Part shown: one piece after another, positions 1 through 64,000 of the stretch
Layout of the letters: each line of letters begins with the position of its first letter
Numbering within the stretch: position 1 is the first letter of the stretch
NCBI GenBank assembly: GCA_030765065.1
Contig: CM060979.1
Coordinates: forward strand, 16,273,001 to 16,337,000
Direction: 5' to 3'
DNA length: 64,000 nucleotides
Source of the DNA: Deroplatys truncata
Taxonomy: Eukaryota > Arthropoda > Insecta > Mantodea > Mantidae
Notes under the pieces: generated by a model
The model's database searches: none
The model's input: the letters and a program-made list of their open reading frames with translations, nothing else
Told to the model about the DNA's origin: nothing
Translations under genes and position numbers: made by a program

Positions 1-867
1 TATTATGGTGGAATTGTTAAAGATGGGAAAAGCTGGCCGTCCATAAGTATTTATTTGATAATAAACCACATGTTTTTAAAGGGCAATGCAGTGTATTTTA
101 ATTTTCCTCACCTACGAAAACCCTGAGACCAGTGAAATTAGTTAGATACGTAAATTATTAGAAATGGAGAAATCATCAGCCGCTGAGCAGAGGTAGCTGG
201 AGACCAGGACATTGCAGAAGAGGGCATCAACCAGAGGAACATTTTCTCACTACAGTGTCCAGAGCAATGGCGGAAATCCGTATCGTATAAGATAATAGAA
301 TTTTAAATCACTAATTTACAGAAATTCAGAATGTTTAAGCTATATTCATTTATTAAACTTAACTATAAAATAGCACCTCTGGTAATAATGCCAATGGTAT
401 TAGTTTCAAAGGGTGGACTACTTTCGTATTATTAGAATTCGCATCTTCCGCGGTTCTGAAGACAACTGTTAACTGATGGCGCTGAAAGCTACACTTATTT
501 GGTGTATTTCATGCTGAAAGTGAACTTTTAGACGACATTGCATCAAGCCCTACGTGAACGACTCATCCCCATAGATTAAAAGCTGCACCGCATAACCGCG
601 GACGCTAGGATTTAACGATGCAGAGTTGGCAAACTCGCGGATTGGCTTTGGTTTGCGGTTTCTTTTAATGGTGTTCAATAAACCTGCAGAAGATCACGCC
701 GAACTAAACAACAACACATCCACATTGACAAATTTATCTAGTCTTTGCTGCATCAAATGGCTTTGCCGATTCCTGTGACGTAACAAGCAAAGTGATTCAC
801 ACTTCCAGCTGTTGATTCTGTACTCGAAGCCCAGTCTAGGGAACGAGTTGTATTCATTTTCAGCATT
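1..867. other. Unassigned non-coding sequence
   Basis: No coding frame or known repeat recognised on either strand. Confidence 0.4.
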
Positions 868-1436
868 TCTCTATTACTTGCCTAGGAAGTACTGTATTCC
901 ACCTAAAACCTCGATACCGTGTTTTCACCGGAAGTACCTAATGCTTTGAGGTGCCCTGAATCCAAATAAACAATTTTTGGAAACATGTCCGTGTGTGTCT
1001 CTCTGAGAACAGCATAAATCAAAAACGAAAAGTCGGACAAATACCAAACTTGATATTTGAATTTAGTAAATTCCAAGAATGCGACACGAATATTTTCAAA
1101 AAAATACCCCACCCCCAGTCTACCCTTGACTTAGAACATTTTTCGAAAGTTTTTATTAAAATATCATATGTTTAAGATATTTTCATAGCAATTGAAATGT
1201 ATATCCTGAATTATCTGGGAATATCCACAAAAGCCCTCTTCATTCTGAACGACTTTTGCATGACTGGTACCATAAGAGTTAGACAAAATGTATCTACACA
1301 AAACATGTATATCTCGTTAAAACACACAACTTATGTAACATATTTTTTGTTTTTTGAAGAGCGAACTACTTCCGAGATATTCCTTCTTATTTGCTTGAAT
1401 TTTCCAATGCTTATATTTTTCCAAAATGTGATTTTT
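868..1436 (-). repeat. A/B repeat, partial (-)
   Basis: It holds GGAAGTACTGTATTCCACC, TTTTCACCGGAAGTACC and CATGTCCGTGTGTGTC as in other copies. It stops where the next A copy starts. Confidence 0.75.
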
Positions 1437-2355
1437 ACTTTCTCTACTACATATAGTAAGTAGGGGAAGTATTGTATTCCACCCAAAAATTCGATACTGA
1501 GATTTCACCGGAAATATATGTTTTGAGACCCCCTAAATCCAAAAAAAGCATTTTTGGAAACATGTCCGTGTGTCTGTCTGTCTTTGTGTCTGTCTGTGTG
1601 TCTGTCTGTGAAAAGCATAACTCAGAAACGAACAGTCGGATAAACACCAAACTTGGTATTTAGGTTCAGTATCTTCCAGAGATGCGACACGAAGGTTTTC
1701 AAGAAAATCCCCCCACCCCACATTACCCTTTACATGGAACATTTTTCGAAAATTTTAATTTTCACAAAAATGGCTCTAACGGTTTTGAATAAAATATCAT
1801 GTTTAAGATATTTTTATGACACATAAAGTTTATATCTTGAATTTCCTGGGAATGTCTCCAAAAGTATTCTTCATTGTGAACGACTTTTGCATAACTGGTA
1901 AACCATAAGAGATAGACAAAATTTTACTACACAAAAAATGTAGATCGCGTTAAAATGCACAATTTATGTCATACATTTTTTTTGTTGAGTGAACCATTTT
2001 CGAGATATTGCTTGTTATTCCCTTAAATTTTTCAATACTTATTTTCTCAAATGGGAATTCGTTATTCATTTTTTTGTCTTAGATATGCAAAGAGTATTAA
2101 TCTGTGGGAAAGGGAATGGTGCTGCACCTAGCAACCAGCTATTAAGAGATATGTATGTGCTTAAAGGCTACTGTATTTCTATGTTGCCCTTGTAAATATA
2201 TATTCCCCTTACATATTACAAGAAAATTAGCAATAAGATAAGACTCTGCAAATGTTTATCTCGGTTAACATGAAGTAGATGGAGAATAAGCGTTTGTAAA
2301 AATAGTTTGTACAAGAGTAGAGAAAGTCATGTGAGTGTAACACATCAGATTTTTT
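1437..2355 (-). repeat. A repeat, full length (-)
   Basis: It runs from ACTTTCTCTACTACATATAG to GTGTAACACATCAGA plus a T run, with a (TG)n run near 1570-1610. Confidence 0.88.
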
Positions 2356-3600
2356 GTTTCTCATTTCTCGTATGTATGTGGCGTTTATTTAGTAGTTCGT
2401 CATACCGGTAGATGTCCACTATGACAATTTATAGTTGGGAGGAAGTTTCATACTCAGTCAATTTTATTTTATAACCACAAATTTCACCATTATTGTGTAA
2501 TTATATTTGTAAGTAGAATGAAGTGACACAAGCAATATTATTTAACTATTTACAGTAAAATGAGTTGTAAAAAATAAAAGGTAGTGATACACTACGGAGA
2601 TTCGAACATTAACCACGGCTCCACCCCAAGCACGGTGTGGAGGTAGTCTAAAACAGTGCCTTGTGGCTTGTATTATAGAGTCAGCCAAAGAGACCCACAG
2701 AAGTTGAACGTTATGAACTGTGTGCTCATTTGAAGGAACATTGAAAAAATGTAACTGCTCAAGAGACCGGCCACTTTTAGTTTAACCGAGTGTACAATTA
2801 CTACAATACGTGCTGGAGCAGGTTATTGTTGGCCCTCATTCTGCAAGAATTAATGCCAGTCGTACACCCAGAACTGTGAATATCTTCAGGACGGAGGTTT
2901 ACCAAGAACTAAGTGGAAGATTGCTCCCACGGCTACAAGTAGGAACAAAAGCTAAGCACTGCGGATACGTGTGGCCCGCACTAACGGTATTCCGCGCATC
3001 ACATGTTACTAAACTGGTCTCTGCAACATGTACGATAAACATGCCACATTTTTCTGTCTCTATCTGGGCATATCCGTCAGAAGAAGCCAGACGGACAACA
3101 TATCATACACTTGCAGGAAGGTACACAGACCATCTGTGGCATGTCAGTAGGACGGACCGCTTCTACACGCTTCCGGTGCACGAACAAGTCTGCGATACGT
3201 TCTAGATCACGTCGGCGCTGCATGCAGGCGGTAGTAGTGGTGGCTCTTCACTTGATCGTATCAACAATAAATTATGGTTTTACTCTTTATTACCTACATC
3301 GCTTCTTTATATCGTAAGTTCGGGTAATAGAGTAAAAATTAATTGCTGGGAAACTAACAAAAACATATTTTAAAATATTATTTTTGTACTTCAAATGACC
3401 AAAAAGGTTTTGTTTCATGGTTGACGACGGTGCTAAAGGGAGGTTTGCCTTCCCCGGCATATAGACCTAGTAAATAAACAGACATATGGTACAGCAAACA
3501 GGAGTCTAAAAACTAAAAACCAGAAAAGACTATGCCTATACACAATATATATACCGACTCTCTTAAATTCAATCTCCATAGTCACAACTAACAGGAAAAA
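2356..3600. other. Unassigned sequence with a 131-codon open frame
   Basis: The plus frame 2810-3205 is open and the block is more GC-rich than its flanks, but I recognise no domain. It lies between two A repeats of opposite orientation. A decayed transposon is possible. Confidence 0.3.
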
Positions 3601-4436
3601 AGCTGATGTGTTACACTCACATGACTTTCTCTACTCTTGTACAAACTATTTTTACAAAAACTTATTCTCCATATGCTTCATGTTAATCGATATGTTAATC
3701 TTATTGCTAATTTTCTTGTAGATGCAAGGGGAATATGGTAGGCTTTAAGCGATAGTCAAATATTTTAAGAGCTGGTTGCTATGTGGAGTATTCCATTCTC
3801 TCTGCATTACCAGGACAAAAAAATGAATAACGAATTCCTATTTGAGAAAAAGTATAAGTATTGGAAAATTTAAGGGAATAACAAGCAATTTCTCGAAAAT
3901 GGTTCACTCAACAACAAAAATGTATATGACATAAATTGTGTATTTTAACGCGATCTACATTCTTTATGTAGTAAAATTTTGTCTATCTCTTATGGTTTAC
4001 CAGTTATGCAAAAGTCGTTCACAATGAAGAATACTTTTGGTGACATTCCCAGAAAATACAAAATATACATTTTATTTGTCATGAAAGTATCTTAAATATA
4101 TGATATTTTAATCAAAATCGTTAAAGCCATTTTGAGAAAATTAAAATTTTCGAAAAATGTTCCATGTATAGGGTACTCTCGGGTGGGAGATTTTCTTTAA
4201 AACCTTCGTGTCGCATCTCTGGAAGATACTGAACCTAAATACCAAGTTTGGTGTTTATCCGACTGTTCGTTTCTGAGTTATGCTGTTCACAGACACACAC
4301 ACGGACATGTTTCCAAAAATGATTTTTTTGGATTCAGGGGATCTCAAAACTTGTATATCCGGTGAAATCTCGGTATCGAATTTTTGGGTGGAATACAATA
4401 CTTCCCCTACTTACTACACGTAGTAGAGAAAGTAAA
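3601..4436 (+). repeat. A repeat (+)
   Basis: Both ends are present: GCTGATGTGTTACACTCAC and CACGTAGTAGAGAAAGT. Confidence 0.85.
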
Positions 4437-5299
4437 AAAATCTGATGTATCACATTCATATGTCTTTCTCTAAGCTCTATCGTTTATTAGTAGGTATATG
4501 AATTACCCTTACGAAAGTTTATTTTCATTTTAATCGAGATAAATCTTTGTAAAAATTACGCATTTCGTTATAGATACAAAGAGAACAGCGATAGTCAAAT
4601 GTTTAACAACTGAACGCTATATGCTGGCCTTAAAATTCCATACTGTTTCCATGACATCGCAAGAAACAACTGAAAATCGATAGGACGAACAAGATTAACA
4701 ATTCGAGCCAACATTAACGGATATCTTGGTAATGACTGATGCCACAAAATAAATGAGTTGAAATAAATTTGTGTTTTAAAGACATAATCGTATAGGTTGA
4801 TCCAGTAGCTCAGTGGTAGAATACCTGCCTACTGTGTGAGGGGTCCCGGGTTCGATTCCCGAATGAGAGGTGTGAATTTTCTCCAGCCAACATTATTCCC
4901 TAAACGAGAGTGTGATCTAACGTATAAAACCCCCAAAAATCGGCAGTCCAATGACGATGGTATAACAAACAAAAAACGTACCTGCATTTTTTGTGAAGTA
5001 CGTTCCTGCCTATCTTTTGTGGTTTAACCCTTACACAAATACAAAATTCGTTCTGAATAAATAGAATATTTAACACATTCCTACGTATTATTTGTCATGT
5101 AAATTAAAATCGTTAGGAGAATTTTTGAGAAAATCTGAATACTGAACTTTTATACCAAAATTGGTATTTATCAAACATTTCTGAGCTATGCTGTTCACAG
5201 ACACCTACATTCTTCTAAAAATGATTTTTTAGATTCAGAAGGTCTCAAAACATGAAATATCGACATCAAACTTTTGGGTGGAATGCAATACTTCCTTTT
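4437..5299 (+). repeat. B repeat (+), interrupted by a SINE
   Basis: It begins TCTGATGTATCACATTC and ends TTGGGTGGAATGCAATACTT. The tRNA-like SINE at 4788-4976 interrupts it. Confidence 0.75.
4788..4976 (+). mobile_element. tRNA-derived SINE
   Basis: A tRNA-like head with A box TAGCTCAGTGGTAGAAT (4806-4822) and B box GGGTTCGATTCCC (4848-4860) is followed by a non-tRNA tail ending with an A-rich stretch. The acceptor arms do not pair, so it is not a tRNA gene. It interrupts a B repeat. Confidence 0.65.
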
Positions 5300-5531
5300 T
5301 CAATGGCGTTTGGAAGAGCCTGGAAATATTTCCGTGCTTGAAGTTTTAATCCCGTAATAAAGTATGTTAAATCTGTACGAAGTTTGTACTAAAGATTAAA
5401 AATAGTAAATGTTTTAGCCCTTTTTCTTCTCAGAGTATTGTTTTTGTGTAAATACTCCTTGTAACACATTCAAACAATACAATTAAAATATATATTCCGA
5501 TGTGCATACAAGATGAAAAGTTTATGCTCAC
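5300..5531 (-). other. Lim1 intron, 5' part after the LIM1 exon
   Basis: Intronic by position, since it follows the GTGAGC donor on the minus strand. It is AT-rich and lies between the exon and a degraded B repeat ending near 5299. No further exon was seen down to position 1. Confidence 0.6.
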
Positions 5532-5748
5532 CTGAAGAAGTCGTTCCTGCAGAAGAGCTTGCCCTCTCGACTGAAACACTTGTCGGTGAGGTTGCTCCTG
5601 CAGTCGTAGCAGCGGACGCACTCCGCATGCCACGTGCGCTCTAGGACGTTCAGCAGGAACTTGTCGAGGATGGGCTTATCGCAGCCCGCACAGGCGATGA
5701 TCATGCTGGCGGCGGCTGCCGGGTGCAAGGCGGCGGGGTGGGCCCGAC
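5532..5748 (-). CDS. Lim1: LIM-homeobox gene Lim1 (LHX1/LHX5 type), internal or first coding exon encoding LIM domain 1
   Basis: On the minus strand this exon encodes [18 protein letters not shown] followed by [12 protein letters not shown] and then [19 protein letters not shown]. That is the first LIM zinc-binding domain of the Lim1/LHX1/LHX5 family, with the ligands C-x2-C, H-x2-C, C-x2-C and C-x2-D all present. Family members are nuclear transcription factors with two LIM domains and a homeodomain, used in neural and head patterning; LIM domain 1 binds cofactors such as Chip/LDB. The exon ends cag|GTGAGC at 5532/5531 and is preceded by a pyrimidine-rich acceptor ending TTTCAG at 5749. It has 217 bases and ends inside the codon that follows FF, the usual LIM1 exon boundary of this family as I remember it. 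An ATG at 5704 (MIIACAGC) could be the start, since relatives begin two to four residues before CAGC, or the Ala-rich stretch upstream could continue from an earlier exon. LIM2 and homeodomain exons were not seen and should lie below coordinate 1. Confidence 0.87.
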
Positions 5749-5816
5749 CTGAAACAATGTCATCACTATAGCCACCCTCAATAATAAGCACTGAAGTAGA
5801 CACAGTCATTTGTTTA

Positions 5817-7400
5817 AGGTAATTCCGGGAGTGATGGACCACTGGTAGAGATGGACCAGTTAATTATTTCTCAAACCGGCCAGTAGAGCGAGCCAGCGGT
5901 AGTGTCGCCTGCTAACGATAAATGTGAATGTTTGACATGTTTTCGTCTTGATTTTTTGCAGCATTTCACTTTATATACTGCGTAACTTAAATCAGCTATG
6001 TAAATTTTTTTTCTCACTATTTATGTAGTTAGGTATTATGCACAGTACTTGCTATCATAGTTTTACCAAAGCTTATTAGGAAGAGTAAAACAAGTAAATG
6101 TACCTTCATGGTGTGTTCTGGTGACGCTGGCCAAGCTGGTCCAACTCTCCCCTGACATTCGGTAGAGTTGGACCAGGTCATCACGGGAGAGAGATAGACC
6201 ATATTTTTCATAACTTTAATGCTTATGTAATCCTTTTTTGGTAAAACATTAGTGGTTATAGCGATATATATGTATAAAGAAAAATTTGTCTACATATTGA
6301 CTAATCATATATGTGTGTATCGATAAATCCTTTATAAAAGGAGAAACAGATACCTATAGCTGCCTTATTACGATTATTATTAGAGGAATGCCAACTACCT
6401 ACAAACAAAAACAGGGTTCTACAATAGGATGTTGGACCGTAGACCACTTACAGAAGGCTGTGGATGCAATAAAAAAGCAACGTACGGGAATCAACGAAGC
6501 CGCTAGATATTTCAATATCCTAAAAACCACCCTGAACGAAATATTAAAAAGCAACTATTTTTCAAAGGGACGACTTGGCCCATCATCTGTGCTAGGGCAG
6601 GAAAATGAAAGAAAAATGGTACTTCACATAAAGAAACTACAAGAACATGGTTTTACTCCGTCACGAGATTCTGTTCGGTCAATGGCTTTTTATTTGGCTG
6701 AACAATTGAACATCAAACATAGTTTTGATGTAGAGAGTTAGAAAGCGGGTTATCATTGGTTGAAATCTTTTCTACTTCGGAATCCCGATTTATCTGTAAG
6801 GAAATCAGAAGGCGTTTCTGTGAACATGGCCCTTGGGATGAACCGAGAGGTGGTTTCGCAATACTTTGAACTATTGGAAAGGATTGTGATTGAAAATTAC
6901 CTCATTAATAAGCCCGTGCACATTTTTAATGTTGCGGGTGCGGAGAGGACTACAACGCAACCAAAAGCAATGAACACTGAATCCAATGCCCAATGTGTTC
7001 CCGTTGGCTTCAGGAGAACTGCTCCAAATACTGCGACTTATGTGGGAGGAGAGAGTCTGAAATCTAAAATGCTTGTTCTACAGGATAAATGATTTACAAT
7101 ATACCAATAAGTACTAATTACGAATGTATTATTTAATCCTCCTTCTAGTTTATGCAGGTCCATCTCTCTCATATACCATGGTCCATCTAACCCGAGTGCT
7201 ATGGGTAAGATGGACCATTTGTGTAATTTCCTTGTTCATAATTCACAAGTCTGTTTATACGTCTTTTGAAAGTGGACAGCTATATATGGTTTCTTAATGC
7301 CACCATTATCACAAGGTACTACCATTTTAACAACTCTTACTAAAAATAAAAGAAATATGGAAAATTTTAAAAAGTGGATCCATCTCTCCCGGAATTACCC
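5817..7400 (+). mobile_element. pogo/Tigger-like DNA transposon, internally deleted
   Basis: The two ends are inverted repeats reading GGGTAATTCCGGGAGAGATG (one base differs at the left start and one inside) and TA flanks both sides (5815-5816 and 7401-7402), the pogo/Tc1-mariner target. Inside are the N-terminal DNA-binding parts of a jerky/Tigger-type transposase and, fused to them, its C-terminal zinc-binding tail. The catalytic core is missing. The element lies in the upstream intron of the Lim1 exon, in the opposite orientation, only 68 bp from its 3' splice site. The GGTCCATCTCTCCC motif recurs in inverted form several times inside each end (near 6119-6190 and 7160-7215), so subterminal binding sites are likely repeated. 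Confidence 0.85.
6388..7060 (+). pseudogene. pogo-type transposase remnant: Psq-like HTH, CENP-B HTH, C-terminal zinc finger; no DDE core
   Basis: The translation starts GMPTTYKQKQ and runs through WTVDHLQKAVDAI and GINEAARYFNILKTTLNEIL, a pipsqueak-like helix-turn-helix. It continues with LGQENERKMVLHIKKLQEHG and LKSFLLRNPDLSVRKSEGVS, the CENP-B-type second HTH. One stop falls at the codon before KAGYHWLKSF (about 6739). The protein reaches FNVAG near 6936-6950, where relatives have the first catalytic aspartate (FNVDETG). It jumps there to the C-terminal zinc-binding tail CGEDYNATKSNE and PMCSRWLQENCSKYCDLCG, with another stop between these two pieces. The whole DDE domain is therefore lost, leaving a DNA-binding-only derivative that cannot transpose itself. 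The first in-frame ATG of the long reading frame is at 6313, but family logic puts the start at 6388. Confidence 0.8.
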
Positions 7401-8514
7401 TATTAATTTACCACATAAAACACACTTTGACATAAAAAGCCTAACGCTTTTGTTGCGTTTGAAAGGCACAAATTAACATAACAAACATAACAGTCACAAT
7501 CTCACAGACTCATAAAGAGAAGTTAAAACGTTAATCACTAATGACCATTATGCTTTGGTCTGTCTCTAGACCATGCCATTCATCACGCTTCTTCAACAAA
7601 CGATATCAGATTTTCTTTTCGGCTTCTGGACATCGCTGTGCTGTAATCATTTTCCTTTCTTAATGCTCATTTGGACCACACACCATGTGCCCGAAAACAG
7701 TAGCATCAAATAAGCTATGTACTATTTAACTAAGAAACACATTCAACAGCCACTGTTGAAGGAATAAATGGTTGTGTAATTTGCAAGTAATCGCTATGTT
7801 ACTTAGTAGATATTTTAATAAGAAACCATCGGATGTTTTCGTGTGTTTATTCTTAGAATTTGCTTTGACAGAAATAGACGACCTATATAACATATTATAG
7901 TATTATACCTAGGCATGCGACCTCGAAGTATGTTTGTGCTATACTGTATTCACTCTTAGGTTGATCCGCACCAAAACAAAACCCAGGTGACCAGTGCACC
8001 GTTGTAATGTATCCTTCCGCCATTCGCGGCAGAAATACTGTCATATTTTCACGACCATGTGACAGAGTACAGGCAAAGAGAACCTGGTCCGACAACTTAA
8101 ACGATGACTAGCATACTCTGTTAGGGTTGAAGGTGATAGATTGATAGTTGCAAAAAAATATATAACAATAGTTAATTCTAAAAGAAGCGAGCGAAAAAGA
8201 AAGTAACATCTTACATTTATTCGCTCTTTGGAAGCGGCACTTTTATCAACTGTCAGCGGCTCATTTTTAAAAAGGAATTGTATATTGTTGCGTGATTTAC
8301 ATTCTTGTCCCATTCTTGCATCGCGTATTTCTAACACTTTCTGTTTTTCCGGCGTGTAACCATTTTCCCGTTTCAGATTTTTCTTAAACGAGCACTGTTT
8401 ATACTTGTACTCGAAACACTGGTGAACTCAGAAGCTAATTTCAACACTTCTTTCACGGGAAGTGTTAGATATTTCTCACATAACTTACAATAAACTTCCG
8501 ACCCTATTGTATTT
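7401..8514. other. Unassigned, probably Lim1 upstream intron or 5' flank
   Basis: Short open frames at 7895-8337 on the minus strand match nothing I know. Confidence 0.35.
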
Positions 8515-9382
8515 ACTTTCTCTACTACGTAGAGTAAGTAGGGGAAGTATTGTATTCCACCCAAAAATTCGATACCGAGATTTCGCAGGAAATATATGTT
8601 TTGAGACCCCTGAATCCAAAAAAAGCATTTTTGGAAACATGTCTGTGTATCTGTCTGTCTGTGTGTGTGTGTGTGTGTGTGTGTCTGTGAACAGCATAAC
8701 TAAGAAACGAACAGTCGGATAAACACCAAACTTGGTATTTAGGTTCAGTATCTTCCAGAGATGCGACACGAAGGTTTTCAAGAAAATCCCCCCACCCCAG
8801 ATTACCCTTTAAATGGAACATTTTTCGAAAATGTTAATTTTCTCAAAAATGGCTCTAACGATTTGATTAAAATATCATATAATTAAGATATTTTCATGAA
8901 AAATGAAATGTATATCTCGAATTTTCTGGGAACGTCTCCAAAAGTATTCTTCATTGTGAACGACTTTTGCATAACTGGTAAACCATAAAAGATAGACAAA
9001 ATTTTACTACACAAAAAATGTAGGTCGCGTTAAAACACACAATTTATGTCATATACATTTTTTTGTTTAGTGAACCATTTTCGAGATATTGCTTGTTATT
9101 CCTTTAAATTTTCCAATACTTATACTTTTTCTCAAATGGGAATTCGTTATTCATTTTTTTTTTGTCCTGGTAATGCAAAGAGAATGGAATGTTCCACATA
9201 GCAACCAGCTCTTAAAACATTTGACTATCGCTTAAAGCCTACCAATTCCCCTTGCATCTACAAGAACATTAGCAATAAGATTAACATCTCGATTAACATG
9301 AAGCATATGGAGAATAAGCGTTTGTAAAAATAGTTTGTACAAGACTAGAGAATGTCATGTGAGTGTAACACATCAGATTTTT
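8515..9382 (-). repeat. A repeat, full length (-)
   Basis: It runs from ACTTTCTCTACTACGTAGAG to CACATCAGA plus a T run; (GT)n at 8666-8684. Confidence 0.88.
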
Positions 9383-9500
9383 GTAATAAGAACCTAAGGA
9401 TGGTGCAATCTTGTATAACTGCTAAACGTTAAGTGATAGACGAAAACGTACTACACAAAACAATGTAGATCTCTTTAAAACACACAATTTTCGAATAAAA
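9383..9500 (-). repeat. B repeat fragment (-)
   Basis: It contains AACGTTAAGTGATAGACG and GTAGATCTCTTTAAAACAC, an internal B segment. Confidence 0.6.
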
Positions 9501-10204
9501 ACGACTTTCTAGCGTGACATGAACCAGAAGTGGTTCATCGTGTTGAATATAAATAACAATTTTCGGGTTAAAGAACTGAATTTATAGGATATTTAAGTTT
9601 CAACTAGAAGCAATCTCAAGTACTGTGGTATTAAGCACCAATATCTATTTCTTTAGAGTGACATATTCTTGAAGAGTTCCATTTTCATTAACTTATTCGT
9701 ATCCAAGGTCGGTCTTTTCTTATTTTGTCCCTTAATTTTTTCTGTGTTACTAAATCACTTTCTTCGCATATCTTCATAATGAAAATGTTTCATTTTACTT
9801 CTCTTTCATAAGTTTTCGCTTTTGTTTTCCTCTCTTTATGGGAATTCATCGCTGCACCGACCGCAGAGCTAAATTATAAAACCACCACAGTGTTGGCTTT
9901 GAACGTAAAAACGCTGGCTGCCGTTCGTAGTTGCGGGCAGTAAATCTTGCTGTCAGCTCGGTGAACAGTTCTGCGCATGCGTGAGTTACACTCCACTAGC
10001 GTCTTTGAATCCTCTCTTATTTTTATTAAGAACAAAAGTGCTGGCGACTGCTTGGCCAATCTTGCGTTTAAATATGTTGAGATTTATATCTGTCGGTCAC
10101 AGTAAGGGATTCACATCATTCTCACGCTCACTTAGGTAAAGCAACTGTTACATTTCACGTGAAAATTCCTCAATCTTGAGATACCTTTAGTTTATACACA
10201 GCAT
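9501..10204. other. Unassigned non-coding sequence
   Basis: Nothing recognised. Confidence 0.35.
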
Positions 10205-10387
10205 TCACAACACTTTCTCTACTCACTCTTACAAAACCTTATTCTTTTCTCTACTTCTTATTAATCGAGATGAGCTTTCATTACACATTCACAAGAGGAT
10301 ACATTAGGTAAAGGGATAGTCAGATTTTTTTTAAAACGCATGTCGCTATGTGATGGATTAGAAATTCTGTTTTCTTGCATGAACACG
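10205..10387 (+). repeat. B-like repeat fragment (+)
   Basis: It begins with ACTTTCTCTACTCACTC and includes ATTAATCGAGATGAGC, a diverged B 5' end. Confidence 0.5.
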
Positions 10388-10536
10388 AAAAAGAAAGAAC
10401 AGAATCTCATGAGCTACATTCACATAAACTTCTCTATTCTCTATCGTTTCTTAATGGGTATACAAATTATTCTTACGAAAGTTTATTTTTCTATCTACTT
10501 CATTTTAATCGAGATAAACCTTTGCAGAAATAGCTA

Positions 10537-11759
10537 CATTACGTAATCAAAAGTATCCGCACACCTGGCTGAAAATGACGTACTAGTCCGTGGCGCCCTC
10601 CATCAGTAATACTGGAAGTCAATATGGTGTTGGCCCACCCTTAGCCTTGATGACAGCGTTCACTCTCGCAGGCATACTTTCAATCAGGTGCTGGAAGGTT
10701 TCTTGGGGAATGGCAGCCCATTCTTCACGGAGTGCGGAACTGAGGAGAGGTATCGATGTAGGTCGGTGAGGCCTGGCGTTCCAAAACATCCCAAAGGTGT
10801 TCTATAGGATTCAAGTCAGGACTCTGTGCAGGCCAGTCCATTACAGGGATGTTATTGTCGTGTAACCACTCCGCCACAGTATGAACAGTTGCTCGATCGT
10901 GTTGAAAGATGCAATCGCCATCCCCGAATTCCTCTTCAACAGTGGGAAGCAAGAAGGTGCTTAAAATATCAATGTAGGTCTGCGCTGTGATCGTGCCACG
11001 CAAAACAACAAGGGGTGCAAGCCCCTCCAGGAAAAACAAGACCATACCATAACACCACCACCTCCGAATTTCACTGTTGGCACTACACACTCTAGCAGAT
11101 GACGTTCACCGAGCATTCGCCATACCCACACCCTGCCATCAGATCGCCACATTGTGTACCGTGATTCGTCACTCCACACGTTTTGCCACTGTCCAACCGT
11201 GTAATGTTGACGTTCCTTACACCAATCGAGGGCGTCGTTTGGCATTTTTTGCGTGATGTGTGGCTTATGAGCAGCCGCTCGACCATGGAAACAAAGGTTT
11301 CTCGCCTCACGCCTAACTATCATAGTACTTGGAGTGGATCCTGATGCAGTTTGGAATTCCTGTGTGATGGTCTGGATAGATGTCTGCCTATTACTCTTTA
11401 CGACCCTCTTCAAATGTCAGCGGTCTCTGTCAGTCAACAGACGAGGTCAGCCTGTACGCTTTTGTGCTGTACATGTCCCTTCACGTTTCCACTTCACTAT
11501 CATATCAGAAACAGTGGACCTAGGGATGTTTAGGACTGTGGAAATCTCGCGTACAGACTTCTGACACAAGTGACACCCAATCACCTGACCACGTTCAAAG
11601 TCCGTGAGTTCCACGGGCCTCCCATTCTGCTGTTTCACGGTGTCCAATGTCTACTGAGGTCGCGGATAATGAGTACCAGACAGTAGGTGGCAGCACAATG
11701 CACCTGAGATGAACAACGTATGTTTGTGGGGGTGTCCGGATACTTTTGATCACATAGTG
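10537..11759 (-). mobile_element. Tc1-like DNA transposon
   Basis: The ends are inverted repeats built on ATCAAAAGTATCC (left CATTACGTAATCAAAAG; right, read inward, CACTATGTGATCAAAAG) with TA on both sides (10535-10536 and 11760-11761). Length is about 1.22 kb. It carries one Tc1-type transposase on the minus strand in several frames. It sits inside a B repeat copy, whose sequence resumes only after a neighbouring SINE. Confidence 0.88.
10760..11647 (-). pseudogene. Tc1-like transposase, frameshifted
   Basis: The protein starts at 11647 with an N-terminal HTH (ELTDFERGQVIGCHLCQKS and NIPRSTVSDMIVKW). It continues in another frame from about 11413 with FQTASGSTPSTMIVRREARN and WSDESRYTMWRSDGRVWVW, then changes frame again into FQHDRATVHTVAEW and PAQSPDLNPIEHLWDVLERQ. 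These hold the three acidic catalytic positions (D in WSDES, D in QHDRA, E in PIEHLW), so the catalytic residues survive while the frame is broken at least twice. By my count 31 residues separate the second D from E, against 34 in Tc1 relatives, because the segment after VHT is three residues shorter. Confidence 0.85.
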
Positions 11760-11774
11760 TATGTTAAAACATTT

Positions 11775-12286
11775 GGTAACGTCTGTGGCCCGCATTCGGG
11801 AGGTCCCGGGTTCGATTCCCGGTGGCCGCCCACTCTGACAATGAGGGTTTTCGTGGCTCTGGTCGCCCAGGCGAATGCTGAGGTTGTGTACTTTACCACT
11901 ATTTCTCCTTTCCCTCAATTCCTGTCATTTCTTCTTTCTCCCTTTCATTTTCTGGCAGTGTCTCCAGGTTCCGTAGTACGTCTGGTGGTGGCCAGATGCA
12001 TGGTTGCTGTACTTTGGAAAGCTTCCTCCCCGCCAACGACAGGGCGCGTTGGCCTGCCTGCAAGAGCCGCTTCGTTGCCCTCTCGCAAGAATACACGTCT
12101 ACTGGCGAGAGCGGGTGTTTCGTAACTGGAAATGACAGGGATTTCCTTGCGTCTCTGTAATCCCGTCTGTCTACGGACCTGCGGCTCCCTCACTTCATCC
12201 CTGCCTCCCCGGGGTGTAGCCGCAATAGATCTAGTTGGTCGAAGTGGCGAGGTATCTCTCTCCGATAATTACATCCTACATCCAAC
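11775..12286 (+). mobile_element. tRNA-derived SINE
   Basis: The head contains a polymerase III B box (GGGTTCGATTCC near 11809-11820) after a GGTAACGTCTGTGG segment. The tail (CCTCACTTCATCCCTGCCTC then GGTGTAGCCGCAATAGATC) is shared with the SINEs at 38228 and 41628. ACATTT on both sides (11769-11774, 12287-12292) is a likely target duplication. It lies directly after the Tc1 element inside a B repeat. At about 510 bp it is longer than the copy at 41628. Confidence 0.7.
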
Positions 12287-12557
12287 ACATTTCGTTATAG
12301 ATACAAAGAGAACATCGATAGTCAAATGTTTAACAACTGGACGCTATATGCTGGCCTTAAAATTCCACACTGTTTCCATGACATCGCGAGAAACAGCTGA
12401 AAATTGAAGTAGATTATTTGTTGGTAGTTGGAAGATGCTTCATGTTTATCTGCCCCACGTATGGGAGCCAATTTGTCGCGGTCACTTCGTGTTATCTTAT
12501 TGCTGGGCGCCTGTTATTGTTTTACTACTTTGAATGTTGGGTTCTTTGTCCTCCGGC

Positions 12558-12592
<35 letters not shown>
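12558..12592. repeat. (ATT)n microsatellite in solo LTR
   Basis: About eleven ATT units follow CCTCCGGCT. The related LTR at 29821 has only a few units at the same place, so the array expanded in this copy. Confidence 0.9.
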
Positions 12593-12594
<2 letters not shown>

Positions 12595-12829
12595 TCGAGC
12601 ATATCTCTTGAACAGGGTGTGTAAACGGAAAGGATTTGTTACTGAAAGATAACACTTATAAAAGAATTTGTTTTTACACTTTTATTACCGTCACAATTAA
12701 TTAATTTCACCTATTGACTCTTGATACACGCCCGACTGAAACTGTTATATTTTCTAATATCACTATAACCACTTATTTGCTGCACATTATTACTTCGCGT
12801 ATTTCACATTTATAACTAACTTTACAACG

Positions 12830-13040
12830 CGAGATATTTTGTAGAATTGCGCGACGTATAACGCGTGAACGATTCTCTTAAACTGTGCGATGTGTAACCC
12901 ACGAATACTTCTGTTGAACTGAGCGACGTATAACCTTTGTATGATTCTGTTGGACTGAACGGCGTATTACCCGCGAATCCTTCTGTTGGGCTGAGCGACG
13001 TTTACCTCGTGAATTATTCTGTCAAACTGCGCGTTACCCG
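12830..13040. repeat. Minisatellite of about 40-bp units
   Basis: Four to five imperfect units repeat the pattern GATTCTGTTGAACTGAGCG, ACGTATAACCCGCGAAT. The related LTR copy carries fewer units at about 30108-30240. Confidence 0.7.
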
Positions 13041-13884
13041 TCTCTGGCACGGAATTTATACTCCCTCACCCGATATGCCTAAAGATTATAACCGAGCTGC
13101 TATTGGTTAAGAAAACGCGCCAACATTAGCGTCTATATTTATATCCAATCAAAATTACGAACACATATGCTCTAGGGAAGAAATTCCCTCCATTTCTAAA
13201 GAAACGCGCGCTACTCTGACGTCATTTGTATGTCTCTTCTAATTAATATGCAACTCACCCCCTCGCTCATTGTTGCCCGCTCTATTGTCAGTTTCAGTGA
13301 GGCCGTGTAAACTTATTTCCTAACAATGCTTATAATTAACACACATCTCAAATCAATGTCATACAATAATGCTTATTTACACTATAATCACTCTGGCATT
13401 TACATTGTTGCGATATAAAACACTGCCACAAAATCGACCGAATCATTAATAACGAATATCTGAGAAATGGCTGATGCCACAAAAAGTTATTTGAAAAGCT
13501 TATACAAAATTCCCTCCGAATGAAGAGGACTTCACAGGTTATTCCCAAAATATTCGAGATATACATTTTATTTGTCAAAGTAAATATATTTAAAAATCAT
13601 TAGAACCATATTTTAGAAAATAAACAATTGCGAAAAACTGTCCATGTAAAGGGTAGTTTGGGGTAGAGGATTTTCTTGAAAAATCTTCGTGAAAACTTTC
13701 GTATTTATCCGGCTTTTCGTTTTTCAGTTATGCTGTTCACAAACAAACACCAACACACATGGACTTTTATTTGGATTTAGGGGGCCTCAAAAGATATATT
13801 TCCGGTGAAATCTCGGTATCAAATTTTTGGGTAGAATGCAATACCTTTTCTGCCTACTATGTACATGGTAGAGAAAGCAAAACT

Positions 13885-14370
13885 GTTCTCCCAACAGTCT
13901 CTCCGAACTTTCTTTGACGGGCAGCACTGAGATCAACGTTGCGTGCAGGATACACAAGCATTACGCTAATTAATACGCCACCAAGTTGATTTCAACTCTT
14001 GTGGCATAAACCATGTGTTATCTTTTATTTGAAACCCTTGTGTAATGATGTATGATGCAAGGTTGTAACCTAACCCTCATATGATAACATTTACACGACG
14101 AGGGTCCTGGATGAATTATTTATGGCGTTTTACAGAAGAATTAAGTCTAAGTTTGGTTTCATGCAGCAAAAGACGTCGCACGTGTCGGCTAACGGGAGCT
14201 TGAGAAGTTTTATATTCACGTGGACGATTGACTGGGAAAAGGTGATGACATTGCAAATGTTGATACAATATGATTAATGAGCTTTTTTGAGCTCCTTATG
14301 CAAAACTGTCAAGTTGAACAGAAGTGTTGAAATGATCACAGCGATATTTAGCACAAAGAAAACCTTATTA
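13885..14370. other. Unassigned non-coding sequence
   Basis: Nothing recognised. Confidence 0.35.
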
Positions 14371-14465
14371 CTTTTCTCTACACTTACCCTTAGTAAGTAG
14401 GGGAAGTATTAGACTCCATCCAAAAATTTGATACTGAAATTTCACCGGAAATACACGTTTAGAGC
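14371..14465 (-). repeat. A/B 3'-end fragment (-)
   Basis: CTTTTCTCTACACTTACCC then AGTAAGTAGGGGAAGTATT; only about 95 bp is kept. Confidence 0.6.
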
Positions 14466-14704
14466 CAGCAAATAAAAAAAAATCTGATGTGTTACACTCA
14501 CATGACTTTCTCTACTCTTGTAAAAACTATTTTTACAAACGCTTAATCTCTATATGCTTCATGTTATTCGAGATATCGAGATGTAATCGTATTGCTAATT
14601 TTCTTGTAGATGCAAGGGGAATTGCTAGGTTTTAAGCGATAGCCAAATCTTTTAAGCGCTGGTTGCTATGTGGCGCATTCCATTATCTTTGCATGTACAG
14701 GACA
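14466..14704 (+). repeat. A repeat, 5' part only (+)
   Basis: It begins AAAATCTGATGTGTTACAC and stops at CATGTACAGGAC, where another A copy starts. Confidence 0.75.
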
Positions 14705-15590
14705 AAAAAATCTGATGTGTTACACTCACATGACTTTCTCTACTCTTGTACAATCTAATTTTACAAACGCTTATTCTCCATATGCTTCATGTTAATCGAG
14801 ATATCGAGATGTCAATCTTATTGGTAATATTCATGTAGATGCAAGGGGAATATGGTAGCTTTTAAGCGATAGTCAAATATTTTAACGCTGGTTGCTATGT
14901 GGCGCATTCCATTCTCTTTGCATGTCCAGGACATAAAAAAATGAATAACGAATTTGAGAAAAAGTATAAGTATTGGAAAATTTAAGGAAATAAGAAGCAA
15001 TATCTCGAAAACGGTTCACTCAACAAAAGAAATGTATATGACATAAGTTGTGTATTTTAATGCGATCTACATTTTTTGTGTAGTAAAATTTTGTCTATCT
15101 CGTATGGTTTACCAGTTATGCAAAAGTCGTTCACAATGAAGAATACTTTTGGAGATATTCCCAGAAAATTCGAGATATACATTTCATTTCTCATGACATT
15201 ATCTTAAACATATGATATTTTAATCAAAATCGTTAGAGCCATTTTTGAGAAAATTAAAATTTTCGAAAAATGTTCCATGTAAAGGGTAGTCTGGGTTGGG
15301 GGGATTTTCTTGAAAACCTTCGTGTCGCATCTCTGGAAGATACTGAACCTAAATACCAAGTTTGGTATTTATCCGACTGTTCGTTTTAGAGTTATGCTGT
15401 TCACAGACACACACACAGACACACACACAGACACACACACACAGACACACACACGGACATGTTTCCAAAAATGCTTTTTTTGGATTCAGGACGTCTCAAA
15501 ACATGTATTTCCGGTGAAATCTCGGTATCGAATTTTTGGGTGGAATGCAATACTTCCCCTACTTACTATACGTAGTAGAGAAAGTAAAAA
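14705..15590 (+). repeat. A repeat, full length (+)
   Basis: Both ends are intact, with a (CA)n-rich tract at 15407-15452. Confidence 0.88.
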
Positions 15591-16064
15591 ATGAATAACG
15601 TATTTGAGAGAAAGTATAAGTATTGGAAAATCTAAATGAATAACAAGCAATATCTCGAAAATGGTTCACTCAACGAAAAAACTGTATATGACATAAATTG
15701 TGTATTTTAACGCGATCTACATTTTTGTGTAGTAAAATTTTGTCTATCTCTTATGGTTTATCGGTTATGCAAAAGTCGTTCCCAATGAAGAATACTTTTG
15801 GAGACATTCCCAGAAAATTCGAGATATACATTTCATTTGTCATGTAAATATCTTAAACATATGATATATTAATTAAAATCGTTAGAGCCATTTTTGAGAA
15901 AATTAAAATTTTCGAAAAATCTTCCATGTAAAGGGTACTCTGGGGTAGGGGGATTTTCTTGAAAACCTTCGTGTCGCATCTCCGGAAGATACTGAACATA
16001 AATACCAAGTTTGGTGTTTATCCGACTGTTCGTTTTTGAGTTATGCTGTCCACAGACACACAGA

Positions 16065-16104
<40 letters not shown>

Positions 16105-16236
16105 CATGTTTCCAAAAATGCTTTTTTTGGATTCAGGGGGTCTCAAAACATGTATTTCCGGTGAAATCTCAGTATCGAATTTTTGGGTGGAATGCAATAC
16201 CTCCCCTACTTACTATACGTAGTAGAGAAAGTAAAA
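15591..16236 (+). repeat. A repeat, tandem unit 1 (+)
   Basis: It starts inside the repeat at ATGAATAACGTATTTGAGAG and runs to the normal end. It shares this start and private variants (CAACGAAAAAACTGTATATG) with the next unit. The (CA)n run is at 16059-16098. Confidence 0.85.
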
Positions 16237-16859
16237 ATGAACAACGTATTTGAGAGAAAGTATAAGTATTGGAAAATCTAAATGAATAACAAGCAATACC
16301 TCGAAAATGGTTCACTCAACGAAAAAACTGTATATGACATAAATTGTGTATTTTAACGCGATCTACATTTTTGTGTAGTAAAATGTTGTCTATCTCTTAT
16401 GGTTTATCAGTTATGCAAAAGTCGTTCCCAATGAAGAATACTGTTGGAGACATTCCCAGAAAATTCGAGATATACATTTAATTTGTCATGTAAATATCTT
16501 AAACAGATGATATTTTAATCAAAATCGTTAGAGCCATTTTTGGGAAAATTAGAATTTTCGAGAAATGTTCCATGTAAAGGGTAGTTTGGGGTGGGGGATT
16601 TTCTTGAAAACCTTCGTGTCGCATCTCTGGAAGATACTGAACCTAAATACCAAGTTTGGTATTTATCCGACTGTTCGTTTCCGAGTTATACTGTTCACAG
16701 ACACACAAACAGACACACACACGGACATATTTCCAAAAATTCTTTTTTTGGATTCAGGGGGTCTCAAAACAATGTATTTCCGGTGAAATCTCGGTATGGA
16801 ATTTTTGGGTGGAATGCAATACTTCCCCTACTTACTATACGTAGTAGAGAAAGTAAAAA
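16237..16859 (+). repeat. A repeat, tandem unit 2 (+)
   Basis: It is a direct tandem partner of 15591-16236, with the same truncated start and a shorter CA run. Confidence 0.85.
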
Positions 16860-17572
16860 GGCATTTTTAGAAAAGGGTCCATGTGCATGTCTGTGTAAAC
16901 AGCATAACTACAAAACGAAAAGTCAGATAAACAGCAAACTTGGTATTTAAATTTAGTATCCTCCAAGGATGCGACACGAAGATTTTCAACTTCCCTTTAC
17001 ATAGAAAATGTTTCGAAAATTTAGATTTCCTAAAAAAATGGTCCAAACGATTTTGATTAAAATACCACATATTAAAGGTATTTACATGACAAATAAAATG
17101 TATATCTTGAATTTTCTGGGAAAAGCCTTTAAAGTCCTCTTCATTTGGAAGGAATTTTATATAACTGATAAACGTTAAGGGATAGACGAAAACGTACTAC
17201 ACAAGATAAGTAGATCTCTTTAAAGCATACACAATTTATTTCAAATAAGTTTTCGTGGCATAAGCCGTTTCTGAGATATCCGTTATTATTGGTTGGAGTT
17301 GTTCTTTCTTGATCATTCTTTAAAGTCCTTTCAACATTCAGTTGTTTCTCGCGGTATCATGGAAACAGTATGGAATTTTAAGGCCAGCATATAGCGTCCA
17401 GTTGTTAAACATTTGACTATCGCTGTTCTCTTTGTATCTATGATGAAATGTGTAATGTGGCTATTTTTGGAAACGTTTATTTGGATTAAAACGTGGTAGA
17501 TAGAAAAATAAGCTTGATTAAGAATAGTTTGTATACTCTCGAATAGAGGGTAGTGAAACTCATTGAATGTAG
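16860..17572 (-). repeat. B repeat (-)
   Basis: It includes GGATGCGACACGAAGATTTT, ATAGCGTCCAGTTGTTAAAC and a degraded terminal AGAGGGTAGTGAAACTC. Confidence 0.7.
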
Positions 17573-18150
17573 TAGAGTTTTAGAAAAAGAACCATGTATG
17601 TGTGTGTGAACCGCATATTCCACTCCAAACTACCTTTTACAAGTAATATTGTGCGAGAGGCTCCTCATTTTTGTTAAAAATACCAAGGTTTTTAAAATAT
17701 TTACATGACAAAACGTATATCTGAATCCTCTTCATACTAAATGACTTTTGTATAGCTGGTAAACCATGAGAGACAAAATATTATTACACAAAAAATATAG
17801 ATCTCGTTAAATTACACATTTTATTTCAACATTTATTATGACATTCATCATTTCCTGATTCTTTCTTATTGTTTAGAATTTTGAAATATTTAATTTTTTT
17901 TCAAGCGTTAAGTCGCTATTCGGTCTTTTATTTGGTGGTCATGCAAAGAGAACCGAATTTTACAGGTATCACATAGCGATGATTTGACAATTGCTTCATC
18001 TTATTCCATTCCCCTTGTACCTGCAACGAAATGTGTAATAAGATAATTTCTGCAAATGTTTATCTCGAAGAAGCAGATAGAGTGAAGTAGCTTTTATAAG
18101 AACGGTTTGCAGAAGGGTGGGTAGATAGTAATGTGAGAGTAACATATCGT
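17573..18150 (-). repeat. B-like repeat, partial (-)
   Basis: CATGTATGTGTGTGTG, then TGGTAAACCATGAGAG and a terminal GGTAGATAGTAATGTGAG mark a diverged copy. Confidence 0.6.
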
Positions 18151-18739
18151 TGTTTTTATCACTGACTTCAAGAGCCAGAAGTAAATTAAACTCCACACCA
18201 AGTAATTGAGAAAAAAACAAATATAACCTTGGCATTGTTTACATCGTTGTTCAATGTTTCTATGAATGATATCGTAAAGTACCTGGAGAAACCGGTTCCG
18301 CATGAAAAGTATTAATGGATAATGAAACTTTACAAAAGGAGATGTGTTCTACTAGTGATGCCATCAAAAGTTTAACCTTCAGACGCAGTTCAAGGTTTCT
18401 CTGAGGTAGTTGTACCCTTAGTGATGCTAAACACTGATGTTCCCGCCGGATTGCTCCAAAGGCAGAATCTCACAGGAGAAAAACACGGACTGTAGATGTT
18501 AGCTGCACAGTGCTTGTTATATCATTCGATAGTCCAGGAGTAATGCATAATGACAAAGTCTTAGGTGCTATGGAATATAAAGGACAAAGATATAGGACAT
18601 CAAAGAACATGAACAGAAACAATATACAGAGCCTTCGTTTGAATATAAGGCCGGCCTAATGGGAACTTTCTTGGCACCGGAAAGCACGCTGTTTGCCGGC
18701 GGGAATTTTTTAATTTCGCGAGCTTTATCATCCAATGTT
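18151..18739. other. Unassigned non-coding sequence
   Basis: Nothing recognised apart from the possible mariner left flank near its end. Confidence 0.35.
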
Positions 18740-20224
18740 CAAAACCTTTGTTTTATCTTGTTGGTACACAGGTTCCTGATGTATGTTTGCATTCTCAGCT
18801 GTTTTCAATACTTAGTTATTGTTGACTGTCGAAAAAGTTGTACGTGTTTTCAAGTGCCCGGTGAATTTTTACTTTCGAAAAAGACGGATCAAAGAATTTG
18901 CATTAAATTTTGCTTGAAAAACGGAATAACGTGCTGCATCCCATTTGAAATGCTGACTGTGGCTTTAGGCGAATCTACTATAAGCAGGACAAGAGTTTAC
19001 GAGTGGTATAAACGTTTCAAAGAGGGTCGAGAAGACGTTGAAGACGACGACCGTCCTGGACGCCCTAGCACATCAATTACTGATGACAATGTAGAAGAAG
19101 TAAAGAAAATGGTTCTGAAAAATCGCCGAATCACTATCAGAGAAGTTGCTGATGTGGCCGGCATATCCTTTGGCTTATGCCAAGCAATTTGTTAGGATGT
19201 TTTGGGCATGAAACGTGTAGCAGCAGAGTTTGTTCTGTAATTGTTGAATTTCGACCAAATTGTTGAATTTCGCGAAGACATCGCTCAGGAATTTCTGAAT
19301 GAAGTCTAAAACGATCCAGAACTTCTAAAGAACATGTGTATATGGGTATGAACGTCGAAACTAAGGTCCAATCGTCCCAATGAAAACTGCCTGAAGAGCC
19401 AAGCACGAAAAAATTTCAACAAGCTCGATCACATGTGAAGGTTCTTCTCACTGTTTTCTTCGATTACAATGGGATAGTGCATCAGGAGTTCCTGCCTTAT
19501 GGTCGTACGGTCAATAAGGTAAACTGCCTGGAAGTTATGCGACATTTGCATGAAGAAATCCGAAGAAAACGACCAGAATTGTGGCAAAACAACTCGTGGA
19601 AATTACATCACGATAATGCACCCGCTCACACCTCAATACTTGTTCTTCACTTTTTGGCAAAAAAACAAAACCACTATGCTGCCTCAGCCAACGTATTCGC
19701 CGGACATGCCCCCCTGCGACTTCTTTCTACTACCGAGGCTGAGGAGAATGATGAAAGGATGACGTTTTGCCATCACTGATGAGGTAAAGACAGAATTGCT
19801 GAAAGAGCTGAACACCATAAAGAAAAGTGAGTTCTAAGATTGGAAAAAGCGCTGGCACAAGTAGGGTAATTCCGGGAGAGATGGACCCCCTTTTCTGAAT
19901 TTCCCATATTTCTTTTATTTTTAGTAAAAGTGGTTAAAATGGTAGTACCTTATGATTTTGGTGGCATCAATAAACCATATATAGCTGTATACATGCAAAA
20001 GACGTATTTACAGACTTGCGAATTATGAACAAAAAAATTACACAAATGGTCCATCTAACCCGTAGTACTCGGGTTAGATGGACCATGGTATATGGGAGAG
20101 ATGGACCTGCATAAAATAGGAGGAGAATTAAATGATACATTCGTAATTAGTACTTATTGGTATATTGTAAATGATTTATCATGTAGAACAAACATTTGTT
20201 GTTTTACCGAGTTCATTTTGGAGT

Positions 20225-20680
20225 ATGTTTTTTAGATTTACTCTCTCCTCCCACATAAGTCGCACTTCATACCGTATTTGGTGCAGTTCTCATGAAGTCA
20301 ACGGGAACACATTGGGCATTGTATCCAGTCTTCATTGCTTTTGGTTGCGTTGTAGTCCTCTCCGCATCCAGCACATTCATTTTCATTCCACTCTTCATGA
20401 TCATCGTCACTGTCATTGCATACAACATCGTCATCGTTTAGGGACTCTTCGGAATCAGAATTGTCGCTCCCTCTTCTTCTGGTTCTTGGTCTCTTAGATT
20501 TAGACACATTAGATTTTCCATTAGCTCTACTCTTCTTAGCTTTCCAAACCTTAACATTCTCCTTTGAATTCGATATCTTGGAAACACTTGCTGCCTTACC
20601 ACTTAGTGTAGTTTTCTTCTTCAAAATTGCTATTGGGGAAATGTCATTAAGGAGTTTATTGGTGTTGGTATTTTGGTCTC
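20225..20680 (-). pseudogene. C-terminal acidic tail and PHD-like zinc finger of pogo transposase
   Basis: The minus-strand frame has a basic stretch (SKSKRPRTRRRGSDNSDSEE), a long acidic run (DDDVVCNDSDDDHEEWNENE) and ECAGCGEDYNATKSNEDWIQ, then CPMCSR, a stop where the sister copy has Trp, and LHENCTKYGMKCDLCGRR. The cysteine and histidine spacing resembles a PHD-type treble finger, as in some jerky/Tigger proteins. The equivalent zinc tail at 6950-7060 reads through the position of the stop. Loss of the core means this fragment has no transposase activity. Confidence 0.75.
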
Positions 20681-20935
20681 CTTGTCTACCTGAGTTTCAA
20701 TAGGAGAATTATTTTCCACGTAGGAGATCCCAGGAACTGCCAAGAAATCATCAGTTTGAGGACGTGTGGAACTTGAAGCATTAGTCAAAGGTAAATCATT
20801 TGAAATATCTAGCAGCTTCGTTGATTCCCATAACTTGCTTTTTTACTGCATCCACAGCCTTCTGTAAGTGGTCTACACTCCAACATCCTCTTGTATAGCC
20901 CTGTTTCCTTTTGTAGGTAGTTGGCATTCCTCTAA

Positions 20936-20937
<2 letters not shown>

Positions 20938-20988
<51 letters not shown>

Positions 20989-20990
20989 GG
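20938..20990. repeat. (ATA/TAT)n microsatellite inside the pogo element
   Basis: About 16 ATA units lie directly upstream, in transposase sense, of the GMPTTYK start. The sister copy at about 6369-6385 has only a short ATTATTATTAG tract there, so the array grew from a seed carried by the element. Confidence 0.9.
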
Positions 20991-22040
20991 CATCTATTTC
21001 TCCTTTTATAAACGATTTATCGATACTCACACTATATATACATATATATGTATATATCTATGTCATTAGTCAATAAGTAAACAAATGTTTATTTATATAT
21101 TACACTATAACCTCTAACGTTTTACCAAAAAAGGATTGTATAAACATTAAAGTTATAAACAATATGGTCTATCTCTCCCGTGAGGACCTGGTCCAACTCT
21201 CCCGAATGTCAGGGAGAGATGGACCAGCCTGCCATTTTGCTTCGCTTGGGGGCAGCGTCACCAGAACACGCCATGGGGCTACATTTACTTGTTTTACGCT
21301 TCCTAAGAAGCTTTGGTAAAAGTGTGATATCAAATAGTGTGTATAATACCTAATCATATAAATAGTGAAAAACAAATTGACATACCTGATTTTAATTATG
21401 CGGTATATAAATGAAATGCTTCAACAAATCAAGACGAAAACAACACTGTCACACATTCTCATCTGCCACTAGCAGGCGACACTACCGCTAACTCGCTCTA
21501 CTGGACGGTTCGAGAAATAATTAACTGGTCCATCTCTCCCGGAATTACCCTATATTATATCTGAAGGGGATTACTTTGAAGGGGAGAAAGTTAATGTTGA
21601 TGATTAAATAAAAATTCTTTATGAAAAACAAAAATTCCTGTTACTTTTTTACCACATCCCGTGAATAGTCCCTCAAGCGCACAGATTCTCATGCAACTGC
21701 AATAAGCACATACCTTCGACGTAGAAGAAGTTGGAAATTATGTCCCTGTGCCAACACACATTTGAACAAAATTTTCATTAACACTCACTAATTCTTCATG
21801 GCCATGTAAATAAAACCATGCTTCGTACGCAAAAAGAAATTAAACGCGGATCATCAATATTACCCAATTCCCAATTGCAGAAGTTAATTCCACTAACGTT
21901 ATCGCGTGGTTACAATTCCTGGTTGATTTCTTAGAGATTTTCTTCGACTTTGTTCTAACTTTCTACTTTCTCCACCACTACCCAGTAGGTAGAGAAGGTG
22001 TTGCCATCCACTTAAAAATTCGATATCGAGATTTCACCAG

Positions 22041-23612
22041 GTCTTTCGCTTCGTGCTCTCATCGAAACAACATGGGAAGAAAGAAGAAAACCGCCGCAGC
22101 CGCAAAGCCCGCTCCTTGCGAGGCAACCATCGCCATCGCCGACGAAGAAGATGACCAGCTTCCCGCCTCTTCGCCGCCGCCAGTCGAAGCATCCAGCGCC
22201 TCCTCTCCCATCAGCGCAGCCAACCACACACCGCTGACCAGCGTGCCTGCACGCTTCTCCGCTGTTGTCCGGGGAGTGCACCGTCAGCTCCCGGACAGTT
22301 TGTTGCTCACCGCCGCCCAGCGCTTCTGGCCGTCTGCGGCCAAGGCGACTAGGATTAAGAACGACAGAGGTCCCACACCGCTGGTCCGTCTAACCTTCGT
22401 GGAGGAGGAAGACTACTCGGCGGCCCTACACGCAGGAATGCCCTTATTAGGGCAAACCCTGGTGATCGAGGCCAGCCGCAGTGTGCGACCAACTCCATGC
22501 CGCCGCTGCTGCCTATACGGGCACACCGCCGCATTTTGTGACGCCGCACCCCGCTGCCACTACTGTGGCAACGGGATCAACACCTCCGACTGCAGGGCAC
22601 ACGACCTGAGACACCGCCGCCGCTTCTGCGCCTCCTGTGGGGGCAAGGGGCACTACACTGGCCAGGCCGTCTGCCCACTCTACCCTCGTAGAGCCACGCC
22701 GAACTCCTCAGAGACACCGCAGAACCTCACACCTACGACGCCGAACATCACTTCATCCAGCGACTCGCCACAGATCCAGGAACAACTAGTAGCCACGAAC
22801 CAACTCCTCCAACAGCACACCACGACCAACACAACCATCATCGAAGCCATCCAGGACCTCCACGCTGAGATGCTAAACCTTTCCAGCAGGCTGAATACCC
22901 TGGAAGAGCAGATCAGCGCGAAGTTTAATGGAATCGCCGATATCATAGACGAATCCCACGACGTTACCAAGAAGCGTCTGACCAACAACATGAACAGCCA
23001 CTTCAACGAACGACAAGAATGCTTGGACCAAATAAACAGACGCACCCTGGACATGGACAGCTGTGTCAGTAAGATGTTAATCGCCATAGAGACATGCTTC
23101 ACAGACGTCATCACGCGCATCAACGAGACCAACATGGAAACCCTTGCTGAGACCGACAGACTACGACAGCCACCTCCTCCAGTATATCATCATCATCAAC
23201 AACGACGTGCCAACTCCCGGAGATAACAGGCCCGGGATTGGAGCCTCCATCTCCTGCTAACTCACCACCGACACTCCGATGCCCGGAGGTAACAGGCCCG
23301 GGCTCGGTACCATCATCAACTGTTAAGCCACCACTGTTTTCTAGGTTACTGTCAGGGCCTCGGCCATGACCTTTACCTATTCCCCACTGAGGAGTGTGTC
23401 CACTTTGGACCTCTCCGTTTTCTACTAATTACCCACGAACCGCAGGTTTGCTTCGGCGGTACCAGCCAACACGATGCCAATTATGCCCCCAATAAATAGC
23501 GCCACCACAGTACAATATCCTTCTTTTCCTCTTCCTTTTTCCTTTCTACAACCTTTATATATAATCTGTTTTTCCTTAGACCTTTATTCCTGTTTCCCCC
23601 CCCCCAAAAAAA
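22041..23612 (+). mobile_element. Gag-only LINE-like retroelement (half-LINE), apparently full length
   Basis: A GC-rich unit is placed inside an AT-rich B repeat. TTCACCAG lies on both sides (22033-22040 and 23613-23620) as a target duplication, and the host repeat resumes at the same point (AAATACATG). The unit has a 31-base leader, one intact ORF, a 3' untranslated part with AATAAA near 23491, a C-run and a short A tail (23606-23612). No reverse transcriptase or endonuclease is present. The structure matches an ORF1-only, non-autonomous non-LTR element, comparable in plan to mammalian HAL1 or Drosophila HeT-A. A 3'-intact LINE with an internal loss of ORF2 is the alternative. Confidence 0.78.
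22072..23226 (+). CDS. Gag-like ORF1 protein with three zinc knuckles and a coiled coil (jockey-like LINE)
   Basis: The uninterrupted frame encodes 384 residues. Residues 1-55 are basic then Ala/Pro/Ser-rich and probably disordered. About residues 70-145 resemble the domain that precedes zinc knuckles in insect jockey-like Gag proteins (PLVRLTFVEEEDYSAAL, GQTLVIEASR). Three knuckles follow: CRRCCLYGHTAAFC, CHYCGNGI...H...C, and CASCGGKGHYTGQAVCPLYP. The last resembles the final knuckle of jockey-clade Gag. Residues about 235-365 have heptad-like leucine and isoleucine spacing (QEQLVATNQLLQQ, IIEAIQDLHAEMLNLSSRLN) and likely form a coiled coil. The C-terminus is Pro/His/Arg-rich. Such proteins bind RNA and package the transcript. 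The start at 22072 is the first ATG after the element's 5' end. GC content is far above the surroundings, and absence of any stop suggests recent insertion. Confidence 0.8.
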   Translation: MGRKKKTAAAAKPAPCEATIAIADEEDDQLPASSPPPVEASSASSPISAANHTPLTSVPARFSAVVRGVHRQLPDSLLLTAAQRFWPSAAKATRIKNDRGPTPLVRLTFVEEEDYSAALHAGMPLLGQTLVIEASRSVRPTPCRRCCLYGHTAAFCDAAPRCHYCGNGINTSDCRAHDLRHRRRFCASCGGKGHYTGQAVCPLYPRRATPNSSETPQNLTPTTPNITSSSDSPQIQEQLVATNQLLQQHTTTNTTIIEAIQDLHAEMLNLSSRLNTLEEQISAKFNGIADIIDESHDVTKKRLTNNMNSHFNERQECLDQINRRTLDMDSCVSKMLIAIETCFTDVITRINETNMETLAETDRLRQPPPPVYHHHQQRRANSRR

Positions 23613-23907
23613 TTCACCAGAAATACATGTTTTGGGGGCCCCTGAATCCAAATAAAGCTTTTTCGGAAACATGTCCATGTGTGTGCGTGCGCCCTCTTGT
23701 GTGTCTATGATCAGCATAACTCAAAAACGAAAAGTCGGATAAATATCAAACTTCCAGGATGCGACACAAAGATTTTCAAGAAAATCCCCCAACCCCAACA
23801 CGCTTTAATGGAACATTTTTCGAAAATTTTGATTTTCTAAAAAAAATGGCTCTAACAATTTTGATTAAAGCAACATATATTAAAGATATTTACATAAATA
23901 AAATATA

Positions 23908-24806
23908 CGAGACCTGTTCAAAATTTCCGGAATCTTGTCCACAAAATTTTCCTACGCTTACCTTTTACTTATTGGTCTCCTTCAAAATACTCTCCTCCAG
24001 AATTGATACACCGCTTCCAGCATCGTCTCCACTTCCAGAAGTAGTCTTGGTACGTCTCTTTTTGGATCGCGCGAAGCGCCGTCAGCAAATGTTCCTTTAT
24101 CTCGTCTATCGTTGCAAATATTCCTTCTTTCAACGGAGTTTTCAAATTTCGAAATAAAAAATAATCCGCAGGGGCCAGATCTGGAGAGTACGAAGGATGA
24201 GGCAGCACAGATATCGTTTTTTGTGCAATAGTCACGCACCAACAGGGATGAATGTGCGGGTGCGTTATCGTGATGCAAGAGCCATGTATTGTCTCGCCAC
24301 ATTTCAGGCCGTTTCGTTCTCACATTTTCTCACAGGCGCCACAACCCATCCCGATAGTCAGTCTTCGATTGGCTCGCACAATTTCGTTTAAGTTCCTGAC
24401 ATGACCGTCATCGAAGGGCGTCCTGAACGAGGGTCATCTCTAACTTCCATCCGGCCATTTTTAAGCCGCGTGAACCATTCGTAACGCCGAGTACAGCTTA
24501 AGCACTCATCACTGTAGGCTTCCTGCATCATTTGGTGTGTCTCTGTAAAGGTTTTCTTGTGTTTCACGCAAAATTTAATGTAGACGCGTTGCTCCTCTAA
24601 CTCTGCCATCTCGAAATTCGCAAGCTGTGCAACACAACGTTCTACTCAATACAACTTTGAGCAATAATTAACAGATATAGAATAATGAAACTTCTAGCAG
24701 TTACGCATTAAACACAGACGTGTGCAGGGATGCCAACCGCATTTCGCTGCAATACTCCATTGGCGCAAAATTACGAATGTTCCGGAATTTTTTGAACAGA
24801 CCTCGT
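23908..24806 (-). mobile_element. Mariner-like element, internally deleted
   Basis: Inverted ends read CGAGGTCTGTTCAAAA then TTCCGGAA, with TA on both sides (23906-23907, 24807-24808). It lies in the same B repeat as the gag-only LINE: the left flank ends AAATAAAATA and the right flank continues TCTACCTTGAATTCTCTGGG as in other B copies. The length of about 0.9 kb is short for mariner (near 1.3 kb). Confidence 0.88.
23969..24609 (-). pseudogene. Mariner transposase remnant with internal deletion
   Basis: From 24609 it reads MAELEEQRVYIKFCVKHKK, YEWFTRLKNGRMEVRDDPRS and GRPSM, the N-terminal HTH and linker. Soon after (near 24390-24310) it jumps to KMRTKRPEMWRDNTWLLHHD and NAPAHSSLLV, omitting the first catalytic aspartate region. 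It shifts frame to HPSYSPDLAPADYFLFRNLK and ends CINSGGEYFEGDQ. The second and third aspartates are present. The element cannot encode an active enzyme. Confidence 0.83.
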
Positions 24807-25439
24807 ATATCTACCTTGAATTCTCTGGGAATAGCCTTTGATGTCCACTCCATTCGGAAGGAATTTTCTATAATCATATAACTCTAAACGTTAAGCGATA
24901 GACGAAAACGTACTTTAAAACACATATACCTTTTGTTTCAAATAAGCTTTTTGTGGCATACGCCATTTCTGAGATATCCGTAATTAATAGTTCGAATTGT
25001 TCATTACTTGGACATTCTCTTAAAGTCCCGTCAACATTCAGCTGTTTCTTGCGATGTCATGGAAACAGTGTGGAATTTTAAGGCCAGCATATAGCGTCCA
25101 GTTGTTAAAACATTTGACTGTCGCTGTTCCTTTTGTATCCATAACGATATGAGTATTGTAGCTATTTCTGCAAAGGTTTATTTGGATTAAAATATAGCAC
25201 ACATAAAATAGGGTTTATACCCACTAATAAAGATAGGGGTTAGAATAAGTCATGTGAATGCATCACAACAGATTTTTTTCCTAATGTCATCGAGTTTTTC
25301 CTCTGTATGAACACGGCATTTACGGTTACGAACGTTTCTTCGTGAGGGAATCTGTCCATAAATCGCGTCTCACTTTTCTACAAGAGTTTGACACATAGGA
25401 ATCAAGTGGAATCAAGGAACCACTACGATCACTTGCATG

Positions 25440-25812
25440 GTGTTAACGCCCGCACCACACCATTTAATTTTAAGCCGTAGCTCTTAACGCATCCCTGTCA
25501 ATCCCACCCAACCTAACCCGTACTAACCACCGAGCGCCAGGCAGGGCCTGCCATGGCTGGCGCCGGTAAACCCAACCAGGCACGCTTGCATGTTCCGCAT
25601 GCTCGCATGAGTAGTTTAACTTACTAACCGGGGTGCTTCCGCGGAACCCGACCATGCTTAACTTACATCTTTCTCCACGCACTAGCACGCCACTACTAAC
25701 AAAGCACCCCCCCTAGTTGCATGTTAGAACTAACAGCATGGGGAGACGATGTAGCCTCTGAGGATGATCGTCACCGGGGGTGGCGGGTGTGGGGCCGCCC
25801 CTTTAAAAAAAA
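25440..25812 (+). mobile_element. Probable LINE 3' end fragment with A tail
   Basis: A GC-rich block unlike its surroundings ends GGGTGTGGGGCCGCCCC followed by TTTAAAAAAAA (25803-25812). Sequence of this sort fits the 3' untranslated end of a 5'-truncated non-LTR element. No coding domain is recognisable, and no clear target duplication was found. Confidence 0.4.
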
Positions 25813-26239
25813 TCATACATGAAGATTCTGTGTACCAAAGTCATCATCACCATCCACAAGGTTTGATCATCAGCCCGTTCCGTCTCCATTATAATTGTTC
25901 GCTTCATCTTAATTTTTAAGTGCTTACTTAGGCAAACGATTTCCATCTATTCTGTCTAAATGCTCTTTACAATTCTACGGCAATTGTCTATATAGTCTAG
26001 CACTCATTTTATTCCAAGTTATCTCCTTATTTCTTCACTCCTTTTATGTTCAATTATAGACAGACCAGCCACTGATCTTAGAAATCTCATTTCTGACGCT
26101 TATGTTTTTATGGGTACCCTCGTCTAACACCACCATTAATTTCTGCAAATTGTTCATTTGGACAGTTTCCTATATCAATACAAATTCCTGCATTCACATA
26201 TAAGCTGCGCATTGCTCTTGTAAATTACAGAGGGTATCC
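25813..26239. other. Unassigned AT-rich sequence
   Basis: It lies between two LINE remnants; no domain is visible. Confidence 0.3.
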
Positions 26240-26690
26240 TTTCTCAAGTGGCGAGATCGAACAGAGAGATTCGCAAAGACCTACGTGATTATAACACAAA
26301 TCCTGGAACGACCAACTCAACAAGGAAAGCAAAACGACAGATGAACAGAGGGAATCAATGGATTCTGGGCGCAAAAGGACAAACAAGAGAGAACAACTTC
26401 AAGGGAAAGCATCATAACAGCAGCAACTAACTTCTACAAATACCTATACACAAGCTCTCTACAAAACCACTAGGACCCATCCAAGAAACATTGACGATAA
26501 GGAAGTTCCTCCAATTATACAAAGCGAAGTGAGAGCAGCTACTGAGGAACTCAAGAACTCCAAAACACCAGGCGAAGACAGCATACGGAATGAACATCTG
26601 AAGATGGAGATAGCACAACTATCTTCAACAACTGCAGACAGTATCAGAACGGTTTTTCATCTTGTACACATTGCAATGATTTCTTAAATG
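26240..26690 (+). pseudogene. Non-LTR reverse transcriptase fragment
   Basis: In two or three frames the plus strand reads MARSNREIRKDLRDYNTN, then ATNFYKYLYTS and IQSEVRAATEELKNSKTPGE followed by DSIRNEHLKMEI. These match the linker and first reverse transcriptase motifs of LINE proteins (typical forms are FYKxLYTS and EVxxAIxxLKNxKAPGxDxIxNEL). It is a short, frameshifted piece. The clade (RTE, CR1 or jockey) cannot be assigned by eye. Confidence 0.7.
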
Positions 26691-27120
26691 GATGTAGGTT
26701 ATAAAAGTCACCGTCAGATGGAGTAATTCCCTGCTCAGCTGTTTTTGCAGATGCTTGTTATTGTATGCTCGGGACGTCGTCAGTCTTACTTCATGTTTTT
26801 GAAGAAGTCCTAGATGTAGATTCTCCTCATTTCGACCGTAACTGTGTTGAAATCAACTCTAGGAGAAGCGTTAATGGCCCAGCCTGGAGGAGATTCGGAG
26901 TTGCCATATTTCTCCCTCGGTTGCTTGGTCCAGAGTTTATACGCATCCGACAGGAAATTTGGATTCCGTCTCTTTGGTGATGATCAGTATGAAGACTCGC
27001 TGATATCTGGATTGGACGACTGTGGCTCGTCCAAAGCTGATCATCTGTCGCTTACTACACCGCCCTCTTCCCCATCACATAAGATATAAAACATTAGTGC
27101 ACTGAGTTCCTCAATAATGA
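26691..27120. other. Unassigned sequence
   Basis: Short overlapping open frames at 26765-27089 show no recognisable domain. Confidence 0.3.
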
Positions 27121-27283
27121 AGCAATTCGACACAGCAATAAATATAGGTAACATCATTTTGAATCATTTCTTTAGATGAATCCATTGATTGCTTCGACTT
27201 GCTGGCCTTTTTTTATTATTTTATCAAGCAGCGGTTTAACCTGCATCGCAGGCCTTGCTCTAACGAAACAATGGAATATTGTT
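27121..27283. other. Unassigned spacer
   Basis: AT-rich sequence before an A/B repeat; nothing recognised. Confidence 0.3.
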
Positions 27284-27720
27284 GACACTTCTCACCTACA
27301 GTAAGTACAGGAAGTATTCCAATACAGAAATTTCACTGGAAATACACGTTTTGAGAGCTCTGAATCCCTTAAAAAAAGCTCCAAACTTCCTATTTAAGTT
27401 CAGTGTCTTCCAAGAATGCGATTTCAAGATTTTCAAGAAAATCCCCACCCCAAACGACTTACATAGGGAAATGATTGTTAATTTTCTCAAAAATGGCTCC
27501 AACCTTTTAAAATCCCACATGTTTAAGATATTTGCATGACTAAATGCATATCTAGAATTTTCTGGGAAAGGAAGGGATAGATAAAATCTTACTACACACA
27601 AATTGTAGATCTCGTTAAACCACACAATTTTTGTGGCGTTAACCATTTCTGAGAAGTTTTTTGTCATTGGTTTTAAATTTTCAAATAGTTATACGTTTTT
27701 CAATTGGTAAGTCGCGTTTA
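27284..27720 (-). repeat. B repeat, partial (-)
   Basis: AAGTACAGGAAGTATTCC and AAATTTCACTGGAAATACAC start a copy that stops at the next A. Confidence 0.65.
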
Positions 27721-28679
27721 AAAAAATCTGATCTGTTACATTCACCAGACTTTCTCTACTCTTGTACAAAATATTTTTACAAACTCTTATTCTCCATCTA
27801 TTTCATATTAATCGAAATAAACATTTGCAGAAACGATCTTTTGACATGCAAAGAGAATTACATTTTACACATAGCGACCAGTTCTAAAAATATTTGACTA
27901 TCGTTTAAGGTGTACTTTGTTCCCCTTGTTTTGTATTTGCAAGGGCAATATAGAAATACAGTAGCCTTTAAGCACATACATATCTCTTAATAGCTGGTTG
28001 CTAGGTACAGAACCATTCTCTTTGCCACAGATTAATACTCTTTGCATATTCAAGACAAAAAAATGAATAACGAATTCACATTTGAGAAAATAAGTATTGA
28101 AAAATAAGTATTTCGAAAATGGTTCACTCAACAACAAAAATGTAAATGACATAAATTGTGTTTTTTATAACGCGATCTACATTTTTTGTGTAGTAAACTT
28201 TTGTGTATCTCTTATGGTTTACCAGTTATGCAAAAGTCGTTCACAATGAAGAATACTTTTGGAGACATTCCAAGAAAATTCGAGATATACATTTCATTTG
28301 TCATGAAAATATCTTAAACATATGACATTTTAATCAAAATCGTTAGAGCCATTTTTGAGAAAATTGAAATTTTCGAAAAATGTTCCATGTAAAGGGTAAT
28401 CTGGGGCGGGGAGATTTCCTTGAAAATCTTCGTGTCGCATCTCTGGAAGATACTGAACCAAAATACCAAGTTTGGTGTTTATCCGACTGTTCGTTTCTGA
28501 GTTATGCTGTTCACAGACACACAGACACGCGCACACACACACAAGGACATGTTTCTAAAAATGCTGTTTTTGGATTCAGGGGTATCAAAACATGTATTTC
28601 CGGTGAAATCTCGGTATTGAATTTTTGGGTGGAATACAATACTTCCCCTACTTACTATATGTAGTACAGAAAGTAAAAA
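27721..28679 (+). repeat. A repeat, full length (+)
   Basis: It begins TCTGATCTGTTACATTCACC and ends TATGTAGTACAGAAAGT, with a short CA tract at 28515-28542. Confidence 0.85.
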
Positions 28680-29020
28680 TCGCTTTGTCGATATCGCTTT
28701 AGACTACTGTATATATCTGCAATGAGATGTGCAAATGTGTAACGAAAACTTTTCTCGACTAACAAGAAGCAGATCTAACAATAAGCATTTATAAGATTAG
28801 TTTCTAGAAGACTGAATAGAGAAAGGCATGTGAATGTAAGAAATGTTTTCAAGTGGTAAGTCACTATTCGTTTTTCCTCGTGGTCATGCAAAAAGCATGG
28901 AATTTCAAACCCACTACATAGCGACCCGCTTTTTAAAAATCTGACTCATTCCAACAATGAAATGTGTAAGAATGTTTTGTAGAAGAGCAAAGAAAGCCAT
29001 GTGAATACAGCACTTCATAT
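28680..29020 (-). repeat. Two B-type end fragments (-)
   Basis: Two successive pieces end AGAGAAAGGCATGTGAATG and AAAGAAAGCCATGTGAATAC, the 5' end of the family in reverse. Confidence 0.5.
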
Positions 29021-29630
29021 TTTTTCACATCAAGGCGTGCTTTCGGTAGAAACATGTTTAAAATATTTTTAGTTGCTAATAGGCTTTGGATATTCGCCAA
29101 ATTTTGCCATAAAACATCAACAAAAGGTCTAATTCATGTATAGTTTCCATAAATAAAGCAAAGCAAAACAAAAGCAGCGAGGTATTATATACATGAATCA
29201 GCCTGTCTAGAGACGTAATGTTCCTTTAACACGCTCTCGAGAGAAGAAACCGTTTCATTTGCATAGTGTTCCAATGTGGTGCCCATAACTCCGCGTCTCG
29301 GTGAACGATACGTGCAGATCATTAGCTAGGATTCCCTGAAGGCAAATAAGGGCCTGAATGCTATTTTGCTATGCTGTGTGTACGTGTGGAGTAAGTATTT
29401 ACGTAGAGCGATCATATACAGTGAGTGATTATTTCTTTCGCACTGGACACCACTGGGGCTCAATTTATCGACAAACCTGTAAAAACTAGTATTTCTAGTT
29501 TCAGCTCAGGCTTGCAGGGGGCAGAGCCAATCACCTTCCTGGCTGTACAAAACTCAGCCCGTAATTAAACCTTTTCAAGGTGCAACGCAAAGAAATGAAA
29601 CAATTAGCGGACTTGAAGAAGCAGCTGTTT
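29021..29630. other. Unassigned non-coding sequence
   Basis: Nothing recognised. Confidence 0.35.
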
Positions 29631-29820
29631 ACTTTCTCTAGTAGGGTAAGTATTGAAATCCACCCAAAAGTTCGACACCGATATTTCATAGGAAATAATC
29701 GTTTTTAGGCTCCCTGAATCCTCCCCTAAAAAGTACCTTTAGGAAAAGGTCCCTCTGTGTGTGTGTGTGTGTGAGTAGCATAACTTAAAAAAAACTAAAA
29801 GTCGAATAAATACCAAACTT

Positions 29821-30639
29821 ACTACTTTGAATGTTGGGTTCATTGTCCTCCGGCTAGCTATTATTATTATTCAGTTGAGCACATCTCTTGATCAAGGTGT
29901 GTAAACGGAAAGGATTTGTTACTCAAAGATAACACTGATAAAAGAATTTGTTTTTACACTTTTATTACCGTCACAATTAATTAAGTTCACATATTGACTC
30001 GTGATACACGCCAGACTGAAACTGTTATATTTTCTAATATCACTATAATCACTTATTTACTGCACATTATTAATTCGCGTGTTTCACATTTATAACAAAC
30101 TTTAAGACGCGAGAGATTCTGTAGAATTGCGACGTGTAACTCGCGAACGATTCTGATGAACTAAGCGACGTTTAACTTCTGAATGATTCTGTTGGACTCA
30201 GCGACGTGTAACGCGTGGATGATTTTGTTGAACTGGACAATACTTGCCTCTGGCTTTAGCTTTATATGCTCCCACATCCCGATATGCCTAAAGATTATAA
30301 CCGAGCTGCTATTGGTTAATAAAACGCGCCAACATTAGCGTCTATTTTTACATCCAATCAAAATTACGAACACAAATGCTCTAGGGAAGAAATTCCCTCC
30401 ATTTCTACAGAAAAGCGCGCCAATCTGACGTCATTTGTTTGTCTCTTCTAATTGATAAACAACTCACCCCCTCGCTCATTGTTATCCGCTCCTATTGTCA
30501 GTTTCAGTGAGGCCGTGTAAACGTATTCCTAACAATGCTTATAATTAACAAACATCCCAAATCATTGTCATACAATAATGCTTATTTACACTCCAATCAC
30601 TCTGGCATTTACATTATTGTGATACAAATTACTGCCACA
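29821..30639. mobile_element. Partial LTR fossil (subfamily 2)
   Basis: About 0.8 kb matches the LTR at 12405-13430 from its ACTACTTTGAATG region to the terminal CTGCCACA, but the first 115 bp or so are absent. It lies in an A/B repeat (the flank ends AATACCAAACTT) and is directly followed by a tRNA-like SINE head. No internal coding part was seen. Confidence 0.6.
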
Positions 30640-30905
30640 GACTCGAACCCACGACCCTCAGCTTGGCGCAGCGCCGGAGCTATACACTCCAGCGACCACG
30701 GCTCCGAGGGCCGGCTATTGATTAAAACACCATATATTAAACGGCACCCTAATGCAAACTGCACGGCATGAAGCAGGTGGTTACAGGGATGAGACCTAGA
30801 AGGCTAAATGTCCATCAAATATTGTTCTAAGAGTTATCCACCAACAGATCCGTCGCGATATGACCAAGCAGTTAAAGCGACGTAAAATAAACTAGAATAA
30901 AAAAA
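30640..30905. mobile_element. tRNA-like SINE sequence(s)
   Basis: Read on the minus strand, about 30640-30720 gives a tRNA-like head with A-box-like GTGGTCGCTGGAGTGTATAG and B box GGGTTCGAGTC. The following part to 30905 ends with CAGTTAAAGCGACGTAAA and an A-rich run on the plus strand, as in insect SINE tails. These may be two SINE pieces in opposite orientation. The limits are approximate. Confidence 0.45.
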
Positions 30906-31429
30906 ATATTTTTTCATTACAAGTAAAATGTAAATCTTGAATTTTCTGTAAATAAGCTGTGAAGTCCTCTTTATTCCGAAGATATTTTGCATAATCTTAT
31001 ATAATTGGTTAACGTTAAACGATAGACGAAAAAGTACTACTCAAAAAATATAGATCTCTTTAAAACACAAATTTAAAATAACTTTTTCGTGGCATAAGCC
31101 ATTTCCTAGACATCCGTTATTAATGCTTCGAATTCTTCAATGCTGTCCGTTGAGTCCTTCGATTTTCATGTTTCTCGCGATTGCATGGAAACAGTATGGA
31201 CTTTTATAGCGTCAAGCTCTGAAACATTTTGCTCTCGCTATTTCCTTTGTATCTATAACGAAATTAATTGTAATTTAGTTACTTCTCCAAAGGTTTATCT
31301 CGATTAAAATGAAGTAGATAGTAAAGTAAGCTTTTGTAAGAATAGTTTGCATTCCCACTAATAAACGATAGAGGGTAGAGAAAGTCGTGTGAATCTATTC
31401 ACTTCATATTTTTTCATACATATTTGATA

Positions 31430-32695
31430 CGAGGGGCACTATTTATATTTTGAGCCTTGGCAACCCTGAATGTTGTAGGTGCCATCTGACGTTTCCAATG
31501 GAAAGTTTGACTTTTTTTACCATAATCTACTTCAAACATTTTGTCAATAGAGCGTCATTTGTTTTGTTTACACTAACTTGAAACTTGTGTGCCAACAAAA
31601 ACATGGAATTAACTCGTGAAAATGTTCGTGCAATGATTTATTACGACTTTCGACGTGGATTATCAAGACAAGAGTGGATCGATCAACTAACTTCCACATT
31701 TGCGACGAAGCTCCATCCTTTGCCACTGTGAAACGAATCGTGGTCGCCGTTCGCTCAATGATGAGGTTCGTGAAGGTCGTCCAAAATCAGTTGTTGTGCA
31801 AGAAAACATTGATGCTGTGCAAAATCTAATAATGAAAGATCGTCATGCGACATATTGTGAGATTGAGGCAACCCTAGGCATTAGTTCCACCAGCATATAT
31901 AAAATATGGCATGATTATTTAGCTGTGAAAAAGGTTTGCTCTCGTTGGATCCCACATAATTTGACAGAATCTCAAAAAGATGCTCGTGTCGATTGGTGTA
32001 CAAAAATGCCCAAGAAATACAATGGCGGTGCCTCAAAAGACGTATATAAGATTGTAACAAGTGACGAATTATGGATCTATCAGTATGAGCCGGAAAGTAA
32101 ACAGCAGTCGACTGTATGGGTGTTTCAAGATGAAGCAAATCCAACAAAAGTTGTTCGCACTCGAAGCACTTCGAAGCAAATGGTCGCCTGCTTTTTCAGC
32201 AAAACTGGTCATGTGGCAACAGTGCCTTTACAGGAACGTAAAACGGTCAATGCCGAATTGTACATAACCATTTGTTTGCCGGAAGTCTTCGGTGAAGTAA
32301 GGAAAACCAACAATCGTTCTTCATCAAGACAATGCGAGCGCACACATATCCCGTCTAGCAACAGAGTATTTGAAGGCTAAAAAAATCGAATTGATGGGTC
32401 ATCCGCCATACAGTCCTGATTTGGCACCCAATGACTTCTTTCTGTTCCCGAATATCAAGAATAAATTGCGTGGACAACGATTTTTCGTTGTCAGAAGAAA
32501 CCGTTGCTGCCTTCAAAAACCATGTTTTGGAGGTGTCTCAAGAAGACTGGAATAAATCTTTGACAAATGGTTCAAACGGATGCAAAAGTGTATTGATCAT
32601 AAAGGAGAATATTTTTAAATAAAAAATAAAGCAGTTTTCAATCAGAAATTATTTTGTTTTAATTATTAGGCTCAAAACATAAATAGTGCCCCTCG
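31430..32695 (+). mobile_element. Mariner element with both ends present
   Basis: Perfect or near-perfect inverted ends read CGAGGGGCACTATTTAT then TTTGAGCC, with TA at 31428-31429 and 32696-32697. The length of 1266 bp is normal for mariner. It lies just beyond the end of a B repeat copy (31416). Confidence 0.92.
31603..32620 (+). pseudogene. Mariner transposase (DD34D), frameshifted
   Basis: The protein starts MELTRENVRAMIYYDFRRG. After a frame change it reads RGRRSLNDEVREGRPKSVVV, EIEATLGISSTSIYKIWHDY, VSDE-like TSDELWIYQYEPESKQ and VVRTRSTSKQMVACFFSKTG, up to 32380. The second aspartate appears in another frame as HQDNASAHISR (about 32325), and the last as PPYSPDLAPNDFFLF (32406-32450), with 34 residues between them as expected for mariner. 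All three catalytic aspartates can be located, but at least three frame changes prevent one product. Confidence 0.87.
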
Positions 32696-32697
32696 TA

Positions 32698-33849
32698 TAT
32701 GTATAGTAATGATTAAGAAATTTCAAATGTTTTGGATTGCTTACGAACCCTAAATTTATTTAAATGTCAAACAATTATCCGTGCTCAGTTTTTTACGTAT
32801 TTAATGCTGGAGAAAATTTAGAAAACATAGAAAACATCAGAAGCATAGAAATGTCCATACTATATCCGTGACAGGGTTAAGGCACAAAAGTATGAGTAGG
32901 TATGTGTCTACCTGGTTATCAAGGTTAAGGATTTTAGTGTGTGGTCACATGGCATCTGTTTATCGACGGTAACTGGGTTTGAAGCACTCTCAGGACAGTT
33001 TACTCGCTACAACTTTTTTTTCCAATAAACACCACTCGGCTGGAAATGCAAACAAACTTAACCAGTATGCAAAAAGCAGCGACGAGAAAGGATGTAGTAG
33101 AGGTGATGTCATCTGGAGCACCCGGTGCTCAGCCAGGCGTGGTTATCTGTTCTCCTTGGACGAGCCAATACAAAATGTGGGATGTTTACCGCAGTTCTTA
33201 ATGCCCATAACTAACGCTCTGGCATCGGGAATCCGAAAAACTCCATAACAACCCGCCATTCAACCCTACCTTGCATGAAATCAATTTATCAAAGCTGTCG
33301 CAAGCAATCTCAGCAAGATTTCCCAAAGTTACGCTAGCCACACACATGATCAGCGCCGACCAACTGTTGCAAGGTATTCCATTCGAATGAATATCACATG
33401 TAAAATTAGAGTCGCACAACCCTAGGTCCGTCAATAGCTCAAATTCTTCCTCTTTCAAATCTGTAAAGAGATTTCAGAGTCTGAAACACATAAATACTGC
33501 CCACCCTTGCAAACAGGACCTTGTTCTAAATTTAAAGAGCATTCTCTTAATTTGACTATAGTTTATAAATGTGCCCTTTCAGACTGGTTTTCTGAAACTT
33601 GCGATCTTGCTCTAAGGTTCGTCTACAAATTTGGCTTCACATATATTTGCGAGCAAACTTTTTTTTGCATGAAAGTAATAAGAAAAAGTTACGTTTGCAC
33701 TATTATAGTTGTACATCTTACTAATATACTAATTATTCTATGCACATAATACCTTCAGGATGTCTTTATTAAATAGTAAATAAAGAAGTATTTCCATTTT
33801 AATTCTATTTGGGTTAAGGGTCATGAAGGATTACTAGGGAATTAAAGAG
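32698..33849. other. Unassigned non-coding sequence
   Basis: Nothing recognised; short open frames only. Confidence 0.35.
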
Positions 33850-34385
33850 CAGATGAGCTGCGAACAGTCAAAAATAATTCAATTACTCAAAATGTACATC
33901 ACGGGAGAAGATAAATTCAGTGTGTGTCTGGTCAGAGTGAAGTGAGCAAAGAATCTGTTCGGCAAATTTTAAAAACATCACAAGCTGCAACATGTTCACA
34001 CAATGATCCTGTATACAGGTGCCATCACAAAACAGATGGACGATGGTAAGCGTGTTGTATTTAGTGATGAGTGTTTATTTTACTTGTACGGTCATGCCCA
34101 CACTCTAAACACGCACGGTACTGGTCTGTGCAAAATCCAGGGTGGATGCATTAGCTGAGGATCCAGGTGCTCCCAAGATGTCTCCTTGGGCCTACATTTC
34201 TTTGAAACTAACGTGGACCAATGTTCATACTGAGAAGTGTTACACTCTACTTTGTTAGACTTTCTAGGTAACCTGCCATTGACTGTGCTTCCAGCAAGGT
34301 GGAGCTGTTCCTCAGTGTGTTCCAATCATTCGAGACGGTTTAAATCCCAACTTTGGACACCGATGGATTCCAAGGTTGCGATTGA
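33850..34385 (+). pseudogene. Relic of a Tc1/mariner-superfamily transposase
   Basis: Short pieces are recognisable: DDGKRVVFSDECLFYLYGHA near 34030-34090 (first acidic motif, FSDE) and FQQGGAVPQCVPIIRDGLNP then NFGHRWIPRL near 34285-34380 (compare FQQDGAPPH and HRWIGR in relatives). The region between is frameshifted. The group is the same as the transposase at 51409-53370. Ends were not found. Confidence 0.6.
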
Positions 34386-34429
34386 AGATGTTCAATTAAA
34401 AATAAACTTTTAAATTCATTTGTTTTTAT

Positions 34430-34740
34430 TTGTGATTCTCTAAAAAACCGACTAACGATGTTGATTAAAATATATATTCAAGATATTTTCCTAATACCTA
34501 AATAAAATGTACATCTAGGATGTTCCGGGAGAAATCTTGAAGTCCTCTTCATTCGGAAAGAATTTTATAAATTTCTGTATAGGCAAAAAACCATAAGATG
34601 TACACAATTTACTACACAGAAAATCTTAGAGCACATAATTCATTTCAAAGAATTTTTTGTGGCATCAGAAATTTTAGACAGATTCTATGTCTTTTTATTG
34701 GTTTGAATTTTTCAATACTTCGCCACGTTTCGAAGTGGTA
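34430..34740 (-). repeat. B repeat, internal fragment (-)
   Basis: GATGTTGATTAAAATATAT, GAAGTCCTCTTCATTCGG and CAGAAATTTTAGACAG are B internal motifs. Confidence 0.6.
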
Positions 34741-35025
34741 TCACTTTACAGTTTGACACCATAATTATTGACTGGAAGACATAAATAAAGAAATGACAGT
34801 AGGATAAATAAATAATTGCAATAAACAATTTCCATATATTAAATTAATGTATAATATAACAAGCTTGAGTTGAAAGATTTGTCCGAAGAAAAAGGTAATC
34901 ACCGAGTCATGTTAAGCAGTCATCAGCAACAGCATGAGGAGCGAAAGCATTAGCTTAAAGATTCTTGGAATGTAGCTAGGTTATAAATTCAGTATGATTG
35001 AAGAGTCACGCAGACAGAAAATCTG

Positions 35026-35641
35026 AAAAATCTAATGTGTTACACTCACATGACTTTCTCTACTCTTGTACAAACTATTTTTACAAATGCTTATTCTCCA
35101 TATGCTTCATGTTAATCGAGATGTTAATCTTACTGCTAACTTTCTTGTAGATGCAAGGGGAATTGGTAGGTTTTAAGCGATAGTCAAATATTTTAAGAGC
35201 TGGTTGCTATGTGGCGCATTCCATTCACAATGAAGAATACTTTTGGAGACATTCCCAGAAAATTCGAGATATGCATTTCATTTGTAATGAAAATATCTTA
35301 AACATATGATATTTTAATCAAAATCATTAGAGCCATTTTGAGAAAATTAAAATTTTCGAAAAATGTTCCGTGTAAAGGGCAATCTGGGGTGGGGGGGATT
35401 TTCTTGAAAACCGTGTCGCATCTCTGGAAGATACTGAATCTAAATACGAAGTTTAGTGTTTATCCGACTGTTCGTTTCTGAGTTATGCTGTTCACAGACA
35501 CACACGGACATGTTTCCAAAAATGCTTTTTTTTTGGATTCAGGGGATCTCAAAACATGTATTTCCGGTGAAATCTGGGTATCGAATTGTTGGGTGGAATA
35601 CAATACTTGCCCTAGTTACTATACGTAGTAGAGAAAGTAAA
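35026..35641 (+). repeat. A repeat with internal deletion (+)
   Basis: Both ends are present, but the middle jumps from GGCGCATTCCATTC to ACAATGAAGAATAC, omitting about 270 bp. Confidence 0.8.
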
Positions 35642-36261
35642 AAGAGAAAGGTAATGAAATTCTGAGAGTTGGGGAGACACCGCCTAGTAACAGTGTCACA
35701 CGCATACTTAGAGAATTGAGACTGGAGCGCATATGAAGGGATGTTGTTAAGTGAGTAATGTGTCGGTGGAGCTTGAGTTAGTATAAGGGCATGCATTCTA
35801 ATCAGAGACACTCTTTTCGTTCCAATTCCTCACTCTGGATACTTAAGACAACTCGTGTGTTATTTTAAGCGCCCAGTGACGCGATTGTGAGAGTAATATT
35901 TAGCGGTAGCCGCGGTAAGCATTTTAGCGACTCGGGGCAATCAAACTTCTAAATTCTTTTATTGAGTAAACAACTACTTCAAACCGTAAGACTGTTATCA
36001 AGTATAATAAGTCAGTTATTATAGTTTTGAGTGCTACGATGCATAATCAATCTCACTGTTTATCTTCAAACAGTCGCAACTCACTTCAACAACTCAAGTA
36101 TCAGATCACATTAAATTTCTCAGTCAGTTTAAACTGGTGTTATCCTTTCACACTCGCCCACGTATACCCTGAGAGAATGATCTCATTACAAACCACTGTA
36201 GCAGCTGGAGCAAAATCAACAGCAGCTATTGAAGCAAAGGTTTCAAAATCACCCGGCTTCA
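35642..36261. other. Unassigned non-coding sequence
   Basis: The open frame 36027-36419 runs into a B repeat fragment and is unlikely to be a gene. Confidence 0.35.
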
Positions 36262-36350
36262 AGCTGTTTCTCGCAATGTCACGAAATTCAATACCCTTTC
36301 CAAGGCCAGCATATAGCAATCCACTTTTTAATCATTTGACTATTGCTTCA
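36262..36350 (-). repeat. B repeat fragment
   Basis: GCTGTTTCTCGCAATGTCAC and AAGGCCAGCATATAGC are a short reversed B segment. Confidence 0.5.
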
Positions 36351-36462
36351 GCTGTCCGCATCCTCCTGCCTGTCCGTCAGAACAAAGTTCATGCCCAAGT
36401 AGGGCACTTTAAAATATAGAAAGGAAATACGTGTCATTTTCATGGAAAAATATTCTTATCTT

Positions 36463-37408
36463 TGAAGAAGGTGGTTGTATTGTTGCTACGTATGGAAAGT
36501 CAGTTTGAAGATGTATTATATTTCGACTGTTGGGGAGCCAAACTTGAAGTAGTTGCAACCGCACGTATGGTAAAACGTTTCCGGTAGTCTTCGCCCCAAA
36601 ATTTAAAAATATTAACTTTGTAGTTTGGCTGTTTCTTTAAATATGATATATTTATGTTTGCCTCGGCTGCGTCATGGATTTCTTAGCAGGGAGGTGGTGC
36701 GACTGAAGAATGTAGGCTTACACAGATTATAATTTTTACTTCACTCCATTTATTAATTCTTGACACGATTTTAAATATCACTTCACTGATATAGAGAGCT
36801 GTAAGATTATTTTATTAAATACTTGCACTTTATAAACACGTAAACTATTTTCTCACACAAAATACGTATTAAATTTCTGGAGGACACATCTCGCGTCCGA
36901 TTAGGAACACTGTCTACAACCAACACGTCTAGTTATGAGCACTGTCTACAAGCAACTGGCTTGATTTTTACCGGCTAAATTTGTAAATTTCTGTATTTCA
37001 AGTCTCTGATTGGCTATTCCTAATCCAATAGAATACATTCATTTAACTAAAGCTTTTTCTGGTTGTTGATTGGCTGTTTTATAAACTGTCACAAAAATTA
37101 CATTATTGCTTCGAAGAATCAAGTAGCATTAAACTTTCAAATTCATTATTGCCTCAAGGTTACCTCATTTTTACCTCATTGTTAGTAACATTTAACCTAT
37201 TATTCTCACAGCTCCTATATTATTAAATTACGTAATACATTCACATAACATTATTACACATATATACAATAATATAAACATATACAATGACTGTAATATA
37301 CACTTTTTATGTATTGTTACATACACATATTGCTAAGGCGGGCTGTTATTGAGTTTATATATTATATAATTTGACTTAAATCATTTAAGTGTTAAAAATA
37401 CTGCCTGA
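36463..37408. mobile_element. Solo LTR, LTR-retrotransposon fossil (subfamily 1)
   Basis: The unit starts TGAAGAAGG and ends near ACTGCCTGA, with TCTT duplicated on each side (36459-36462, 37409-37412). It shares its sequence over its whole length with the copies at 51768 and 59908. It contains CCAAT-like boxes (GATTGGCTATT, TTGATTGGCTG). There is no coding region. A Ty3/gypsy-like origin is inferred from size and the 4-bp duplication. Confidence 0.62.
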
Positions 37409-38227
37409 TCTTAGAAAAGTGTGTGTAGAGTAATCTCATAAACCACTCAACCGAATTTGATAATTCTTTCACCATTGAAAAGCCCAAGTCTTTCTGACGG
37501 ACATGGAGCTATAGGAAAACACAGTCTAATTTCATTTAATTTCATAAATTACTAAGAGATTAAAAAAAATTTACAACGCCCTTGTACTTGAATACGAAGA
37601 CATTGGAGTTATAAAACAACATGCTTACGAAGACGATGATGACTTTTAGTTGAGAATGCCATGGAGTAGAAAACATATTGTTACTCCACAGAAAGTGCAT
37701 GTAAAATAAGACAAATGCTGCGGATATTTCATTCCAAGCAATATATATTTAGACGGTCACTATTTACCAATTAAGACACAGCATAATAAAAGAGAATCGA
37801 ATCTGTTTATAACTCTACGACGCATGCAATACCAATGCCATGAACCGACAATTTTTAATTAACAACTAAGAAGATGTTGCAGATGTCTTTTCTAAAGAAA
37901 CTTGATGGCCCTAGAAGTGTGGAATCTACATATTCACCAGCTTCACGTCTATTTCGTTGTATAGGTGTGTTCTGTATTATGTGAAATCTGTCTTCCTTTT
38001 AGGTTATTAAATAACTAAGCATCAAAGAGCAGGTGCAACGCTTTTCGCCTACTGTAATTATAGAACCGACCGATGATTGTCGGGCGAGGTTAAGGAAGTC
38101 AGACGTTCCCTCAATGTTTTCATATTTTATTAGGAATAACCGGGGTAGTGAAAATTACAATTATAAGGGGTAAAGGGAAGAATTCACCATAAGAATCTTC
38201 GACATAATTGTACAATGATTTCATAAA
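37409..38227. other. Unassigned AT-rich sequence
   Basis: Nothing recognised. Confidence 0.35.
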
Positions 38228-38590
38228 GAACGGGGGGCTCCGCGGTAACACGTGTGAATTGCATTCCGGAGGTTCCGGGTTCGATCGCCGGCGACCGCCC
38301 ATTCTGACCGATGGGTTTTTCGTGGATTCCCCGGGTCGGCAGGTGAATGCTTGAGGGCTTCTTCTCTACCATGATTTCCTTTCCATCATTTCACTTTCAT
38401 TCCGTTTGCTGCTAGGTTGGAAATGTTAGGCTTCCGCGCGTCTCTGTGGCTATATACCTACGGCCTGTAGCCTCCTGTAATTCCTTCACTTCATCCTTCT
38501 TCCTGGAGGACAGTAGCCGCAATAGATCTGTGCAGGAAGCAGCGCGCGAGTTGTCGCTCTCCACCTCAACGAGGGGAGGTAAATAAAATG
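38228..38590 (+). mobile_element. tRNA-derived SINE
   Basis: The head has GCTCCGCGGTAACACGTGTG and the B-box-like GGGTTCGATCGCC; GGGTTTTTCGTGGATTCCC follows. The tail has TTCCTTCACTTCATCCTTC and AGTAGCCGCAATAGATC, shared with the SINE at 11775. The end near 38590 is approximate. Confidence 0.65.
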
Positions 38591-40204
38591 AATTCGTTAT
38601 TCGAGTTTAACTAGCTGGCTGTTCGACACTATAAGGGCAGCTTTTAGAGACAAAAAAGTACAACTAGCCTTCTGCAAATACGTTTTTGACTAACCTCGAC
38701 GTGTTTGCGTCCCTAACCGCCTTTATGTTAATGAAGAAATGAAACCGTGTCGCGAAGCGGTATGCGAATCATTTCTGTTGAGAATCTGACCGCGGCAGCA
38801 GGTCGAATTGTTTCCAAGATTAAGTTGCCATAATTTACGGAATGAATCCGATGCATGAAAATAACACAGTCCCTGAGAAACTGGAAGACAGGCAGCGTCC
38901 ATGTGTGAACAGGAGAAACATAGGTGAGCAAAAAACAAATGCAAGACCCATTGTCTGTCGGTGTTCTTTTGATTGTTAATGGACTACGGGCAATATCTAA
39001 TGCACGTAAGCATTTTATGGACTGTATTTCTTCCCCTGCAAGTAATGCGCGTTTCTCGGGAGTATTATTTACAGAGCATGAAACAATAACTGTCAAAGAA
39101 GGCCGCGGGTAACTCACCACAATAGTTTCCACCGATCTGTGGATGTTCATTCAGCCGGTGCTCTTAATTGCGTTCTTTACGTTCACGATCTGGAGACAGT
39201 GGCTAGAAGGCTAGGGCAGAACGTGAAACACTTCACGGTCTTTTAAACTAGAAACATAACGGCGGGTGTGTGAAAAGAAATGAAGAGGTTTCTATTGTGT
39301 GCTCACATCCTGGACAATACGACAACCTGCAGACGCAAGGTCACGTTCGGAGGATAAAGACAACTTAATTCTGCACAAAGTTATACGTATAAACGGATAT
39401 ATTGACCATGCCGAATTCCTAAACAAAAGGAATAGCTAAAGTTTGTCTCAACTTTAAAAGGCAGTATACAGGTAAGTGGGACATCTGTCTCTGTCTATCG
39501 CATATGTGTTGCCATTGGCTTTATCCTTTTCTACTCTCGCGCTGTCGCCAAGTTGCTAACTTGTAATAACATGCTGTAAATATTTAGTTATGAATTTCAG
39601 CTTTAAACACATTACCCTATGCAGAATTTTCTGTCTGACATCATTTTTACTGTCTTTGTAGATCCCTATGGGATAAACTAGTGTGCTGATACCTGCCCAT
39701 TTTTAATCCTCTACCTTTAATAAGATGATTTTTAATTCAAATATTTTCGGAAAATTCTATACGTATGCAGTAGAAAAGTCAGCCAGAGAGAAACTTTGTT
39801 ATTGGGTTTACAAATGGGACCAAGCGAGGGAAAATGTTGAGGAGGGTTGGAGATAGTTTTTAAAAGAAGCCGGAATCCTGTAACTTCTTGAATTCATTGT
39901 ATATGGCAAGCAAAAGTCATCCATCTGTTCAGCTAACAGGCAAGCACGACGTAGAGCTAAGTAAAAGTTAACATCAGTTGTAAGGAAGTGTCTACGTTTA
40001 TAGTGTGAAGTGTTATGTAGGCTATTTATTTAACATTTTTCATAAATGTTTATAGTTATGAAGGGAGAAGCTAAGAGGAGGCAAAATGCTGTAAACTAAG
40101 AAAACAGTAATAACGAATGTGTTAGATTATTAGTGTTAGTAAGACTGTAAAAGAAACAGCTAAGGCTACCGGGATGTTCAGAAACACTAGTGTACAGGAT
40201 AAAA
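38591..40204. other. Unassigned sequence, longest repeat-poor stretch
   Basis: About 1.6 kb without recognisable repeats or domains. Opposed short frames at 38728-39150 and 38924-39112 are not convincing. Confidence 0.35.
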
Positions 40205-41096
40205 AAATCTGATGTTACACTCACATGGCTTTCTATACTTGTACAAACTATTTTTACAAACTCTTATTCTCCCTCTATTTCATATTAATCGAGATAAACA
40301 TTTCCAGAAAAGATCTTTTGACATGTAAAGAGAATTACATTTGACTATCGCTTAAGGCCTACTATGTTCCCCTTGTTTTATATTTGCAAGGGCAATATAA
40401 GCATAGACATATCTCTTAATAGCTGGTTGCTATGCGCAGCATCATTCTCTTTGACACAGATTAATATTCTTTGCATATACAAGACAAAAAAATGAATAAC
40501 GAATTCCCATTGAAAAATTTAAGGGAATAACAAGAAATATCTCGAAATGGTTCACTCAACAACAACAAAATGTATACGACATAAATTGTGTATTTTAACG
40601 CGATCTACATTTTTTTGTGTAGTAAAATTTTGTCTATCTCTTATGGTTTACCGGTTATACAAAAAGTCGTTCACAATGAAGAATACTTTTGGAGACACTC
40701 CCAGAAAATTCGAGATATACTTTTCATTTGTCATGAAAATATCTTAAACATATGATATTTTAATCAAAATCGTTAGAGCCATTTTTGAGAAAATTAAAAT
40801 TTTCGTAAAATGTTCCATGTAAAGGGTAATCTGGGGTGGGGGGATTTTCTTGAAAACCTTCGTGTCGCATCTCTGGAAGATACTGGACCTAAATACCAAG
40901 TTTGGTGTTCATCGGACTGTTCGTTTCTGAGTTATGCTGTTCACAGACACACAGACACACACACGGACATGTTTCCAAAAATACTTTTTTTGTATTCAGG
41001 GGGTCTCAAAACATATATTTCCGGTGAAATCTCGGTATCGAATTTTTGGGTGGAATACAATACTTCCCCTACTTACTATACGTAGTAGAGAAAGTA
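40205..41096 (+). repeat. A repeat (+)
   Basis: It begins AATCTGATGTTACACTCAC and ends CGTAGTAGAGAAAGTACG, with a short CA tract. Confidence 0.85.
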
Positions 41097-41582
41097 CGTA
41101 AAAAGGATGAGAAACAAAAACACAGCGAAGTATGGTGCATCGTTCATCCTTTGCTGTTTGAATACCTTCCACCCACATTGAATAATTTCGTCAAGGGCAA
41201 ACAGTGACCATACCCTACCAAATTATAGCTTTTATCATTTTATATCTCCATATTTTTCTGATAATATTATTTTTATACCTGTATAATCGTATTTCGAAGT
41301 ACTAAAAATACAAAGGAGCAGACAAAGTGCAGGTGAAAATTAAATGTCTTACAATTGCCATATATTTCAGTTTGTGTGATGTATCATTCACAAGATGGCA
41401 TTAAATTGGCAGATCGAACGTAGCTGGGCGCCAAAGTGCGAGCGTACATGTGGCGATAGTGCTCCCCGTTTAACTTGCACTATCTTTTAAGCGTGAGGCG
41501 CGTTATAATATATTTTAGTTATTTTAATTGCCACCCTAGCTGAATTAACTCCATCGAAAAGGAATGTGACACTCGTATAGAT
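41097..41582. other. Unassigned non-coding sequence
   Basis: Nothing recognised. Confidence 0.35.
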
Positions 41583-42357
41583 TGAAAAAGCATGTGTTGC
41601 ATTCACGTGACTTTCTGTACATACTATACCGAGCGAGATGGCTCCGTGATAACGTGTGAGGTCCCATTCGGGAGGTCCCAAGTTCGATTCTCGGTGGCCA
41701 TGGGCTTTTCGTGGTTTTCCCTGGTTGACAAAGGCGAATGCTGGAGTGGTGTATTCTACCAGGCTCTCCTCACTCCCCCATTTCCTCTTCATGCTTCAGA
41801 TTGACTCCGGGTCGGTCAGTGTCGGTCAGATGGCGCAGAGGCTGCGCTTTGGAAATGCTTCCCTGGTCCCACTAGAGGGACGTCTCCGAGTGGCCCTCCC
41901 GTGGCCGGGTGGTCAAGCCTGGAACTGTTAGGGAACGCTTCGCTCTGCAACCCGTGTATTCCCTGCGGTTCCCTCATCTCATCCGTTCCTCCCCGAGGGT
42001 GTACGCACAATTCAATCTACATACTATCCCTATAACAATAATTCTTAAGTCTCCTCCATAATCCACTGAAATTTGCAGAAATGTCTCCATTTCACATTTC
42101 GTTGTAGATATAAGAAGGATACTGTAGGCTAAAGCGATAGTCAGATGTTTAAAAAATGGGATCGGAATGTGATTGCTTTGGAATTCCACTCTTAGCATGA
42201 AGAAAAAAACTAATAGCGACTTAGTGATAGCACCAAGTATTAGGTATGTATTTGAAAATTCAAGCTAATATGAAATAATATCTTTAACGCCACAAACGAG
42301 TATATTATACATAAATTGCGTGTTTCAACGAGATCTACAAATGTTGTGTAATATCCT

Positions 42358-42388
<31 letters not shown>

Positions 42389-42693
42389 GTTTACAAGTTA
42401 CACCACATTCATTTAGAATGAAAAGGACTTCGCAGGCTAGTCCCAGAAAATTCAAGATGTACATGTAATTTGTCACGTAAATATTTTTAACCTATGGTAT
42501 TTTAATCAAAATCGTTAGAACTTTTTGAGAAAATCGAAAATTCCGAAAAATGTTCCATGTAAAGGGGAATTTAGGGTAAGGAATTTTCTTTCGAAGGTAC
42601 TGAATTTAAATACCACATTTGGTATTTACCCGACTTCTCGTTCTTGAGTTATGCTCTTCGCAAACACACAGAGACACACGGACCTTTTCCTAA
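41583..42693 (+). repeat. B repeat (+) with SINE and (TC)n
   Basis: It begins GCATGTGTTGCATTCACGTG and stops at GGACCTTTTCCTAAAAA. The SINE at 41628-42017 interrupts it. A (TC)n microsatellite of about 28 bp lies at 42361-42388. Confidence 0.7.
41628..42017 (+). mobile_element. tRNA-derived SINE with 10-bp target duplication
   Basis: TACATACTAT flanks it exactly (41618-41627, 42018-42027). The head reads CCGAGCGAGATGGCTCCGTG with B box AAGTTCGATTCTC. The tail (CGTTCCTCCCCGAGGGTGTA) matches the other two SINEs of this family. It sits in a B repeat. Confidence 0.85.
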
Positions 42694-43512
42694 AAATCTG
42701 ATGTATTACATTGACATAACTTTCCCTGTCCTTTATTAGTGGGTATACAAACTATTGTTACGAAACTTTATCTTTAAATCTACTCAAACCTTTACAGAAA
42801 TAGTTACATTACAGATTTCGTTATGGATACAAAGAGAACAGCGATAGTCAAATGTTTAATAACTGGACGCTATATGCTGACCATAAAATTCCACACCGTT
42901 TCTATGACATCGCAAACAACTGAAAATCTATAGGAGTTAAAAAGAATGACTAAGTATTGAACAATAACGAATATCTCAGAAATGACTGATGCTACAAAAA
43001 AAACATATTTGAAATAAATTGTGTTTTTTTAAAACAAATCAACTTTTTTGTGAGGTACGTTTTCGTCTATCGTTTAACGGTTACCACTTATACAAAATTC
43101 CTTCTGAATAAAGAGGACTTTACAAGCTATTCCCAGAAAATTCAAGATATACATCTTATTTTCCATGTAAATGTCTTTTATATACGGTATTTTAATCAAA
43201 ATCGTTAGTCATTTTTTAGAAAATAAAAAATTTCGAAAAATGTCCCATGTAAATAGTAGTTTTCGGTGGGGGGATTTTCTTGAAAATCTTCATGTTGCAT
43301 CATTGGAAGGTACTGAACGCAATTACCAAGTTTGGTATTTATCCGAGTTTTCGTTTGGAAGTTATGCTGTTTATACACACGCGCGCGCGCTTTTTTTTTT
43401 TTTTTTTTATTTCAGGCAGCCTCAAAATATGCATTTCCGGGGATATCTCGGTATTGATTTTTTGGGTGGAACGATCTTCTCTAACTGCTATGTACATTGT
43501 AGAGAATTTAAA
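42694..43512 (+). repeat. B repeat (+)
   Basis: It begins ATCTGATGTATTACATTGAC and ends ACATTGTAGAGAATTT, with a CG/T-rich run at 43378-43410. Confidence 0.7.
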
Positions 43513-44423
43513 AAACATATCTATTTAAAAATTCAAGCCAATAACAAAGAACAATTTAGATATGGTAAACTCCACAAAGGGTTTTATTTGACATAAACCG
43601 TGCACTTTAACGAAATCTATATGTTTACTACTTTGATTATTGTAAGTAGACGATGTTGAAATAATAATAAAAATAATAACAAGAGGTATATTAAAAGCAT
43701 TTCACTCACATTTCTAATAATAAGACCAAAGCGTTAAAGATTTAACTCTCTGTTTTGTTCCACAACTCGACTTCCATTCAAAGTCGCTCATTCCTGGCAA
43801 CATTATGTTTTCAAGGTTTAAAATACGAACCTGAGAGCAAATGCTGTATGCGAAAAAAAATTCATGCAAATAAAAGATACATTAAACCGTTTTCCCGGTC
43901 GTTAACTTCACTCTCTAATTTCCTCTCGAGGCTTCGATCCCATGGCTCTGCTCCTTGAAGACTTGCAGCAAAGCAAAAGCAACAACAAAGTAGAGGCCAT
44001 AAAACCGCTAATTAGCCGGACGATTTATGATTATCTGTTACAAAGAGTTACGCTAAGGAATTCAGAGGAACGGGTGTAGTTTTGTTCAATGTTTACTTGC
44101 ACGTAAAGATATGAACACACGGTTGTTGTGCTGGGTCCTCGTAAAAAGTTACGTATGCTATGAGCAGCATCTTTCTCAGCGGCAATATCGTTGCAAAGGA
44201 TCTGAAGCGTCACAACAAACAAAAACGAAACGCGATAAAAAGATATTTGCTTTCAGAGCGCCGTTTGTTTCATACAGCATTTGGTTTGCTTGCTTCTGTC
44301 TTACTTAGCATTTTCTTTTTTCTTCCCTTCCTTTCTTTTTTGTGCTACAAATACAGGATGGTTAAAAATCCAAAGACTCACTTCAGCTTGTTACTTCTCT
44401 ATCACTAGGCACATTGCCGTACA
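43513..44423. other. Unassigned sequence with a B-like start
   Basis: The first 110 bp look like a B internal fragment; the remainder is unassigned. Confidence 0.35.
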
Positions 44424-45055
44424 TAAAAATCTAATGTGTTACACTCACATTACTTTCTCTACTCTTGTTAATCTTATTCCTAATTTTCTTGTAGATGCAA
44501 GGGGAATTGCTAGGCTTTAAGCGATAGTCAAATATTTTAAGAGCTGGTTGCTATGTGGAGCATTCCATTCTATCTGCATTACCAGGACAAAAAAAATGAA
44601 TAACGAATTTGAGAAAAAGTTTTAAGTATTGTAAAATTTAAGGGAATAACAAGCAATACCTCGAAAATGGTTCACTCAACAAAAAAAAATGTATATGACA
44701 TAAATTGTGTATTTTAACGCGATCTACATTTTTGTGGAGTAAAATTTTGTCTCTCTCTTACGGTTTACCAGTTATGCAAAAGTCGTTCACAATGAAGAAT
44801 ACTTTTGGAGACATTCCCAGAAAATTCGAGATATACATTTTATTTGTCATGAAAATATCTTAAACATGTGATATTTTAATCAAAATCGTTAGAGCCATTT
44901 TTGAGAAAATTAAAATTTTCGAAAAATGTTCCATGTAAAGGGTAATCTGGGGTGGGGGAATTTTCTTGAAAACCTTCGTGTCGCATCTCTGGAAGATACT
45001 GAACGTAAATACCAAGTTTGTTGTTTATCCGACTGTTCATTTCTGAGTTATGCTG

Positions 45056-45092
<37 letters not shown>

Positions 45093-45129
45093 ACATGTTT
45101 CCAAAAATACGTAGTAGAGAAAGTAAAAA
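44424..45129 (+). repeat. A repeat with internal deletions (+)
   Basis: It begins AAAATCTAATGTGTTACAC. The part before the terminal palindrome is missing, so (CA)n and CATGTTTCCAAAAA join directly to TACGTAGTAGAGAAAGT. Confidence 0.8.
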
Positions 45130-46227
45130 TAATTAGCAATGTTATTTATGAACGTGTGACGCAGCTACCTCACTGTCGCTATGACCTCCCACTTTAATCG
45201 ACAGGGATTGTTCGCTCAACTACAATTCCAGAAAAGAATGGCACTGCAATAAAGATTCTGGAGAGAGACGCGGGGCATCCTACAGTTCACGTCGCGATAA
45301 AGACAGATAAACATATTTCTCATTGTTCCCGCTAGCACAATACGATTGTAGCTCCACAAAAGGATTCAATGTATACAATTCCATGCGTCATAGATCTGGA
45401 GTCTTTTGTCCGGCCCAGAGCACTGCGAACTGAGGGTTGGAACATAAATATTGAGGTATACTTCGCACCCCATGCTGCGACAGCGATTACTGGCCTCCAC
45501 AGAAGCGTGTTGCGTTCAGCCCTTTGCCCCTGTACCAAAATACACGACCAGAGAACGTGAATGGGGTGTAGGAAACATTCCAGACCATACACTTCCAAAT
45601 ATTTGTCTTTCTGCGGATTCTAGTTTTTTTGTAAAAGCAATTGAAATTCCAAAAATCCTTTTGATACATTTCTGAAAGCCTTCTATGGCTACAGAAAGGT
45701 CAGGGAACACCTCTGAGAGTATTTTCAAGCGGATTATAGACATCTGTTCCGTTGTACAATAAACTCTTCTAGAGAAGTGAATTTAAAAAAATAAAGTTTT
45801 TCCTCAGGAGAGAAAAAATTAATTCGTCCTTTATTTGACCTTTATGCGGACAACGGTAAATATTATTGAACCCTTTCAACGCTTTACTAAGTGAAATATT
45901 TTAATTTCTGTAGTGTAACTTCCACTAGGTATAATGTTTCAAATCTACACCTACACCATAGCGGCTCCGGGTAGTTGGAGAGATAAGCAGACGCGGTAGC
46001 GCTCTCGTCCAGCGTAAACACCAGAATCGCTGTCGACAATTTCCCTTGTATCCGCCTATAGAACGTTCTGGAACTCTAACCAGCTGCTATACAGCGTTGC
46101 CAACCGTAGCGGAATTGCACTACCTGTAGCGAAATTTGAGCCTTCGGGAGACACTGCGGCGTAAAACGAAAAAGTGGGGAAAAGTAGCGACTTTTGTCAT
46201 TTATTTTAAAAGTAAAATATATTACAC
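45130..46227. other. Unassigned sequence
   Basis: Several overlapping open frames at 45332-45743 exist on both strands, with no domain recognised. Confidence 0.35.
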
Positions 46228-46970
46228 TCCTAAGAAAAAAGTTTGTTATATCACATTCACATAGCTTTCTCTGCCCTCTGTCGCTTATTAGTGGGTATAA
46301 ACATTATTCTTACGAAAGTTTATTTTCCTATCTACCTTTCTGGAAATGTAGAGCTGGACACTATACGCTGGCCTGAAAATACCATACCCTTTCCATGCAA
46401 TCGCGAAAAACAACTGAAAATCAACAGAACTTTGAGTGGCTATATTGAACAATTCGAACAATTAATAAGGAATATCTCAAAATGGCTGATGCTATAACAA
46501 AAGTTATTTGAAATAAACGGTGCGTTTAAAGAGATCTACGTTTCTTTTGTAGTGCACGTTTTCGTCTATTGCTTAACTTTATCGGTTATACAAGATTATA
46601 TAAAGTTCCTTCCGAATGAAGAGGACTTCACAGGCTATTCCCAGAAAATTCAAGATGTACATTTTATTTGCCATGTAAATTTCTTCGATATGGTATTATC
46701 ACCAGAATCGTTAGAGGTACTTTTCAGAAAATAACAAATTTCGAAAAATTGTTACATATAAAGGGTAGTTTGAGGTGTAGAATTTTCTTGAAAATCTTCG
46801 TCCCGCATCTTTGGGAGCTACCGACTCTTCATCTTTGAGTTATGCTGTTCACGTACACACAAAAGCATTTTCTAAAAATGATTTTTTGTTATTATTAAGG
46901 AGCCTCAAATACTGTATTACCGATAAAATTTCGGTATCGAATTTTTAGTTTGAATGCAATACCTTCAATG
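46228..46970 (+). repeat. B repeat (+)
   Basis: It begins GTTTGTTATATCACATTCAC and ends TTTGAATGCAATACCT. Confidence 0.7.
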
Positions 46971-47386
46971 AAGTCCTCTTCATTCTGAATGACTTTTGCA
47001 TAACTGCAAACCATAAGAGATAGACAAAATCTCATTATATAATCAAATCTAAATCTCATTAAAGCACACAATTTTTGCTGAATAAACTTTTCTGTGGCGT
47101 TAACTTTTTCCTAGATATTTGTTATTCGTTTGAATTTTTACGTACTTATACCTTTCTTATTCTGGAAGTCATTCGTTTCTCTCTTTTGGCCATAACGGAA
47201 TTTCAAAGCCGTCACATAGAGAGACACTTAAAAGATTTGGCTATCGCATAATGCCTATTGTATTTTCCTCTAATCCCCTTTATCTAAAAGGAAATAAGAC
47301 AATTTATGCAAATGTTTATTTCCATTAAAGAAGTTATAAAGAATAATGGGTAGAGAAAGTCGTGTGAATGTAACAAAGATTTGAGT
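46971..47386 (-). repeat. B repeat, partial (-)
   Basis: GAAGTCCTCTTCATTCTGAA to GAGAAAGTCGTGTGAATG; inverted relative to its left neighbour. Confidence 0.65.
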
Positions 47387-47939
47387 GTCCTTCCACTCTG
47401 TATAACGCTAACGTTATGATTGACCCAAGCTCCATGAAACGTTACAATTTTCACTAATTGAAAGTTGACGAGTTAGTGTACAAATGATGGTCAATTCGCC
47501 CAAGCACTCCTAGTCGCTACAGAAACTTGAACTTGACATTTGCTGACAGAGCCGAGTATACATGTAATAAGTAGACGAGATAGCCCGCTCTTGACGGCTC
47601 TCATTAGGTAAATATTGCAAACATCCCATTACCGCACGCTTAAATTGACGAACTAATTAAGTTTCCGTGAGTGTTGTTATTGCTAATTACATTGGACTAC
47701 TGCTGATAAATTAGCGACTTTTCATGTGCTCCACTATCGATCAAAATAATCAGTATTATCGCTCAAATTCTTCCCTCCTTAACGAGCGCACCACTTGTAA
47801 GAAACATAGATTTTAATTTCCGATTACGATCAAGTGAAGCAAATCTTGCCGTGAAGTAAACAGAGCAGTGACTCAACTAGAGCATTACCATCCATGGTAA
47901 GTAACTAATTATTATTCAGTTCGTTTTAAGTACTTAATT
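47387..47939. other. Unassigned non-coding sequence
   Basis: Nothing recognised. Confidence 0.35.
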
Positions 47940-49097
47940 CGAACCATTAATAACGGATATCTCGGAAATCGCTGCTGCTACAAAAAAACTTATTTTAAAT
48001 AAATTCTGTGTTTTAAAGAGATCTACATTTTTTGTGAAGTACATTTTCGTCTATTGCTTTACGTTTACCAGTTACACAAGATTATACAATTCCTTCCTAA
48101 TGAAGAGACAGGCTATTCCCAGAAAATTCAAGATATACATTTTATTTGTCATGTAAATATCCTTAATATATGGTATTTTAATCAAAATCCTTATAGACAT
48201 TTTTAAGAAAATCAAAAATTGAGAAAAATGTTCTATGTAAAAGATAGTTTGAAGTTGGGGGAGGGACTTTGTTGAAAATCTTTGTGTCGCATCTTTAGAA
48301 GATACTGGACCTAAATACCAGGTGGAGTACTTATCTGACTTTTCGTTGTTACTTTCTCTACTACGTATAGTAAGTAGGGGAAGTATTGTATTGCACCCAA
48401 AAATTCGATACCGAGATTTCACCGGAAATATATGTTTTGAGACCCCCTGAGTCCAAAAAAAGCATTTTTGGAAACATGTCCGTGTGTGTCTGTGAACAGC
48501 ATAACTTAGAAACGAACAGTCGGATAAACAACCAAACTTGATATTTAGGTTCAGTATCTTCCAGAGATGCGACACGAAGGTTTTCAAGAAAATCCCCCAC
48601 CACAGAGTACCCTTTACATGGAACATTTTTAGAAAATTTTAATTTTCTCAAAACTGGCTCTAACAATTTTGATTAAAATATCATATATTTAAGATATTTT
48701 CATGACAAATGAAATGTATATCTCGAATTTTCTGAGAATGTCTCCAAAAGTATTCTTCATTGTGAACGACTTTTGCATAACTGTTAAACCATAAGAGATA
48801 GACGAAATTTTAGTACACAAAAAATGCAGATCGCGTTAAAATACACAATTTATGTCATATACATTTTTTTTTTGAGTGAACCATTTTCGAGATATTGCTT
48901 GTTATTCCCTTAAATGTTACAATACTTATACTTTTTCTCAAATTCGTTATTCATTTTTTATGTCCTGGATATACAAAGAGAATGGAATAGTTTGTACAAG
49001 AGTAGAGAAAGTTATATGAGTGTAACACATCAGATTTTTTAGTTATGCTGTTCACAGACACAAGGATACACACGGAATAGTAGTAGAGAAAGTAAAA
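47940..49097 (+). repeat. B repeat (+) with a nested A copy
   Basis: B sequence is at 47940-48350 and 49041-49097. It breaks inside the CGTTTTTGAGTTATG segment. Confidence 0.75.
48351..49040 (-). repeat. A repeat (-) inserted in a B copy
   Basis: It runs ACTTTCTCTACTACGTATAG to GTGTAACACATCAGA plus T run. It sits between T runs of the B host with no duplication visible. The 3' internal part is shortened. Confidence 0.85.
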
Positions 49098-49839
49098 ATT
49101 CTGCGCTTTCTACGTGTTGCACAGTTTTTCTCCGCTGCATGTTCAGATATTTTAAAGTGACATTAACGCTGCAGAGGGGAAAGGGTACTAACTGAGCTTT
49201 TAATACCGGAAAATGTTGACTGATAAACAAGTGGTCGCGTATTCACTACTTCACAAATAAACTTTCCAAAACAACTATTCCTCTGTCGGGCCCATTAAAA
49301 TTAATGTCCTTGTACCTGCGGTCGAAACTTTTGAGTATAAACACAACATAGGGTAGCGTTATCCCGATCGGAAACTAACTTGTAAATAAAAAATCATACG
49401 ACGTGATGAACTGCAGGCAACGAATACAACAGGGAATCCCCGCCAAACGGAAAATGTAACAATATCAGCGCTTTGATTTCGATTTGTTTTGTTGGTAACA
49501 CCTGCATTGTCTACCCTTCTTCCTATATACACAGAACGAAACCTGACAGGATTGGTTTATCATACTGATATCGCGACGGAAATGTGTGAAAACAAATTTT
49601 GTTGCAGATAGGACAGCGCAGAGTTATTAAAAATGCATGTTCCAGCTAGGCAACCCGGAGGTTTGGCCGGAAAAGTAATATCTGGGTATGACCAGATTTC
49701 GATTGCTTGATACCGAAGCTATTTTCTAGATTCTGCAATAATATAAATTTGCGGATGACACAGGCTTTGTGCATGAAGCGCACATACGCATTCGTTGCGT
49801 TTGTTATCGAAAATATCAACACTTATGGCGAAGTTAAAA
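49098..49839. other. Unassigned non-coding sequence
   Basis: Nothing recognised. Confidence 0.35.
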
Positions 49840-50455
49840 GTCCTATCTCTCCAATGTTAAATCTGTTAAATTCATGACCCTTTGCAGAAACAGCTAATTT
49901 ACACGCGATAGTCAAATGTTTAAGAAATGGACGCTATATGCTGGCCTTAAAATTCCTTACCGTTTCCATGACATCCCGAGAAACAACTGAAAATCGATGG
50001 AAGTTAAAAAGAAGGAAGTATTGACAATTCGAACCATTAATAAAGGATATATATAAAATGGCTGATGCTACAAAAAAAGTTCTTTGAAATAAATTGTCTG
50101 TTTTAAAGTGATCTACATTTCTTGTGTAGCACGTTTTCATCCATCGCTTAACGTTTACCAGTTGTATAAGATTATACAAAATTCCTTCCGAATGAAGAGG
50201 ACTTCACAGGTTATTCCAAGAAAATTCAAGATATGTATTTTATTTTTCATGCAAATATCTTAAACGGATGGTATTTTAATCAAAATAGAGCCTTTTTCGA
50301 CAAAATAAACATGTTCGAAAAATTGTCCATATAAAGGGGTGTTTGTCGCATCTTAGAAGATGCTGTATTTAAATACTTTTGGCGTTATTTAGTGCACAAA
50401 CACACACACGAATCTTTTTCCTAAAAATGCTTTTTTTTCGATTCAGGGAATAAGC
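49840..50455 (+). repeat. B repeat, partial (+)
   Basis: GCAGAAACAGCTAATTTACAC, ACGCTATATGCTGGCC and GGACTTCACAGGTTATTCC are B motifs; both ends are missing. Confidence 0.65.
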
Positions 50456-51157
50456 AGTATAGAAAGCAATTAAAGCCAAAAATTGGAATACATCCATAGA
50501 CATCGAACATTCCGAGGAGAGACAGATGGAACAAGAAACCAAAAAATGACGGCTATGAAATAAGACAGCGCTTTCGTTAACAATGAAAGGTTTTAATGAA
50601 TTGTCGAATAAAATAATTACACTTAAGAAAACTTTGCACCATCGTGTTTTTTTATATCTTCCCAATGATGTTTACACCGAAGGAAATTTATTATAATTCC
50701 AACACATGAGTTCGTTTACAAGGAAACCCATGTCTACCAACACAAATTTGGTGGCTGTAATAACGTACAAATTCCACTAGTGAGAAAAGTAAAATACAAC
50801 TCCACGTCTCCTGCTTCAACTTGTTCTTGAAGTACTGAATCTCTATTATCGTCCAAACAACCGCTTTGAATCACGACATTAGTCATCAAACAATTCACTC
50901 AGAGCCTCCTAATTATAGTATTAGTTATAGCTGTTGAATTAGTAGACTGCCTTACCGAGGTGACGATTCATAGAAATTGTTTTCTTTTATTTATAATTCA
51001 CTCAAAATAATAAAACACACGATTGTGAAAAGGTAGTGTGCAATACACGTGTGTGAAATGTATAACATAACCTCGTCTTGTCAAACCGTTCCTCCATCCT
51101 GTAATAATGCACTTTCCACACTCATACCGCAACATAACCACCATTAAATTGTTTACT
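50456..51157. other. Unassigned non-coding sequence
   Basis: Nothing recognised. Confidence 0.35.
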
Positions 51158-51316
51158 ACCTCTACTATGAAGGTAGTTACAGTAAATAGGGGAAGTATTG
51201 TACTCCGCCCAAAATTTCGATGTCGAAATTTCACGGAAATGCATCTTTTGAGGTTCTCCTGAATCAGTGAGAGAGAGAGAAAACAGCATAACTTACAAAC
51301 GAAAAGTCGATTAGGC
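51158..51316 (-). repeat. A/B end fragment (-)
   Basis: TAAATAGGGGAAGTATTG and AAATTTCGATGTCGAAATTTC mark the palindrome end; it is cut where other sequence begins. Confidence 0.6.
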
Positions 51317-51408
51317 GATATGGGTTCTTGTTGGATATTTAGCAGGCAGGTTACATGTGAATGTTTACTTTTAAAACTGTATTGTTATTAAAGAAGTTTT
51401 AAGGAGTT

Positions 51409-53370
51409 ATGGCGAACCCACACGCACGTAGTTGGTGTGTTTTGGAATGTCGTAGCACGCAGAGTATGGTGCAGGTTCAGCTGCTTTTAGGCTTCAACAT
51501 CAAGCTCCTACACACACGTCAATTTTGAAGTGGTACGTGATTTTGTGGATCGTGGCTGCATATGTCATCAAAGGAAAGGCCATTCAGGGAGACCATCTGT
51601 ACGTAGTCCTAAGAAGTCTGTCCGTAAAGCTAATCAGCAGTTAAACATCCCTAAATCCACCGTATCTAAGATCCTGCATACACGACTGAAGTTTCACCCC
51701 TACAAACAGCAATTACTGCGTAAGTTGAAACCTGATGACTGCAAAACGCTTAGATTTCTCTGTACATTGAGAAGATGTTATGTTTCTGCCCATGTATGGA
51801 AGCCAATTTGAAGTAGTTCTTATTTTAGGAGTTGTATTGTATTTCGACTGTTGGGGAGCCGAACTTGAAGTAGTTGCAACGCACGTATGGTAAAAAGTTT
51901 CCGGTAGCCTTCATCCTAAATGTACTTTCCGATGACCTTTGCCCCCCAAAATGTTTAAAAATATTAACTTTGTAATTTTGACTGTTTCTTAAATATTATA
52001 TATTTATGTTTGCCTCTGCTGCATCAGTATTATTCTTAGAGACATGTTTCTCTTGGTTGTGGTGCGACTGAAGAATGCAGGCTTACACAGATTATAAGTT
52101 TACTTCACTCCTTTTATTAATGCTTGACACGATTTAAATAACACTTCACTGATATAGAGAGAGCTGTGAGATTTTTATATTAATTACTTGCACTTTTTAA
52201 CACGTAAACTGTTTTCTTCTCACACAAAATACATATTAAATTTCTCGAGGACGCATCTCGCGTCCGGTTAGGAACACTGTCTACAAGCAGCTGACTTCTG
52301 AATTTGTAAATTTTGCTCCATTTTAGTTTCTGGTTGGCTAATCCTAGTCCAATTGAATATCTCCATTTATTAAAGCTTTTTCTGGTTGTTGATTGGCTAT
52401 TTTACAAACTGTCACAAAAATTACATTATTGCTTCCAAGAATCACAAGTAGCATTATTAAACTTTCAAATTCATTATTGCCTCAAGGTTACCTCATTGTT
52501 ACCTCATTGTTAGCAACTTTTGACCTATTTCTCACAGCTCCTAAATTATTAAATTACGTAATACATTCACATAACATTATTGAACATGTATACAATAATA
52601 TAAACATATACAATGACTGTAATATACACTTTTTATATATTGTTACATACACATATTGCTTTAAGGCGGGCTGTTATTAAATTTATACATTATATAATTT
52701 GACTGAAATCATTTAAGTGTTAAAAATACTGCCTCGACATTTATTGGTACTAATGGCGGATAATGAAAACCTGTCAGAGAAACTAATTTTCAGTGATGAG
52801 ACAACATTCCACATTGGTGGAAAAGTGAACAGGCATAATTTTAGAATTTGGGGGACTCAGAATCCACATCCCCTAAAGTGAATGTCTTTTGTGCCATATC
52901 GAAACGTCAAGCCTATGGCCCATTTTTCTTTCGACAGGCCACTGTCAAGAGTCCAACTTGTCTTGGTATTCTCTCTGAATGCTTATTTCCACAACTGGAA
53001 GAAGAAAAAGAAGGAAACGAATTTATTTTCCAACAAGATGGAACACCTCCTCACTGGCATTTGCATGTTCGGGAACATCTGAATGAGCGGCTTCCAGGAA
53101 GATGGATTGGACGTGCCGGAAATGGTGATAATGTCTTCTACAAGTGTCCGCCGAGGTCACCTGACTTGACGGCCTATGACTTCTTTTTGCGGGGTTACAT
53201 TGAGGATTGTGTCTATGTACCCACATTGCCTCAAAAGCTGCAAGAAGTGCAAGTTCGTATCACTGCTGGCAACCAGTCCATTTCATCAGAGAGGTAGAAA
53301 CGTGTGCGGCGTGGATGGGAACATCGCCTTGATGTTGCAGCGTCACTCGTGTGGGCCACATTAAATGTCT
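51409..53370 (+). pseudogene. Tc1/mariner-superfamily transposase relic, split by a solo LTR
   Basis: The start reads MANPHARSWCVLECRS (51409), with VRDFVDRGCICHQRKGHSGR, SPKKSVRKANQQLNIPKSTV and SKILHTRLKFHPYKQQLLRK following in shifted frame. This is the N-terminal HTH type often annotated as DUF4817 in arthropod transposases. After the LTR (51768-52736) it continues ENLSEKLIFSDETTFHIGGK, KVNVFCAISKRQAYGPFFF, EFIFQQDGTPPHWHLHVREH and RWIGRAGNGDNV, then PPRSPDLTAYDFFLRGYIED. The three acidic motifs (FSDET, QQDGTPPH, SPDLTAYDF) are visible. Frame changes occur near 51520, 52850 and 53310. Joining the flanks at ACAT gives continuous coding (FLCTFI or similar), so the LTR insertion was secondary. 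Confidence 0.8.
51768..52736. mobile_element. Solo LTR, LTR-retrotransposon fossil (subfamily 1)
   Basis: The copy is flanked by ACAT (51764-51767, 52737-52740) and lies within a Tc1/mariner-superfamily transposase relic, so it inserted after that element. It is about 970 bp and closely resembles the LTRs at 36463 and 59908. Confidence 0.65.
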
Positions 53371-53385
53371 ATGAGGTATAGTAAA

Positions 53386-54190
53386 AACTCTGATGTGTTA
53401 CACTCACATGACTTTCTTTACTCTTGTACAAACTATTTTAACAAACGCTTATTCTCCATCTACTTCATGTTAATCGAGATAAACATTTGCAGAAACGATC
53501 TTTTGGCATGCAAAGAGAATTACATTTTACACATAGCGACCAGTTCTAAAAATACTTGACTATCGCTTAAGGCGTACTATGTTCCCCTTGTTTTATATTT
53601 TCAAGGGCAATATAGAAATACAGTAGCCTTTAAGCACATACATATCTCTTAATAGCTGGTTGCTAGGTGCAGCACCATTCCCTTTGCCACAGATTAATAC
53701 TCTTTGCATATCCAAGACAAAAAAATTAATAACGAATTCCCATTTGAGAAAATAAGTATTGAAAAATTTAAGGGAAAAACAAGCAATATCTCGAAAATGG
53801 TTCACTCAACAAAAACAATGTATATGACATAAATTGTGTATTTTAACGCGATCTACATTTTTGTGTAGTAAAATTTTGTCTATCTCTTATGATTTACCAG
53901 TTATGCAAAAGTCGCTCACAATGAAGAATACTTTTGGAGATATTCCCAGAAAATTCGAGATATACATTTCATTTGTCATGAAAATATCTTAAACATATGA
54001 TATTTTAATCAAAATCGTTAGAGCCATTATTGAGAAAATTAAAATTTTCGAAAAATCTTCCATGTAAAGGGTACTATAGGGTGGGGGGATTTTCTTGAAA
54101 ACCTTCGTGTCGCATCTCTGGAAGATACTGAACCTAAATACCAAGTTTGGTGTTTATACGACCGTTCGTTTCTGAGTTATGCTGTTCACA

Positions 54191-54224
<34 letters not shown>

Positions 54225-54359
54225 CATGTTTCCGAAAATGCTTTTTTTTTGGATTCAGGGTGTCTCAAAACATATATTTCCGGTGAAATCTTGGTATCAA
54301 ATTTTTGGGTGGAATACAATACTTCCCCTACTTACTATACGTAGTAGAGAAAGTAAAAA
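53386..54359 (+). repeat. A repeat, near full length (+)
   Basis: It runs from TCTGATGTGTTACACTCAC to TAGTAGAGAAAGTAAAAA with a (CA)n run at about 54190-54222. It directly follows the transposase relic. Confidence 0.85.
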
Positions 54360-54559
54360 CTATCGTAATCTAAAATCTTTATTGAATGTGCATTATGCTT
54401 ATGTTTATAGTCATCTTGCATATGATAACATCCTCTGTAGACTGGCTTTTAATTTTACAGAAAAGGCGTATTAGATTGATTTGTAAAGATCAAGCATGGA
54501 CTCACTGTAAACCACTATTTGTCACATTACGTGTTCTCACTTTGCAATTTAAATATATA
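54360..54559 (+). pseudogene. LINE fragment, C-terminal region of ORF2 (jockey/CR1-like), part 1
   Basis: In shifting frames the sequence reads NVHYAYVYSHLAYDNI, then LQKRRIRLICKDQAWTHCKP and LFVTLRVLTLQFKYI. This matches the region downstream of the reverse transcriptase in jockey/CR1-type ORF2 (typical form YYAYFHSHLxYGI, LQKRAIRxI, CRPLFKxLxILTLPSLYI). It is interrupted by a foldback element at 54560. Confidence 0.7.
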
Positions 54560-54908
54560 CAGGCTGGACCATTTAAGTTGAGACTGTACAATATCTCCAG
54601 AACTAAGTGTTGTAGAAATAAATGTCTTTAATAAAAGTTGCTTGACTTTATGGGCGAAAGTAAGTGAATTTAGTCATGTTTTGTTTGGAGGACGACGTTA
54701 TGATAGTCATTTTAGGGTGAATTTAATTTTTTCAAATGGGAGCCATATTAAATGGACCCTAAAATGAACATCACAACGTCCTCCAAATAAAGTACGACTA
54801 ATGGCATTTACTTTCCCCCATAATATCAAGCAACTTTTATTAAAGACATTTCTTTCTACAACTCTTAATTTTGGAGATATTGTACAGTCTCAAATGAGCC
54901 ACTCTCTG
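54560..54908. mobile_element. Foldback MITE with long inverted arms, TA target
   Basis: Two arms of about 160 bp are inverted copies, sharing GAGACTGTACAATATCTCC, AATGTCTTTAATAAAAGTTG and GGAGGACG, with a small loop near 54715-54755. TA flanks the CAG-type ends. The LINE sequence continues on both sides, so this is an insertion into the LINE. No coding region. Confidence 0.8.
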
Positions 54909-55007
54909 TATATACGGACTACATTTTAAAAAGCTTTTTAATACTATTCCCTTACATCTTCAAAATTTATCTGCCGTATGTTTTAAAAAAGCAATTAGAA
55001 TTACCAA
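54909..55007 (+). pseudogene. LINE fragment, part 2
   Basis: After the foldback the frame reads LKKLFNTIPLHLQNLSAVCF and KKAIRITN. That matches the very C-terminal FNKLPxxLKxLxxVKxFKKAL pattern of jockey/CR1-like ORF2 proteins, continuing part 1. Confidence 0.6.
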
Positions 55008-55300
55008 TTAATGGTTCTGCCACACTGACAGGTGTGTAGGACAAGGGTGGTAAGGTAGAATCAGAGGACTGAAAAATTCAATTTCATAGCCGGTATTTGA
55101 ACCGCCGACCTCCGATTTCCGTCCGGCTGCTCTAACCACTGAACTACTATGGCAACATACAGGTAGAACATTAAATTCTCCAACTGACTCGCATTTTTCC
55201 CGGTAAACCACACGATCTCAAATTGTGTTGAGATGACATACCGCAGTGGCGACCTACAATGTTGTAAGCACTTAATGTCCCGGGTTTAATTATTTTAGCC
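55008..55300 (-). mobile_element. tRNA-derived SINE, arm 1 of an inverted pair
   Basis: On the minus strand it has A box TAGTTCAGTGGTTAGAGC and B box GGTTCAAATACC, preceded by about 120 bp also present in arm 2 (CCCGGGACATTAAGTGC, ATCTCAACACAATTTGAGAT) and followed by GATTCTACCTTACCACCC and CTACACACCTG. Confidence 0.7.
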
Positions 55301-55339
55301 TCTATCAGGTCAATTAATCAATCAATTGGCATGTGGCAC

Positions 55340-55382
55340 TGGCACGTGTGTAGGACAAGGTTGGAAAGGTAGAATCAGAATG
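55340..55382 (-). mobile_element. Short SINE 3'-end fragment
   Basis: GTGTGTAGGACAAGGTTGG and AAAGGTAGAATCAGAAT repeat, on the minus strand, the 3' end of the neighbouring SINE. Confidence 0.55.
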
Positions 55383-55620
55383 AAGCCCGGGACTTAAAGT
55401 ACTTACAGCATTGTAAGACGCCATTGGGGTATGTTATCTCAATACAATTTGAGATCTCCTTGTTTGGTTTACCCAGAAAAATGCGAATCAGTTCGAGAAT
55501 TTAATGTCCTACCGGCATGTTGCCGTAGTAGCTCAGTGGTTAGAGCAACCGAACGGAACCCGGAGGATCCGTGGTTGAAATCCCCGCTATGGTATTGAAC
55601 TTTTCAGTTCTCTGATTCTA
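55383..55620 (+). mobile_element. tRNA-derived SINE, arm 2 of an inverted pair, cut by a Tc1/mariner insertion
   Basis: The plus strand has A box TAGCTCAGTGGTTAGAGC (55510-55527) and B-box-like GGTTGAAATCC, preceded by the same leader as arm 1. The copy stops at GATTCTA, where a transposon begins; after that element a possible continuation TACCTTTCC is seen at 57234. Confidence 0.7.
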
Positions 55621-55760
55621 CAGGGAAGAGCCAAAAAACTACGAACCGGCTGTCCGTGTCCTCGGAGCTCGTTGCCGTCTGCCGCTATCATAGAAAGGCC
55701 GGATGAAACTAAATTTAGGAAACACTTCTTAAGGAAACTATCCATCACTCGCCAATTTTT

Positions 55761-55916
55761 ACTTTCTCTACTACGTATAGTAAGTAGGGGAAGTATTGCA
55801 TTCCACCCAAAATTTCGATACCGAGATTTCACCGGAAATACATGTTTTGAGACCCCTTGAATCCAAAAAAAGCATTTTTGGAAACATGTCCGTGTGTGTG
55901 TGTGTCTGTGTGTCTG

Positions 55917-55974
<58 letters not shown>

Positions 55975-56740
55975 TGTGTCTGTCTGTGAACAGCTTAACT
56001 CAGAAGCGAAAAGTCGGATAAACACCAAACTTGGTATTTGGGTTCAGTATCTTCCAAGGATGCGACACGAAGGTTTTCAAGAAAATCCCCCCACCCTATA
56101 GTACCCTTTACATGGAAGATTTTTCGAACATTTTAATTTTCTCAATAATGGCTCTAACGATTTTGATTAAAATATCATATGTTTAAGATACTTTTATGAC
56201 AAATAAAATGTATATCTTGAATTTTCTGGGAATGTCTCCAAAAGTATTCTTTATAATGAACGACTTTTGCATAACTGGTAAACCATAAGTGATAGACAAA
56301 ATTTTACTACACAAAAAATGTAGATCGCGTTAAAATACACAATTTATGTCATATACATTTTTTTTGTTGAGTGAACCATTTTCGAGATATTGCTTGTTAT
56401 TCCCTTAAATTTTTCAATACTTATTTTCTCAAATGGGAATTCGTTATTCTTTTTTTTTTTTTTGTCTTGGATATGGAAAGAGTTATAATCTGTGGCAAAG
56501 GGAATGGTGCTGCACCTAGCAACTATCTATTAAGAGATATGTATGTACTTAAAGGCTACTGTTTTTCTATATTGCCCTTGTACATATATTTTCCCCTACA
56601 TCTACAAGAAAATTACAATAAGATAGAGTTTGCAAATGTTTATCTCGATTAACATGAACTAGATGGAGAATAAGCGATTGTAAAAATACTTTGTACAAGA
56701 GTAGAGAAAGTCATGTGAGTTTAACACATCAGATTTTTTT
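55761..56740 (-). repeat. A repeat, full length (-), in a Tc1/mariner derivative
   Basis: Both ends are intact. The (TG)n run at about 55890-55975 is the longest in the window. Confidence 0.88.
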
Positions 56741-56755
56741 AGAGAATTAACAGAC

Positions 56756-57095
56756 AGGGAGCGTGATTTTGCCTTTTTTCAATAAGACTCTGCAACAGCT
56801 CATACGGCCAACATTTCGATGACAAAAATTGAAAGTGTGTTTGACGACAGAATTATTAGTCGGTACTCCGACCTAACTCCCTGCAATTTCTATCTCTGGG
56901 TTAACTTAAAACAAAGTGTACAAGACAAACCCAGACACCCTGGAAGAATTAAAACAAAATATCCACCACGAAATTGCCAGCATTTCTCAACGTGAACTAC
57001 GGCGAGCGATGGATAGTTTCCTAAAGAGGTGCCAAAATGTATGGACAACGAGGGTGGCCAGTTTCAGCATCTCCTTTCATAAAGTTGGTAAGTAA
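56756..57095 (+). pseudogene. C-terminal transposase fragment (Tc1/mariner superfamily)
   Basis: In shifted frames the strand reads DSATAHTANISMTKIESVF, DDRIISRYSDLTPCNFYLW, NPDTLEELKQNIHHEIASIS and QRELRRAMDSFLKRCQNVW. This matches the second half of arthropod transposases with the QQDGATAHT and SPDLTPCDFFLWG motifs. The upstream two thirds are absent. Confidence 0.75.
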
Positions 57096-57235
57096 AGCCT
57101 TTAAAAGTAGTTTTAAAAATGTTGTATGGCTTCATCCGTGCCTTTCTATTATAGCGGCAGACGGCAACGAGCGCCGAGTACGCGGACAGGAAAAACACAG
57201 AGCAGCCGCTTCGTAGTTTTTTGGCTCTAACTGTA

Positions 57236-57754
57236 CCTTTCCATTAGAACTACATTGCTGACTAATCCTCTATATAGCGTAAGTGAATTTTATAATATAA
57301 ACTGTATTGTTTCGTATTTTTATTTATTATTATTATTACTGTCATTTCCATAACCATTTGGTTTATCGGAATTAATATAAATACAAATAGGTACCAATAT
57401 ACTGTAAATCTCGCTATTTACTACAAAGGTAATTCATAATTATTTCCCTCGGTGATAATATTCATAGTATTAAGGAAACAAGGTGTAACTGAATGACAAT
57501 GGCATCTGCTGTATGGGTATGTCAAAAGCACAACGCACATAGGCAAGTGGTATATGATAGTGACAGAGGATGTAATCTTTATCACCTAATGATAATATAA
57601 TTTGAGCCATAAAATAGTGTCCCAGTTCCTATTCCATTTTCGTTGTCTTGGTACAGACATATTCTCAACCGGCCAACAATAAATTTGCTATTTCAGAAAG
57701 CCGTATAACTCCGTGTGACGACACACTTCAACCTGAGGCTGAATGACGGCTCTT
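57236..57754. other. Unassigned AT-rich sequence
   Basis: Nothing recognised. Confidence 0.35.
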
Positions 57755-57851
57755 AATTCTAAAAGTCTGTCACATTCATATATAAATTTCTCTACCCACT
57801 AAAATTAATTTTTATGGCTTCTAAAGACTATTCTTGTGAAAGTTTATTTTT

Positions 57852-58672
57852 ACTTTCTCTACTACGTATAGTAAGATGGGGAAGTATTGTATTCCACCCA
57901 AAAATTCGATACCGAGATTTCACCGGAAATACATGTTTTGAGACCCCTCAATCCATAAAAAGCATTTTTGGAAACATGTCTGTGAACAGCATAACTCAGA
58001 AACGAGCAGTCGGATAAACACCAAACTTGGTATTTGGGTTCAGTATCTTCCAGAGATGCGACACTAAGGTTTTCAAGAAAATCCCCCCACTCCAGATTAC
58101 CCTTTACATGGAACATTTTTCGAAAATTTTAATTTTCTCAAAAATGGCTCTAACGATTTTGATTAAAATATCATACTTTTAAGATATGTTCATGACAAAT
58201 AAAATGTATATCTCGAATTTTCTGGGAATGTCTCCAAAAGTATTCTTCATTGTGAACGACTTTTGCATAACTGGTAAACCATAAGAGACCAAATTTTACT
58301 ACACAAAAAATGTAGATCGCGTTAAAATACACAATTTATGTCATATACTTTTTTTTTTGCTGAGTGAACCATTTTCGAGATATTGCTTGTTATTCCCTTA
58401 AATTTTCCAATACTTTTTCTCAAATGGGAATTCGTTATTCATTTTTTTTACGTCCTGGACATACAAAGAGAATGGAATGCGCCATACAGCAACCAGCTCT
58501 TAAAATATTTGACAATCGCTTAAAAGCTACCATATTCCCCTTGCATCTACAAGAAAATTAGCAATAAGATTAACATCTCGATTAACATGAAGCATATGGA
58601 GAATAAGCGTTTGTAAAAATAGTTTGTACAAGAGTAGAGAAAGTCATGTGAGTGTAACACATCAGATTTTTT
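57852..58672 (-). repeat. A repeat (-) nested in B
   Basis: It runs ACTTTCTCTACTACGTATAG to CACATCAGA plus T run. It has almost no TG run (GTCTGTGAACAG), the shortest of the complete copies. Confidence 0.85.
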
Positions 58673-58903
58673 ATTTTGTCGAAATAACGTTTGCAGAAAT
58701 AGTTTCATTACATATTTCGTTATAGGTACAAGGAGCATAGAAGAAACCAAATTTCTGGCCATGAAATTCACTCTCTTTCCATAACATTGCGAGAAACAAC
58801 TGAACAGCGACCGTACTTTAAGAAAATGAGTGTTAAAAATTCAAACAAATAATAGTTCTGTAATACCACAGAAATGTTATTTGAAATAAATTCTTTATTT
58901 TAA

Positions 58904-59573
58904 GGTCACTGCAACTGAAGTTTCCAAACTTTTTTTTTTAATTTTAAAGCTATTAATTTGAAAATTCCCACACTTAATATGAGAAAATAAAGAAATTACT
59001 GTGCAAAAGCTCAAACAATTTCTCATATAACACAATTAATATTTTTAGTTAGCAAAAACAAAATGCATATTTTCTAAAACTGCCTTACGCATTCAGATTT
59101 ATCAGAAAAGCACAAACTGACATTTTTAATACTTTAGTAGGTATAGTTGAAATAAATGTAACCATTTGATTGAAATTGATGTTACTTGTAGAGAATTAAA
59201 TTTTTGTTTTTATAAAGTTGTTGGTGTGAAAATTTTCTTTGTTTTTCAGTATAAATTAATTTCTTTCGCCAATGAATAAAGCAACCATTAAGTGCCTGCT
59301 TGAATCTTTAAACACCATATTTGAGATTATGTATGCAAGTTTGCATAAAATAACACACCAAAACTAAAATGTAAGGAATACGTTTTATAGGCAAAAATGT
59401 AAAACTGAGAAAAAACACACACATATAGAAAGTGTCGAAAAGGGAGCGCATGGGTGATTTAAACATGTCGCTGGGCTTTTAAAAATGAATAGATGTTTGT
59501 AGAATATTTATATGATAAATTCAAAAATCGAAAATTTTGTCGTTTTCATCTAAAAACTGAGTCCCACTGTCGC
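58904..59573. mobile_element. Candidate TTAA-flanked (piggyBac-like) MITE
   Basis: The B repeat is interrupted exactly at TTAA, which is present on both sides (58900-58903 and 59574-59577). Removing the unit restores the usual B sequence (TTTTAAAGAGATCTAC). The inner ends, GGTCACTGCAACTGAAGTTT and (read inward from the right) GCGACAGTGGGACTCAGTTT, match at roughly 12 of 20 positions. The unit is 670 bp, very AT-rich and non-coding. Confidence 0.6.
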
Positions 59574-59907
59574 TTAAAGAGATCTACACTTTTATTGTCT
59601 ATTTCTTATCGTTTGCCAGTTATATAAAATGATACAAAATTCCTTCCAAATAAAAGGGACTTCACAGGCTATTCCCAGCCCAGAAAGTTCAAGATCTATA
59701 TTGTTTGTGATGTAAATATTTTTAATATATAGTATTTTAATTAAAATCGTTAGCCATTTTTTAGAAAATCTAAAATTTCGAAAATTCCTCCACGTAAAGG
59801 ATACTTTGAGGTGGGGGAGATTTTCTTGAAAATCTTTGTGTCGCATCCTTGTAGAACCTTAACGTAAATACCGAGTTCGGACATTTTGAGTTATACTTTT
59901 CACAGAC

Positions 59908-61547
59908 TGAAGTAGGAGTTGCTTCACGTATGGAAAGCCAATTTGAAGACGTTATTTTGTTGTATTACGTTCAATTGTTGGGGAGCCGAACTTGAAGTAG
60001 TTGCAACCGCACCTATGATATAAAGTTTCCGGTAGCCTTCGCCCCAAATTTTAAAAAATATATTAACTTTGTAATTTGACTGCTTCTTTAAATATTATAT
60101 ATTTATGTTTGCCTCGTCCGCGTCAGTATTATTGTTTTTTACTGACATGAATGTCTTTGCAAGGCGTGGTGCGGCTGAAGAATGCAGGTTTACACAGATT
60201 ATAATTTTACCTCACTCCTTTTATTAATGCTTGACACTATTTTAAATAACACTTCATTGATATAGAGAGCTGTAAGATTCTTTTATTTAATACTTGCACT
60301 TTTTAAACTCGTAAACTATTTTTCGTTTCTCAAGGACGCATCTCGCGTCCGGTTAGGAACACTGTCTACAACCAACTGAATTCTGAATTTGTAAATGTTG
60401 CTATATTTCAGTTTCTGATTGGCTATTCCTAGTCCAATAGAATACCTTCTTTTAACTCAAGCTTTTTCTGGTTGTTGATTGGCTTATTTATAAACTGTCT
60501 CAAAATTTACATTATTATTGCTCCAATAACGGCTAGTAGTATTGTTAAGCTTTCAAATTCATTTTTGCCTCAAGGTTACCTCATTGTTACCTCATTGTTA
60601 GCAACTTTTGACCTATTTCTCACAGCTCCTACATTATTAAATTACGTAATGCATTCACATAACATTAATGAAATGTATACAATAATATAAACATATACAA
60701 TGACTGTTACATACATTTTTACTTTCTCTACTACGTATAGTAAGTAGGGGAAGTATTGTATTCCACCCAAAAGTTCGATACCGAGATTTCACCGGAAATA
60801 CATGTTTTGAGACCCCCTGAATCTAAAAAAAGCATTTTTGGAAACATGTCCGCGTGTGTGTCTGTCTGTGTTTGTGTGTCTGACTGTGAACAGCATAACT
60901 CAGAAACGAACAGTCGGATAAACACCAAACTTGGTATTTAGGTTCAATATCTTCCAGAGATGCGACACGGAGGTTTTCAAGAAAATCCCCACACCCCAGA
61001 GTACCCATTACATGGAAGATTTTTCGAAAATTTTAATTTTCTCAAAAATGGCTCTAACGATTTTGATTAAAATATCATATGTTTAAGATATTTTCATGAC
61101 AAATAAAATTTATATCTTGAATTTTCTGGGAATGTCTCCAAAAGTGTTCTCCATTGTGAACGACTTTTGCATAACTGGTAAACCATAAGAGATAGACAAA
61201 ATTTTACTACACAAAAAAATGTAAATCGCGTTAAAATACACAATTTATGGCATATACATTTTTTTTGTTGAGTGAGCCATTATCGAGGTATTACTTGTTA
61301 TTCCCTTAAATTTTTCAATACTTATTTTCTCAAATGGGAATTCTTTATTCAGTTTTTTGTCTTAGATATGCAAAGAGTATTAATCTGTGGGAAAGGGAAT
61401 GGTGCTGCACCTAGCAACCAGCTATTAAGAGATATGTATGTGCTTAAAGGCTACTGTTTTTCTATATTCCCCTTACATCTACAAGAAAATTAGCAATAAG
61501 ATAGACTCTGCAAAAGTTTATCTCGATTAACATGAAATACTGCCTTA
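59908..61547. mobile_element. Solo LTR (subfamily 1) carrying a nested A repeat
   Basis: LTR sequence runs from 59908 to about 60720, and its end (AAATACTGCCT) reappears at 61537-61547. Between them is an A repeat (60721-61536). AGAC is duplicated at 59904-59907 and 61548-61551. The LTR itself lies in a B repeat, giving the order B, then LTR, then A. Confidence 0.62.
60721..61536 (-). repeat. A repeat (-) nested in a solo LTR
   Basis: It begins ACTTTCTCTACTACGTATAG and stops at CGATTAACATG, lacking the last 120 bp or so of the family. Confidence 0.8.
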
Positions 61548-61949
61548 AGACACACACGCGGACGGCTTCAAAACATGTATTTCATGTGAAACTCTCGACA
61601 TCAAATTTTTGGGTATAATACAATACTTCCTCTACTTGCTATAGATAAGTACCTGGTAGAGAAAATTAAATATTTCAGTAAGAAGTTTTAATTGGTGTAG
61701 TAGCAAACAGAATGCCGTAATCCTGGATGATGGATATTCTGTATCCTAGCCGGCTTGAAACAGAAATGTTCTTCAAACTACTTAAAGCGCACTCCATTAA
61801 TCTTACACGAGCCTCCAGTTTTCACATCCCTTGGAGCACCAGCTAGAAATTATCTCTAAATGAGGGAAATCATTATTAGCATGTTTAATGAAGCCAGGTA
61901 CCTACTCTGTGCTGCACGCATTTAAAACAACGCAACCTTGTCAGAGATA

Positions 61950-62110
61950 CCATAATATACCAATCAAGGGAAATGTTACACCCGATTGCACATGATGAAA
62001 GCTGTATCAGAGTAGAAAAATCCAAGGCCACGGACAGGATTCGAACCACGGATCTTCTAATTCTGTACCAAAGCTGTTACTTCAGCTACCATACGCATTA
62101 ATTCAAATAA
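61950..62110 (-). mobile_element. tRNA-like SINE fragment
   Basis: On the minus strand a weak A box (TGGTAGCTGAAGTAACAGC) and a good B box (GGTTCGAATCC) are spaced as in a tRNA head, followed by a non-tRNA body. The limits are approximate. Confidence 0.45.
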
Positions 62111-62187
62111 TCTCAAATAAACAGATATCATGCCTCAAAGCCTGCAATCATAGCTATTTGGGAACTTGAAGAGTGAAAAAATATTTT

Positions 62188-62892
62188 TAAAAATCTGATG
62201 TGTTACATTCACATGACCATCTCTACCCTGGATCGCTTATTAGTGGATATACAAATTATTCTTGCCAAAGTTTATTTTCCTATCTACTTCATTTTGATCG
62301 ATACAAACTTTTCCAGAAACAGCTACATTACACATTTCGTTATAGATACAAAGAGAACAGCGATAGTCAAATGTTTAACAACTGGACGCTATATGCTGGC
62401 CTTAAAATTCCATACTGTTTCCATGACATCACGAGAAACAAGTGAATGTCGACAGGACTTTAAAAGTACTGAACAATTCGAACCATTAATAGCGGATATT
62501 TCGGAAATGGCCGATGCCACAAAAAAGTTATTTACAATAAATTGCGTGATTTAAAGAGATCTACATTTTTTGTAGTACATTTTCGTCTATCGCTAATATA
62601 TGGTATTTTAGTCAAAATCGTTATAGCCATTTTTGCGCAAATAACAAATTTAGAAAAATGTTCCATGTAAAGGGTAGTTTGGGGTGTGGGAATTTCCTTG
62701 AAAAATCTGTGTGTCGCATCTTTGGAAGATACTGAACGTAAATACCAAATTTGGTGTTTATCCGACTTTTCGTTTTTGAGTTATGCTGTTCACACACGCA
62801 AAACATATATTTCCGGTGAAATTTCGATATAGAAAATTTTTGGGTGGAATACAATACTTCCCCTACATACTATATGTAGTAGGGAAAGTAAA
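62188..62892 (+). repeat. B repeat (+)
   Basis: It begins AATCTGATGTGTTACATTCA and ends ATGTAGTAGGGAAAGT. Confidence 0.75.
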
Positions 62893-63715
62893 AGCTATTT
62901 CTCATTTTTCTTTTAAAATATTTTCGTGTAGCTATTTGAGAGTGGTTGATACTTTACATTTATTTAATTTTACGTCGTTTCTATTTTTAAACAGTCGCAT
63001 ACTGTGCGAAAGCTTAGGTATTTATTTGGGGAAGATAAGGTACAAAAGTACACTGCCGGAAAATATCTTACAGCGTTGAAAACAGGTGTTGTATTTTCCA
63101 GGAATTCGCTTGTGCGCTTGTTTTTTTTTTTTATGATTGTTTACTAAAATTCATTGATCTCGTGAAATAAAAATTTAAAAAATTATTTAAATAAGTCGTT
63201 AAACGTTATACGCCATTACTTAACTCCAAAGGTTCAAAAAATTAAATGCCTCTTTCTGGCGACAGTTAAAAAGCCAGTTCACGTGTACTAAAATAAAAAT
63301 TTAAACAATTTTGTAGTTTAATGTCTGTCATGAAGCTTTGAGAGCAGGAAAGTACGAAAAGAAAACAAGATTTCAGTGTAACATATTGTTGCAGCAACTT
63401 TGTATTTAATCCACTGATGCGTGTTTATAAAAACATTCGAAAATAATCAGAGCGTTTCAGTCTACGCAGTAGAGCTACAAATAAATTCCTTTCAATGCGT
63501 GTAATCCTCCACAAATAAAGGAAACAGAACAGGGGGATATTTAGTAAGCTAATAAAGCAAAGAGAATTCGGGTATATCGCATTTAGTTTCTGGGTTTTGT
63601 TAGTTAGTCTTATTTTTGAAAACTACATGCTCATCCTACCTGTGAACTTCAAATTCTTTTATGAATAAATATATTACACAGTAAATAAATGGATAATATA
63701 AACACCAGAATGAGT
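62893..63715. other. Unassigned AT-rich sequence
   Basis: Nothing recognised. Confidence 0.35.
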
Positions 63716-64000
63716 AAAAATTGATTTATTACATTCACATGACTTTCTCTATCCTCTCCTATACAAAACTATTTTTAGAAAAGGTTAGATTTCTTGTATC
63801 TATTCTTTTAATCTGCATAAAAGTTTGCAAAAATGATATAATTACACATTCCGTTTGATTGAGATGGGAATACAATAGGTTGAAGCGATAATAAGATATT
63901 TAAAAGATGGTCACTGTCAGATGGCTTTGAAATTTTACTCTTAGCACGATCATGAGAAAAAAAAAACTATTTTTACAAACGCTTTTTCTCCATCTACTTC
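63716..64000 (+). repeat. B repeat (+) followed by the start of an A fragment
   Basis: TTGATTTATTACATTCACATG starts a B copy. From about 63966, ACTATTTTTACAAACGC is A-type sequence running off the window. Confidence 0.65.

What the first reader, a model, noticed from the sequence alone, without database searches (positions are those of the whole stretch)
22041..23612. ORF1-only (half-LINE) retroelement with an intact 384-residue gag-like protein
Seen: a GC-rich unit bounded by an 8-bp duplication (TTCACCAG) inside a B repeat, with a 31-base leader, one uninterrupted ORF with three zinc knuckles, a 3' untranslated part and an A tail. No reverse transcriptase is present. Known: HAL1 in mammals and HeT-A in flies have Gag-only plans and borrow reverse transcriptase. 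Inference: this is an insect half-LINE family mobilised in trans by a jockey-like partner. The ORF with no stop against heavily decayed neighbours suggests a young insertion or retained coding.
Basis: partly seen in the sequence, partly recalled or inferred. Interest (0 to 1): 0.75.

Follow-up and report, generated by a model that had tools for sequence, protein, structure and literature searches.

The report
Gag-only retroelements with borrowed LINE tails
This is one copy of a large family of mobile elements that make only an RNA-packaging protein and seem to get copied by a complete, jockey-like element because they carry a folded RNA tail like that of such elements.

Summary
Confirmed. Window 22041-23612 is an ORF1-only retroelement: 31-nt leader, intact 384-codon gag-like ORF, 3'UTR, A-tail, 8-bp target duplication, inside a repeat whose empty copies span the site. 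Of the 40 best-scoring genome places, 33 (window included) run leader to tail without ORF2. ORF1-end patterns of three subfamilies count 281, 111 and 173. Of 100 listed 3'UTR places, 73 follow an ORF1 directly; 27 are unresolved.

The 3'UTR is homologous to 3'UTRs of jockey-like LINEs with open ORF2 frames (best: 69% over 151 nt, E 8e-16); two hairpins are shared, one with compensatory changes. The ORF1 is not of the type read in such LINEs: it matches (about 39%) the ORF1 of another LINE group, whose 3' end differs. Two other ORF1-only elements carry another LINE's tail (87-96%).

So these are half-LINEs that seem to pair one gag lineage with tails of others, unlike HAL1. Trans-mobilisation is inferred; an unsampled parent LINE with this ORF1 is not excluded.

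The parts
22033..22040 (+). left target site duplication TTCACCAG
   Evidence: empty sites
22041..22071 (+). 31-nt leader; its start (CTTTCGCTTCGTGCTCTC, or ACTTCGCTTCGAGCTCTC in other subfamilies) recurs in full-length copies
22072..23226 (+). ORF1, gag-like, 384 codons plus stop
22498..22674 (+). Cys/His (zinc knuckle) region, residues 143-201: one canonical CCHC and two looser clusters
   Evidence: sequence; (zf-CCHC_4 below threshold); homology to a LINE ORF1
22771..22971 (+). probable coiled coil, residues 234-300
   Evidence: several sub-threshold Pfam hits there; inference
23216..23268 (+). first copy of a 53-nt direct repeat (77%) over the ORF1 end and start of the 3'UTR
23282..23334 (+). 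second copy of the 53-nt repeat; similarity to the L030 subfamily becomes high from about 23263
23227..23605 (+). 3'UTR ending in a C-run; partly homologous to 3'UTRs of jockey-like LINEs
23351..23370 (+). hairpin 1, shared with LINEs, with compensatory changes
23389..23416 (+). possible middle hairpin; a hairpin of other sequence lies at this place in LINE59
   Evidence: inference, not counted for covariation
23442..23466 (+). hairpin 2 (GGTTTGC-TTCG-GCGGTACC), shared with LINEs
23606..23612 (+). A tail
23613..23620 (+). right target site duplication TTCACCAG

Best explanation
It is a non-autonomous, gag-only non-LTR retroelement (half-LINE). It is transcribed from its leader and translated into an RNA-binding ORF1 protein that coats its own RNA. 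The 3'UTR folds into hairpins that the ORF2 protein of jockey-like LINEs in the same genome recognises, so that enzyme nicks DNA and reverse-transcribes it by target-primed reverse transcription. SHOWN: anatomy, family, absence of ORF2, target duplications, dN/dS below 1 in ORF1, 3'UTR homology and shared hairpins with LINEs that have open ORF2 frames. INFERRED: RNA binding, recognition by the LINE enzyme, the transposition itself. On present sampling the element is a chimera: gag related to one LINE lineage, tail to another.
For: Family: 33 of the 40 best-scoring places (window included) align leader to tail; direct repeats of 6 nt or more at both ends found by scan in 16 of 21 copies, 2 more by eye, 3 not (L018, L023, L027) (no chance control run); 38 uninterrupted host-repeat places at the site. 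Coding: first ORF of 363 codons or more in 15 of 22 elements, one of them (L012) frameshifted near its end; NG86 dN/dS 0.25-0.63 in 11 of 12 within-family pairs, 0.43-0.50 in 7 of 7 pairs with L030 or L014b. Partner: window 3'UTR against LINE59 69% over 151 nt, E 8e-16; LINE60, 61, 62 E 2e-9 to 4e-8; LINE56 E 2e-4 (E-values for a set of 15 short sequences); LINE56 scores above 300 of 300 shuffles. Hairpins 1 and 2 on 9 sequences: 93.1% of cells paired (0 of 500 shuffles reach it; best slid version 42.3%), covariation score 0.194 against a mean of 0.095 (0 of 500). Two other ORF1-only elements carry LINE55's tail: L029b 87% over 303 nt, L011b 96% over 113 nt; that tail also lies about 1.3 kb behind another RT hit, at C1:210356299. 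The L056/L057 LINE family has many copies 99-100% identical in RT with long open frames.
Against: The last about 120 nt of the window 3'UTR lie outside the match to LINE59, and no LINE with the same terminal sequence was found among those whose 3' ends were read. The window 3'UTR gave no blastn match to LINE53, 54 or 55, and L053, L054, L055, L032, L047 and L051 did not beat the shuffles. On all 15 sequences hairpin 2 shows no excess of double changes (2 pairs, equalled by 369 of 500 shuffles). All double changes are in hairpin 1, the structure was drawn from these same sequences, and relatedness can inflate such counts. WIN-L023 dN/dS is 0.92, and no significance test of dN/dS was made. 27 of 100 3'UTR places could not be read.
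Confidence: 0.8

Rival explanations
1. HAL1-type origin: the elements descend from a complete LINE that had this same ORF1, a jockey-like ORF2 and this tail, and lost ORF2; the parent is extinct or unsampled.
For: Known for HAL1, which arose several times from L1 (PMC5753468, passages). Only about a dozen LINE groups were looked at here, and ORF1 was read in four (L032, L038/L041, L057, L058), so such a parent could have been missed. Subfamilies exchange parts.
Against: The two ORF1s read from LINEs with related tails or tails shared with other half-LINEs (L057, L058) do not match the half-LINE ORF1 profile (E 5, against 6e-44 for L038); single blastp comparisons find only weak similarity (best E 4e-5 for L057). 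They carry PRE_C2HC, the half-LINE ORF1 does not. The LINE group with the related ORF1 has another 3' end in 6 of 6 places read.
Confidence: 0.4
2. No specific partner: any LINE enzyme copies these RNAs through their A tail, as L1 copies Alu, and the shared 3'UTR hairpins serve something else, such as RNA export or translation.
For: A tails end the complete copies, and no target consensus is evident by eye in the flanks printed (not tested).
Against: The same two hairpins recur in 3'UTRs of several half-LINE subfamilies and of LINEs, and two half-LINEs carry a nearly identical LINE tail.
Confidence: 0.15
3. Processed copies of a host gene encoding a domesticated gag protein.
For: Intact ORF with dN/dS below 1.
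Against: Several ORF1 subfamilies, fixed leader, tails shared with LINEs, 565 ORF1-end pattern places in all.
Confidence: 0.02

Closest known systems
HAL1 (half-L1) of mammals
   Same: encodes ORF1 protein only, no ORF2, depends on a LINE
   Different: HAL1 is a derivative of its partner L1 (PMC5753468, passages). Here the ORF1 is of another type than the ORF1s read from LINEs with such tails.
HeT-A of Drosophila, with TAHRE and TART
   Same: gag-only, RT supplied by others; some head-to-tail neighbours seen (L014, L023, L027)
   Different: HeT-A transposes to chromosome ends and never to interior places, and its Gag resembles that of TAHRE (PMC5537684, passages). Here copies lie inside contigs C1-C16 with target duplications.
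SIDEs such as Persaeus (partner CR1 Zenon)
   Same: non-autonomous retroelement that shares sequence with a LINE
   Different: SIDEs are short internal-deletion derivatives of their partner (PMC6740152, passages); here a complete ORF1 is kept.
SINEs with LINE-derived tails
   Same: 3' part shared with the partner LINE (PMC7245038, start of abstract in the listing)
   Different: protein-coding; no RNA-gene head was noticed in the 31-nt leader (not searched with Rfam).

Membership tests
half-LINE (HAL1-like plan) | ORF1 only, no ORF2, in full-length copies | tested here: met
   33 of the 40 best-scoring places leader to tail, no ORF2 match inside 21 elements
half-LINE (HAL1-like plan) | TPRT-type ends: target duplication and A tail | tested here: met
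   16 of 21 by scan, 2 by eye, 3 not
HAL1 proper | ORF1 derived from the ORF1 of the partner LINE | tested here: not met
   for the two ORF1s read from LINEs with such tails (L057, L058); unsampled LINEs remain
HeT-A | confined to telomeric head-to-tail arrays | tested here: not met
   interior places on C1-C16; target duplications
SIDE | short internal-deletion derivative of the partner, without its proteins | tested here: not met
   complete ORF1
jockey clade | RT phylogeny | not testable with these tools
   the element has no RT; the name jockey-like for the LINEs rests on PRE_C2HC in ORF1 and recall; no tree with reference RTs was built
mobilised in trans by a jockey-like LINE | shared 3' recognition structure | tested here: met
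   the terminal about 120 nt are not shared with LINE59
mobilised in trans by a jockey-like LINE | retrotransposition dependent on the partner ORF2 | not testable with these tools
   needs a cell assay

The most novel reading that the evidence does not exclude
An independent, long-lived clade of gag-only retroelements: its ORF1 has diversified (down to about 33% identity between subfamilies) without ORF2, and its members repeatedly acquire 3' tails from whichever jockey-like LINE is active, so that gag and recognition tail evolve as exchangeable modules.
Probability: 0.45. Interest if true: 0.78.

Novelty: new variant of a known kind. Interest (0 to 1): 0.6.

Why it matters
Why a parasite that cannot make reverse transcriptase should keep its own gag is an open question. 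Here three ORF1 subfamilies share one tail, and other ORF1-only elements share the tail of a different LINE with a long open ORF2. That gives natural swaps for testing which part, gag or tail, decides mobilisation, and what structure a jockey-like enzyme recognises.

Tried and rejected
Rejected: that only this copy lacks ORF2. Rejected as partner by 3' end: the LINE group that encodes P0001, although its ORF1 is the nearest found; in 6 of 6 places read (L047-L052) its 3' end is a GGCTGAAGAGGG stem-loop with simple repeats. Rejected: the LINE in L032, which ends in GATTGCTG repeats.

Led nowhere: Pfam and PDB sequence searches of ORF1 gave only sub-threshold or chance hits. The single-sequence structure prediction (ticket) was not finished at any of fourteen collecting calls (last). 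Covariation of hairpin 2 alone over 15 sequences was weak. Alignment A2 was cut too short for hairpin 1 and was replaced by A3. The RVT_1 search returned places but no loci.

Literature: nine searches of the held open-access library showed, in the 8-20 (once 2) rows listed each time, no report of arthropod ORF1-only LINEs with an ORF1 foreign to the partner. Most subscription papers are not held, and the HAL1 origin paper was not available.

Full report
OBSERVATION. The joined flanks match 38 other places across the site in one piece, at 78-83%, so this is an insertion into a repeat. GC is 55.9% in the unit and 37.2% in the window.

FAMILY. The genome (G000, unnamed, 4.29 Gb) gave 46 matches in 40 scored places out of 2356 first-look candidates; the tool scores only the best candidates. 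Of the 40 places, window included, 33 run from the leader (position 16 or earlier) to the tail (1556 or later); 7 are shorter. Of 21 elements looked at with flanks, nearly all begin at the same leader and end in the same C-run or A-tail (L028 starts at 127, L027 ends at 1456). Direct repeats of 6 nt or more at both ends were found by scan in 16 of 21, two of these partly A-runs; 2 more (L022, L025) are visible by eye; 3 (L018, L023, L027) gave none or a spurious one. Pattern counts over the whole genome at up to 3 mismatches: 3'UTR 32-mer 150; ORF1 ends 281 for the window type, 111 for the L030 type, 173 for the L023B type. Of the 100 listed of those 150 3'UTR places, 67 were tied to an ORF1 copy by lists (39 window type, 26 L030 type, 2), L031 by alignment and five more by the L023B list: 73 of 100. 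The other 27 are unresolved, since only 100 places a search are listed and letters had run out.

CODING. Of 22 elements compared, 15 have a first ORF of at least 363 codons; L012 among them is frameshifted near its end. NG86 dN/dS, window against: L018 0.31, L016 0.33, L027 0.37, L012 0.39, L025 0.60, L023 0.92; all 12 within-family pairs 0.25-0.63 but for that 0.92; the 7 pairs with L030 or L014b 0.43-0.50. No significance test was made. Eight copies (L014-L016, L018-L022) are 98.8-99.7% identical to one another; the window copy's nearest relative among those compared is 97.0%. So the family holds recent copies, and this is not one of the youngest.

MODULES. L030 and the window element share the first 100-200 nt (90-96%) and the 3'UTR from about position 1223 (93-99% in 100-nt windows from 1251), while the middle falls to 44-85%; ORF1 dS is 0.60 where the UTR is 93% identical. 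L023 holds a head-to-tail array B-A-B in which B has a different ORF1 (frame of 478 residues in one copy; 42-46% to the window ORF1) with a related leader and a 3'UTR 87-91% identical to the window's. Two more ORF1-only elements (L029 plus strand, L011) end in a different tail.

THE TAIL. 3'UTRs of eight RT-bearing LINEs were read behind their RT or ORF2. With +1/-1 scoring the window 3'UTR matches LINE59 (69%, 151 nt, E 8e-16), LINE60 (E 2e-9), LINE61 (E 4e-8), LINE62 (E 2e-9) and LINE56 (E 2e-4); LINE53, 54 and 55 gave no match; E-values are for a set of 15 short sequences. In a separate test LINE56 beat 300 of 300 shuffles while L053, L054, L055, L032, L047 and L051 did not beat theirs. The last about 120 nt of the window 3'UTR are outside the LINE59 match. 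L029b matches LINE55 over 303 nt (87%) and L011b over 113 nt (96%). A LINE55-tail 35-mer has 2511 places at up to 2 mismatches, one of them at C1:210356299, about 1.3 kb behind an RT hit at C1:210357604, the same distance as in LINE55; that this RT is of the same LINE group is inferred from its near-equal profile score.

THE HAIRPINS. A motif of the type GGTTTGC-loop-GCGGTACC occurs once in each of 15 3'UTRs examined, 7 half-LINE and 8 LINE; the search expression was written after seeing several of them and no chance control was run. On the 9 sequences of one type, hairpins 1 and 2 pair in 93.1% of cells (shuffled mean 86.2, 0 of 500 as high; best slid version 42.3%); 7 cells change on both sides (mean 3.0, 2 of 500); covariation score 0.194 (mean 0.095, 0 of 500); the number of pairs with a double change (3) is not unusual (165 of 500). 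The double changes are all in hairpin 1. The tool warns that relatedness, and a structure drawn from the same sequences, can inflate these. On all 15 sequences hairpin 2 pairs in 75.4% of cells (5 of 500 shuffles; slid at most 48.9%) but shows no excess of pairs with double changes (369 of 500).

THE GAG IS NOT OF THE PARTNER TYPE. A profile of 11 half-LINE ORF1s (frames taken stop to stop, so some rows hold flanking residues) hits the ORF1 of the P0001 LINE group (L038 E 6e-44, L041 E 9e-42) and not L057, L058 or L032 (E 5 each); single blastp comparisons with these three find weak similarity (best E 4e-5 for L057, 7e-4 for L058, 2e-5 for L032). L057 and L058 ORF1 carry PRE_C2HC (E 4e-4, just below the curated cut-off, and 9e-8); the L038 ORF1 does not, nor does the window ORF1. 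In an ML tree of 16 ORF1s the half-LINE and P0001-group ORF1s stand apart from the other three with 100/100 support, though long branches meet and the inner order is open. The P0001 group has a different 3' end, in 6 of 6 places read. Hence the chimera reading; it rests on the LINE groups sampled, and the ORF1s of LINE53, 54 and 59-62 were not read.

WORKS LIKE / IS. It works like HAL1 or HeT-A (gag kept, RT borrowed). It is not HeT-A (dispersed) and, on the groups read, not a half of its partner as HAL1 is (PMC5753468 and PMC5537684, passages). Names such as jockey-like, and the reading of histone H4 and mariner in flanks, are partly recalled.

Noticed in passing
L023 (C16:556876753-556884338): Head-to-tail B-A-B array of three ORF1-only elements of two subfamilies with about 10 nt between them; further abutting neighbours in L014 and L027.
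   Followed up: partly
L021 and L022, 3' flanks: The flanks share 1606 nt at 99%; an ORF in L021 contains MSGRGKGGKVKGKS, which looks like the start of histone H4 (recalled), so two copies may lie near histone genes.
   Followed up: no
L016:1220-6239: A half-LINE copy sits inside ORF2 of a P0001-group LINE; other members of that LINE group have open ORF2 frames of about 966 aa in this genome.
   Followed up: partly
L057 (C1:59090300-59095320): LINE family with many copies 99-100% identical in RT and long open ORF2 frames, probably recently active.
   Followed up: partly
window 23969-24323, minus strand: Two overlapping frames that look like remains of a mariner-type transposase (recalled resemblance), just downstream of the element.
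   Followed up: no
L047-L052: P0001-group LINEs end in a conserved stem-loop GGCTGAAGAGGG...CAGCC followed by a short simple repeat.
   Followed up: no
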